Shown piece by piece: positions 1 through 41,038 of a stretch of DNA of 41,038 nt. A program made the translations under genes and the position numbers. Under the pieces are notes generated by a model. It searched no databases and was not told the DNA's origin. It saw only the letters and a program-made list of their open reading frames with translations. The stretch is taken from contig CAACVI010000013.1 of the NCBI GenBank assembly GCA_900659855.1, positions 1 to 41,038 on the forward strand, given 5' to 3'. Each line of letters begins with the position of its first letter. The first letter of the stretch is position 1. The stretch comes from Candidatus Desulfarcum epimagneticum (lineage in GTDB: Bacteria; Desulfobacterota; Desulfobacteria; Desulfobacterales; CR-1).

Positions 1-475
1 GCAATTCTTCCCTGTATTGTTCAAAATGTCTGATGAATTTTTCCTTGCTCTTTTTTACTGTTTTACGGAGCTTCTTGATATTTTTTTTGTGATCCCAATT
101 TTTATCTCGTAATTTATGCAGTTCTTTATCAAGATGGGCATGAGGTCCGTAAGCGTGAGACAAATAATAGGCCCATTGGGTTCTCAATGAAACCTCAATT
201 CTTTCGACAGTGTCCACCACCAGTAATCGCAATTCCCTGTCGAATATATAATGTTCAAGGATAGTGTTGAATTCAACGCCTGCTTTGAAGGCGCAAGGGG
301 CATGAGCCTTTTCAAAAGGAAGCCAATATGCTGACAGGCGGTAATAATTGAGGTGAGAAAGATAACGCTTGGCCCTACTGAAATCTTTGAATCGCATTCC
401 GCGTGATTTAAGCAGATCGACCTGTTCCAGGAAGGTTAAGGGAGGCTTATCGAAGGGATTTTTGACAGATCGCAC
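1..475 (-). CDS. Abi_2 family (AbiD/AbiF-type) HEPN protein, 3' end cut by window edge
   Basis: About 158 N-terminal residues are visible; family members are usually near 300 aa, so the C-terminal half lies outside the window. The start is GTG at 475-473, five bases after a strong AAGGAGG site. Family features seen are the N-terminal KPPLTFLEQVDLLKSRGM (residues 10-27), the HLNYYRLSAYWLPF block (41-54), the FDRELRLL helix (78-85) and RIEVSLRTQWAYYLSHAYG (92-110), with R98 and H107 in the helix where the HEPN Arg/His pair is expected; the exact catalytic pairing is not clean. Proteins of this family are abortive-infection or toxin RNases. Base composition is AT-richer than the rest of the window, as expected of an acquired defence gene. 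Family assignment is by motif recognition and is fairly secure; biological activity is inferred. Confidence 0.8.
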   Translation of the reverse strand, partial: MRSVKNPFDKPPLTFLEQVDLLKSRGMRFKDFSRAKRYLSHLNYYRLSAYWLPFEKAHAPCAFKAGVEFNTILEHYIFDRELRLLVVDTVERIEVSLRTQWAYYLSHAYGPHAHLDKELHKLRDKNWDHKKNIKKLRKTVKKSKEKFIRHFEQYREEL

Positions 476-487
476 CAAGCCCTCCTT

Positions 488-552
488 AAAAAAGTAACCT
501 CCCGGGGTGCGCAGAGCTTACGGGATGCGTGGGAGGTGTTATTCAACAATTT
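488..552 (-). ncRNA. candidate structured RNA/attenuator leader of the Abi gene (abiF-RNA-like)
   Basis: Read on the minus strand, the leader folds into a 7-bp outer stem ACCTCCC/GGGAGGT (537-531 with 503-497), enclosing an inner CGCA/UGCG stem (529-526 with 513-510) with a 12-nt loop. The outer stem is followed by UUACUUUUUU (496-488), directly before the AAGGAGG ribosome site of the Abi gene. Hairpin plus U-run looks like an intrinsic terminator placed between promoter and toxin, so a short RNA should be made in excess over mRNA. Structured RNAs next to abiF genes are known. Whether this one matches that family's consensus cannot be checked here. Ends are estimated from the promoter and U-run. 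Confidence 0.55.
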
Positions 553-559
553 TGGCTTA

Positions 560-588
560 TAAATAACCTCTATTGGCTAGGTTGTCAA
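560..588 (-). promoter_or_regulatory. candidate sigma70 promoter for the Abi leader and gene
   Basis: On the minus strand a perfect TTGACA (-35, 588-583) is followed after 17 bases by TATTTA (-10, 565-560). The -10 is weak (3 of 6). It would start transcription near 552, just upstream of the hairpin leader. Confidence 0.45.
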
Positions 589-690
589 TAGTAATTTTTT
601 GACTCGCAATTCAACGCCGATTAGAATATTATTTGCCTGTTTCACTTTTTCTGGTTTTCATGGAGCGGAATAAAAACCAGCGTAAGAGGA

Positions 691-900
691 TATGGCAGCG
701 ATGGGCAATATGCCAAATATGGCCTTTAAGATGATGCCTGTTCGCACGCGCCAATTATTCATCCATATTTCGTTCCAAATCGTTTCTTAGAACTGTGTTT
801 TGGTCATCAAAAAGGGGGCTCCAAGACTAAACTGAAGACATTTTTAACATGTTATTGTAAAAAAAAATCAATCAATTGGTTTGGTCCGACTGGCGAAACC
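691..900. repeat. 210-bp direct repeat, copy A
   Basis: Nearly identical (a few substitutions and small indels) to 2119-2328 in the same orientation. It contains, on the minus strand, about 145 bp of upstream sequence plus the first 21 codons of a Y1 transposase gene, and breaks off sharply at position 691. The pair brackets about 1.2 kb carrying a broken antitoxin gene and a nuclease-like ORF. Confidence 0.9.
692..754 (-). pseudogene. N-terminal stub of REP-associated (Y1/IS200-type) transposase
   Basis: Starting at TTG (754-752) this reads LARANRHHLKGHIWHIAHRC, then H, and then homology ends abruptly. GxIWHIxHRCH is the conserved N-terminus of REP-associated tyrosine transposases (Y1_Tnp). 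Only 21 codons remain, so it cannot encode an active HUH enzyme. It is the same gene start as the longer remnant at 1881-2182. Confidence 0.75.
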
Positions 901-904
901 ACCT

Positions 905-1130
905 TTATACCTCATAAAGTCTTTCCCTGGACCCATTGATGACCTTGGGCATTCCTTTGGGCGAACAATAGCGCCAAGAGCTTTTATAATAAATGCGGAA
1001 TCGCCATCAGCTTCCTCAAAGCAAGCTTCAAGATATGCCGCCATTTCTTCAGGTGTTCTTATATGTTCTGAAACGTTTTTTAATATTTCACAAAATTTTT
1101 AACGTCTTCCATATCTATTTCTTTGGGCAT
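905..1130 (-). pseudogene. frameshifted HigA-like (addiction-module antidote) antitoxin
   Basis: Family pieces occur in three successive minus-strand frames. MPKEIDMEDVKNFVKY begins at ATG 1130 and meets a stop. EHIRTPEEMAAYLEACFEEA continuing to IIKALGAI follows in a second frame. KGMPKVINGSRERLYEV then stop (905-907) follows in a third. Read together these match the addiction-module antidote family related to HigA: N-terminal strand, PEEMAAYLEA helix and the tGlsREsLYkal DNA-recognition helix. At least two indels inactivate it, and its end abuts repeat copy A, so the true C-terminus is probably lost. No RelE/HigB toxin was found beside it. The call depends on recognising the family across frames. 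Confidence 0.6.
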
Positions 1131-1154
1131 AATGGGGTTGCGGATGTTCATCCG

Positions 1155-1700
1155 TCATTGTTGGGGCTTCTGTTCTTCTCTCCGCCAGCGCCACGAGAGC
1201 ACAGAAAAATCCATGCGGATGTGTTTCACCTCGGCATCTTGGGTGTAGAGCTTCCTGTGCTTCGCTGTCATCTTCCAGTCGTCGATTGCTCGGCTTGCGT
1301 TGCCACGGTATTTGGCATCGTAGTTCGAGAGGCTTGTCAGATAGACTTCCGCATACTCGGTGGTTTCTACGTAGACGGCGAGCCACGGCTCTGCCGCGAA
1401 AGCTGTGCAGGCATCAATGGCCCGGGCACGATCGTTCCTCCGCTTCTGGTATGACAGCAGGTTCACGGAGCTGAATTCCTGGTCAGGCGTCCTTGTTCGC
1501 GATTTGACCGTGATGCCCAGTCGGGCCTTGGTCGCGGGGTCGTAGGCAACAATGTCTATCCCAGTATGATCAACGATCGTGACCTCGAACCCCGATCGAG
1601 AGAACCAGTTGCAGATCAGATGCTCGCCGAAGTCTCCGATGATCTTCTGGTGGCGGGAACTCTTCTTGATCGGTGGCGGTTGCTTCATTTCGTCTCCCAT
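1155..1700 (-). CDS. hypothetical protein with PD-(D/E)XK-like nuclease core
   Basis: 181 aa from ATG 1700; a second ATG at 1688 has a better-placed GGGAG site and may be the real start. An N-terminal helix GDFGEHLICNWFSRSGFEV (residues 22-40) contains E26. A strand-loop-strand region follows with G47-I-D49 and, after a short turn, ITVKSR (63-68). This E...D...xVK spacing is typical of restriction-endonuclease-like folds, but the usual E/Q before V-K is a threonine (T64), so catalysis is uncertain. The C-terminal third is basic and tryptophan-containing with no recognised motif. It lies alone between the transposon-derived repeats and could be a cargo gene. Fold call is inference; function unknown. 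Confidence 0.55.
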   Translation of the reverse strand: MGDEMKQPPPIKKSSRHQKIIGDFGEHLICNWFSRSGFEVTIVDHTGIDIVAYDPATKARLGITVKSRTRTPDQEFSSVNLLSYQKRRNDRARAIDACTAFAAEPWLAVYVETTEYAEVYLTSLSNYDAKYRGNASRAIDDWKMTAKHRKLYTQDAEVKHIRMDFSVLSWRWRREEQKPQQ

Positions 1701-1880
1701 CGGTTCTCTTCAGCGGGCGCGTTCTTTTGGATCCGCTGAAAGAGCAATTTATGTACTGTACGTGATCCTTGCCCACATATATCCAGTTGAATGCCACTCC
1801 TGAATCTCTTGGACGGTAGCTTTACTTCCCGGTTTTAATAGGACCCATCTTCCAGTCGGACAAAGCTATCATATTGTATT

Positions 1881-2182
1881 TTAAGGATAAAAATTCCAAA
1901 AATGCATATTTTTTGAGCTTAGGAAGGCCTTTTCAGCCCCCAAAACAGTATCGTAAGGTTCTTGTTCTTCCCTAATTTCAAAACCATTTTTATTGGCGAC
2001 TATTTTTCGTCCAATTGCATTTGCGTCCAATTTGAATTTAACCCTTTCAACAAATTCTTTGTCGCCAACAGAGACACTCTCTGTCCACGCAGAATCACGA
2101 TAAAAAACCCCTCGTTTTTATGGCAGCGATGGGTAATATGCCAAATATGGCCTTTAAGATGATGTCTGTTCGCACGCGCCAA
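1881..2182 (-). pseudogene. REP-associated (Y1) transposase with internal deletion and frameshift
   Basis: The gene starts at TTG 2182 and reads LARANRHHLKGHIWHITHRC then HKNE in frame. The middle of the protein, including the HUH and catalytic Tyr region, is missing. The C-terminus resumes in another frame with VGDKEFVERVKFKLDANAIG, then EIREEQEPYDTVLGAEKAFL, ending at TAA 1881-1883. This C-terminal block is typical of Y1/RAYT transposases. Full-length proteins are over 200 aa; about 100 codons remain here. It shares its 5' end and upstream DNA with copy A at 691-900. Clearly inactive. Confidence 0.8.
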
Positions 2183-2328
2183 TTATTCACCCATATTTCG
2201 TTCCAAATTGTTCCTTAAAACTGTGTTTTGGTCATGAAAAAGGGGGCTCCAAGACCAAACTGAAGACAATTTTAACATGTTATTATAAAAAAAATCAATC
2301 AATTAGTTTGGTCCGACTGGCGGAAACC
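2119..2328. repeat. 210-bp direct repeat, copy B
   Basis: Second copy of the 691-900 repeat, same orientation, with about ten differences. On the minus strand it contains the upstream region and first 21 codons of the transposase remnant. The segment 2329-2512 that follows towards oah holds no gene; it includes a GC-rich hairpin (2472-2497) without a T-run. Confidence 0.9.
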
Positions 2329-2512
2329 GGCCGATCCGACGTGGCGTGATCGTAGAGACGCACGGCGTGCGTCTCCAACACATCGGCAGGGCAAAACCGG
2401 GGAATGAAATGAAACCACAGCGGCGAGAAAAAGCCGGGGAGGCGAATGGCCCCGGGAAGATGGGCCGGGGCCCCCGCCCCAAGGAAGAGGGGCGGGGATC
2501 CCGGAGGGTGAA

Positions 2513-3649
2513 TTATTCTTTGGGTTTGCCCATGACTTCGGCGAACATGTCCATGTCCCATGTCCGGCACTCGGCGATGTTCTGGCGGAATTTGATAAAA
2601 TCGACGGTGTCCTGACCCGTGATTTTTTTGGTGTTGAAGGCGCCGAAACCCAAAAACGCCTCTCCGCCCATGTTGGCCGCCAGCCAGTGGCGGTTGCCGT
2701 TCTTGCAGATATCCCAGAAATATTTCTTTTTCATGCGGATGCCGTCGATGGATTTGATGAGGCATCCCGGGAAAAGGTTGGCGAAGCGCCAGATGATCCT
2801 GTCCACCTCTTTGTCCAGAAGCTCGAAGTCGGAGTTGGCCTGATGCTCCCGGACAAGAGCCCGGCCTTCCTTCAAGGCGTCGCCCTTCTTGTATTCCCCG
2901 TAAACAATCTCTCCGTCCTCGACATATTTATCGGTGACGATCATGGGGTTTCTCACCCACTCGCCGTCTATTTTTAACACCGGCACGCATTTGCTGATGA
3001 GATTTTTGGCCTTCATTTTATAGGCGGACCACATTTCGCACGAGACGCAGTTCCACATGGCGTCCTCCATGGACAGGTACCAGGGCAGGAAGTCGCTGGA
3101 GCCGCCGTCCGGGGCCGAGCCGTGCTTGGGGCCGGCCTGGCCGAAAATGGCCAGGTCTGATGACAGGGCGATGTCGCAGGCCATTCCGATCTCCTGGCCG
3201 CCGGCCACCCTCATGCCGTTGACGCGGCAGATGACGGGTTTTTTGCACATGAGAATGGCGTCCACCATGTGGTTGAACAGCTCCATGTACTGGCCGTATT
3301 CGTCGGAGCGCATGCTGTAAAACTCGCTGTATTCCTTTGTGTTTCCGCCCGTGCAGAAGGAGTAGGGGCCGGTTCCCGTGAAAACCACGGCCACCACGCT
3401 CCTGTCCAGGGAAGAGTTCTCAAAGGCGGCGATCACGCCTTTCACCATCTCGGTGGTGTAGGAGTTGTACTGTTTGGGATTGTTCAGACGTATCCATGAC
3501 ACAAAAAGGCCGTCCACCACGTCGCCCTTGGGGTCTGTCAGGGGACGTTTCTCGTACACCACGCACGGGGGCTCCTGTCCCCAGTGGGTGTCGGTGTGAA
3601 GGGCGTGGTCTTTTTTTTCATTGTCTCTCGGCATCCATTCCAAAGCCAT
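2513..3649 (-). CDS. oah: 6-oxocyclohex-1-ene-1-carbonyl-CoA hydrolase
   Basis: 378 aa, the normal length for this family, with an AAGGAGA site before ATG 3649. It is a crotonase-fold enzyme (also called BamA) that hydrolytically opens the alicyclic ring made from benzoyl-CoA, giving 3-hydroxypimelyl-CoA; it is widely used as a marker for anaerobic aromatic degradation. Diagnostic stretches include FTGTGPYSFCTGGN, NGMRVAGGQEIGMACDIALS and FGQAGPKHGSAPDGGSSDFL, the last two forming the oxyanion-hole and substrate region. It lies 42 bp after had, so the two are almost certainly co-transcribed. The dienoyl-CoA hydratase (Dch) that normally completes the trio is not in the window. Identification is strong by sequence signature. 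Confidence 0.93.
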   Translation of the reverse strand: MALEWMPRDNEKKDHALHTDTHWGQEPPCVVYEKRPLTDPKGDVVDGLFVSWIRLNNPKQYNSYTTEMVKGVIAAFENSSLDRSVVAVVFTGTGPYSFCTGGNTKEYSEFYSMRSDEYGQYMELFNHMVDAILMCKKPVICRVNGMRVAGGQEIGMACDIALSSDLAIFGQAGPKHGSAPDGGSSDFLPWYLSMEDAMWNCVSCEMWSAYKMKAKNLISKCVPVLKIDGEWVRNPMIVTDKYVEDGEIVYGEYKKGDALKEGRALVREHQANSDFELLDKEVDRIIWRFANLFPGCLIKSIDGIRMKKKYFWDICKNGNRHWLAANMGGEAFLGFGAFNTKKITGQDTVDFIKFRQNIAECRTWDMDMFAEVMGKPKE

Positions 3650-3691
3650 AAGGTGTCTCCTTATTTTATTGTTGAAATTTTTTGTTATGCG

Positions 3692-4795
3692 TCAAAAATC
3701 CGGGACCAGCACAATCCGCCTCGTCGGGGGAGAGGAGTGGGCCTCCTCAAAGGATTCCAGGATGGAACTCATGGGCCGGGTCTGGACAAACTCGCGCATG
3801 TTGATCTTTCCGCTCACCACCATGTCCAGAACCACCGGGTAATACTCCGGAAGACATCCCCAGGTGCCCGCGATATCGGCGTCAAAGGCCATCAGGCGGC
3901 TGAACATGTAGTTGATTTTTCCCATTCCGAATCCCACGAGGATCAGGGTTCCGGTGAAGCCCAAAATAGACAGGGCGGTCTCCTGGCCCCCGGCGGAGCC
4001 GGTGGCCTCGAAAATTTTCCACCCAAAGCCCGGGAGATCGTTTTCCTTGCAGATTCCCTTGAACTCCTTTGAAACCGCCCGCGTGTCTTTCCCCGAGGGG
4101 TTGATGACAAAGTCCGCCCCGAATTTAAGCGCCCGGTCCAGTTTTTCCTGGTCCAGGTCCATGCCGATGACGGTTCCCGCGCCCAGGGCCGCGGCCATCT
4201 GGGCCAGGTACTGGCCCACTCCCCCCAGGCCGATGACCACCACATTGTCGCCGGGCTGGAAACGGGCCCTTTTGATGGCCTGGTAGGGGGTGGTGGCGGC
4301 GTCGGCCACCACGGCCAGGCTCTCCAGAGGAATGTCTCCCCGGTTTTTCACCTCGCAAAGATCAATGACCGGGACCGGGATGTGGCTGGAGAATCCCCCG
4401 TAAATTCCCAGGCTGTTGCCCGGCATTTTTTGGTCCAGACAGCGGTTCCCCCGGCCTGTTTTGCACAACACGCATTTCCGGCAGGGCATCACGGCGGGAA
4501 TGATCACCTCTTTCCCGATCCATTTTTCATCCCCGGCCACCACTGTCCCGGATATCTCATGCCCCAGGGTCAGGGGAGGTTTGCAAACTGTGGGGACCCC
4601 GTCATAAAAATATCCCAGGTCCGTGTGACAAACGCCGCATCCGGCCACTTCCACCAGGGCCTCGTCGGGTTTCAGATCAGGAACGGGAATGGTGGTTTTC
4701 TCGATTTTCCCGGGCGTGACTTCGCCGGTCTCCTTGTCCCGGACCGCCGGGCGCGTCATCTGCCAAGTCTGTATGCCATCAGGCAATGCCGACAT
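3692..4795 (-). CDS. had: 6-hydroxycyclohex-1-ene-1-carbonyl-CoA dehydrogenase
   Basis: 367 aa from ATG 4795, six bases after AGGAGG. A zinc-type medium-chain alcohol dehydrogenase: catalytic zinc region AGCGVCHTDLGYF and LTLGHEISG, structural-zinc loop MPCRKCVLCKTGRGNRC, and Rossmann motif GLGGVGQYLAQMAAALGA. The family oxidises 6-hydroxycyclohexene-carbonyl-CoA to the 6-oxo compound with NAD+, feeding the hydrolase encoded immediately downstream. Linkage to oah decides the call over generic alcohol dehydrogenases. A longer reading from 4855 lacks a ribosome site and is rejected. Confidence 0.9.
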   Translation of the reverse strand: MSALPDGIQTWQMTRPAVRDKETGEVTPGKIEKTTIPVPDLKPDEALVEVAGCGVCHTDLGYFYDGVPTVCKPPLTLGHEISGTVVAGDEKWIGKEVIIPAVMPCRKCVLCKTGRGNRCLDQKMPGNSLGIYGGFSSHIPVPVIDLCEVKNRGDIPLESLAVVADAATTPYQAIKRARFQPGDNVVVIGLGGVGQYLAQMAAALGAGTVIGMDLDQEKLDRALKFGADFVINPSGKDTRAVSKEFKGICKENDLPGFGWKIFEATGSAGGQETALSILGFTGTLILVGFGMGKINYMFSRLMAFDADIAGTWGCLPEYYPVVLDMVVSGKINMREFVQTRPMSSILESFEEAHSSPPTRRIVLVPDF

Positions 4796-4894
4796 AGTAA
4801 GCCTCCTTTTTGATGATGTTGATTTTATCCATGTGTCTCGCTGGGCGTCATGCAATCATAAAGGCCCGGCGCTGTCAATCAAAAGTTCGCCCTG

Positions 4895-5470
4895 TCAGCC
4901 CCGTCCCAGAAGGGCCGAATGGCTGAAAGCCGCCGTCGGCCTCCCAAGGTCGGTCAGACCCGCCGCGGCGGCCGCCTGAATCTCTTTTTCAAAGACGGAG
5001 CGGGACACGTGGAACCTGGGCTCCGCCATAAATATTTTGCCGTCCCCGGACAGTGAATCGGCCAGGCTCCGGAAAAAAACTTTAAAATCCGGGGTCTCAT
5101 GAACCATCCAGAAGGTCAGGATGAAATCGGCCTTTTCCTTGATCCCGATTCGGTCCCCGGCGGCGAGGACGGGAGAAATCCGTGGGCCCACTTCTTTTTT
5201 TCGGGCCCGCCTCATGGCGACATCCAGCATTTCGGGCTGGATGTCCACCGCATACACCTTTCCCTCGTCTCCGACCAGCCGGGCCATGCCGATGGAAAAA
5301 TACCCCATGCCGCAGCCGATGTCCATGACCGTCATCCCCTTTTTCACATAGGGGCCGAGCATTTTTTCCGGGTTGTGAAACCATTTTCGCAATGGGTTGT
5401 CAAACAGATACGCCAGGAACCAGGGGCATATGTGATCGGGTTTGCCGGTTTGGATATCAGAATTTGACAC
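4895..5470 (-). CDS. class I SAM-dependent methyltransferase
   Basis: 191 aa. Motif I is VMDIGCGMGYFSIGMA (about residues 48-63), followed by VYAVDIQPEMLDVA (motif II acidic residue) and a central ILTFWMVHETPD segment, which is the usual Rossmann-like methyltransferase core. The N-terminus contains PWFLAYLFDNPLRKWFHNPE, seen in small Ubi/COQ5-like methyltransferases of anaerobes. The substrate cannot be told. It starts 46 bp after the amidohydrolase and ends 99 bp before had, all on the minus strand, so it is probably in the same operon; a role in aromatic degradation is not shown. Confidence 0.8.
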   Translation of the reverse strand: MSNSDIQTGKPDHICPWFLAYLFDNPLRKWFHNPEKMLGPYVKKGMTVMDIGCGMGYFSIGMARLVGDEGKVYAVDIQPEMLDVAMRRARKKEVGPRISPVLAAGDRIGIKEKADFILTFWMVHETPDFKVFFRSLADSLSGDGKIFMAEPRFHVSRSVFEKEIQAAAAAGLTDLGRPTAAFSHSALLGRG

Positions 5471-5516
5471 GATTGACTCCTTTCAAAATCGATTCTTGTC
5501 CGCCGGCCCTCCTTCA

Positions 5517-6677
5517 TCAGAGGAGGCGGAGGCGCTTCAGGCTTTCCGGGAGCATGGAAGGATCGCCGGGAACCGCCATCATACGGGCCCTCATGCCCGG
5601 CGCGACGGCCCCTTCGTTTTCAAGGCCCATGAGCCGGGCGCCGTTGAGGGAGGCGGCCCTTGTCGCCTCCTCCAGGGTGAGGCCGCCTTCCATGAGCGTT
5701 TGGAACTCCCAAAGGACGGCGTCGCCGTGGTCCGCCCCGGGGCTTCCCGCGTCGGTTCCCAGGGCCACAGTGACCCCGGCTTGCCGGGCCAGTCGAATCC
5801 GGCTCAGCTGATGGTCCAGGGTCCGCCGCGCCACATCGGCGTTCCCCCCGGTTTTTTCAAGATGGAGGCAATGGGCCTTGATGGCGAAGGCGGTGGGGAC
5901 CCACGCGACGCCTTTGTCGGCCATCTTTCGAAGGGTCTCGCGGCCCATGAAAAATCCATGCTCAATGGAGCGGCATCCCGCGTCCACACAGATTTGCGTG
6001 GGAATTTTTCCATTGGCATGCGCCATGACCCCAAGATTGAGGCGGCGCGCCGCCTCCACGGCGGCTGTCATTTCCCCAAGATCAAACTGGGGCCGGGTTT
6101 CTTTTGCGAATTCGGTCAGGCTGTTTAAACCCGAATTGATGATTTTCACATGGTCCGAGCCCTCCTGCCGGTCTGAAACGGCGCGGGCCAGGGTTTGGCC
6201 GGTGGCGGGAGAGCGGGCGATGAGTGTTCCGTAGCGGCCCCGGGAGCGCCATCCCGCGCCGGCGGCATGGATTCGGACCGGGATTTTTTCGGGGCCCTTC
6301 AGGCTGTTTTTAAAGCGCAGGGTCCTGGCGTCCCGGTCCCCGGCGTCCCTCACCGAGCCGATTCCCCGCAGGCGGTGCTTTTCCAGGTTGTCCAGGATAA
6401 TGCGCCGGGTTTCGCTGAAATCGGCGGCGGCCTGCCTTTTCCGGGCGTTCAAATCCGTGGTCCCGGACATGAAAAGGTGAGCGTGACAGTCCGCCAGAAG
6501 GGGCAGGACGGTCCGGCCCGACAAATCCCATACCCCGGGTTTTTCCAGGATGTCTTGCCGGTCCGGCTCCACTTTTTCTATGAAACCGTTCCGGACCCGG
6601 ATGTGGGCGTTTTTCACAAACGGCTCCCCGGAGCCGTCCAGCAGAAAACCGGCGTATAGGCTCGCGTTTCGGATCAT
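5517..6677 (-). CDS. amidohydrolase family protein (imidazolonepropionase-like)
   Basis: 386 aa. The start ATG at 6677 shares one base with the cinA stop (TGATG), indicating translational coupling; the longer frame to 6752 is rejected. Metal-dependent hydrolase (TIM barrel) motifs in order are ADCHAHLF (HxH), the GSDHVKII strand that can carry the bridging lysine, MAHANG, SIEHGF and GTDAGSPGADHG (catalytic Asp). The N- and C-terminal beta-sandwich strands are present (SLYAGFLLDGSGE; GAVAPGMRARMMAV). Relatives hydrolyse cyclic amides or peptide-like bonds; the substrate is unknown. No signal peptide, so cytoplasmic. Confidence 0.8.
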   Translation of the reverse strand: MIRNASLYAGFLLDGSGEPFVKNAHIRVRNGFIEKVEPDRQDILEKPGVWDLSGRTVLPLLADCHAHLFMSGTTDLNARKRQAAADFSETRRIILDNLEKHRLRGIGSVRDAGDRDARTLRFKNSLKGPEKIPVRIHAAGAGWRSRGRYGTLIARSPATGQTLARAVSDRQEGSDHVKIINSGLNSLTEFAKETRPQFDLGEMTAAVEAARRLNLGVMAHANGKIPTQICVDAGCRSIEHGFFMGRETLRKMADKGVAWVPTAFAIKAHCLHLEKTGGNADVARRTLDHQLSRIRLARQAGVTVALGTDAGSPGADHGDAVLWEFQTLMEGGLTLEEATRAASLNGARLMGLENEGAVAPGMRARMMAVPGDPSMLPESLKRLRLL

Positions 6678-7933
6678 CAGGTTTTCAAAGACCGGCGGAT
6701 ATTTTTGCGCAGCATGTCCAGGGCCGTGAACGCGAATATTCTTTTGTTCCATAAACGGTTCTGAAAGGCAAAGTGAAAAGTCCGGGCCTGTGAAAAGTCC
6801 GGGCCGGCCATGCCCACACAGACGGTTCCCACCGGCCGGTCCGGGGTTCCCCCGCCGGGCCCCGCCACCCCGCTGGTGGCGATCCCGTAGGTGGAGCCCC
6901 CGATTTCTCTGGCCCGGACGGCCATTTCCCGGGCCGTGTCCTCGTGAACCGCCCCGCGCGTCTCAAGGGTGGAGGATTGAACATTCAAGGCGTTTATTTT
7001 GGCTTCGTTTGAATAGGTCACGGCGGAGAACAGGAAATAATCGGAGCTTCCGGCGACATCCGTGATCATGCTGGATATCAGGCCCCCGGTGCAGCTTTCG
7101 GCGATGGACAGGGTGGCGTGTTCGTCCCGGAGGGCCTGGCCCACGGTTTCGGGCAGGGTTTTTCCGTCGGTGGAAAAGAGCGCGTCTCCCAGCCGTTCCC
7201 GGACCCATTCCACCGCTTCTTTGACACGGGCCTCTAAAACGTCGGCGCGGTCTCCCCGCGCATAAAGTTTGACGTGTATTTCCGGGAAACGGGCCCGCAG
7301 ACCCGGCTTGATGCCTGGAAACACGTCCGCGAAACCGGAAATTCGCTCGTTCACCGCCGATTCCGTAAGCCCGAAGGTGGAAAGCGTCTTGTTTTTAAAA
7401 AAAGACCGGCGCGTCCCGAACGCTTCGGCCGCCCGGGGCAGGACCCCGTCGGAGAGCATCCGGCGCATTTCAAAGGGAACGCCCGGCAAAAAGAAAAAAA
7501 GACACCGATCGATTTTTAAGGAGAAACCCGGGGCCAGGCCGCGTCTGTTTTCAATGAATTGGGAGCCTTGGGGCAGCAGGGCCAGTTTTCGGTCGCAGTC
7601 CCGCATTTTAAAGCCGCGCTTTCGAAGCATGGCCTCAATGGAGGCGAACGCCCCCTCATGGCGCTCCAGGGGTTTTTCGGCGGCCCGGGCCGCGGCCGCG
7701 GTGGTGATGTCATCGACAGTGGAGCCCAGGCCCCCGGTGGCCACCGCCATGTCGGCCCGGGCCGCGATTTCGCGAAGGGCCGACACCAGGGCGCGAGGGT
7801 CGTCGCCCACGCAGGAATGCCGGGCCACGCCGATCCCCTCTTGCTCCAGTTTTTCAGCGATGTGGGCGGAGTTGGAATCAATGACGGCCCCGGACCTCAG
7901 CTCGTCTCCTGTTGACAGTATTTCGGCTTTCAT
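6677..7933 (-). CDS. cinA: CinA-like protein: molybdopterin-binding domain plus NMN deamidase
   Basis: 418 aa from ATG 7933. The N-terminal MoCF-like domain begins MKAEILSTGDELRSGAVIDSN and has the ATGGLGSTVDD loop near residue 66. The C-terminal CinA domain has SIAESCTGGLISSMITDVAG, the nicotinamide-nucleotide amidase (PncC) signature, and GIATSGVAGPGGGTPDRPVG. CinA salvages pyridine nucleotides by hydrolysing NMN amide, and the N-terminal domain has ADP-ribose pyrophosphatase activity in characterised members. The start is inside the terminator-bounded unit: a strong terminator (7956-7989) separates it from the upstream gene. It is coupled to the amidohydrolase by a one-base overlap. Confidence 0.92.
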   Translation of the reverse strand: MKAEILSTGDELRSGAVIDSNSAHIAEKLEQEGIGVARHSCVGDDPRALVSALREIAARADMAVATGGLGSTVDDITTAAAARAAEKPLERHEGAFASIEAMLRKRGFKMRDCDRKLALLPQGSQFIENRRGLAPGFSLKIDRCLFFFLPGVPFEMRRMLSDGVLPRAAEAFGTRRSFFKNKTLSTFGLTESAVNERISGFADVFPGIKPGLRARFPEIHVKLYARGDRADVLEARVKEAVEWVRERLGDALFSTDGKTLPETVGQALRDEHATLSIAESCTGGLISSMITDVAGSSDYFLFSAVTYSNEAKINALNVQSSTLETRGAVHEDTAREMAVRAREIGGSTYGIATSGVAGPGGGTPDRPVGTVCVGMAGPDFSQARTFHFAFQNRLWNKRIFAFTALDMLRKNIRRSLKT

Positions 7934-7955
7934 ATTCGACAAAGCGCCTGGAAAC

Positions 7956-7989
7956 AAAAAAGGCTTGTGATCTCCCACAAGCCTTTTTT
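7956..7989 (-). terminator. intrinsic terminator after the SH3/beta-barrel gene
   Basis: Perfect 14-bp inverted repeat (7956-7969 with 7976-7989), arm AAAAAAGGCTTGTG, 6-nt loop, ending in a T-run on both strands. It lies 28 bp beyond the stop of the minus-strand gene at 8017 and just before cinA. Confidence 0.92.
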
Positions 7990-8016
7990 GTTTAAGAAAC
8001 ACATTCGAAAATCGGG

Positions 8017-10071
8017 TTAGAAACGATAGGCGTAACCCAGTTTGATGAAGTATTCCACTTCTTTCATGCATCCCACCTCAGACCCGGTGGTGTAGTGGGG
8101 ATGTTTGAATCCATCTTTTTCCTTGATATAACTGTAGGAAAAGCCCAGCTCCATGTTCCATCCGTCGCGGATGTTCCAGTAGCCGGCCAGCGCGGTGGAG
8201 ATGCCCAGGGCCGAATCCGTGAGGGTGTTCTCGGTCTCGGAGTCGGCGCTGGAAACCAGCATTCCCTTGATGTCCCCTCTCAATCCCAGGGTGTCGTTCA
8301 CCGGCATGATGGCCCCCACGCCGATGCTGGTGATCATGTAGCTGGTTCCGGCGTCTTTTTCAATCACCACGTCTCCCCGGCGTGTTTCATCCAGGTCGAT
8401 AAAGGTCATGCCGCCGATGATGTAGGGGGTGAAATGGTCATAGCTGAAGCGTCTCAGCAGATACCGGGCGGTGAGGTCGATTTTCGTCATATCCTGCTCG
8501 GAGTCGAAAAAGGAGTTCCGGCCGTTTTTCCGCCTGGCGAAGTCCACCTTGGTGGTGTCCATGTGGTATGACAGGCCGAAGGTCCAGTTGTCATAGCTTA
8601 AAAAGGCGCTCAGACCCATGGGATTTCCCGTGGTGTCTCCGATGGATTTGGTGGTGTCGTAAGTGGTGAACAGCCATCCCAGGTCAAAGCTGGCGCCGGC
8701 GGCCCATTTTTTGAGTTCCGCCACAGTGGGGTCGCTCATCAGGAACCGTCCCGGGACCCGCTCCGGAAGGGCCGGGCAGTCCTGGGGCATGCATTCATCG
8801 CCGAATTTCAGGGGGGGCTCCTCCACGGTCTTGTTATAGGGGGCGGCCACAGGTTTCAGGAACGGGGCGTACACATATCCGAAGGCGTTTTCCGCCTCAA
8901 GCGAGGTTTCATTCAGATCAAAAACAGCGTACCAGTCGTCCTGGAGCAGCCCCGCTTTGATTTTGGTCTCGGGAAGAAGGACGCCCACAATATCAGACTC
9001 CAGGCTCGGCTCAATCCGGATGTTCACTTTTTTGTTCGTGTATTTGATTTCGCCCCGTTTCAACGCCTCAAGATGCAGCGCCACAGGGACCAGAAGAGGC
9101 GCGTACACATAACCCAGGGCGGAGGCTTCATTGTCCGCGGGGTCGTTTTCTTTGAACACGGCGTGCCAGTGGCCCTCTAAAAAACCCACCCGGACTTTTT
9201 CCCCGGGGGAGAGGACGCCTGCGATTTCGCTGGATTCGGATCTTTCCTTCCGGATATTGACGGATCGGGAGGCGTAGCGGATGTTGGCCCATTCCAGGTT
9301 TTCCAGGGGCTCGGGTTTTTCTTCCTCATATACGGCCTCGTCCTCTTCGTCGGCCCCGATGACCTCGGTCTTAAGCTCCCCGGGGTCCTCTTCGGAGACC
9401 TCTTCCGCGACGGGGGCGGGGCTCTCCTGAGCTTCTTCGGCTTCAGCGGCGGACTCTTCCTCAGCGGCCGGAACGACCTCGGACTCGGGTTCGGACTCTT
9501 CCTTCAAAGGAGTTCCCGGCTCGGCCGGGGCCAGAAGAGGCGCGTACACATAACCCAGGGCGGAGGCTTCCTCAATGTTTGTCTCCTCCACATTGAAAAC
9601 CGCGACCCAGTCGCCTTTTAAAAAGGCGGCCTTGACTTTTGTCCCGGCGTAAAGCCGCCCGGTTTTGTCGGATTCCACGCTTCTGCTTTTGCGTATATTG
9701 ATGGCCTTTTCCGCAAACATGACCGCCACGTCGCCGGCGCCCGGGGGAAGGGGTTTCATGAGGGGCGCGTACACATAGCCGATGGCCTCGGACTCGTCGT
9801 TCGCCGGCTGATCGGGACGGAACACCGCGTACCATTTTTTGTCCAGAAAACCGACTTTAAAATTTTCACCGGGATAAAACTGCCCCACCACCCTGGATAT
9901 GATGGTCCGGGCCTCTCTGATATTCACGGTCTTTTCCACCTGGCGGATATTGCCTTCGCCGTAGGATTCCCGGGAATGGCCCATCGACGGCGCCATCATC
10001 ATCAGAAAGCCTAAAAACACCGTAAGAATAACCGCAAATCTTTGTGACTTAAATGCCATTTTTCTATTCAT
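8017..10071 (-). CDS. exported protein with four SH3-like repeats and a C-terminal outer-membrane beta-barrel
   Basis: 684 aa, start ATG 10071 after GGGAG. A signal peptide covers about residues 1-32 (basic start, then a long hydrophobic stretch). Four bacterial SH3-type repeats follow, each with a VNIR/INIR strand, a GxKVKxxFL-like turn, a W(Y/V)AVF strand and closing GYVYAP, at roughly residues 45-105, 112-180, 265-335 and 343-412. An acidic Glu/Ala-rich linker (about 185-260) separates repeats 2 and 3. From about 455 the sequence has alternating amphipathic strands and ends in Phe (GYAYRF), typical of an OmpA/OmpW-like barrel. SH3 repeats usually bind cell-wall peptides, so the protein may link the outer membrane to peptidoglycan. 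Fusion architecture is seen; function is inferred. Confidence 0.8.
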   Translation of the reverse strand: MNRKMAFKSQRFAVILTVFLGFLMMMAPSMGHSRESYGEGNIRQVEKTVNIREARTIISRVVGQFYPGENFKVGFLDKKWYAVFRPDQPANDESEAIGYVYAPLMKPLPPGAGDVAVMFAEKAINIRKSRSVESDKTGRLYAGTKVKAAFLKGDWVAVFNVEETNIEEASALGYVYAPLLAPAEPGTPLKEESEPESEVVPAAEEESAAEAEEAQESPAPVAEEVSEEDPGELKTEVIGADEEDEAVYEEEKPEPLENLEWANIRYASRSVNIRKERSESSEIAGVLSPGEKVRVGFLEGHWHAVFKENDPADNEASALGYVYAPLLVPVALHLEALKRGEIKYTNKKVNIRIEPSLESDIVGVLLPETKIKAGLLQDDWYAVFDLNETSLEAENAFGYVYAPFLKPVAAPYNKTVEEPPLKFGDECMPQDCPALPERVPGRFLMSDPTVAELKKWAAGASFDLGWLFTTYDTTKSIGDTTGNPMGLSAFLSYDNWTFGLSYHMDTTKVDFARRKNGRNSFFDSEQDMTKIDLTARYLLRRFSYDHFTPYIIGGMTFIDLDETRRGDVVIEKDAGTSYMITSIGVGAIMPVNDTLGLRGDIKGMLVSSADSETENTLTDSALGISTALAGYWNIRDGWNMELGFSYSYIKEKDGFKHPHYTTGSEVGCMKEVEYFIKLGYAYRF

Positions 10072-10108
10072 GTGGTTCTCCCGTCCTGAAAAATTTTTGC
10101 GTGATCAT

Positions 10109-10132
10109 ATATAACGTCCGATATAATGTCCG
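10109..10132. promoter_or_regulatory. tandem 12-bp repeats in the leader of the SH3/beta-barrel gene
   Basis: ATATAACGTCCG (10109-10120) is followed directly by ATATAATGTCCG (10121-10132), flanked by GATCATAT and AATCATAT. It lies 38-61 bp upstream of the minus-strand start at 10071, where -10/operator sequences are expected. It could be a regulator site or simply AT-rich promoter DNA. Confidence 0.35.
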
Positions 10133-10282
10133 AATCATATATGTTGTCGTTTTCCATGTTGACGCACATCGCGAATATAAAACATAACGCGAACATAAAA
10201 TCAAGAAAAATTTATAAAATATATATTGGGTCCCCGGCCTCTTTTTTCGCCCCGGGATTGGCGGAATATGATTTTTCATGGT

Positions 10283-10311
10283 TTGACTTTTCCGGGCGAT
10301 GGGGATATAAT
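10283..10311 (+). promoter_or_regulatory. strong sigma70-type promoter of purN
   Basis: TTGACT (10283-10288), a 17-bp spacer and a perfect TATAAT (10306-10311), 41 bp before the purN start. Transcription would begin near 10318. Confidence 0.8.
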
Positions 10312-10352
10312 CCGCGCTCAAAAATAAATAATGGAGCGAAAGGGAGCCCGGC

Positions 10353-11156
10353 ATGACTCAAAAACTTAAAATCGGCGTTCTGATATCCGGGGGAGGGAGC
10401 AACCTTCAGGCCATCCTCGACGCCTGTGAGGCGGGGAAGATAGACGGCGAGGTGGTTTTCGCGGGATCCGACAACCCCGGGGCGCCGGGTCTTGAAAGGG
10501 CCCGAAAAAAGGGCGTGGCCACATTCGCGGTCGATTACCGGGCCATCATCCGAAAGCGCCGGGCGGATCCGGAGTCCTTCCGTCCCCCAAAAGAGTTCGA
10601 TCTGGAGGACGCCCTGTCCAGATCGGCCCTCTTCCCCGGGGGCGCGGACCGGGAAAAAGTCGAGGCGTTTATGCTCACCCGGGCCGTCGCCGAGTTCGGG
10701 CTTCTTGAGAACATGGGCCGTTATTCCTTTGATGTCCTGGCGCTGGCGGGTTTCATGCGCAACCTGACGCCCTGTTTCATCGACCGGGTCAACCCGAAGG
10801 AGGGCCTGCCCCGGATCATGAACATTCATCCGGCCATTCTGCCCGCCTTCCCCGGCGTGGACGGGTACGGCGACACCTTCCGGCACGGCTGCAAGGTGGG
10901 CGGGTGCACCGTTCATTTCATCGATTACGGGGAGGACTCCGGACCCATCATCGGCCAGAGGGCCTTTCCCATCCTGCCGGGAGACACATTGGACGAGGTG
11001 AAAAAAAAAGGCCTCAAGCTGGAGTGGGAGCTGTACCCCGAGTGTGTTCAGCTCTACGCCCAAAGGCGTCTTCGGGTGGCGGAGAACCGGTGGAACGCGC
11101 CGGACGGCGTGGTGAAAAAGCGGCGGGTGGTGGAGATTCTCCCCGCCCGTGAATGA
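10353..11156 (+). CDS. purN: phosphoribosylglycinamide formyltransferase with an internal insertion
   Basis: 267 aa, longer than the roughly 190-210 aa usual for PurN. N-terminal LISGGGSNLQAILDACEAGKI binds the GAR phosphate; the catalytic Asn-His-Asp set is in MNIHPAILPAFPG and HFIDYGEDSGPII. It transfers a formyl group from 10-formyl-THF to GAR in purine synthesis. An extra segment of about 50 residues (about 65-115, RRADPESFRPPKEF and following) sits between the N-terminal half and LLENMGRYSFDVLALAGFM. The C-terminal extension RRVVEILPARE is also unusual. It is followed 18 bp later by the AICAR transformylase gene, so both late formyl transfers of the pathway are in one operon. Confidence 0.88.
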   Translation: MTQKLKIGVLISGGGSNLQAILDACEAGKIDGEVVFAGSDNPGAPGLERARKKGVATFAVDYRAIIRKRRADPESFRPPKEFDLEDALSRSALFPGGADREKVEAFMLTRAVAEFGLLENMGRYSFDVLALAGFMRNLTPCFIDRVNPKEGLPRIMNIHPAILPAFPGVDGYGDTFRHGCKVGGCTVHFIDYGEDSGPIIGQRAFPILPGDTLDEVKKKGLKLEWELYPECVQLYAQRRLRVAENRWNAPDGVVKKRRVVEILPARE

Positions 11157-11174
11157 ATGTCTGGGAGGTGAAAG

Positions 11175-12425
11175 ATGGCGGATGACCTGAAAAAGATGTA
11201 CAGAACCATTGTGGACGACCCGTTTCCCCCGAAAATGGAGATCAGTTTCATCGACGAGTCCGGGCGCCGGACCCTGTTTTATGAAAAAACGCTCTGGCGG
11301 GTGGACGGGGAGGAAAAGGGCCTGAGATACGGCGAAAATCCCGGCCAGGGGGCCGCCCTTTACCGCCTGGTCAACGGAAACCTCGCGCTGGGGCGGACCC
11401 GGACCATTCAGCCGGGTCGCTTCCTGGCCTCGGACATGGAGTTGCTCCAGTCCGGGAAACACCCCGGGAAGACCAACATCACGGACGCGGACAATTCCCT
11501 GAACATGCTCAGGTATTTTTCCGACCGGCCCACAGTGATCATCGTCAAGCACAACAACCCGTGCGGCGCGGCCCGGGACGACTCCCTTGCCGGGGCCTAC
11601 CGGAAGGCCTATATGGCCGACCGGGTGGCCGCCTTCGGGGGCTGCGTGGCCGCCAACCGGGCCATCGACATGGAGACCGCCGAGGCCGTGGCCGAACAGT
11701 ACGCCGAGGTGCTGGTGGCGCCGGATTTTGAAAGCGGGGTCATGGGGGTTTTGGAAAAGCGGAAAAATCTCAGGGTGGTCAAAATACAGAGCATGGACCG
11801 CCTGGAGACCTTTGTGGGGGAGCGGTTCGTGGATTTTAAAAGCCTCATGGACGGGGGCGTCATCGCCCAGTGGTCCTTTGTCCCTGAGACCCGTTCCCCC
11901 CGGGACCTTCAGCCGGCCCGGTGCGTCTGGAAGGGCGAGGAATACGCGGTTGAGCGGACGCCTTCCCCCCGGGAGTATGAGGACATGATGTTTGGATGGC
12001 TTCTGGAGTCCGGCGTGACATCCAATTCCATCCTGTATGTCAGGGACCAGACCACGGTGGGGATCGGAACCGGCGAGCAGGACCGGGTGGGCGTGGCCGT
12101 CATCGCCCGGGACAAGGCCTATCGGAAGCTGGCCGACCGCCTGTGTTTTGAGGATTTCGGCGTCGCCTTCCACGATCTTAAGGACGCGGAGAAAAAAAAG
12201 GAGATCGACGAGCGGGTGAGGCGGGAAAACGGGGGGCTGAAAGGCGCGGCCATGATCAGCGACGCCTTTTTTCCCTTCCGGGACGGCGTGGACGTGGGGC
12301 TGCGGGAAGGGGTCTCGGCGGTCATTCATCCCGGGGGGTCTCAGAACGACCGGCAGTCCATTGAGGCGTGCAACGAAGCCGGGGCCACGATGGTTTACAC
12401 CGGCCAGAGAAGTTTCAAACACTGA
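11175..12425 (+). CDS. AICAR transformylase, stand-alone (PurH without IMP cyclohydrolase domain)
   Basis: 416 aa. It carries the AICAR-formyltransferase part of PurH: LRYGENPGQGAALYR, the KHNNPCGAA catalytic Lys-His motif (about residues 122-130), AFGGCVAANR, and the C-terminal DAFFPFRDGVDV...GVSAVIHPGGSQND. The roughly 200-residue N-terminal MGS-like IMP cyclohydrolase domain of bifunctional PurH is absent; the short N-terminus (1-50) does not resemble it. The final ring closure to IMP must therefore be encoded elsewhere. It starts after a GGGAGGTG site and is co-transcribed with purN. Confidence 0.88.
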   Translation: MADDLKKMYRTIVDDPFPPKMEISFIDESGRRTLFYEKTLWRVDGEEKGLRYGENPGQGAALYRLVNGNLALGRTRTIQPGRFLASDMELLQSGKHPGKTNITDADNSLNMLRYFSDRPTVIIVKHNNPCGAARDDSLAGAYRKAYMADRVAAFGGCVAANRAIDMETAEAVAEQYAEVLVAPDFESGVMGVLEKRKNLRVVKIQSMDRLETFVGERFVDFKSLMDGGVIAQWSFVPETRSPRDLQPARCVWKGEEYAVERTPSPREYEDMMFGWLLESGVTSNSILYVRDQTTVGIGTGEQDRVGVAVIARDKAYRKLADRLCFEDFGVAFHDLKDAEKKKEIDERVRRENGGLKGAAMISDAFFPFRDGVDVGLREGVSAVIHPGGSQNDRQSIEACNEAGATMVYTGQRSFKH

Positions 12426-12575
12426 TGGCGTTGTAAAAAATCCGATCCGCGGCGTTGTGGCGGTCATTTTAATTGAGGCATACTTAACATGTATGGCCTC
12501 AATTAAAAATGACCGCTGCGCCTTGTGGCTTAAATTTTAGCAGATCGAATTTTTAACTTAGCCATCCCAAGCTTT
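12426..12575. repeat. palindromic AT-rich intergenic element, copy 1
   Basis: An outer part, GCGTTGTAAAAAATCCGATC near 12428-12447, mirrors CAGATCGAATTTTTAAC near 12541-12557. The inner arms 12460-12483 and 12491-12516 are a near-perfect 24/26-nt inverted repeat around a 7-nt loop. The layout matches 33583-33770 and partly matches 26848-26905 and 33108-33180. It has no long T-run, so it is not a standard terminator. Confidence 0.8.
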
Positions 12576-12607
12576 ATCTAAGATAAAAGGTTATCAAGGA
12601 GAGGAAC

Positions 12608-14563
12608 ATGGCGAAAAAATTGTGGGAGCCGTCAAAAGAGCGGATTGAAAATTCCAACATGAAGCGGTTCATGGACTTTGTGAATGACAAACACGGGACA
12701 CATTTCACGGAATACGCCCCCCTGTATGACTGGTCCATCGAAAATATCCCCGACCTGTGGGCGGCGGTGTGGGAATTCACAGGCGTCAAAGCCTCCCGGC
12801 CTTTCGACTCCCCGGCCAGGGATCTGGACAAAATGCCCGGAACCGAATGGTTTCCCGGCGCCCGGCTCAACTTCGCCGAAAATCTGCTGAGATATCGGGA
12901 CGACCGGCCCGCCATCGTGTCCGTGGGCGAGGAGAAGGCCCCCCGGAGAATGACCTACGCCCAGCTTTACGACGAGGCGGCGCGTCTGGCCGAGTCGCTG
13001 AAAAACGAAGGCGTGGGGGTCGGGGACCGGGTGGCGGGGTTCATGCCCAATATCCTGGAGACGGTGGCGGCCATGCTGGCCGCGGCCAGCCTCGGCGCCG
13101 TGTGGTCCTCCTGCTCGCCGGATTTCGGAATCAAGGGCGCTCTGGACCGGTTCGGGCAGATCCGGCCCAAGGTCATCTTCGCGGCGGACGGGTATTTTTT
13201 TAAGGGAAAGAAGATCAGCTCCCTGGAGCGGGTGGCCGATATCCGGAAAAAACTTCCCTCCCTGAAAAAACTTGTGGTGGTTCCCTACGCCGACGAGAGC
13301 CCCGACATATCGGGCATTGATGACGCGGTTTTTTATAACGATTTCAAATCAGACGCCGGCGGCCTGGAGATGGACTTCGCCCAGCTTCCCTTTTCCCATC
13401 CCATCTACATCATGTACTCATCCGGGACCACCGGGCTTCCCAAATGCATGGTCCAAAGCGCCGGGGGCATTTTGCTCAACCATTCCAAGGAGCTTTGGCT
13501 GCACACCGATCTGAGAAAAGACGACGTCATCTTTTATTTCACCACCTGCGGATGGATGATGTGGAACTGGCTGGTCACCTCCCTGGCCACAGGGGCCTGC
13601 GTGGTCCTTTTCGACGGCAATCCTTTTCATCCCCATCCCGGGAGACTGTGGGAGATCGCGGAAAGCGAAAAAATCAACGTGTTCGGGACCAGCGCCGGAT
13701 ACCTGGCGGCCCTTCAGGCCTCGGGGGAGAAACCCGGCGAAAAATACGACCTGTCTCCTTTGAAAAGCGTGATGTCCACCGGCTCCCCCCTTTCCATCGA
13801 GGGATTTGATTTTGTGTACGAACACATCAAGGGCGACGTCCAGCTCGCCTCCATTTCCGGGGGCACGGACTTAAACGGATGCTTCGCTTTGGGCGACCCG
13901 ACGGGGCCGGTTTACGCCGGCGAGCTTCAATGCCGGGGCCTGGGCATGAGTGTCAAGGCCTATGATGATAACGGAAAATCCGTGGTGGGAAGCGAGGGCG
14001 AGCTGGTGTGCGAGGCGCCCTTTCCCTCCATGCCCGTCTATTTCTGGGACGACCCGGACCGCGCCAGGTATCACGCGGCCTATTTCGACGTCTATCCCGG
14101 CGTGTGGCGTCACGGGGACTACGTGGAGATCACGCCCCGGGGCGGTCTGGTCATGCGCGGGCGCTCCGACTCCACCCTGAACCCCGGCGGCGTCCGCATC
14201 GGAACCGCCGAAATATACCGCCGGGTGGAGCAAATCGACGAGATCGAGGACTCGGTGGTGGTGGGCCAGGACTGGAAAAACGACATCCGGGTGATTTTGT
14301 TCGTCAAGATGGCCGGCGGCTCTGAGCTGACCGACGAACTCAGGGACCGGATCAAGCGGACCATCCGGGCCAACGCCTCTCCCCGCCATGTGCCGGCGAA
14401 AATCATCGCGGTCCCGGACGTTCCCTACACCCTGAACATGAAAAAAGTTGAGGTGGCGGTGAAAAAGATCATCCACGGAAAGCCGGTGACCAACAAGGAC
14501 GCCTTGAAAAATCCCGAGGCCCTGGACTTTTTTGAAAATATTCCCGAACTTGACCGGGACTGA
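12608..14563 (+). CDS. acetoacetyl-CoA synthetase (acetoacetate-CoA ligase)
   Basis: 651 aa, the normal length, with AAGGAGAGG before the ATG. An ANL-superfamily adenylate-forming enzyme: the P-loop-like IMYSSGTTGLPKCMVQSAGG is present, then YFTTCGWMMWNWLV, the A5 region ISGGTDLNGCF, A8 region RSDSTLNPGGVRIG and the C-terminal catalytic lysine region VPYTLNMKKVEVAVKK. The NMKKVEV end and SGGTDLNGCF are typical of the acetoacetate ligase subgroup rather than acetyl-CoA synthetase. It activates acetoacetate (or a related oxoacid) with ATP and CoA. It is 14 bp upstream of the dehydratase/reductase set, probably in one operon. Confidence 0.85.
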   Translation: MAKKLWEPSKERIENSNMKRFMDFVNDKHGTHFTEYAPLYDWSIENIPDLWAAVWEFTGVKASRPFDSPARDLDKMPGTEWFPGARLNFAENLLRYRDDRPAIVSVGEEKAPRRMTYAQLYDEAARLAESLKNEGVGVGDRVAGFMPNILETVAAMLAAASLGAVWSSCSPDFGIKGALDRFGQIRPKVIFAADGYFFKGKKISSLERVADIRKKLPSLKKLVVVPYADESPDISGIDDAVFYNDFKSDAGGLEMDFAQLPFSHPIYIMYSSGTTGLPKCMVQSAGGILLNHSKELWLHTDLRKDDVIFYFTTCGWMMWNWLVTSLATGACVVLFDGNPFHPHPGRLWEIAESEKINVFGTSAGYLAALQASGEKPGEKYDLSPLKSVMSTGSPLSIEGFDFVYEHIKGDVQLASISGGTDLNGCFALGDPTGPVYAGELQCRGLGMSVKAYDDNGKSVVGSEGELVCEAPFPSMPVYFWDDPDRARYHAAYFDVYPGVWRHGDYVEITPRGGLVMRGRSDSTLNPGGVRIGTAEIYRRVEQIDEIEDSVVVGQDWKNDIRVILFVKMAGGSELTDELRDRIKRTIRANASPRHVPAKIIAVPDVPYTLNMKKVEVAVKKIIHGKPVTNKDALKNPEALDFFENIPELDRD

Positions 14564-14577
14564 AAAGGGGGCCGCGC

Positions 14578-15720
14578 ATGAGCGCCATGATGAAAACCCT
14601 GACGCCCTTTTATGAAATTTCCCGGGACCCGTCGGCCCGGGCCGCGGCCGCCAAAGAAGACGGCCGCCGGATCATGGGCTGTTTTTGCTCCTACGCGCCG
14701 GTGGAGATCATATCGGCGGCGGGCTTTGTTCCCTTTAGAATATTCGGCCGGGGAAAACGCGCGGAAAAGGCGGATTCCCATCTCCAGAGCTACTGCTGCG
14801 GCCATGTTCGGGGGGCGCTTGCGGACGCTTTGTCCGGCGAGCTGGATTTTTTGGAAGGAGCGGTTTTTCCCCACACATGCGACTCCATCCAGAGGCTTTC
14901 GGACATCTGGCGGATGAACGCGAAAATGGGCTTTCACTGGGACCTGGCCCTTCCGGCGGATGTGTCGGGAAAAGGGGCCCGGGTCTATATGAAGTCCGTT
15001 CTGGAGCGTTTCAGACAGGGCCTTGAGGACCATTTCGGCGCAAATATCCCGGACTCGGAAATCCGGAAAGCCGCGGCGTCATACAACCGGATCCGCCGCA
15101 TGCTGACCCGGTTTCTGGACATCGCCTCTGAAAACCCGGCCCGGATCTCCGGCTCGGACACGCACGCTGTTTTGCGGGCGTCCATGTCCGCGGACCCGGG
15201 GACGATCGCGCGCCTTCTGGAGCCCCTGCTGGCGGAGGCGGAGTCCGCCGGGGAAAAAGACGACGGCGGCGCCCCCAAAAAACGCCTGATTCTCTCCGGC
15301 GGCCCCTGCGATTTTCCGGACATCCGGGCCGCCGTGGAGGAGGCCGGGGGCGTGGCGGCGGGCGACGACACGTGCTCCGGGGGGCGGTCTTTTCCCGGGG
15401 AGATAGATTCTAACGCGGAGGACATTATGGCCGCCGTCGCCGACGCCTACCTGGGCCGGATCGTGTGCCCCTCCAAGCATTCCGGACTCAAAGACCGGGG
15501 CCGCCGTCTGGCCGAAATGGCCCGAAAGGCCAAAGCCGACGGCGTGGTCTTTTTGTTTTTGAAGTTTTGTGATCCCCATCTGTTCGACTATCCCTATCTG
15601 AAAGAGACGCTCAAAGAGCGGGGGGTGGACTCCATCATGTTTGAAATCGACGGGGATTTTGTCCCGGACGGGCAGTTTAAAACCCGCCTGGAGGCTTTTC
15701 TGGAAACAGTCGGAAGATGA
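14578..15720 (+). CDS. 2-hydroxyacyl-CoA dehydratase/benzoyl-CoA reductase family, BcrC/HgdB-like subunit
   Basis: 380 aa, the length of BcrC/BzdN and HgdB proteins. Motifs are MGCFCSYAPVEIISAAGFVP, a cysteine in QSYCCGHVRGAL, FPHTCDSIQRLSDIWRMN and a C-terminal LKFCDPHLFDYPYLKETL followed by FEIDGDF. The cysteines in these blocks are candidates for [4Fe-4S] ligands. Such subunits pair with a second, related subunit and receive electrons from an ATP-driven activator, either to dehydrate 2-hydroxyacyl-CoA or to reduce the benzoyl-CoA ring. HTCDSIQRLSDIW resembles reductase C subunits, but the family is not separable by eye. The next gene starts 73 bp downstream. Confidence 0.85.
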   Translation: MSAMMKTLTPFYEISRDPSARAAAAKEDGRRIMGCFCSYAPVEIISAAGFVPFRIFGRGKRAEKADSHLQSYCCGHVRGALADALSGELDFLEGAVFPHTCDSIQRLSDIWRMNAKMGFHWDLALPADVSGKGARVYMKSVLERFRQGLEDHFGANIPDSEIRKAAASYNRIRRMLTRFLDIASENPARISGSDTHAVLRASMSADPGTIARLLEPLLAEAESAGEKDDGGAPKKRLILSGGPCDFPDIRAAVEEAGGVAAGDDTCSGGRSFPGEIDSNAEDIMAAVADAYLGRIVCPSKHSGLKDRGRRLAEMARKAKADGVVFLFLKFCDPHLFDYPYLKETLKERGVDSIMFEIDGDFVPDGQFKTRLEAFLETVGR

Positions 15721-15793
15721 CGACGACATAACGCCACGCCCCTGGATGTGTTCAAAAGGGGCCGAACACACAAACAAAAACAGGACAAGCCAT

Positions 15794-17053
15794 ATGCCGA
15801 CACAGGGCGCGGACGCCAAAGCCGAAAAGGAAAAACGAAAGATCAAATCCGTCGCGAAGATGAAGGAGATCATGACGAAGTATTACATCGAGGCGAAAAC
15901 CGCGCCGGATTCCGGGAAGAAAATCGCCTGGATCACCAGCGGCGGGCCGGTGGAGCCGCTCATCGCCATGGATGTGATCCCCGTTTACCCGGAAAACCAC
16001 GGCGCCATGATCGGGGCCTCCAAAATGGGGGCCGACCTTTGCGAGCAATCCGCCGGGATGGGCTATTCGCCGGACCTGTGCTCCTACGCCCGGGTGGATA
16101 TCGCGGCGGCGCCCCCGGCCAACGGCGGTCCCATCGGGGGCCTTCCCCGCCCGGACATGCTGGTGTGCTGCAACAACATCTGCGGGACCGTTCTCAAGTG
16201 GTACGAAGTCCAGGCCCGGCATTTCAACGTCCCGCTTTTTGTCCTGGACACGCCCATCTCCCACGGGGATTTTTTCCCCGAGGTCCGCGATTATGTCAGG
16301 ACCCAGATCATGGACTATGTCGCGTTTCTTGAAGAAATATGCAAAAAAAAGATGGACCACGACCGGATGGAGGAGGTGGGCCGCCTGTCCGTTGAGGCGC
16401 AGGGATTGTGGCAGGCCGTTCTGGACGCCACCGTGAACAGGCCGTCCCCCATGAGCGCCTTTGACGCCTTTTTCCACCTGGCGCTTATTGTGACCCTTCG
16501 CGGCACGTCCGAGGCCGTCGGGTATTACCGGACCCTTCTGGATGAGATGAACGAAAGGATCCGCGACGGAATCGGGGCCGTTGAAAAGGAGGAATGGCGG
16601 CTTTTGTGGGACAACCTTCCCATATGGTCCCGGACCAAGTGGCTGTCGGAAAAATTCTCCTCCCACAACGCCTGTCTGGTGGCCGACACCTACACCTCGG
16701 CCTGGTGCGGAACCCTTGAATATATCGATGAAAACGACTTCCTGGGCTCCATGGCCGAGGCGTACTCCCGCGTGTATCTGAACATCGGAACCGACCAGAT
16801 GGCTGAAAAAGTGATTGAAATGATCGATAAATATGATATCGACGGCCTGGTGGCCCATTCCAACCGGAGCTGCAAACCCTATTCCTTCGGGCAGTACGAT
16901 ATTTTAAATATTATCAAGGAAAAAAGGGGAACGCCGGGGATGGTCATTGAGGCGGACATGACCGATGACCGGAGTTTTTCCGAAAGCCAGGTGGAGACCC
17001 GGATCGAGGCCTTCATGGAGATGCTCAGGTCATCGGCCCGAAAAGATATTTAA
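15794..17053 (+). CDS. 2-hydroxyacyl-CoA dehydratase/benzoyl-CoA reductase family, BcrB/HgdA-like subunit
   Basis: 419 aa from ATG 15794; the frame is open further upstream but overlaps the previous gene. Characteristic stretches are ITSGGPVEPLIAMDVIPVYP, DLCSYARVDIAAAPP, GGPIGGLPRPDMLVCCNNIC followed by GTVLKWYEVQAR, and the C-terminal VIEADMTDDRSFSESQVETR that ends most members. Cysteines in DLCSY, VCCNNICG and NRSCKPYSFGQYD are likely cluster ligands or substrate-site residues. Together with the preceding gene it should form the heterodimeric catalytic component. Length and the GGPIGGLP block suit BcrB/BzdO as well as HgdA/HadB; substrate unresolved. Confidence 0.85.
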   Translation: MPTQGADAKAEKEKRKIKSVAKMKEIMTKYYIEAKTAPDSGKKIAWITSGGPVEPLIAMDVIPVYPENHGAMIGASKMGADLCEQSAGMGYSPDLCSYARVDIAAAPPANGGPIGGLPRPDMLVCCNNICGTVLKWYEVQARHFNVPLFVLDTPISHGDFFPEVRDYVRTQIMDYVAFLEEICKKKMDHDRMEEVGRLSVEAQGLWQAVLDATVNRPSPMSAFDAFFHLALIVTLRGTSEAVGYYRTLLDEMNERIRDGIGAVEKEEWRLLWDNLPIWSRTKWLSEKFSSHNACLVADTYTSAWCGTLEYIDENDFLGSMAEAYSRVYLNIGTDQMAEKVIEMIDKYDIDGLVAHSNRSCKPYSFGQYDILNIIKEKRGTPGMVIEADMTDDRSFSESQVETRIEAFMEMLRSSARKDI

Positions 17054-17097
17054 CCCTTGGGACCCATCACACACCACACAATCAAGGATTTTGCTTT

Positions 17098-17859
17098 ATG
17101 CTTTCAGTCGGAATCGACATTGGATCCATCACCGCCAAGGCGGCTTTGATCAAAGACGGCGAGCTTGCCGCCACTGAGCTGACCCACACCGGCTACAATT
17201 CCAGAGAGGCCGGCGACCGGATTTTTGAAAAGCTTCTGGACGCCGCCGGGCTCAAAAAACAGGACATCGACCGCGTGGTGGCCACCGGATACGGCCGAAA
17301 AAGCGTGTCCATGGCCGACAAAAACGTCACCGAAATCACCTGCCACGGCGCCGGGGCCCGGTTTCTGGACCCCGAAATCCGCTCAGTCATCGACATCGGG
17401 GGCCAGGACAGCAAGGCCATCTCCATTGACGACAACGGCTCTGTGACGGACTTCGCCATGAACGACAAATGCGCGGCCGGAACCGGGAGATTTCTGGAGG
17501 TCATGGCAAGGGCGCTGGAGGTGGACCTGGACGATTTCGGCCGCATGTCCCTGGAAGGGGAGGACCCGTCCCCCATCAGCAGCCTGTGCACGGTCTTTGC
17601 GGAGTCGGAAATCATCTCCCTGATCTCAAAGGGGGAAAAAAGGCAAAACATTATCGCGGGCATTCACGAGTCCATCGGCTCCCGGGTCATGTCCATGGCC
17701 GGCCGGGTGGGCATTCAAACGCCCGTGATGATGACCGGGGGCGTGGCCAGAAACGTGGGGGTCATTCATGCCCTTGAAAAGAAAATCGGGGAGCCCTTAA
17801 GGGTTTCAAAAAAGGCCCAGCTCACCGGGGCCATTGGAGCGGCGCTGATCGGTTCATAG
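17098..17859 (+). CDS. ATP-dependent activator of dehydratase/reductase (BadF/BadG/BcrA/HgdC family)
   Basis: 253 aa. ASKHA ATPase: phosphate-1 motif VGIDIGSITAKAALI, VIDIGGQDSKAI, and C-terminal TGGVARNVGV adenosine motif. The two cysteines that bridge a [4Fe-4S] cluster across the homodimer are in MNDKCAAGTGRFLE and SSLCTVFAESE. The protein hydrolyses ATP to push a low-potential electron into the catalytic heterodimer encoded just upstream. Only one activator gene is present, as in HgdC/HadI systems; canonical class I benzoyl-CoA reductases have two different ATPase subunits. The dedicated electron donor is not encoded next to it. Confidence 0.92.
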   Translation: MLSVGIDIGSITAKAALIKDGELAATELTHTGYNSREAGDRIFEKLLDAAGLKKQDIDRVVATGYGRKSVSMADKNVTEITCHGAGARFLDPEIRSVIDIGGQDSKAISIDDNGSVTDFAMNDKCAAGTGRFLEVMARALEVDLDDFGRMSLEGEDPSPISSLCTVFAESEIISLISKGEKRQNIIAGIHESIGSRVMSMAGRVGIQTPVMMTGGVARNVGVIHALEKKIGEPLRVSKKAQLTGAIGAALIGS

Positions 17860-17898
17860 CCCCTTTTTCCAGGGGGCCGGCGTCCGGACGAAAAAAAA

Positions 17899-18765
17899 AT
17901 GAGACGAAGAGACTTTCTTAAATTTGCGGGAATTTCCGCCATGGGCGCTGTCGCGGGCGCCGCTTTGCCCGACCCGGTCCTGGCGGCGGCCGTGCGAAAC
18001 CGTTTCTGGGGAAGCCGGCCCGACCGTTATCCCAACGACCGCCATGTCCGGGATTATTTCTACAAAATGCGGCATTTCGACAGACGCTTTTCCAGCGACG
18101 TGTTTGTGGAGCCCCGGATGATGGGGACCCTGCGTTCGGTCACCCGGCGCCTCAGGCGGCTCCAGGCGCTGGCGGGCCACGCCAATTACGGCCTTTTAAG
18201 CTTTGACCAGGGGCTGAGACTGGCCCGCAACTATCCCCGGGTGGGGCGTTTCACCCGGCGGGAAATCGATTTTCTGGAAGAGATATTCTACGCCGACGCC
18301 TCCCGGTACGGTTTTCTCGGGGAAAAACCCATCTCCAGTCTCACCCATCGGGTCAAACGAAGGGATGTCAAAAAAATACACGGCGCCGGCGGCTTTCTTT
18401 ACCGGGGCGCGCCGCGCGACACCTACAACAAAATCATGCGGGAAGCCGGGGTCCCGGCGGTCATGACATCGGGCATTCGAAACGTCATGAAGCAAACCCT
18501 TCTTTTTTTGAACAAGGCCTCAAGAAACGGCGGCAACCTCTCTCTGGCCTCCCGTTCCCTGGCCCCCCCGGGCCACTCTTTCCACGGAACCGGCGACTTC
18601 GACGTGGGCCAGGTCGGCCTGGGCGCCGCCAACTTCACGGAAAAATTCGCCAAAACCATCGTCTTTAAAAGACTCAGGGAGCTTGGCTACTTAAAACTCC
18701 GCTACCCCCGGGACAACCTTTCCGGCGTCCGCTTCGAGCCCTGGCACATTAAGGTGAAGATTTAG
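17899..18765 (+). CDS. Tat-exported peptidase M15 (VanY-like D,D-carboxypeptidase)
   Basis: 288 aa. The N-terminus RRRDFLKFAGISAMGAVAG is a twin-arginine signal with a cleavable hydrophobic segment to about residue 31. Near the C-terminus GHSFHGTGDFDVG supplies the first zinc His and Asp, and FEPWHIKVK the second Glu/His pair, as in M15B peptidases that trim peptidoglycan stem peptides. An upstream TSGIRNVMKQ block fits the TSGYR strand of the fold. Usual VanY domains are about 170 residues; the N-terminal 110 residues here have no recognised domain. The start has little ribosome-site consensus (an A-rich run). Periplasmic location follows from the Tat signal. Confidence 0.8.
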   Translation: MRRRDFLKFAGISAMGAVAGAALPDPVLAAAVRNRFWGSRPDRYPNDRHVRDYFYKMRHFDRRFSSDVFVEPRMMGTLRSVTRRLRRLQALAGHANYGLLSFDQGLRLARNYPRVGRFTRREIDFLEEIFYADASRYGFLGEKPISSLTHRVKRRDVKKIHGAGGFLYRGAPRDTYNKIMREAGVPAVMTSGIRNVMKQTLLFLNKASRNGGNLSLASRSLAPPGHSFHGTGDFDVGQVGLGAANFTEKFAKTIVFKRLRELGYLKLRYPRDNLSGVRFEPWHIKVKI

Positions 18766-18829
18766 GGGGAAAGGGATATATCCTCAAAAGATGGTTTCCG
18801 GACGCGCTTTGGGACGGATCGACGTCCGG

Positions 18830-18996
18830 TTATTGTCTTTTTTGGGCCTTTTTATAGACCGAATTTTTATCCCGTTTTCCCACTGCTATGACCAGAAGGA
18901 AAATTTCTTTGTCGTTGACTTCATAGACAAGCCGATAGCCGCTGGCCCGAAGTTTATTTTTGATAAACCCGCAAAAAAGCGCTTAGGCGGCCCTTG
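18830..18996 (-). pseudogene. RelE/ParE-family toxin remnant
   Basis: On the minus strand KLRASGYRLVYEV continues through IFLLVIAVGKRD to YKKAQKRQ and stop (18830-18832), which is the conserved C-terminal half of RelE-type toxins. Just upstream, GRLSAFLRVYQK fits the preceding family block but in another frame, showing an indel. The N-terminal half is replaced by repeat DNA (the TTTTTACGAGTTTATCA motif at 19010). No antitoxin lies next to it. The remainder of 18766-19097 contains nothing else that can be supported. Confidence 0.8.
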
Positions 18997-19009
18997 GCCA
19001 TCCCAAACT

Positions 19010-19026
19010 TTTTTACGAGTTTATCA
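19010..19026 (+). repeat. TTTTTACGAGTTTATCA dispersed motif, copy 1
   Basis: 17-bp motif preceded by GCCATCCCAAAC, a word also present near 12561 in the palindromic element. Exact second copy at 26889-26905; close variants at 33158-33174 and 33711-33727. Confidence 0.7.
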
Positions 19027-19097
19027 TTTTTTCACGATGTCGTCATTTTTGAATTTTCGTCAAAACAGGATGCGGGCGCAAAGACGCCGCGACGCAT

Positions 19098-20474
19098 TCA
19101 TCCGTTCCGGAAAGTTCCGTGGCCCCGGCGGGTTCGGCGCCGGGGCTTTCCCGGTCCGGAGGCGCCGCTCTTTTTTCCGCCTTTCCCGGACCGCCATCCT
19201 TCTGACGGGCGGGGGCTTTTGGCTCCCGGGCGGCTCTTCCCCGCCTGTTTTCCGCGGCGGGGAGCAAAACGGTTCGCCGCTTTGCGTTTCCGCGCGGCCG
19301 CGCCATCCTCGCCGTTGACCAGGCCCTGCTCGGCCTCCGCCGAGTGAAGCGAATGGGAGCGAACGACCTTTATGGAGAGGCGTATGGTTTTTTCAATATC
19401 GTTCAAATAATCCCGCTCATCTCCGGAGCAGAAGCTGATCGCCGCGCCGTCATGTCCGGCGCGGGCGGTGCGTCCGATTCGATGCACATAACTCTCAGGC
19501 TCATTGGGAAGCTCGTAGTTAATCACGTGGGTGATGCCATCCACGTCAATGCCCCGGGCCGCGATATCGGTGGCCACGAGCACACGCGCCGCGCCGGATC
19601 GAAACGCCCCCAGCGCGCGGGTCCGCGCGCCCTGGGCCTTGTCTCCATGAATCGCGTCGGCCGGGATTTTCAGGCGCGCCAGTTTTTTCGCCACCCGGCT
19701 GGCGCGATGCTTGGTCCGGGTGAAGACGAGCGCCCGGGCGATTCGTTTATCGGAAAGGATCGACTCCAGCAGCGCGTCTTTTTTCAGTTTGTCCACGAAA
19801 AGCACGGACTGACGAATTCGATCGGCCGGCGTCGCCTGGGGCGCGACCTCCACCTTGACCGGGTCCGTCAGAAGCGTCCGGGCAAGCGTGGCCACCTCCT
19901 TTGGCATGGTGGCGGAGAAGAAAAGGGTCTGCCGCGTCGCCGGCAATTCGCGGATCACCCGGCGGACGTCATGGATAAAGCCCATGTCCAGCATGCGGTC
20001 CGCCTCATCCAGGACAAACACCTCCAGCCCTTTCAGATACACATGCCCGTTTTGCGCCAGGTCCAGCAGGCGGCCGGGCGTCGCCACCAGAATATCAACG
20101 CCTTTTCTGAGCGCCGTCTCCTGGGGCCGTTTGCCGACGCCGCCGAATATGACGGCGGTCTTGAGAGGCAGATGGCGCCCGTAGGAGCGAAAACTCTCAT
20201 TGATCTGCGCGGCCAGTTCCCGGGTGGGGGTGAGAATCAACGACCGAATGGGACGTTTCTTTCCGGCCGGCCGCGACCGGCTCAGTCGCTGCAGAATCGG
20301 CAGCGCGAAAGCCGCCGTCTTTCCGGTTCCGGTCTGGGCGCATCCCAAAAGATCGCGCCCTTCAAGAAGATGGGGGATTGATTTTGCCTGAATGGGCGTG
20401 GGGGTCTTGTAACCCTCGGCGGACACGGCCTGAAGAATTTTTTTTTCCAGGTCCAGGTCACTAAAATTACTCAT
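19098..20474 (-). CDS. DEAD-box RNA helicase (RhlE-like)
   Basis: 458 aa from ATG 20474, chosen because MSNFSDLDLEKKIL is the usual RhlE-type beginning; the longer frame to 20537 is rejected. Motifs in order are the Q motif (GYKTPTPIQAKSIP), AQTGTGKTAAF, PTRELAAQI, TPGRLLD, VLDEADRMLDMGF, SATMP, ARALVFTRTKH, VATDIAARGID and HRIGRTARAG. After about residue 375 comes a basic, low-complexity tail rich in Arg, Lys, Pro and Gly, as in RhlE/CsdA-type helicases, probably for RNA binding. Likely role is rRNA or mRNA remodelling, often cold- or stress-related. Confidence 0.93.
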   Translation of the reverse strand: MSNFSDLDLEKKILQAVSAEGYKTPTPIQAKSIPHLLEGRDLLGCAQTGTGKTAAFALPILQRLSRSRPAGKKRPIRSLILTPTRELAAQINESFRSYGRHLPLKTAVIFGGVGKRPQETALRKGVDILVATPGRLLDLAQNGHVYLKGLEVFVLDEADRMLDMGFIHDVRRVIRELPATRQTLFFSATMPKEVATLARTLLTDPVKVEVAPQATPADRIRQSVLFVDKLKKDALLESILSDKRIARALVFTRTKHRASRVAKKLARLKIPADAIHGDKAQGARTRALGAFRSGAARVLVATDIAARGIDVDGITHVINYELPNEPESYVHRIGRTARAGHDGAAISFCSGDERDYLNDIEKTIRLSIKVVRSHSLHSAEAEQGLVNGEDGAAARKRKAANRFAPRRGKQAGKSRPGAKSPRPSEGWRSGKGGKKSGASGPGKPRRRTRRGHGTFRNG

Positions 20475-20912
20475 ATAACTCACTTTCAAACGCCGTCGCG
20501 GAACAAAGGGAAAGGGGGCGCCGAAAAACGGGCCCACGTCTGTCCGGATGCCGGGACGGCAAAACGGAGACGAAAACCGCCGAATGCGATTTTTCTCCAG
20601 GGTAAAATAAAAAAAAGATTTTCGGGGGGCGCCATTTTGGCGAGAGTCTCGCTGTCGGGTCTGATATCAATCAGCCTGAACTGAAAACCGGCCGATGACC
20701 GCGACAACGGAAACAAATTGACTTTTGTCGATTCAGGGCCGCAGGACGATTTGTTTTTTCCGCGACCCCTCGCGGGGGATCTTAGGGTGGGCGAAGTGGA
20801 CTATTATGAATAGCCTCAAGCCCCAAATATATCTTTTGTGAACGTAATTTGCTAACATACATACAAACCAAATGGATGTCAACCTAAAAAAAATAAAATC
20901 GAATCTGTCGCG
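20475..20912. other. intergenic region upstream of the helicase
   Basis: 438 bp without a credible gene. It is GC-rich next to the helicase and becomes AT-rich towards 20912. No clear promoter, structured RNA or repeat could be supported; a long helicase leader would be in keeping with cold-shock helicases but is not shown. Confidence 0.4.
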
Positions 20913-22142
20913 CTAATCCGGGGAAACCCCAAACACATATTCCACCCCGGTGAACACATTCAGCCCCGCGAAGTCCACGCTGAATGCGAGGCGGTCGCTG
21001 TATTGCCAGCGAAATCCCCCTCCCATGACATGAAAATCCAGCCGGCGGCTTTCCCCGGGCATGTATTGCGGGGCGTCGCCCATGTTTTTATACATGTAGC
21101 TCGCGTAATGGGTCCAGCGGCTTTTCGCCGGGCGCCAGGAAAAACCGACGCTGATCTCATAGCCGTTTCCAAGGCGGCTCAACGGTCCGCCGGCAAAGCC
21201 GGCCGCCACCTGGTCGAAAGTCGAGTTCCATGTGGCGCTTTCCTGAAAGATATAAGCGAAACCGGTTTTGATTTCCAGATCTCCGGGCGCGAGACTGAGA
21301 TTTTTTTTGACCCCCAGGCTCAGTATGGCGGGCAGATCCTCCCTGATTTCGCCGGGATCGCCGGGAATGTCGGGATAGGGAAGATTCGGCAAAGGCGGGG
21401 GCGGGGAGGGGGGAAGGGAAAAATCGGAGCTGATATCGGTCTCAAAAGCCAGCCGGACAGGGCCGGTGAAGTTCACGGCCAGGCTCCAGCCCCGGCGCTC
21501 ATAATGCGCGGACGCGAAGCCTGTGAGCCCTGTCGCGCTTTGATCGTAATCCAGGTGGATGGAGGGAAGGCTCCCCAGGGGCGTGGTCACGCCCGCCGCG
21601 TGGAGACGGGCGTTTTTTTTGGCGGACACGCCGATGATCCCGGCCGCCACGCCGAAATGATCATGGATTTTACGCGCGGCGCCCAGCTTCATCATGTAAT
21701 GCGACGCCTCAAGCTCCAGAGACGCGGACATGGCGTTTCGGTTGAAAACAAAGAGATTAATTCTTTCGGCGATGGCGCCTTCATCATCAAAATAAAGGGA
21801 CCCGCCCCCGTTGGACACGCGCAGGGAGCCGAAAAGGGACCACTGGTCGTCTATGCGCCAGTGAGCGTCTATACTAGGCATGTAAGAGTCAAAATCATCG
21901 GCCCCGGAATCCGGCGAGTTCAGTTTCAGGCCCTTGCCCGCCCGGATGAAGTTTTCAGGCTCAAATCCAAGCCCCGCAGGATTGAACAGGATGTTTTTTT
22001 CCGCGTGCTGCGCCAGATCCCCGGAAACGCCGCCGTCAATGTGAACATCGCTTAATTGGATCCCCGCCCGCGCCGCGCTTCCCCATGTCAGGAGAAAAAC
22101 GGCGGCGACGACAAAAGCCGTTCTTTTTTGTCTCTTAAACAT
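20913..22142 (-). CDS. outer-membrane beta-barrel protein, OmpP1/FadL/TodX-like
   Basis: 409 aa from ATG 22142, eight bases after GGGGAG; a longer frame to 22169 is rejected. The signal peptide runs to about residue 26 (AARA cleavage site). The mature N-terminus has AEKNILFNPAGLGF, which corresponds to the NPA hatch motif of FadL-type channels, and the rest alternates polar and hydrophobic residues with many aromatic strand ends. A proline-rich loop PPSPPPPLPNLPYPDIP occurs near residues 240-256, unusual for the family. FadL/TodX relatives import hydrophobic compounds, including aromatics, through the outer membrane. The C-terminus does not end in Phe, so the family call is moderate. Confidence 0.65.
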   Translation of the reverse strand: MFKRQKRTAFVVAAVFLLTWGSAARAGIQLSDVHIDGGVSGDLAQHAEKNILFNPAGLGFEPENFIRAGKGLKLNSPDSGADDFDSYMPSIDAHWRIDDQWSLFGSLRVSNGGGSLYFDDEGAIAERINLFVFNRNAMSASLELEASHYMMKLGAARKIHDHFGVAAGIIGVSAKKNARLHAAGVTTPLGSLPSIHLDYDQSATGLTGFASAHYERRGWSLAVNFTGPVRLAFETDISSDFSLPPSPPPPLPNLPYPDIPGDPGEIREDLPAILSLGVKKNLSLAPGDLEIKTGFAYIFQESATWNSTFDQVAAGFAGGPLSRLGNGYEISVGFSWRPAKSRWTHYASYMYKNMGDAPQYMPGESRRLDFHVMGGGFRWQYSDRLAFSVDFAGLNVFTGVEYVFGVSPD

Positions 22143-22165
22143 TTGGTGTTCTCCCCAGAAATATA

Positions 22166-22435
22166 TCATTTCAAAGCCGCGCGGCTGTCGGTCACCCGTT
22201 TGACATGTTTTTCAACGCTTTCAGAGACAAACTTCCCGGATTCATAGTCCGCCCTTGTTTCGTGCAGCGCGGCTTCAAGCTCGCATTCGCGAAGATAATG
22301 ATAATGCCGCATGTTCATGATCACAAATTTTTCTTTACCCCGGACAGTGATGACCAGTTCACGCTGATCATCCAGATGGCTTTCAATGGCGGACACGCCC
22401 TTTGTTTTCAATTGATTCGCTGTGATCGTATTCAT
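22166..22435 (-). CDS. orphan Phd/YefM-type antitoxin
   Basis: 89 aa from ATG 22435. The N-terminal MNTITANQLKTKGVSAIE is the swapped-hairpin DNA-binding start typical of Phd/YefM; ELVITVRGKEKFVIMNMRHY is the following strand pair, and the acidic C-terminus (ALHETRADYESGKFVSES) is the toxin-binding tail seen in RelE-partnered members. The toxin gene expected immediately downstream is missing; instead the outer-membrane protein gene starts 23 bp later on the same strand, so the antitoxin promoter may drive it. A RelE remnant lies 3.2 kb away. Confidence 0.8.
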   Translation of the reverse strand: MNTITANQLKTKGVSAIESHLDDQRELVITVRGKEKFVIMNMRHYHYLRECELEAALHETRADYESGKFVSESVEKHVKRVTDSRAALK

Positions 22436-22480
22436 GATAACCCCGGAAATCACATTCTGTTTGATACGGTTTATAGAGGC

Positions 22481-22508
22481 ATTATAAGTTTTTTTATGAC
22501 ATGATCAA
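22481..22508 (-). promoter_or_regulatory. sigma70-type promoter for the Phd antitoxin gene
   Basis: Minus strand: TTGATC (22508-22503), 16-bp spacer, perfect TATAAT (22486-22481), 45 bp before the antitoxin start. It may also serve the outer-membrane protein gene. Confidence 0.65.
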
Positions 22509-22573
22509 GGATAAAATGGATGGCGCGCAAAAGACAAGGCGTGTCTTTTCCGGGCGGTTTCAGAGTTTTCCCG

Positions 22574-23110
22574 CTATTCCCGCCAATGCTCCGGTTTATT
22601 CAGCATGTCCGCGCAGACCACCTGTCCGGACGCGCCGCCTGTCGCCCCGGGCCTCAATTCCTGAAGCATCCATGCGCCGGCATGCTCTTCCGGGATGGGA
22701 AAGGGCGCGTCAAATCCCCGCGCCCCCGCGGGTTTGAAACCATAACGGGGATAATATTCCGGGTGTCCGAGCACAAAGACCAGATCAACGCCGTCGTCCG
22801 CCAGACGCTCCAGGCCGCTCCGGATGAGCGCCCCCCCGACGCCCTGTTTCTGAAAGGCGGGGATCACGGCCAAAGGGGCCAGGAGAGATATGGACGCGCC
22901 TTGCCGCTCGCCCTTCAGGCGGGCCGATGTGAACAAAATATGGCCCACCGCTCTGTCGTGATCAAAAGCCAGAAAAGAGTAAAGGGGTTTCGCGCTCGGA
23001 TCGCTCAGCAGATCCCTTGTGAGCTTGGCCTCTTTGTCATATCCAAACGCCTCTTTCTCAACTGAAAACACATCATTCAGGTCCGCGTCCGTCGCTTCTC
23101 GAATTTCCAT
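22574..23110 (-). CDS. GNAT N-acetyltransferase (YhbS-like)
   Basis: 178 aa. The N-terminus MEIREATDADLNDVFSVEKE is a standard GNAT first strand/helix. Acetyl-CoA-binding motif A is APLAVIPAFQKQGVGGALIRSG (V-x-P-xx-Q-x-x-G-x-G), followed by LVFVLGHPEYYPRYGFKPAG (motif B), which places it with predicted YhbS acetyltransferases. The acceptor substrate is unknown. It is transcribed alone, convergent with nothing. Confidence 0.88.
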   Translation of the reverse strand: MEIREATDADLNDVFSVEKEAFGYDKEAKLTRDLLSDPSAKPLYSFLAFDHDRAVGHILFTSARLKGERQGASISLLAPLAVIPAFQKQGVGGALIRSGLERLADDGVDLVFVLGHPEYYPRYGFKPAGARGFDAPFPIPEEHAGAWMLQELRPGATGGASGQVVCADMLNKPEHWRE

Positions 23111-23151
23111 CGTCTCTCCACATTAAAAATGATTTTGATCGCAGGCCGCCC

Positions 23152-23206
23152 GGCGCGGCGCTTGTTTTCGCGCGTGAGGCAAAGCTGCCTTGTCTCGGTT
23201 TTTTCC
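23152..23206. repeat. 55-bp direct repeat, copy 1 (left of the MNT gene)
   Basis: GGCGCGGCGCTTGTTTTCG and CCTTGTCTCGGTTTTTTCC are shared with 23724-23780, with a variable core of about 15 bp. The two copies have the same orientation and bracket the nucleotidyltransferase gene and its promoter. Confidence 0.75.
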
Positions 23207-23251
23207 ATGTGTCCGCCATTGTGATTTCGCGAAAGCCCTGTTTTAATTCTG

Positions 23252-23280
23252 TTGACATTTCTTTTATTTTCAAATATATC
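23252..23280 (+). promoter_or_regulatory. sigma70 promoter of the MNT nucleotidyltransferase gene
   Basis: Perfect TTGACA (23252-23257), 17-bp spacer, TATATC (23275-23280), about 60 bp before the start codon. Confidence 0.7.
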
Positions 23281-23340
23281 TATTGCTTATTAATGGAACC
23301 GGTTGGCTCTGTTTTCTGAAAAAAATAAAATTGTGAACAA

Positions 23341-23664
23341 ATGGCTCAAATCCCTTCTGAAATAAAAAAAACGCTAAAAGAATATGTGGAGAATTTATCC
23401 AGTGAAATAACGGTCCGCTCGGCGATCCTGTTCGGCTCTTACGCGACAGGAGACTGGAAAGCCGACAGCGACATCGATATCGCCATATTCTCCGATTCTT
23501 TTTCCGGAATGGACAGAACGGAAGCCATCGCTTTTCTTCTTGACAAAACCCTTCCATACGACATCGATCTTCAGCCCCTTGCCTTTGAAAACAAAGACCT
23601 TGAAAATTATCGGGACAATCCTTTTGTCCATGAAATTGTCGCTTCCGGGATAAAACTAATGTGA
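23341..23664 (+). CDS. MNT-type minimal nucleotidyltransferase, orphan
   Basis: 107 aa. Pol-beta-like core: AILFGSYATGDWKADSDIDI gives the GSxxxG helix-turn and the DxD metal pair, with a third acidic residue in IDLQPLAF. Such proteins normally act with an adjacent HEPN toxin (MntA/HepT systems), modifying it or tRNA. No HEPN gene is found on either side. There is no clear ribosome site, only an A-rich leader, so initiation may be weak. It lies between two short direct repeats, suggesting acquisition as a small unit. Confidence 0.85.
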   Translation: MAQIPSEIKKTLKEYVENLSSEITVRSAILFGSYATGDWKADSDIDIAIFSDSFSGMDRTEAIAFLLDKTLPYDIDLQPLAFENKDLENYRDNPFVHEIVASGIKLM

Positions 23665-23723
23665 CTTGCGGGGCGGGGTTCAGGTATTATTTTTTCACCC
23701 CGGATTTTATCACCCGCTATCCA

Positions 23724-23780
23724 TCGGCGCGGCGCTTGTTTTCGTGTGTGGGATAAGGCGCCTTGTCTCGGTTTTTTCCC
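23724..23780. repeat. 55-bp direct repeat, copy 2 (right of the MNT gene)
   Basis: Second copy of the 23152-23206 repeat. The rest of 23665-24002 has no convincing gene; a 31-codon minus-strand frame at 23820-23915 was not accepted. Confidence 0.75.
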
Positions 23781-24002
23781 CGGAACGCGTGGATCGACCC
23801 ATTTCGTCAGGTGAAATCCCTACGCATACACCACCTCATCCGCCACGATCGGCCGAAGGCGGGTTTTCAGGGTCTCTTCCAGGTCCCGGCGCATAAGGGT
23901 GATGGTCCGCGGCATATTTTCCCCGGCCCGGCGATTTTTTGTTTGCCTTTCGTTTTTTATTCCTTAACCTCCAACGGCTTTTCCGGGCAGACCTGTGTGG
24001 CG

Positions 24003-24767
24003 TCAAACGCCTCCTGTTTTGAACTTTTTAAGGAAGCCCAAACTGGACAGCGTTCCTTTTTTTTGGGTATAAGCCCGCTCCATGGATATATTTTGGGTTT
24101 CATGGGTTTTGCGCGCCGGCTCATTTTTCCACAGGCAGATATCAGCGCAAACTGACTCATCAATGGCAATGCTGGCGCCCTCGCATTCGATGACGGTGGT
24201 CGGTGAGTTTTGATGCAGTTTTACGGTTGTTCCGGGCCTGATATGCAAACTTTCGAGCTTGTGAAGCCTTTTGTCGTCCCGGCAATTTATGTAGGCGATC
24301 CGCGCCGTCTGGCCGACACTCATTTCAGTGAGTCTCATCACCGAGCTCTCGGCGGTGCGCAGAGAGCTGCGGCAGCAGGACCCGGTCGGGATCGGCATGC
24401 CATGGGGGCACTCGCGGGGATGTCCGAGCAAGGTGCAGATGCTGTTGACAAGGCCGGGATTGGCAATATGCTCAAACTCGCAGGCGCCGGCCTCGAAATC
24501 GCCGCCGAGAACGTCATACACCAGTCTCTCGGCCAGGCGATGGGAACGTATGAGCCGGCGGCCGCATGCTTCGCCATCTTCGGTCAGTGTGATTTCAACT
24601 CCATCATCAGTGACCATGACCATGCCGTCATGGAGGAGGTTTTCGATGAGACTGGAATTAAATTCGTCCCCCATGGCCGTTTTCAGGTCATTCAAAGCGC
24701 TTTGCCCCTTTTCCTTCATATTCCACAGATTTTCTATACATTCGTCCACTTTGATTTTTTTTTCCAC
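24003..24767 (-). CDS. DtxR/MntR-type metal regulator fused to a FeoA domain
   Basis: 254 aa starting at GTG 24767, six bases after AGGAG. Residues 1-75 form the winged helix; 75-130 the DtxR metal-binding/dimer domain, with CEFEHIANPGLVNSIC and GHPRECPHGMPIPTG, the C-x-x-E-H and H-P-xx-C-P-H-G ligands. Residues about 140-215 are an SH3-like FeoA domain (LTEMSVGQTARIAYINCRDD to CLWKNE). A basic tail of about 40 residues follows. It begins 12 bp after feoB, so iron uptake and its sensor are co-transcribed; the FeoA domain may contact FeoB or serve as the regulator's third domain. Feedback repression by Fe(II) is inferred. Confidence 0.88.
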   Translation of the reverse strand: MEKKIKVDECIENLWNMKEKGQSALNDLKTAMGDEFNSSLIENLLHDGMVMVTDDGVEITLTEDGEACGRRLIRSHRLAERLVYDVLGGDFEAGACEFEHIANPGLVNSICTLLGHPRECPHGMPIPTGSCCRSSLRTAESSVMRLTEMSVGQTARIAYINCRDDKRLHKLESLHIRPGTTVKLHQNSPTTVIECEGASIAIDESVCADICLWKNEPARKTHETQNISMERAYTQKKGTLSSLGFLKKFKTGGV

Positions 24768-24779
24768 TGTAAACTCCTA

Positions 24780-26819
24780 TTATAAAATGCGAAGAAGAAT
24801 GCTGTTTAATGATCCTGCCACGATAATTGCGGTGAGGTTGATCGACAAAACCATGACAGTCGCTTTTTTGGGGCCCTGCTCCTTAAAAATGGCGACAATA
24901 TTGGTTAAGCAGGGGATGAACATCATGGTCAGGGCAACGGCGACAATGGTCTGTATGTAATTAAGGCGGCCATTGTTCACAAGTTTGATCAGCATGCCGG
25001 CCGCGGCCTCATGTTTTGCCATGAGGAGGACGAGGACATCAACCATTTCAAGGGGGAAGCCGAGGAATCCGGTGATCACCGGCTTTAACAGTTTTTTTAA
25101 GGCGGTGAGCATTCCGGTCTTATCGGCGATGAAGAGGATGACGGCGGCTGAAATAAAGATAGGCATGGCCTCTTTAAGAAAATCCTGAAGTTTGTGGAAG
25201 GTTTTTCGCAAAACAGGTTTCAGCGGTGGAATGCGCATGGGCGGAAGTTCGAGGATGAAATCGTCTTTCAGGTCGTTTTTTAAAATTTTGTTGAGGGTCA
25301 TGCCGACGGATACCCAGACCACACCCAGAACGGAAAAGGTGATAGCAAGGGCCTTGAGCCCGAGTCCCCCTAAAATACTCATGTTCAGGCCCATTTGCGC
25401 GGCGCAGGGGATACCGAAGGCGATCAGATACACGGCGATGAATTTTTCCTTTTTCGAGCGCAGGGACCGGGTGGCAAGAGTCGCCATGGTCTTGCATCCG
25501 AAGGCCAGGGTGACCGGCAGAATGGCGTTGCCGGTCACCCCGACCCGCGCGGATACTTTCCTGAGCAGAACGCAGAGATTGGGGATGTAGCCTGAATCTT
25601 CGAGCATATTGAAAAGAAAAAAGAAAATGCCAAGGATGGGCAGGACGGTCAAAATCGCGTTGGAGACGCCCAGGGTCAAAATACCGTAATGGCCGATAAG
25701 AAATTCATTGATCATGCCCGGGCCCAACATATGGTTAACCGCGTTTTCCAGGGGAAGCCAGAGCCAGGTGTTGGCAAATGCGGCCAGGCGGTTGGCGACA
25801 TTGACCACCGCAAAAAAAATGACAAGCAAAATGGAAATCATGATGGGCGCCCCGGTGACGGGGTTCCTGCTCCATTTTGCGAATTTTTCAGACTTTCCGA
25901 TAAGGGGCAGTTTTTGTTTTTTAACAATTTTTTCGGTCAGTTCATCCACCCAGAGGGCTCGCCGGTTAATGATTTGCCAGGAGATGTTTCCCTTGTAATG
26001 ATTCCGCGCCGTTTTGACATTTTCGGCGACTTTATCCATGATTTTTTTGCCGAGCTGATCTTCCATCCGCCGGTGCAGATAGGGATCATTGCGAAGAAGC
26101 AGGATGGCGCGTTTCCTTTTGAAATCAAGGTCAGGGGGAAACTCTTCGCATATGGAGGCAATGGCGTCTTCAATGAGATTGCCGTAATGGAGATCGAACT
26201 TGCCCTGACACGCCCGGTTTATGGTCTTTTTTAACTCAGTCGTGCCCGCGCCTCTGACCGCGACCATTTCCAGAACTGGAATGCCCAGGGTTTTCGACAG
26301 AAGCCGGGAGTCGATCCAGGTTCCCTGTCTGGCCGTTTCATCTATGGCGTTCAGGCAGAGGATTAATGGTATATTCAGCTCCATGAGGTCCGCGGTCAGC
26401 GCCAGGGACTGTTTGAGCCTGCTGGCGTCGGCGCATTGGACGATACAGTCCGGTTTTTGGGTTAAGAGCAAATTCCTTACCTGCAGCTCCTCTTCAGAGT
26501 TGACAAACAACCCTTGCAGGCCAGGGGTGTCGATGACTTCATATTGGCGGCCGGAAAGTTCGAACATCCCCCTTTTTTCCTTCAAAGTGGTATTGGGGTA
26601 GTTGCCGCTTTGTGAGTATTTTTGGGTCAGGTTGGTAAAAATATGGCTCTTGCCTGAATTGGGTCTGCCGATGATGGCCACCGTCACAGGTTTGGCAAGG
26701 GATTCGGGGCGGCAGACCCCGTCGCAGGAGGATGGATCACAGGAACACGGCGGCGTTTTCCGCGTGTTGGGCCGCGCGTCTTCCTTCTCATTTTTTTGCT
26801 CTTGGCCGGCTGGAAGCAT
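24780..26819 (-). CDS. feoB: ferrous iron transporter FeoB
   Basis: 679 aa from ATG 26819 (TTGGAG eight bases before); the frame extends to 26837 without a site. The N-terminal extension is cysteine-rich (PCSCDPSSCDGVC, residues 24-36). The GTPase domain has G1 GRPNSGKS, G3 DTPGLQG and G4 NAID. It is followed by the FeoB helical region and two Gate modules with about ten membrane segments, including AFGCKTMATLATR (gate cysteine) and AFGIPCAAQMGLN. It moves Fe(II) across the inner membrane. The N-terminal Cys cluster is not part of ordinary FeoB and could be a metal-delivery or redox motif. FeoA is supplied only as a fusion to the downstream regulator. Confidence 0.93.
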   Translation of the reverse strand: MLPAGQEQKNEKEDARPNTRKTPPCSCDPSSCDGVCRPESLAKPVTVAIIGRPNSGKSHIFTNLTQKYSQSGNYPNTTLKEKRGMFELSGRQYEVIDTPGLQGLFVNSEEELQVRNLLLTQKPDCIVQCADASRLKQSLALTADLMELNIPLILCLNAIDETARQGTWIDSRLLSKTLGIPVLEMVAVRGAGTTELKKTINRACQGKFDLHYGNLIEDAIASICEEFPPDLDFKRKRAILLLRNDPYLHRRMEDQLGKKIMDKVAENVKTARNHYKGNISWQIINRRALWVDELTEKIVKKQKLPLIGKSEKFAKWSRNPVTGAPIMISILLVIFFAVVNVANRLAAFANTWLWLPLENAVNHMLGPGMINEFLIGHYGILTLGVSNAILTVLPILGIFFFLFNMLEDSGYIPNLCVLLRKVSARVGVTGNAILPVTLAFGCKTMATLATRSLRSKKEKFIAVYLIAFGIPCAAQMGLNMSILGGLGLKALAITFSVLGVVWVSVGMTLNKILKNDLKDDFILELPPMRIPPLKPVLRKTFHKLQDFLKEAMPIFISAAVILFIADKTGMLTALKKLLKPVITGFLGFPLEMVDVLVLLMAKHEAAAGMLIKLVNNGRLNYIQTIVAVALTMMFIPCLTNIVAIFKEQGPKKATVMVLSINLTAIIVAGSLNSILLRIL

Positions 26820-26847
26820 GGTTGATTCTCCAATCATTTTATTTTAT

Positions 26848-26905
26848 TCGCGGCGTTGCAAAAAAAACCCCGCGTTTTGCAGGTCGAATTTTTACGAGTT
26901 TATCA
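26848..26905 (+). repeat. partial intergenic element, copy 2, with the TTTTTACGAGTTTATCA motif
   Basis: GCGGCGTTGCAAAAAAAACC is followed by GCAGGTCGAATTTTTACGAG and TTTATCA (motif 26889-26905). It corresponds to the ends of the 12426-12575 element with the centre deleted. It overlaps the stop of the M16C protease gene by a few bases. Confidence 0.65.
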
Positions 26906-29900
26906 AATTTTAAATATTTTTAAAGGTTTCTTCCCCAACGCCTTATTGGCCTTTGCCAACTGTTTTTCCCCGGATATGACGGCCGTGTCTCCGAAGGCGT
27001 CACCGGCGAAGTGGCGGCCGGCGGCTTTAAGTATTTGGCGGCGGTCCAGGGACAGGAGTCGCTCCTTGAAGGCGGCGCGCATGTCGTCTGTGAGGGACAC
27101 CCTTTGGCGGTTGAACGCCCGGATGGCCGCGGGTCCCGGGGGATGGGGTTTTTCCGTTTCCGAGCAGACCTGGAGAATGCCCTCCTTGACGTTTTGTTCG
27201 GTGTAGTTACCGGCGCGTATGAATTCCCGCGCCTTTTCATACACCTCCAGGGTGGCGACGATGTGAGGATCGCGGTAGGACGCGAAACTGAACACCCCGT
27301 TTTCGCCGTCGTAACGGGCGAAGCCGCCGTAGGCGCCGCCTTTTTCCCGGATTTCCCGGTGGAGAAAAAGGGAGCGCAGCATTTTGCTGATGACCGAAAG
27401 CGCGGGCGCGTCCTCATGGCCCATGCGCGGGACCGGGAAGGACTGGGCCACAAAGGACACGGCCGAGGAGGTCTGCCAGCCCTCAAAGGCGGGCCCGCCG
27501 GTCTCCGGGGCTGGAATCTCATGGGGCCCGGCCCCGGAGGAGGCGGGCAGATTTCCGTAAAGGCCCCACACCCGGGGCGCGGCCTTTTCAAGCGCCGGTT
27601 CCTGAGCGGCCAGGGCCATTTCAAAGCGCTCCCGGGACAAAACGCGCGCCCCGATTTGTGAAAGCTTTCGCGCCAGGGACGCCAGGTCCTTCTCCCCCGG
27701 GTTTTGGGCGATTTTTTTCAAAAATTTAAGCTGGGACACCCCGCTCCATGTCTCTCCCAGGGCCAGGGCCGGGGAAAAGCGTCGGGCCGACAGGGAGATG
27801 GCCCGGATATGTCCGCCTTCCAGAAGGGCGGCCTCCTTCATGGCCCGGTATTGGGACAGCAGGTTTTTCAGTCGGGCGTGGTCGTCGAAAGAGTATTCCA
27901 AAAAAAGCGCTTCCAGAGTGTCGAACATGTCCGGAATTTTTCTCTCCAGGCATTTGCCGCCGACCCCGGCCAGGGGAAGGCAGGCGCCGGTTTCGTCAAA
28001 CCGGGACCGGGCCGAGGCCGAAAGTCCCATTCCCCCGGAGCACGCCTCGATTTTTTGGGCCATCTGGGCGTAGTCCAGACGTCTTGTCCCGCACCGGGGC
28101 AGGGCGAAGCAGAAAAAGGGGGCCAGGGGAAGAAGGGTTTCGGGCAGGGCGCCGCCCCCCTCCGGGTGGCTGAAAGAGGCGGAGCCGTGGAAATAAAGGA
28201 TCCCGGAAGTCGGGCGGTTGTAATAATAAACCGGGGCGTTTTCTTCTTTGGCCTTAAACGTCCCGGGCGCCCAGACCGGACCCGAGGCGTCGGGGAGGAT
28301 GATTTCCACGGATTTTTTAATATCGGACAGCGCCATGTCCGGAAGCAGGGAGATGTCCTCGGGCTCTTCCTGTCGTTTCTGAAGGGCCCGGGCGTCTTTT
28401 TGGATTTTTTCAATATCGGCCGGCGTCAGTTGTTTTCGGATTTTCTCCAGGGCCGCGGCGGTTTGTTCGTTTTCTTTTTTCTCCTTTTCCCGGTCCGGCG
28501 CCAGGACGAACAGGGTCCGGTGGGGATTGTCGATGAAATGGGTCCGGATTTTTTCCTCCAGAAAACCCCCGGAAAGCGCCTTCTCCCGGAGCCGGTCGAA
28601 TCCGGAAGCCAGCGAGGACAGGGGGTCGCCGCCGTGAAACCACGCGCCGGATATTTTTAAAAGCAGTTGGATCCCGTGGGGATAGGGAACGCCTTTCACC
28701 TCTTTTTGGTGAAACTCCATCTGGTGAAGGGCCGACTCCGCCATTTCGCGGTCGATTCCGCCGTCGGCCAGGCCCTTTAAGGTTTTGAATACCGTCTCTT
28801 CGATTTCAGGCGCGTCGGATGGGTCCACGTCTTTTAATCCGCACACGAAGATGGCGTCCCGGCTGTCGCAGTCCAGACCGGCGGCGTCGCATAAATCCGA
28901 GCCCAGCCCCAGGTCGATGAGGGCCTTTCGCAAAGGGGAGGCGGCGTTGCCCATCAGAATCCGGTTGAGCAGTTTGAGGGCCGGGATTTCAGACGCGTCG
29001 GTGATGTCGGCCGTGAGCCAGGCCACGCAGACCTGGCATTTTTTCTTTTCGTCCTCGTTTGGCGCCAGGGGATAGAAATAGAGGCTTTCCCGGGGCGCGT
29101 CCCACCGGGGCTGGGGCGCCACATCGGTTCCGGCGTCGGCGAAATCGAACTTTTCAAGCGCGTGATCGTGGATGAACTTTAGCGTTTCTTCCAAAGGAAA
29201 ATCGCCGTAGGTGAAGAAAAACGAGTTTCCCGGGTGGTAGTGGCGTCGGTGAAAGCGCCTCAGCGCCTCGTGGGAAAGGTTGGGGATCTCGGCGGGGTCC
29301 CCGCCGGAGTTGAAGCGGTACACGCTGTCCGGGAAAAGGGCGTTTAAAAGGGACCGCGACATGACCTGGGGGGGAGAGGACATGGCGCCTTTCATCTCGT
29401 TGTACACCACGCCTTTGTAAACCGTTTTTTGCGGAGCGGGGCCCTCGAATTCCAGGCGTCGCCCCTCCTGTTTGAAACTCAGCCCGTCGATGAGGGGGAA
29501 AAAAACCGAGTCCAGGTACACGGCCATGAGGTTGAAGTAGTCCTTTGGGTTTTGGGTGGCGAAGGGATACATGGTCCAGTCCGAGGAGGTGAAGGCGTTC
29601 ATGAAGGTGTTCACGCTTCGTTTGAGCATGGAGAAAAACGGGTCCCGGACCGGAAATTTTTCCGACCCGCACAAAACCGTGTGCTCCAGGATGTGGGCCA
29701 CGCCGGTGGAGTCGGACGGGGTGGTTTTAAACGCCGCCGCGAACACGTTTTCCGGGTCCTTTGAGGCGATGTGGATGTGCCGGGCGCCGGTTTTCTCATG
29801 CTCAAGCTCATGGAAAACCAGGTCCATCTCCAAAACGGGCTCGGAGCGTTTGACCGTGTGGCCGTGGATGGAGCGCCCGGGGCGAAGAAGGGAAAGGGGA

Positions 29901-29920
29901 TTTTTTTCCTGTGGGATCAT
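26903..29920 (-). CDS. M16C zinc metalloprotease (presequence protease/insulinase family)
   Basis: 1005 aa, full family length. The inverted zinc motif HILEH is at residues 76-80 (STGVAHILEHTVLCGSEKFP), with the distal Glu in VVYNEMKGAMSS. The following block RDPFFSMLKRSVNTFMNAFT and DWTMYPFATQNPKDYFNL is highly typical of PreP/Cym1-type M16C proteases. The central M16C-associated helical region (about 460-700) and the C-terminal inactive half with GGAYGGFARYDGENGVFSFA are present. It degrades short unfolded peptides inside a closed chamber; with no signal peptide it should be cytoplasmic. Transcribed alone. Confidence 0.93.
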   Translation of the reverse strand: MIPQEKNPLSLLRPGRSIHGHTVKRSEPVLEMDLVFHELEHEKTGARHIHIASKDPENVFAAAFKTTPSDSTGVAHILEHTVLCGSEKFPVRDPFFSMLKRSVNTFMNAFTSSDWTMYPFATQNPKDYFNLMAVYLDSVFFPLIDGLSFKQEGRRLEFEGPAPQKTVYKGVVYNEMKGAMSSPPQVMSRSLLNALFPDSVYRFNSGGDPAEIPNLSHEALRRFHRRHYHPGNSFFFTYGDFPLEETLKFIHDHALEKFDFADAGTDVAPQPRWDAPRESLYFYPLAPNEDEKKKCQVCVAWLTADITDASEIPALKLLNRILMGNAASPLRKALIDLGLGSDLCDAAGLDCDSRDAIFVCGLKDVDPSDAPEIEETVFKTLKGLADGGIDREMAESALHQMEFHQKEVKGVPYPHGIQLLLKISGAWFHGGDPLSSLASGFDRLREKALSGGFLEEKIRTHFIDNPHRTLFVLAPDREKEKKENEQTAAALEKIRKQLTPADIEKIQKDARALQKRQEEPEDISLLPDMALSDIKKSVEIILPDASGPVWAPGTFKAKEENAPVYYYNRPTSGILYFHGSASFSHPEGGGALPETLLPLAPFFCFALPRCGTRRLDYAQMAQKIEACSGGMGLSASARSRFDETGACLPLAGVGGKCLERKIPDMFDTLEALFLEYSFDDHARLKNLLSQYRAMKEAALLEGGHIRAISLSARRFSPALALGETWSGVSQLKFLKKIAQNPGEKDLASLARKLSQIGARVLSRERFEMALAAQEPALEKAAPRVWGLYGNLPASSGAGPHEIPAPETGGPAFEGWQTSSAVSFVAQSFPVPRMGHEDAPALSVISKMLRSLFLHREIREKGGAYGGFARYDGENGVFSFASYRDPHIVATLEVYEKAREFIRAGNYTEQNVKEGILQVCSETEKPHPPGPAAIRAFNRQRVSLTDDMRAAFKERLLSLDRRQILKAAGRHFAGDAFGDTAVISGEKQLAKANKALGKKPLKIFKI

Positions 29921-30011
29921 GGCGATCGTCGGGTTCCTTTGTTCCGGTTTTTGTTTTTTTTAAACAGGGTCTCAGGTTTCGCTCAAAAATTAATTATTTT
30001 TCAGCGGGCGC

Positions 30012-30368
30012 TTACGCCTTTATGTACACGCCGCGCTCCTGGGCCCGGATTCTTTTGGACGACGTGAGGCGAAAGATGACATTCCGAAGTTTCTTTTCCG
30101 GAAATTCCGTTTTTTCCATGATCTCGGCAAAGGTGATTTCGCCCGGCGCGCTGTTGACGATGTCCGCCACGATATCCGAGGCCGGGACGGCGCCTTTTCT
30201 TTTCCGGGGGGCCGATTTGGGGGCGGCGCCGGTTTTTTTCATGAGCTTTTCCATCCGGTCCAGCCGGGTGATGAGTTTTTCAATGTCTTTTTTGGTGCAG
30301 AGTTGATAGTTTTTGATGAAAAATTTCACCATGGCGTCGAATGTGACGCTTTTTCCTTTTCTGGGCAT
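30012..30368 (-). CDS. hypothetical protein, possible winged-helix DNA-binding
   Basis: 118 aa. A basic N-terminus (MPRKGKSVTFDAMVKFFIKN) and helical region with IEKLITRLDRMEKLMKK that could be a coiled coil (about residues 28-46) are followed by a Lys/Pro-rich linker. The C-terminal SDIVADIVNSAPGEITFAEI leads to FPEKKLRNVIFRLTSSKRIR, with the look of a small winged helix. No family could be named. It lies 63 bp downstream of the sigma54 activator and could be co-transcribed with it. Confidence 0.65.
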   Translation of the reverse strand: MPRKGKSVTFDAMVKFFIKNYQLCTKKDIEKLITRLDRMEKLMKKTGAAPKSAPRKRKGAVPASDIVADIVNSAPGEITFAEIMEKTEFPEKKLRNVIFRLTSSKRIRAQERGVYIKA

Positions 30369-30431
30369 GTCTGGGTCCTCCTGAAAATGTTGGGTTGTGG
30401 ATGGTTTTACGTAAGATTTCGTCCCCGCGCG

Positions 30432-31766
30432 TCATTCCCCGGTCTCATCCGGCCGGGCCGCCAGAAACCGGTACAGGGTGGCGCGGGACACCCCCATGAG
30501 CCGGGCCGCGGCGGCCTTGTTGCCCCCGGTCTGGGTCAGCGCCTTTGAGACGATTTCGGCGTCGAGTTTTTTCAAAGGCCCCCGTCTTTTCCCCCCCGCG
30601 GGTCCCGGTCCGGACAGCTCCATGGGAAGATGCCGGGGCCGGATGACCCCGCCGCCGGATTTGACGATGGCGAACATCATGGCGTTTTGCAATTCCCGGA
30701 CGTTTCCCGGCCAGGGGTGATCCATCATTCGGGAAAGGGCCTCGGGGCTGATGAGAAATTCCCCGGTCTTTCCGCCGTCCCCCGCGCCCGAGCCCGCCCG
30801 GCTTAAGAAATGCGCCGCCAGAAGGGGGATGTCGTTTTTCCTCTGTCTTAAGGGCGGAAGATGGATGGGGATGACGTTTAAGCGGTAATACAAATCTTCC
30901 CGGAACCGTCCGGCCGCCGCCTCTTTTTTGATGTCTTTGTTCGAGGCGCTGATGACCCGGGCGTTGACGGACAAGGCGCCCTCGCCGCCGACCTTTTCAA
31001 AGGTCCCCTCCTGGAGAAAGCGAAGCAGTTTGACCTGGACCTTCAAAGACAGCTCGGCCACCTCGTCCAGGAAAATGACGCCGCCCCGGGCCAGCTCAAA
31101 GCGGCCTTTTTTGTCCCGCACGGCGCCGGAAAAGGCCCCCCGGACATGGCCGAACAGCTCGCTTTCAATGAGGGTCTCGGGAAGCGCCCCGCAGTTGATG
31201 GGAACAAAGGGGGCGGCGGCCCGGGGGCTTTGGGAATGGATGGCCGCCGCCGTCAGCTCTTTCCCGGTCCCCGTCTCCCCGGAGATGTGAACGGGATAAT
31301 CGTAACGGGCCACATCGCTGATCTGCTGAAAAAGCCGGAGCATCCGGATGTCTTGGCCCACGATGCCGGCGAAAGGGCCCGGGCGGGAGGCTTTTTCCCG
31401 CAGGCCCATGATTTCGGCGATGTCGGAAAACGAGGCCAGCGCCCCGGTGACGCGCCCCTTGTCGTCTTTCATGGGGGTGATGGATATCTCGATGTGTTTC
31501 GTCTCCCCGTTTTGGGCCAAAAGGACGGATGGATACTCGGAGCGCCCGCGGTCTTGGCCGTCATCGCAAAAAGAGCAGGCCTCGCCGCACAGGGGAGCGC
31601 CGAACGCCTCGTGACAGTCCCGCCCCAGGACTTCCTTGCGGGAAAGGCCGGTGATTTCCTCGGCTTTTTTGTTGAAAAAAAAGATTTTCCGGTCCCGGTC
31701 ATGGGCGATGACGCCTTCCCTCAGGTTGTCGAGAATATGCTCCAGCGTTTTGGGATCAAATTTCAT
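30432..31766 (-). CDS. PAS-domain sigma54-dependent transcriptional activator
   Basis: 444 aa from ATG 31766; longer frames to 31967 lack a site. PAS domain about residues 5-125, containing a cysteine cluster C51, C60, C64, C67 that could hold a metal or Fe-S/redox sensor. AAA+ domain from about 135: GETGTGKE (Walker A), GHVRGAFSGAVRDKKG (GAFTGA loop variant), GGVIFLDEVAEL (Walker B) and FREDLYYRLNVIPI. C-terminal Fis-type helix-turn-helix TGGNKAAAARLMGVSRATLY. It lies divergently upstream of the oxygen-defence genes, so it may activate them or a nearby sigma54 promoter; the direct target is not shown. Confidence 0.92.
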   Translation of the reverse strand: MKFDPKTLEHILDNLREGVIAHDRDRKIFFFNKKAEEITGLSRKEVLGRDCHEAFGAPLCGEACSFCDDGQDRGRSEYPSVLLAQNGETKHIEISITPMKDDKGRVTGALASFSDIAEIMGLREKASRPGPFAGIVGQDIRMLRLFQQISDVARYDYPVHISGETGTGKELTAAAIHSQSPRAAAPFVPINCGALPETLIESELFGHVRGAFSGAVRDKKGRFELARGGVIFLDEVAELSLKVQVKLLRFLQEGTFEKVGGEGALSVNARVISASNKDIKKEAAAGRFREDLYYRLNVIPIHLPPLRQRKNDIPLLAAHFLSRAGSGAGDGGKTGEFLISPEALSRMMDHPWPGNVRELQNAMMFAIVKSGGGVIRPRHLPMELSGPGPAGGKRRGPLKKLDAEIVSKALTQTGGNKAAAARLMGVSRATLYRFLAARPDETGE

Positions 31767-31914
31767 GCTCGGCGCCTCTTTCCAGCCGTCACAGTCTTCC
31801 GGACGGGTTCCCCCCGCGCTTTGTCTCATGGAAAAGCCCATGAGTATTTGATTTTCAGGCGGGTTTGGCCCGCCATAATAGAGTAAAACGCCCTTGAGGT
31901 CAATAAAACATTTA

Positions 31915-31956
31915 TGTGTCATGAAACATATCTGTCTCATTTTTTTAAAAGACACA
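31915..31956. promoter_or_regulatory. candidate operator repeats between the regulator and the oxygen-defence genes
   Basis: TGTGTCATGA (31915-31924) and TGTCTCAT (31933-31940) form an imperfect direct repeat; GACACA (31951-31956) is the inverse of TGTGTC. Such TGTC/GACA dyads are common binding sites for Fis-type activators, but there is no direct evidence here. The rest of 31767-32120 has only small GC hairpins (for example 31859-31875). Confidence 0.35.
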
Positions 31957-32120
31957 GGGAGGCACAAAGATTATAAGCATTATCAGGGGGTTGAAAAAAA
32001 CGCCCCGAAGGCGCCGGACGCCGGCGTCTCGGGAACAGGGGCCCGGGCGATCCCGAAGGCGCCGGGGGAGGGCCTGCAATACGCCGGGATTTCATGGAAT
32101 ATTTTTTTTCTTTTTTCTCC

Positions 32121-32149
32121 TTGACCGTGGCGCCGTATTTGCATATATT
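32121..32149 (+). promoter_or_regulatory. sigma70-type promoter of the oxygen-defence cluster
   Basis: TTGACC (32121-32126), 17-bp spacer, TATATT (32144-32149). It lies about 80 bp before the small GTG gene and 380 bp before rubrerythrin. Confidence 0.7.
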
Positions 32150-32158
32150 AAGTGTTAT

Positions 32159-32182
32159 TTATGAAAAAAATTATATTCATAA
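32159..32182. promoter_or_regulatory. palindrome just downstream of the promoter, candidate operator
   Basis: TTATGAA (32159-32165) and TTCATAA (32176-32182) form a perfect 7-bp inverted repeat with a 10-bp AT-rich spacer, starting 10 bp after the -10 box. The position would suit a repressor of the PerR/Fur type, though spacing differs from a standard box. Confidence 0.4.
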
Positions 32183-32230
32183 CCAATCACGAAGCCCGCA
32201 AACCCAAAACACTTCACAGGACCCAACGCC

Positions 32231-32440
32231 GTGAAAGACTGTGACCGACACATCGTGGAAACGCTTCAAATGTCCGACGACATGATCCGCCTGGCGGAAG
32301 CCGGGGATCGCGACCGGGAGGACGCCGGCTGCGGCGTGCTTTACGGCGTTCTTCTGGATTCGGCCTACAAAATTAAAAAAATCGCGGAAGATGAAAAAAA
32401 AAGACATATGAAAAAGGGCGCGTGGGAAGGGGATTTCTGA
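32231..32440 (+). CDS. small conserved-looking hypothetical protein
   Basis: 69 aa from GTG 32231, with a weak AGGA site. The sequence is mostly helical and charged (MKDCDRHIVETLQMSDDMIR; YKIKKIAEDEKKRHMKKG), with two cysteines (C4 and C34). No family recognised. It is the first gene after the cluster promoter and 85 bp before rubrerythrin. Confidence 0.55.
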   Translation: MKDCDRHIVETLQMSDDMIRLAEAGDRDREDAGCGVLYGVLLDSAYKIKKIAEDEKKRHMKKGAWEGDF

Positions 32441-32525
32441 TTTCAGATTCAACATGTTCGGATGGGTGGGTTAAACCCATATTTTTTTTACAGCACTTTT
32501 TTAAATAACGGGAGGATTGAGCGCC

Positions 32526-33101
32526 ATGAAGAGTTTGAAGGGAAGCCAGACGGAAAAGAACCTTTTGACCAGTTTCGCGGGCGAGTCCCAGGCCCGGAAC
32601 CGCTACACCTATTTCGCAAGCAAGGCGAAAAAGGAAGGCTATGTCCAGATCGCGGCGATTTTTGAGGAGACGGCCAACCAGGAGAAGGAGCACGCCAAAC
32701 GCATGTTCAAGTTCCTGGAGGGCGGCGATGTGGAGATCGCGGCCGCTTTCCCGGCCGGGGTGATCGGCTCCACCCTGGAAAATCTCAAGGCGTCGGCCAT
32801 GGGGGAAAACCACGAGCACACGGACCTGTACCCCGGCTTCGCCGAAGTGGCCCGCAAGGAGGGTTTTGACAAGGTGGCGGCGGTCTATGACGCCATCTCC
32901 GTGGCGGAAAAATACCATGAGAGCCGCTACAACGCGCTGGCGGCAAACATCGAGGCCGGAACAGTGTTCAAAAAGGGCGGGGAGGTCACATGGCGCTGCC
33001 GCAACTGCGGGTACAACCACAAGGGGAGCGATGCCCCGGACGCCTGCCCGGCCTGCGCCCACGGCAAGGCTCACTTTGAGCTGGTGGACGAGAATTTCTA
33101 A
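32526..33101 (+). CDS. rbr: rubrerythrin
   Basis: 191 aa from ATG 32526, chosen over the TTG at 32517 because of GGGAGG upstream. Ferritin-like diiron domain: FAGESQARNRYTYFA (first Glu), FEETANQEKEHAKR (ExxH) and the second pair VYDAISVAEKYHESRY. C-terminal rubredoxin domain with CRNCGYNHKG and CPACAHGKAHF. It reduces hydrogen peroxide to water in the cytoplasm, with electrons from rubredoxin, two of which are encoded 2.5 kb downstream. Confidence 0.95.
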   Translation: MKSLKGSQTEKNLLTSFAGESQARNRYTYFASKAKKEGYVQIAAIFEETANQEKEHAKRMFKFLEGGDVEIAAAFPAGVIGSTLENLKASAMGENHEHTDLYPGFAEVARKEGFDKVAAVYDAISVAEKYHESRYNALAANIEAGTVFKKGGEVTWRCRNCGYNHKGSDAPDACPACAHGKAHFELVDENF

Positions 33102-33107
33102 CCTTGA

Positions 33108-33180
33108 CGGCGTCGTAAGAATAAGCGCCACGCCTTTTTACGACGCCGTCCCGTGATTTTTTACGAGATTATCAATTTTT
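33108..33180. repeat. intergenic element, copy 3 (partial)
   Basis: GACGGCGTCGTAAGAATAAG and TTTTTACGACGCCGTC form an inverted repeat (33111-33150), followed by TTTTTACGAGATTATCA (33158-33174), a one-base variant of the dispersed motif. The hairpin could also end rubrerythrin transcripts. Confidence 0.65.
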
Positions 33181-33198
33181 CGAGAAAAGGAGGACGAG

Positions 33199-33573
33199 AT
33201 GGCTGAAAGATACGAGGTTTACAAATGCGAGCTTTGCGGCAACATCGTCGAGGTTCTCCACGGGGCCAAAGGAGAGCTGGCCTGCTGCGGCGAGCCCATG
33301 AAAAAACTGACGGAAAACACCGTGGACGCGGCCAAAGAGAAACATGTGCCGGTGGTGTCGGAATCCGGCGGCGACGTGAAAGTCGCCGTGGGCGAGGTTC
33401 CCCATCCCATGGAGGACAAACACTACATTGAGTGGATCGAGGTTCTGGCGGACGGGAAGGTGTTCCGGAAATACTTGAATCCCGGCGACACCCCCGAGGC
33501 GGTTTTCAAAACCGAGCTGTCCGGCGGCTCGGCCCGGGAGTACTGCAATCTTCACGGGCTGTGGAAAAAATAA
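33199..33573 (+). CDS. dfx: desulfoferrodoxin (2Fe superoxide reductase)
   Basis: 124 aa. N-terminal desulforedoxin-type site C10, C13, C29, C30 (CELCG and CCGEP). Catalytic centre II: E47-K48-H49 (EKHVPV), H69 (VPHPM), H75 (KHYIEW), C116 and H119 ([10 protein letters not shown]). Reduces superoxide to peroxide with electrons from rubredoxin, without producing oxygen. AAGGAGG site before the ATG. All metal ligands of class I superoxide reductases are present. Confidence 0.96.
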
Positions 33574-33582
33574 ACCGGACGA

Positions 33583-33770
33583 CATCGTAAAAAATCCGAT
33601 CTACTGCGTTATAGCTTTTTTTTGTTCGTTCGGCATACAATATGTATGGCCTCTCTCTCAAAAAACCGCTATGCCTTGTATATCGAATTTTTTCGATGTC
33701 GTTTAAGCGGTTTTTCACGAATTTATCAAACCGGATGGCGTCGATTTTTTTCGACGCCGTCTCAAACGAC
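33583..33770. repeat. palindromic AT-rich intergenic element, copy 4
   Basis: CATCGTAAAAAATCCGATC at the left mirrors ATCGAATTTTTTCGATGTCG near 33682-33701; the centre GGCATACAATATGTATGGCC (33639-33658) is the same core as copy 1. A TTTTTCACGAATTTATCA motif variant (33711-33727) and a small inverted repeat GGCGTCGATTTTTTTCGACG (33737-33756) follow. No gene is present in the 212 bp between dfx and the next ORF. Confidence 0.75.
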
Positions 33771-33785
33771 CCAAGGAGGCATGTC

Positions 33786-33938
33786 ATGGGAAGCTGGAAA
33801 TGCTCGAAATGCGGGTATATGCTGGAAAAGGACGCCCCACCGGAGCAGTGCCCGTCCTGCAAGGAAAAATGCGAGTTTTTAGACAACTCGTGCTACACGC
33901 CCGACTGTTCGGCCGAGGGAGTGGACAAGCGCATTTAA
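33786..33938 (+). CDS. small rubredoxin-like zinc/iron ribbon protein
   Basis: 50 aa from ATG 33786, seven bases after GGAGG. WKCSKCGYMLEKDAPPEQCP then SCKEKCEF shows two CxxC knuckles as in the rubrerythrin C-terminal rubredoxin domain, plus three extra cysteines (KEKC, NSC, PDC). It is probably a one-iron electron carrier or zinc ribbon serving the neighbouring superoxide and peroxide reductases. Confidence 0.85.
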   Translation: MGSWKCSKCGYMLEKDAPPEQCPSCKEKCEFLDNSCYTPDCSAEGVDKRI

Positions 33939-34010
33939 CATATAAAGTTCCGGGCCCCGGACGCCTTCTTCGCATCAGCGCCCCGGGGGCCGGGGGAAGG
34001 ATCAAACGCC

Positions 34011-34982
34011 ATGTTTGCTCTTGGATTGCAGGGAAGCCCCAGGAAAAAGGGCAACACGCAATATCTGCTTTCAAAGTTCATGGATGGGCTTTCGGCGGCC
34101 GGCGCCGAGACCCGGGTCATTGAGCCGGCCCGGGAAAACATCCGGCCCTGCCGGGGATGCGGGTACTGCGAAAAAAAAGGATACTGCGTCATCGCCGACG
34201 ACGACATGGCCGGCCACGTGTACGCCGATTTCAGGAGGGCGGACATCGTGGTGTCCGCCACCCCGATTTTTTTCTACAGCGCCACGGCCCAGCTCAAGGC
34301 CCTCATCGACCGGTCCCAGGCGCTGTGGTCCAGGAAATACGCGCTGAAGCGAAACGAGCCGGGCAAAAACAGCCGGAAAGGGTTCATGCTGGCCCTGGGC
34401 GCCACCAAGGGCGCCAACCTGTTCGAGGGCCTGACGTTGACCCACCGGTATTTTTTTGACGCGCTCAGCGCCGGGTTCCACGGAAGCCTGACGTACCGAA
34501 GGATTGAAAAAGCCGGGGACATTCAAAAATATGGCGATCTCGAAAAAGAGGTGAGGGAGGCGGCGGCCTCTCTCATGGCGCCTTTTTCAAAACGAAAAAC
34601 CGTTTTGTTCGCCTGTCGGGAAAACGCCTGCCGAAGTCAGATGGCCGGGGCCTTCGCCCGGCTTCACGCCGGGGACAAACTGGATGTCATGACCGGCGGA
34701 AGCGAGCCTGCGGAAGAGGTCAACCCCATGATGGTCGAGGCCATGGAGGAAAAGGGGGTGGACATGGCGTTTCTGGCCCCCTCGTCTTTCGAGGACGCCA
34801 TATCGAAAAACGCCCCGGACCTGATTTTCACCATGGGCTGCGCCGAACAATGCCCGGCGGTTCCGGGAGCGACAGTGACGGACTGGGACATTCCCGATCC
34901 GGCCGGAAAGGACCTGGCGTTGATGAGAAAAACCCGGGACGAGATTGAGCGGCGGGTTTTGGACCTGGCCCAAAAAATTTGA
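34011..34982 (+). CDS. iron-sulfur flavoprotein fused to an arsenate-reductase/LMW-phosphatase-like domain
   Basis: 323 aa. Residues 1-190 are a flavodoxin-fold NADPH-dependent FMN reductase domain (GSPRKKGNTQYLL phosphate loop) with the compact cluster motif C47, C50, C53, C59, as in Isf proteins that pass electrons to oxygen or peroxide. Residues 194-323 form a second domain: FACRENACRS carries the C-x5-R phosphatase loop (C202, R208), MGCAEQCPAVPG (C277, C281) resembles the resolving cysteines of thioredoxin-coupled ArsC, and DWDIPDP gives the general-acid Asp. The fusion would bring its own reductant to an arsenate reductase, or act in thiol redox control. Domain calls are clear; joint function is inferred. 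Confidence 0.85.
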   Translation: MFALGLQGSPRKKGNTQYLLSKFMDGLSAAGAETRVIEPARENIRPCRGCGYCEKKGYCVIADDDMAGHVYADFRRADIVVSATPIFFYSATAQLKALIDRSQALWSRKYALKRNEPGKNSRKGFMLALGATKGANLFEGLTLTHRYFFDALSAGFHGSLTYRRIEKAGDIQKYGDLEKEVREAAASLMAPFSKRKTVLFACRENACRSQMAGAFARLHAGDKLDVMTGGSEPAEEVNPMMVEAMEEKGVDMAFLAPSSFEDAISKNAPDLIFTMGCAEQCPAVPGATVTDWDIPDPAGKDLALMRKTRDEIERRVLDLAQKI

Positions 34983-34998
34983 TTGATAAGGAGACAAA

Positions 34999-35199
34999 AT
35001 GGCCGAGCCTGAACAGATGTATCAATGTCAGACTGTGAACTGCGGATATATATACAATCCCGACAAGGGCGACCGGAAGGGAAAGATCCCCAAAGGAACC
35101 CTGTTCGACGATTTGCCCGATGACTGGAAATGCCCGGTGTGCGGCGCCGGGAAAAAGATGTTTCGGCCCCTGGCGGGTCCGGGCTCAACGGCGGGATAG
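34999..35199 (+). CDS. rubredoxin with expanded CX4C site (Rd-2 type)
   Basis: 66 aa. The first knuckle is C10-QTVN-C15, four residues between cysteines instead of two; the second is normal, C45-PV-C48. The rest is a standard rubredoxin ([25 protein letters not shown]). The CX4C insertion is known in Rd-2 of Desulfovibrio and alters the iron site. It is followed 56 bp later by a conventional rubredoxin gene. Confidence 0.92.
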
Positions 35200-35255
35200 A
35201 CATTTTTATTCAATTTCATTCAATTTAATTTATTTCACTTCACAAGGAGGAGACC

Positions 35256-35414
35256 ATGGACAGATATGTATGCTCGCTTTGCGGTTATGTGTACGACCCC
35301 AAAAAAGGAGACCCGGACAACGGCGTGGAGGCCGGAACCGCCTTTGAGGACCTGCCGGATGACTGGGAATGCCCGGTGTGCGGCGCGAGCAAGGATGACT
35401 TTGACAAAGAGTAA
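35256..35414 (+). CDS. rubredoxin
   Basis: 52 aa from ATG 35256 with AAGGAGG before it. Classic sequence: [20 protein letters not shown], then [17 protein letters not shown], with both CxxCG knuckles. Small one-iron electron carrier for the flavodiiron oxygen reductase, rubrerythrin and superoxide reductase. The stop is 12 bp before the flavodiiron gene. Confidence 0.96.
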
Positions 35415-35426
35415 GGGAAAAAAGAT

Positions 35427-36629
35427 ATGACGACGAACGGCATGGAAATCGCCAAAGGCGTGTACAATGTGGGGGTGACGGACTGGAATATCCGTGATTT
35501 TCACGGGTACTCCACCAAGGAAGGCAGCACGTACAACGCGTATCTGATTGTGGATGAAAAGACCGTTCTCATCGACACGGTGAAAGAGCCCTTTGCCGGA
35601 AAGCTTCTGGAGAACATCTCCAAAATCGTGGACCCGAAAAAGATCGACGTTTTCGTGAGCAACCACACGGAGATGGATCACTCCGGGGGCATTCCCCGGA
35701 TCATGCATCGGATCGGCGAGGACAAGCCCCTTTACTGTTCCAAAATGGGGTTTAAGAATCTCTCCCTCCACTTTCCGAATTCGTACGACTACCGTCCGGT
35801 GAAAACAGGCGATGAGCTGACCCTGGGGAAACGGACCCTTTCCTTCCTCGAAACCCGGATGATCCACTGGCCCGACAGCATGTTTTCGTATTTGAAGGAA
35901 GACAAAATTCTTTTTTCAAGCGACGGTTTCGGCCAGCATTACGCGGGCCCCGAGAAGTTCGATGATGAGATCGGCGACGACATCATGCCCCATGCGAAGA
36001 AGTATTTCGCCAACATACTTCTTCTGTACGCGCCCAGGATCGCCAAGCTCATTGATCAGGTGGTGGACATGGGCCTTGAGATCGATATGATATGCCCGGA
36101 TCACGGCATTATCTGGCGCAAGGACCCGTCTAAGATCATCAACGCCTATGTCCGGTGGTGCGAACAGAAGCCCGAGGCCAAGGCCATCGTGGTGTTTGAC
36201 ACCATGTGGCACAGCTCCGAGTCCATGGCCGAGGCCGTGGTCGAGGGAATCGCCGGGGAAGGGGTGAAGGCCAGGCCCATGTGTCTGAAAGGCTCGCACA
36301 GGAGCGATGTCATCACCGAGGTTCTGGACGCGGCGGCGGTGGTGGTGGGCTCTCCCACCCTGAACAACGGTATGTTTCCCACCGTGGCCGATTTTCTGAC
36401 TTACATGAAGGGATTAAAGCCGAAGAATAAGATCGGGGGCGCCTTTGGCTCCTACGGATGGAGCGGCGAGGCCTCCGGCCTGATTCAAAGCGCCCTTGAG
36501 GCCATGAAATTCGACATGCCCCAGGATCCCCTTAAAATCCAGTACGTGCCGGATGAAAAGGGTCTGGAGGCGTGCCGGGAATTCGGGGCGAAAATCGGGC
36601 GCGCGGTGAAACAGACCGTCGGGGTTTAA
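35427..36629 (+). CDS. flavodiiron protein (rubredoxin:oxygen oxidoreductase)
   Basis: 400 aa, standard A-type length. The metallo-lactamase-like domain supplies the diiron ligands H80, E82, D84, H85 (NHTEMDHSG), H147, D166 and H226 (CPDHGIIW). The C-terminal flavodoxin domain (from about 250) binds FMN: VVFDTMWHSSESMA, VVGSPTLNNGMFP and GSYGWSGEASG. It takes electrons from the rubredoxin encoded directly upstream and reduces oxygen to water, or NO to N2O. Ends before a strong terminator, so it is probably the last gene of this transcription unit. Confidence 0.95.
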   Translation: MTTNGMEIAKGVYNVGVTDWNIRDFHGYSTKEGSTYNAYLIVDEKTVLIDTVKEPFAGKLLENISKIVDPKKIDVFVSNHTEMDHSGGIPRIMHRIGEDKPLYCSKMGFKNLSLHFPNSYDYRPVKTGDELTLGKRTLSFLETRMIHWPDSMFSYLKEDKILFSSDGFGQHYAGPEKFDDEIGDDIMPHAKKYFANILLLYAPRIAKLIDQVVDMGLEIDMICPDHGIIWRKDPSKIINAYVRWCEQKPEAKAIVVFDTMWHSSESMAEAVVEGIAGEGVKARPMCLKGSHRSDVITEVLDAAAVVVGSPTLNNGMFPTVADFLTYMKGLKPKNKIGGAFGSYGWSGEASGLIQSALEAMKFDMPQDPLKIQYVPDEKGLEACREFGAKIGRAVKQTVGV

Positions 36630-36654
36630 ACCCGTTCGCCAAAAAAATCAATCC

Positions 36655-36684
36655 CGCCCCGGCCCTTTCGGGCCGGGGCGTTTT
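36655..36684 (+). terminator. intrinsic terminator closing the oxygen-defence operon
   Basis: Perfect 11-bp GC stem (36655-36665 with 36670-36680, arm CGCCCCGGCCC), TTTC loop, then TTTT. 25 bp after the flavodiiron stop. Confidence 0.93.
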
Positions 36685-36707
36685 CACATCCAGGGGTTTT
36701 GACTGTC

Positions 36708-36899
36708 ATGAAAAGGCCGGTTGTGGAGCTTTCCGACTGCGTTTTATGCGGCGTCTGCGAGGATATATGCCCGGAGGTGTTTCAAATCAACGACGCGGGC
36801 TATGTGGAGGTGGCCGATCTGGACCATTATCCCGAGGACGCCGTGAACGAGGCCGTGGTCAACTGTCCGGTGGACTGCGTCAGCCTTGAAGACGGATGA
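36708..36899 (+). CDS. [4Fe-4S] ferredoxin
   Basis: 63 aa from ATG 36708. C11-VL-C14-GV-C17 and C53-P form a single [4Fe-4S] site as in Desulfovibrio-type ferredoxins; C21 and C57 could form the additional disulfide or a second ligand set. The acidic surface fits an electron carrier. Transcribed separately, just after the terminator. Confidence 0.92.
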   Translation: MKRPVVELSDCVLCGVCEDICPEVFQINDAGYVEVADLDHYPEDAVNEAVVNCPVDCVSLEDG

Positions 36900-36926
36900 C
36901 GCGGTCCGGGACCATGTCCGGGACCA

Positions 36927-37397
36927 TCAGGCGTTCAGCAGTTTTTTGGCCAGAAGCCGGACGTGGCCCATCTCCTCTCTGATGATCTCGTCGATCCGGT
37001 CTTTCCCGAGTTTTTCCGGCACCAGGTCCTTCATCCCCAGGTAAAAGACGATGGAGTCTTTCTCCGCCGTGATGGCGGCTTTTAATATCTCCTTGAAAGA
37101 GGACACGTCGATCTTTTTTTCAAAAAACACCCGGGTGTCCACCAGGGCCTTGAGGTAAAGCGTCGATTCTCCGGAAGGGTCGAACACCGTGGCGGCCTTT
37201 TCCGATCCGGACAGGTCTTTTTGAAGTTTGGCGAAGGTTTTTTCGTGGGCCTCTTCCATTCGGGCCAGGTCCAGAAGAAAGTCCTGATGCTTGTCCGCGG
37301 CCGGGCCCTGGGCCGCGTTTTTGTAAAATTCGGCGCCGTTTCGCTCCATCTGAAGGGCCATTTCAAAAATATCATCCGCGTTGAAATCGTAGCTCAT
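36927..37397 (-). CDS. ferritin-like diiron protein (rubrerythrin family without rubredoxin domain)
   Basis: 156 aa. FEMALQMERNGAEFYKNAA and RMEEAHEKTFAKL give the first E...ExxH set, and ITAEKDSIVFYLG with IIREEMGHVRLLAKK the second, the ferritin-like four-helix diiron pattern. The C-terminal rubredoxin domain is absent. Likely a peroxide-scavenging or iron-handling protein. It starts 44 bp after the bd-like cytochrome gene on the same strand, so both are likely co-transcribed. Confidence 0.9.
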   Translation of the reverse strand: MSYDFNADDIFEMALQMERNGAEFYKNAAQGPAADKHQDFLLDLARMEEAHEKTFAKLQKDLSGSEKAATVFDPSGESTLYLKALVDTRVFFEKKIDVSSFKEILKAAITAEKDSIVFYLGMKDLVPEKLGKDRIDEIIREEMGHVRLLAKKLLNA

Positions 37398-37441
37398 GGT
37401 TTGTCTCTCCTTTGTGAATTTAGAGTTTGTGTCAGGTTTTT

Positions 37442-38695
37442 TCAGGAATTCGTCAAAATATACGTGGCCAAAACGTCCAACTCCTCTTCGCTCCCGAAAA
37501 AAGGCGGCATGTCTTCGGGAGGCTCGCTTAAAAACGCCTTGAGGTCGTCTTTGGAAAAGCTTTCAGCCAAATCCGCCAGCTCCGGGCCCATGGTTCCGCC
37601 CTGTCCCAAAAAAGAATGGCAGGCCCCGCATCCCGAATTCGCGTAAACCGATGGGCCGTTTGGCGCGCCGGATTTTGGGGCGGGCGGGGTTTCGGCGGTT
37701 TTCCATTGCTGGCTCATGTACATGGATCCCCACACCAGGTAAGGCTTCCGGGCCTTTTCACGGGCGTATCCCCCGACGAAAAAGGCCGTGAACATGGCCA
37801 CAGCGGCGACGACCAGCGCCTTTTTTCCCTTTTTGTGCCCCAAAATCCAGTACAGGGCCGCGCACAGAACCGAAATCACGGCCAAAGTGATCATGACGTG
37901 GAGAAAGGGGCGGCCGAGCCCGGTCCAGAGCTGCTGAAAGGGGTTGGGGACGGGAAGGCCCTGGGAGACCGATCTCACCTTGAGCAGGAAACCGATCCCT
38001 GAAAGGGGCTGGAGGAAAATCAGGGCCGCCGCCACGCGGGCGTGGAAACGGCCGATTTTTTCAAAATAGGCGGCGTCCGGCCCCGGCGCCCTGGATTTCC
38101 ACAGGTTGTAAAGGAAGATGAGAAGCGCCGCGTTGATCAGGCAAGGCAAAAGCATGTGGGTGAACGATTCCCACAAAACAGGGCTTTGGACCGCGTCCCA
38201 CCGGCTTCCGGTCTCCAGCCATTTCCCGGGCGCCATCATGAACGCCCAGGCCGCGTTGATCAAAAAGGCCGTCATGACGGCGCAAAAGGCCACGCCGGCG
38301 CCCAGGAGAAGATGGGCGCCCGATGAGATCCGGTCCCGGGTCCGGCGCCAGGACACGGAAAAAACCATCAGGAGAAGGAAAAAGGCGCCCTCGGCCACAA
38401 AAAGCCAGAACAAAGTCGAGTACAAAAACCCGGTGAAGGTTTTCCACAGGCCGATGAGCAAAACAAGGATCACCACCCCGAGCACGCCGTTGATCTTCAT
38501 CATGTCCGACAGAAACGAGGAGAGGCCGGCGTAAAACCGGGCGTGGTCCGGGTCGTTTTTTCTTTTCCCCATCCACTCCGAAAGCAGGGCCATGACCACG
38601 CCCCCCACGGCCAAAAAGGCGAAAAACACATGGATCAGGATGACCACGGCCAGGATGACGCTGTTTCCGGTCAGGGGAAAATGGATGTCGCTCAT
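37442..38695 (-). CDS. cytochrome bd subunit I-like membrane protein fused to cytochrome c
   Basis: 417 aa. About nine membrane segments occupy residues 12-330, with an early histidine (IHVFFAF, H22) and TM segments resembling CydA-type proteins. A periplasmic C-terminal domain follows with the haem c site C356-GA-C359-H360 and a later Met ligand candidate (EDMPPF, M396). No CydB-like subunit II is encoded beside it. It could be a quinol-linked oxygen or electron-transfer enzyme with cytochrome c as entry or exit, as in OR-C/bd-related families. Ribosome site is weak; start is the first Met before the first TM helix. Family call is moderate. Confidence 0.7.
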   Translation of the reverse strand: MSDIHFPLTGNSVILAVVILIHVFFAFLAVGGVVMALLSEWMGKRKNDPDHARFYAGLSSFLSDMMKINGVLGVVILVLLIGLWKTFTGFLYSTLFWLFVAEGAFFLLLMVFSVSWRRTRDRISSGAHLLLGAGVAFCAVMTAFLINAAWAFMMAPGKWLETGSRWDAVQSPVLWESFTHMLLPCLINAALLIFLYNLWKSRAPGPDAAYFEKIGRFHARVAAALIFLQPLSGIGFLLKVRSVSQGLPVPNPFQQLWTGLGRPFLHVMITLAVISVLCAALYWILGHKKGKKALVVAAVAMFTAFFVGGYAREKARKPYLVWGSMYMSQQWKTAETPPAPKSGAPNGPSVYANSGCGACHSFLGQGGTMGPELADLAESFSKDDLKAFLSEPPEDMPPFFGSEEELDVLATYILTNS

Positions 38696-38738
38696 AAAGG
38701 GCCTCCGGCAGGGGAACGGGTTTGATTTTTTTAAAATC

Positions 38739-38767
38739 TTTGTAGGCCAATTTTATCCCTGTGTCAA
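38739..38767 (-). promoter_or_regulatory. sigma70 promoter for the bd-like cytochrome/ferritin-like operon
   Basis: Minus strand: perfect TTGACA (38767-38762), 17-bp spacer, TACAAA (38744-38739), 44 bp before the start codon. Confidence 0.65.
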
Positions 38768-38902
38768 TGTTTTTTAGTAAAATAAAACCCTTGGGCCGCA
38801 TGTTCATCCCCGTCGGCGTCAAGGCGCTTGACTTTTCGGGGGGTTTTGGGGCATGATTGCCCCATGACCTCAATCACCTGACAAAAGGGGAGGAAAGCAG
38901 AC

Positions 38903-39160
38903 ATGGACGCAAGAGTGAAGATATACACCACGCCCACATGACCCTACTGCAAAATGGCGAAAGAGTTTCTTTCCAAAAAAGGCGTGGATTTCAAGGCGTT
39001 TGACGTGACCCGGGACCCGGAGGCGCTCAAGGAGATGAAGGCGCTTTCCGGCGCGCGAACCGTTCCCGTGATCAGCGTGTGCGGCAATGTGATGATCGGC
39101 TTTGACGCAAAGCGCCTGGAGCATGATCTCAAATGCCTGGAGCAAAGCTCGCCCCTATGA
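38903..39160 (+). CDS. glutaredoxin-like selenoprotein (UxxC active site, in-frame TGA)
   Basis: 85 aa read through TGA at 38939-38941 as selenocysteine (residue 13). From ATG 38903 the protein reads MDARVKIYTTPT-U-PYC and continues in the same frame as a complete glutaredoxin/NrdH-type fold: KMAKEFLSKKGVDFKAFDVT, the TVP cis-proline (GARTVPVISV) and a C-terminal GFDAKRLEHDL. Cys-containing homologues have CPYC at exactly this position. AGGAAAG precedes the start. The stop overlaps the start of the AhpF-like reductase (ATGA). A hairpin that could serve as SECIS follows the TGA (38959-38973). A gene-finder without recoding would truncate this gene to begin at 38954. Confidence 0.9.
38956..38974 (+). 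promoter_or_regulatory. candidate bacterial SECIS hairpin
   Basis: GAAAG (38959-38963) pairs with CTTTC (38969-38973) around a five-base AGUUU loop; GG (38956-38957) and C (38974) allow slight extension. The loop starts 22 bases after the UGA and has G in its second position, within the limits usually described for bacterial SECIS elements. The stem is short, so this is tentative. Confidence 0.5.
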
Positions 39161-40083
39161 CCCCCCCGCCTCTTTTCGACGTGATCATCATCGGGGGCGG
39201 CCCGGCCGGTCTCAGCGCGGCCATTTACACGGCCCGGAAGGTTTTGAAAACCCTTCTGGTCAGCCATGACATCGGCGGCCAGGTCACCTACACCTACGAT
39301 CTGGACAACTACCTGGGTTTCAGCCAGGTGGAGACGGCGGACCTCATCTCCAAGTTCGACGACCACGTGGATCGGTTCGGGGTGGCCAAGATCACCGGGG
39401 AAAAAGTGAGGCGGGCGGATGTGGCCGGGGAAGTCAAAACTATTTTTTTGAGCGACGGGTCGTCCCACTCGTCCAAAACGCTCATCATCGCCAGCGGGAA
39501 AAGACCCCGGCCCCTGAATGTGCCCGGGGAAAAGGAGCTGACGGGAAGGGGCGTGGCCTACTGCTCCACCTGCGACGCCCCCCTTTTCGCGGGCGCCGAC
39601 GTGGCCGTGGTGGGCGGCGGCAACTCGGCCCTTGAGGCCGCGCTGGACCTGGACAAGGTGGCTGAAAAGATACACATGGTGTCTTTGACCCCCCTCACCG
39701 GGGACCCCATCCTCATCGAAAAGGTCCGGGCCTCTTCAAAAATTGACATCCTCATTGAGCACGACACAAAGGCCATATCCGGGGACGGCGAGGTGGACGG
39801 GATCGAGATCATATCCCTTAAGACGGGAAAAACCCGGAGACTCGACGTGGAAGGGGTGTTTATCGAAATCGGCCTTCTGCCCAACTCCGATCTTTTCTCA
39901 GACGCGGTCCCCACCAATTCCCTGGGGGAGATCGTGGTGGACAAGATGTGCAAAACCCGCGTCCCCGGGGTGTTCGCCTGCGGCGATGTGACCGATGTGC
40001 CCTACAAACAGGTGGTGGTGGCCGCCGGCGAGGGCGCCAAGGCGGCGCTGTCCGCCTATGATTACCTGATCAAAAGACGGTGA
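39157..40083 (+). CDS. AhpF-like/thioredoxin reductase-like NAD(P)H flavoprotein
   Basis: 308 aa from ATG 39157, overlapping the glutaredoxin stop by four bases; a longer reading from 39133 is rejected. FAD motif VIIIGGGPAGLSAA, redox-active C136-ST-C139 (AYCSTCDAPLF), pyridine-nucleotide motif VVGGGNSALEAA and C-terminal FACGDVTDVPYKQVVVAAGE. The segment after the nucleotide motif (HMVSLTPLTGDP) lacks the HRR signature for NADPH and resembles AhpF, suggesting NADH. The sequence aligns with the C-terminal two-thirds of AhpF; the N-terminal thioredoxin-fold domain is absent and its job can be done by the coupled Sec-glutaredoxin. Confidence 0.9.
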   Translation: MTPPPLFDVIIIGGGPAGLSAAIYTARKVLKTLLVSHDIGGQVTYTYDLDNYLGFSQVETADLISKFDDHVDRFGVAKITGEKVRRADVAGEVKTIFLSDGSSHSSKTLIIASGKRPRPLNVPGEKELTGRGVAYCSTCDAPLFAGADVAVVGGGNSALEAALDLDKVAEKIHMVSLTPLTGDPILIEKVRASSKIDILIEHDTKAISGDGEVDGIEIISLKTGKTRRLDVEGVFIEIGLLPNSDLFSDAVPTNSLGEIVVDKMCKTRVPGVFACGDVTDVPYKQVVVAAGEGAKAALSAYDYLIKRR

Positions 40084-40105
40084 GGCGCTTTCAAAGCCGG
40101 CCGGC

Positions 40106-40306
40106 TCATGGTTTTTCCCTTTTTTCTTTCCTTTTTCTTTCTTTTCTCATGAACCAGATCAGGCACGACGGCCTGAACTTGCAGTAAATTTCCGGATCCC
40201 GGCAGTCCGCCCGGTCCGCGTCCACTCGGATTCCGTGTTTCATGCAGACCAGGGCGTTTTGATCGTCGGCTTCCGGGGTGGCGGGTTTTATTTGAGATGG
40301 TTTCAT
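40106..40306 (-). CDS. small cysteine-containing hypothetical protein
   Basis: 66 aa. Four cysteines in CMKHGIRVDADRADC, then IYCKFRPSC, could form a small metal site; the C-terminus is a run of Lys, Arg and Glu. It starts 9 bp after the gene at 40316 on the same strand. No family recognised. Confidence 0.55.
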   Translation of the reverse strand: MKPSQIKPATPEADDQNALVCMKHGIRVDADRADCRDPEIYCKFRPSCLIWFMRKERKRKEKREKP

Positions 40307-40315
40307 CGTCTTTTT

Positions 40316-41038
40316 TTATTCCAAAAACCGTTTGTCCGCGCTCCAGGCGATCGAGTTTGCGACAAAAAAATCAATGGCGGTTTTGTAAAAACCTGAGGCG
40401 GAAAAGACAAAGAAAAGGGTTTTGTCAAGATTCTCCAGTTTTTTGACCTCCGAGGCTTTTGCGAAAAAAGCTCTGGCCTCTGTGAGGGAAAATTTTTTCT
40501 TCCTGTTTTTCACTTCCCCGATAAGAGAATACGCATCGCCGCCCGCCTGGGCGAACACATCCACCTGGATGTCTTTTTTATGGACCGGAGAAGCGCTGTA
40601 AGACCATAGGGTCGAATATTCAACAAATTCGAAATCGTCGGGCAGATTGCTCATCATGGACATGTAGAGATCGTTTTGTTTGTAAGCGCGGTGTTTCAGA
40701 TGATTCATGATGACATACTCGGAAAACTCCCCCTTGTATTTGTTGTATTCGCCCTGGAGTTTTTTATAAAGGGTTCTGTATTCGGCTTTGATTTTCTCGG
40801 GAGTAAAGCCGTCGATCTCCTCCTGGTAAACCCCTCGAAACACTTTGTCGAATATGTTGTCCTGGACCGCGTGATAACTGAAATAGCTGGTCCCCTGCTC
40901 GATGATATCGGCTTTCACAAAGGCTTTTAAACGTTTTTCCAGCTCCCGGTCCGTCATGGAAAGCTCAAGCGCGTTTCGTATTTCATCCCGGGTGACTTTT
41001 CTTTCTTTGTGTTTGCAGATGTACAATATAATTCTTTT
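40316..41038 (-). CDS. C-terminal part of an ATPase/nuclease-like protein, cut by window edge
   Basis: The frame stays open to the right edge (KRIILYICKH at the boundary), so only the last 240 residues are visible. RKVTRDEIRNALELSMTDRE to KADIIEQGTSYFSY looks like a winged helix. The C-terminal half has DIQVDVFAQ and SLIGEVKNRKKKFS, a D...E-x-K pattern typical of PD-(D/E)XK folds (DUF234-like tails of archaeal-type AAA ATPases). The ATPase domain, if present, lies beyond the window. Function is not assigned; such proteins are often linked to mobile or defence loci. Confidence 0.7.
   Translation of the reverse strand, partial: KRIILYICKHKERKVTRDEIRNALELSMTDRELEKRLKAFVKADIIEQGTSYFSYHAVQDNIFDKVFRGVYQEEIDGFTPEKIKAEYRTLYKKLQGEYNKYKGEFSEYVIMNHLKHRAYKQNDLYMSMMSNLPDDFEFVEYSTLWSYSASPVHKKDIQVDVFAQAGGDAYSLIGEVKNRKKKFSLTEARAFFAKASEVKKLENLDKTLFFVFSASGFYKTAIDFFVANSIAWSADKRFLE

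Follow-up and report, generated by a model that had tools for sequence, protein, structure and literature searches.

Glutaredoxin with selenocysteine (Sec) at its active site (Grx, UxxC) is listed as an experimentally verified selenoprotein family in the accessible passages of PMC13188914, and Sec-Grx also stands in the tables excerpted from PMC9312934 and PMC1794560. Another described redoxin system is that of Clostridium pasteurianum, where, according to the available passages of PMC3720550, the redoxin Cp9 (annotated YruB) is encoded between an NADH-dependent thioredoxin reductase (TrxR; cp34) and a peroxiredoxin (cp20), and shuttles electrons between both. As to oxygen defence, excerpts of PMC11451228 name the flavodiiron protein and the bd oxidase as oxygen reductases of sulfate reducers; PMC10880999, from its accessible part, is background only for this system.

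Here we analyse a window (by which we mean the whole stretch of DNA under analysis, 41,038 nucleotides) from Candidatus Desulfarcum epimagneticum, in which the gene of a predicted Sec-Grx overlaps that of a flavin disulfide reductase and lies close to oxygen-defence genes.

Results

The Sec-Grx gene occupies positions 38903-39160 of the window (+ strand) and encodes 85 residues with U13 read through, its final TGA lying at 39158-39160. The read-through translation of 38903-39160 (+) is MDARVKIYTTPT-U-PYCKMAKEFLSKKGVDF... Translation from the ATG at 38903 meets a single internal in-frame stop, the TGA at 38939-38941 (+ strand), in the context TPT-U-PYC, and a ribosome-binding site, GGGGAGG (38887-38893, + strand), can be read off the sequence 9 nt 5' of the ATG; an earlier note on this DNA had given exactly these positions for the start, the TGA and the end, and had likewise seen a ribosome site ahead of the ATG. 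The TGA is predicted to encode U13, the first active-site residue of a UPYC motif, and the second, Cys16 (TGC at 38948-38950, + strand), is invariant across the 16 proteins of our alignment. After the TGA, the window protein shares 57-74% identity with the other 15 aligned members and has no further stop before its end. C60 and C78, which are extra to the active site and near-invariant in the Sec forms (27/28 and 25/26, respectively), may form another thiol pair or bind a metal.

The read-through protein matches Pfam Glutaredoxin (PF00462) with 78 bits (6.4e-22). A chance open frame is excluded by this match and by the TGA itself, which recurs at this residue in 27 other distinct loci (see below). 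The best NCBIfam model is YruB TIGR02196 (82.6 bits, under the cut-off of 88.55), and the features of YruB/Cp9 are present in the alignment, namely VKIYT, UPYC (with Sec for the first Cys), P55, G66 and F67. The model for Uxx-star (seleno)proteins, NF041212, is matched by 16/16 aligned members at E <= 0.001, and the window protein, the only one for which the cut-off comparison was made, exceeds its curated cut-off (76.7 bits versus 66). The earlier expectation that standard annotation would lose the N-terminus is thus right only in part, since this NCBIfam model accepts the protein once it is read through. The read-through protein scores below the cut-offs of all three named UXX-star families (1, 2 and 3) of NCBIfam, and does not pass the models of the classical GSH-dependent glutaredoxin 3 (TIGR02181, 65.1 versus 90; NF007923, PRK10638, 51.7 versus 129).

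An AlphaFold2 model built with 16 sequences (mean pLDDT 81.6, pTM 0.66) shows the order E-H-E-H-E-E-H, and U13 is found immediately ahead of the first helix (H14-26). With the Pfam match, this agrees with the earlier view that the frame on both sides of the TGA makes one glutaredoxin fold. A structure search with the predicted model returned Archaeoglobus Grx (3ic4), BC3987, cGrx1, cGrx2, Brucella Grx and NrdH as the closest solved folds; cGrx1 we take to be a Sec-containing glutaredoxin of Clostridium oremlandii. The TMq of the model was 0.78-0.83 against BC3987, 0.79-0.80 against the dithiol cGrx1 (7c10; 40% identity) and 0.75 against NrdH (1h75). The GFD after the cis-Pro strand presumably brings the protein nearer to the redoxins cGrx1 and BC3987 than to classical Grx with its Gly-Gly GSH site. 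A second Grx-like gene of the genome (C12:12892-13137) stands at 31%.

Decoding of the TGA as Sec requires dedicated machinery, whose genes the earlier note had proposed to look for. The genome examined (a draft of 3,255,155 bases in 52 contigs, 99.7% complete) contains all four of them. In a genome profile search, selA (572.6 bits), selB (373.3 bits) and selD (368.1 bits) were all over their cut-offs, and so was selC, the tRNA-Sec (76.1 bits), whose anticodon is TCA by ARAGORN. The selD gene (L128, C12:51993-52922) has an in-frame TGA of its own, in the context GAG-U-ASK, so that UGA decoding probably serves at least two genes.

Homologous loci were chosen for closeness and comprised the window and 40 others (L019-L021, L047-L062 and 21 loci from a search of the class); removal of eight loci with identical context left 33 distinct ones, window included. 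From a search that gave 30 loci, L017 (the window) and L018 (located where L140 is) were dropped as duplicates and L022-L046 because they are less close; also outside the set are 64 further matches beyond L062 (of 80), of which the eight looked at for their codon all have Cys. At the position aligned to U13, 28/33 distinct loci have TGA and five a Cys codon, TGC or TGT (L020, L021, L052, L053 and L155). Homologues with Cys at this place, which the earlier note had counted on, therefore exist, and they put the TGA at the first Cys of a CPYC-type site. The gene is patchy, as a match at E <= 1e-20 was found in only 20/389 genomes of the class (21 matches with the window counted, 18 with and three without an internal TGA). 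The TGA form is also found on Syntrophaceae contigs (L056-L059 and L061) and on one Chloroflexi contig (L062). On the latter, the TGA redoxin and a PDZ domain (PDZ_2, 53.6 bits) form an in-frame fusion (L062:2622-3752), with a rubrerythrin gene (122.3 bits) directly upstream. The Sec/Cys labels on the Grx tree (41 rows, 86 columns) require five changes, at least three of them forced by starred branches. Farther off, 23 Grx-like matches in relatives (<=45% identity) also have an internal TGA and are probably other selenoproteins of the UXX-star type. Plasmids yielded 176 records, none of which reached 60% identity; among the ten listed, the hits are grxC, a glutaredoxin-domain protein or unannotated.

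A hairpin about 20 nt after the TGA had also been noticed earlier, and we find a core starting 18 nt past the TGA in the window. This putative bacterial SECIS hairpin core, GAAAG-AGTTT-CTTTC (38959-38973, + strand), lies within the coding sequence at a position common to the TGA loci, in which the hairpin 3' of the TGA has the loop AGUUN. The hairpin register pairs 85.2% of cells, versus 24.0-69.4% in slid registers. What we consider the best evidence for a SECIS is the synonymous fixity of two codons in the 28 related TGA loci: of the 39 positions, Met, Trp and stop aside, at which one residue occupies at least 85% of these loci, E21 (GAG, 28/28) and L23 (CTT, 28/28) alone lack synonymous variation. 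Both codons are kept in the window; the first (E21) lies across the 5' arm and the loop, the second (L23) within the 3' arm. By contrast, in the same loci E44 is split between 15 GAG and 13 GAA, and L42 and L76 use five and six codons, respectively, in 25 loci each; across 20 ORFs of the window, 23% of Leu residues are encoded by CTT and 49% of Glu residues by GAG. The Cys loci also largely keep the two codons (GAG 4/5, CTT 3/5), so the contrast with the TGA loci is small. L052 and L053, which have Cys and retain both GAG and CTT, suggest a change from Sec to Cys, as judged from these codons.

Folding of the window hairpin gave -4.8 kcal/mol (z +0.38), with 125/200 shuffles folding at least as well. 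The three other TGA loci folded, with z of -1.68, -0.95 and -1.94, all surpass it in stability, in a comparison that is rough because the L070 stretch begins 3 bases later than the others. The two lowest pairs are broken in the window hairpin, as they are in 6 and 7 of the 27 other TGA loci. Covariation was not supportive: the observed value was reached by 38/500 shuffles on two measures and by 86, 334 and 500/500 on the remaining ones, and the registers slid by -1 to -3 outscored the hairpin register. Rfam SECIS_1 matched nothing in the genome, nor in any of 14 control genomes, and hence this search says nothing on the window; over 38000-41038, Rfam at E <= 1 gave a sub-threshold sRNA match only. 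Taken with the Sec machinery and the Cys homologues, the codon constraint supports the earlier reading of a glutaredoxin-like selenoprotein whose Sec replaces the first Cys of the active site, and, judged from its sequence, 38903-39160 looks like a genuine selenoprotein gene of a known kind, into whose product Sec would be inserted in the cell.

The stop codon of the Sec-Grx gene overlaps, as ATGA, the start of an AhpF/TrxR-like flavin disulfide reductase gene (39157-40083, + strand; 308 aa; Pyr_redox_2, 161.2 bits), for which an alternative in-frame start exists at 39133. Against NCBIfam, the reductase scored 348.3 bits with AhpF (cut-off 502.9) and 302.4 with TRX_reduct (cut-off 343.45), leaving both equivalog cut-offs unreached, and it matched the AhpF chain 1fl2 with 262.1 bits. 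Its CSTC redox motif (39562-39573, + strand) aligns to the CPHC of that chain. The HRRxxxR motif, which we take to be characteristic of E. coli TrxR, is absent. A second, canonical TrxR (376.6 bits) is encoded on another contig of the genome.

The earlier note had singled out the partner arrangement as the interesting part, and the comparison of loci bears this out. A TrxR-like match lies downstream on the same strand in 20/33 distinct loci, and 17 of these 20 reductases have an upstream same-frame CxxC stretch, i.e. a Grx-like domain in cis (its likeness to Grx being seen by tblastn in many though not all of them, and also by reading), which is absent in the window. The three without an attached Grx stretch are the window (wholly absent), L149 and L154. 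In L154:800-1450 (reverse strand) the in-cis Grx domain is apparently a remnant (GCPFC... then a break) and the Sec-Grx is kept; L149 was not counted as a case of domain loss because its TrxR match begins at query residue 115. In the other 13/33 loci there is no TrxR in the flank, which for L056, L155 and L158 extends at most 101 bases downstream; ten of the 13, including seven of L054-L061, have more than 1 kb downstream, so the redoxin can exist without this reductase as its partner.

A search for the reductase itself in the 389 class genomes gave 24 matches in 23 genomes at E <= 1e-95, of which 17 have the attached stretch, five do not (the window, L178, L182, L184 and L186), one has a remnant (L180) and one is masked (L176). 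L182 is an unfused reductase with a separate Cys-type Grx directly upstream. The TrxR tree has 25 inner branches, five starred and 17 open, and a base without resolution; L180 (= L154) falls within a clade whose other rows are all fused or masked (96/91), and it alone points to loss of the Grx domain.

Upstream of the Sec-Grx gene, Pfam matches identify, on the + strand, a fusion of FMN reductase with a low-molecular-weight phosphatase-like domain (34011-34982), rubredoxin (34999-35199), a flavodiiron protein of the O2/NO reductase type (35427-36629; ODP and Flavodoxin_1) and a single-cluster ferredoxin (36699-36899), and, on the - strand, a rubrerythrin/ferritin-like protein (36927-37397) and a cytochrome bd oxidase subunit I-like protein with a C-terminal cytochrome c domain (37442-38695). 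Counted at >=40% identity in the flanks of the 32 other loci, these neighbours recur in 5, 15, 9, 5, 2 (L050 and L053) and 0 loci, respectively, and at least one of the first five in 19/32; as many flanks are <=1.5 kb, the counts are lower bounds. No peroxiredoxin gene lies next to the redoxin/reductase pair in the window, and a genome search found two genes of the AhpC-TSA family (L188 and L189), both on contig C12. In the four of L054-L061 whose ORFs were listed (L054, L058, L060 and L061), a large opposite-strand ORF with MEKFIEIIGA(R/K)SHNLKNI lies downstream of the Sec-Grx; the L054 and L061 copies of this ORF contain UvrA interaction and DNA-binding domains. Elsewhere in the window, 12608-17859 is a dehydratase or benzoyl-CoA-reductase-like gene set, with an AMP-binding enzyme, a 2-hydroxyglutaryl-CoA dehydratase D-type component and a BcrAD/BadFG ATPase.

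Discussion

We favour, with a probability of roughly 70%, a selenium counterpart of the NADH-driven Cp34/Cp9 redoxin system of clostridia, in which a Sec-containing, Cp9/NrdH-like glutaredoxin would be reduced by the overlapping reductase and would serve peroxiredoxins or repair. SelB and Sec-tRNA(Sec) would decode the TGA at 38939-38941, aided by the hairpin 3' of it. Electrons from NADH would enter at FAD, move on to the CSTC pair and reach U13/C16, the Se-S pair of the redoxin, from which thiol targets would receive them. NADPH is a possible alternative as coenzyme; we prefer NADH because of the likeness of the reductase to AhpF and the missing HRRxxxR motif. In most relatives, the reductase's own Grx domain would act as an internal relay; as the window has no such domain in cis, the Sec-redoxin is likely to be the direct acceptor of the reductase. 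The likeliest targets would be peroxiredoxins, for which the two candidates elsewhere in the genome may be considered, or proteins oxidised during exposure to oxygen, which the nearby oxygen-defence genes make plausible.

The protein may instead be a selenoprotein that is not the partner of the adjacent reductase. Its electrons would then come from the canonical TrxR or from a low-molecular-weight thiol and go to other acceptors (e.g. a peroxidase, a methionine sulfoxide reductase or a metal), and the overlap of the two genes would reflect no more than operon packing. The 13/33 loci that lack a TrxR in the flank, ten of them with more than 1 kb downstream, and the canonical TrxR on another contig are consistent with this, as are the accessible passages of PMC13188914, which discuss that Sec in the UXX-star group might coordinate a metal. 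Yet the reductase lies downstream on the same strand in 20/33 loci, in the window the two genes share the ATGA, and there the reductase's own Grx domain is absent while the Sec-Grx is retained, and we hold independent operation to be unlikely.

Readings in which the TGA does not encode Sec have much less in their favour. The gene might be decaying, with the TGA now a stop, the SECIS already weak and the product a 68-aa remnant from the ATG at 38954 or nothing at all. An ORF from that ATG is present, and the window hairpin is outdone in stability by the three others folded and does no better than shuffles; against this, the protein after the TGA is conserved (57-74% identity to the other 15 aligned members, no other stop), the window retains the fixed GAG and CTT codons and the Sec machinery is there, which makes decay very improbable. 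That the true codon is TGC or TGT, misread in sequencing or assembly, is close to inconceivable: the genome is a draft of 52 contigs and Cys homologues do exist, but the same TGA recurs in 27 other distinct loci along with the fixity of the hairpin codons.

Within the favoured reading of a Sec-redoxin served by its overlapping reductase, we tentatively consider a further step, to which we give less than even odds: the locus might be a two-gene NADH-driven selenoredoxin system, in which the stand-alone Sec-glutaredoxin replaces in trans the Grx domain of related reductases. The basis is the window reductase, which has no such domain, and L154/L180, where only a remnant is left; in both the Sec-redoxin is kept. 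If this were true, a single soluble redoxin would, by virtue of selenium, fill both roles.

Literature searched mostly by title or in passages, with few subscription papers, mentions neither a Sec-Grx beside an AhpF-like reductase with oxygen-defence genes nor the exchange of in-cis for in-trans Grx, and YruB was not found described as a selenoprotein in the literature searched; the pairing seems little described. The locus introduces no new principle; what it contributes is a coherent group of Sec-redoxins, many of them next to a reductase gene, within a selenoprotein family already known. The group offers natural pairs for asking what selenium buys, with Sec or Cys redoxins beside the same reductase (Cys in L021, L052 and L053) and reductases with or without the Grx domain in cis.

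With the selenoprotein Grx (UxxC; e.g. cGrx1), the window redoxin shares the PF00462 domain and Sec at the first active-site position, at 40% identity to the dithiol cGrx1 (7c10); it differs in adjoining a TrxR/AhpF-like reductase and oxygen-defence genes, and in its extra C60 and C78. It belongs with the Uxx-star proteins by the cut-off of NF041212, but falls below the named UXX-star families 1, 2 and 3. Like the AhpF and Grx-TrxR fusions, to which most relatives conform with their N-terminal Grx-like CxxC stretch in cis, the window reductase aligns best to AhpF; unlike them, it has no in-cis stretch, and a separate Sec-redoxin gene overlaps its own. The Cp34/Cp9/Cp20 system of C. pasteurianum, as described in the available passages of PMC3720550, has in common with the window a CP[YW]C-type redoxin beside a TrxR-like gene, with the conserved [IV]-X-[ILV]-[YF]-[ST], Pro, Gly and Phe, whereas the window redoxin has no adjacent peroxiredoxin gene, scores 82.6 against the YruB cut-off of 88.55 and is predicted to carry Sec in place of the first Cys.
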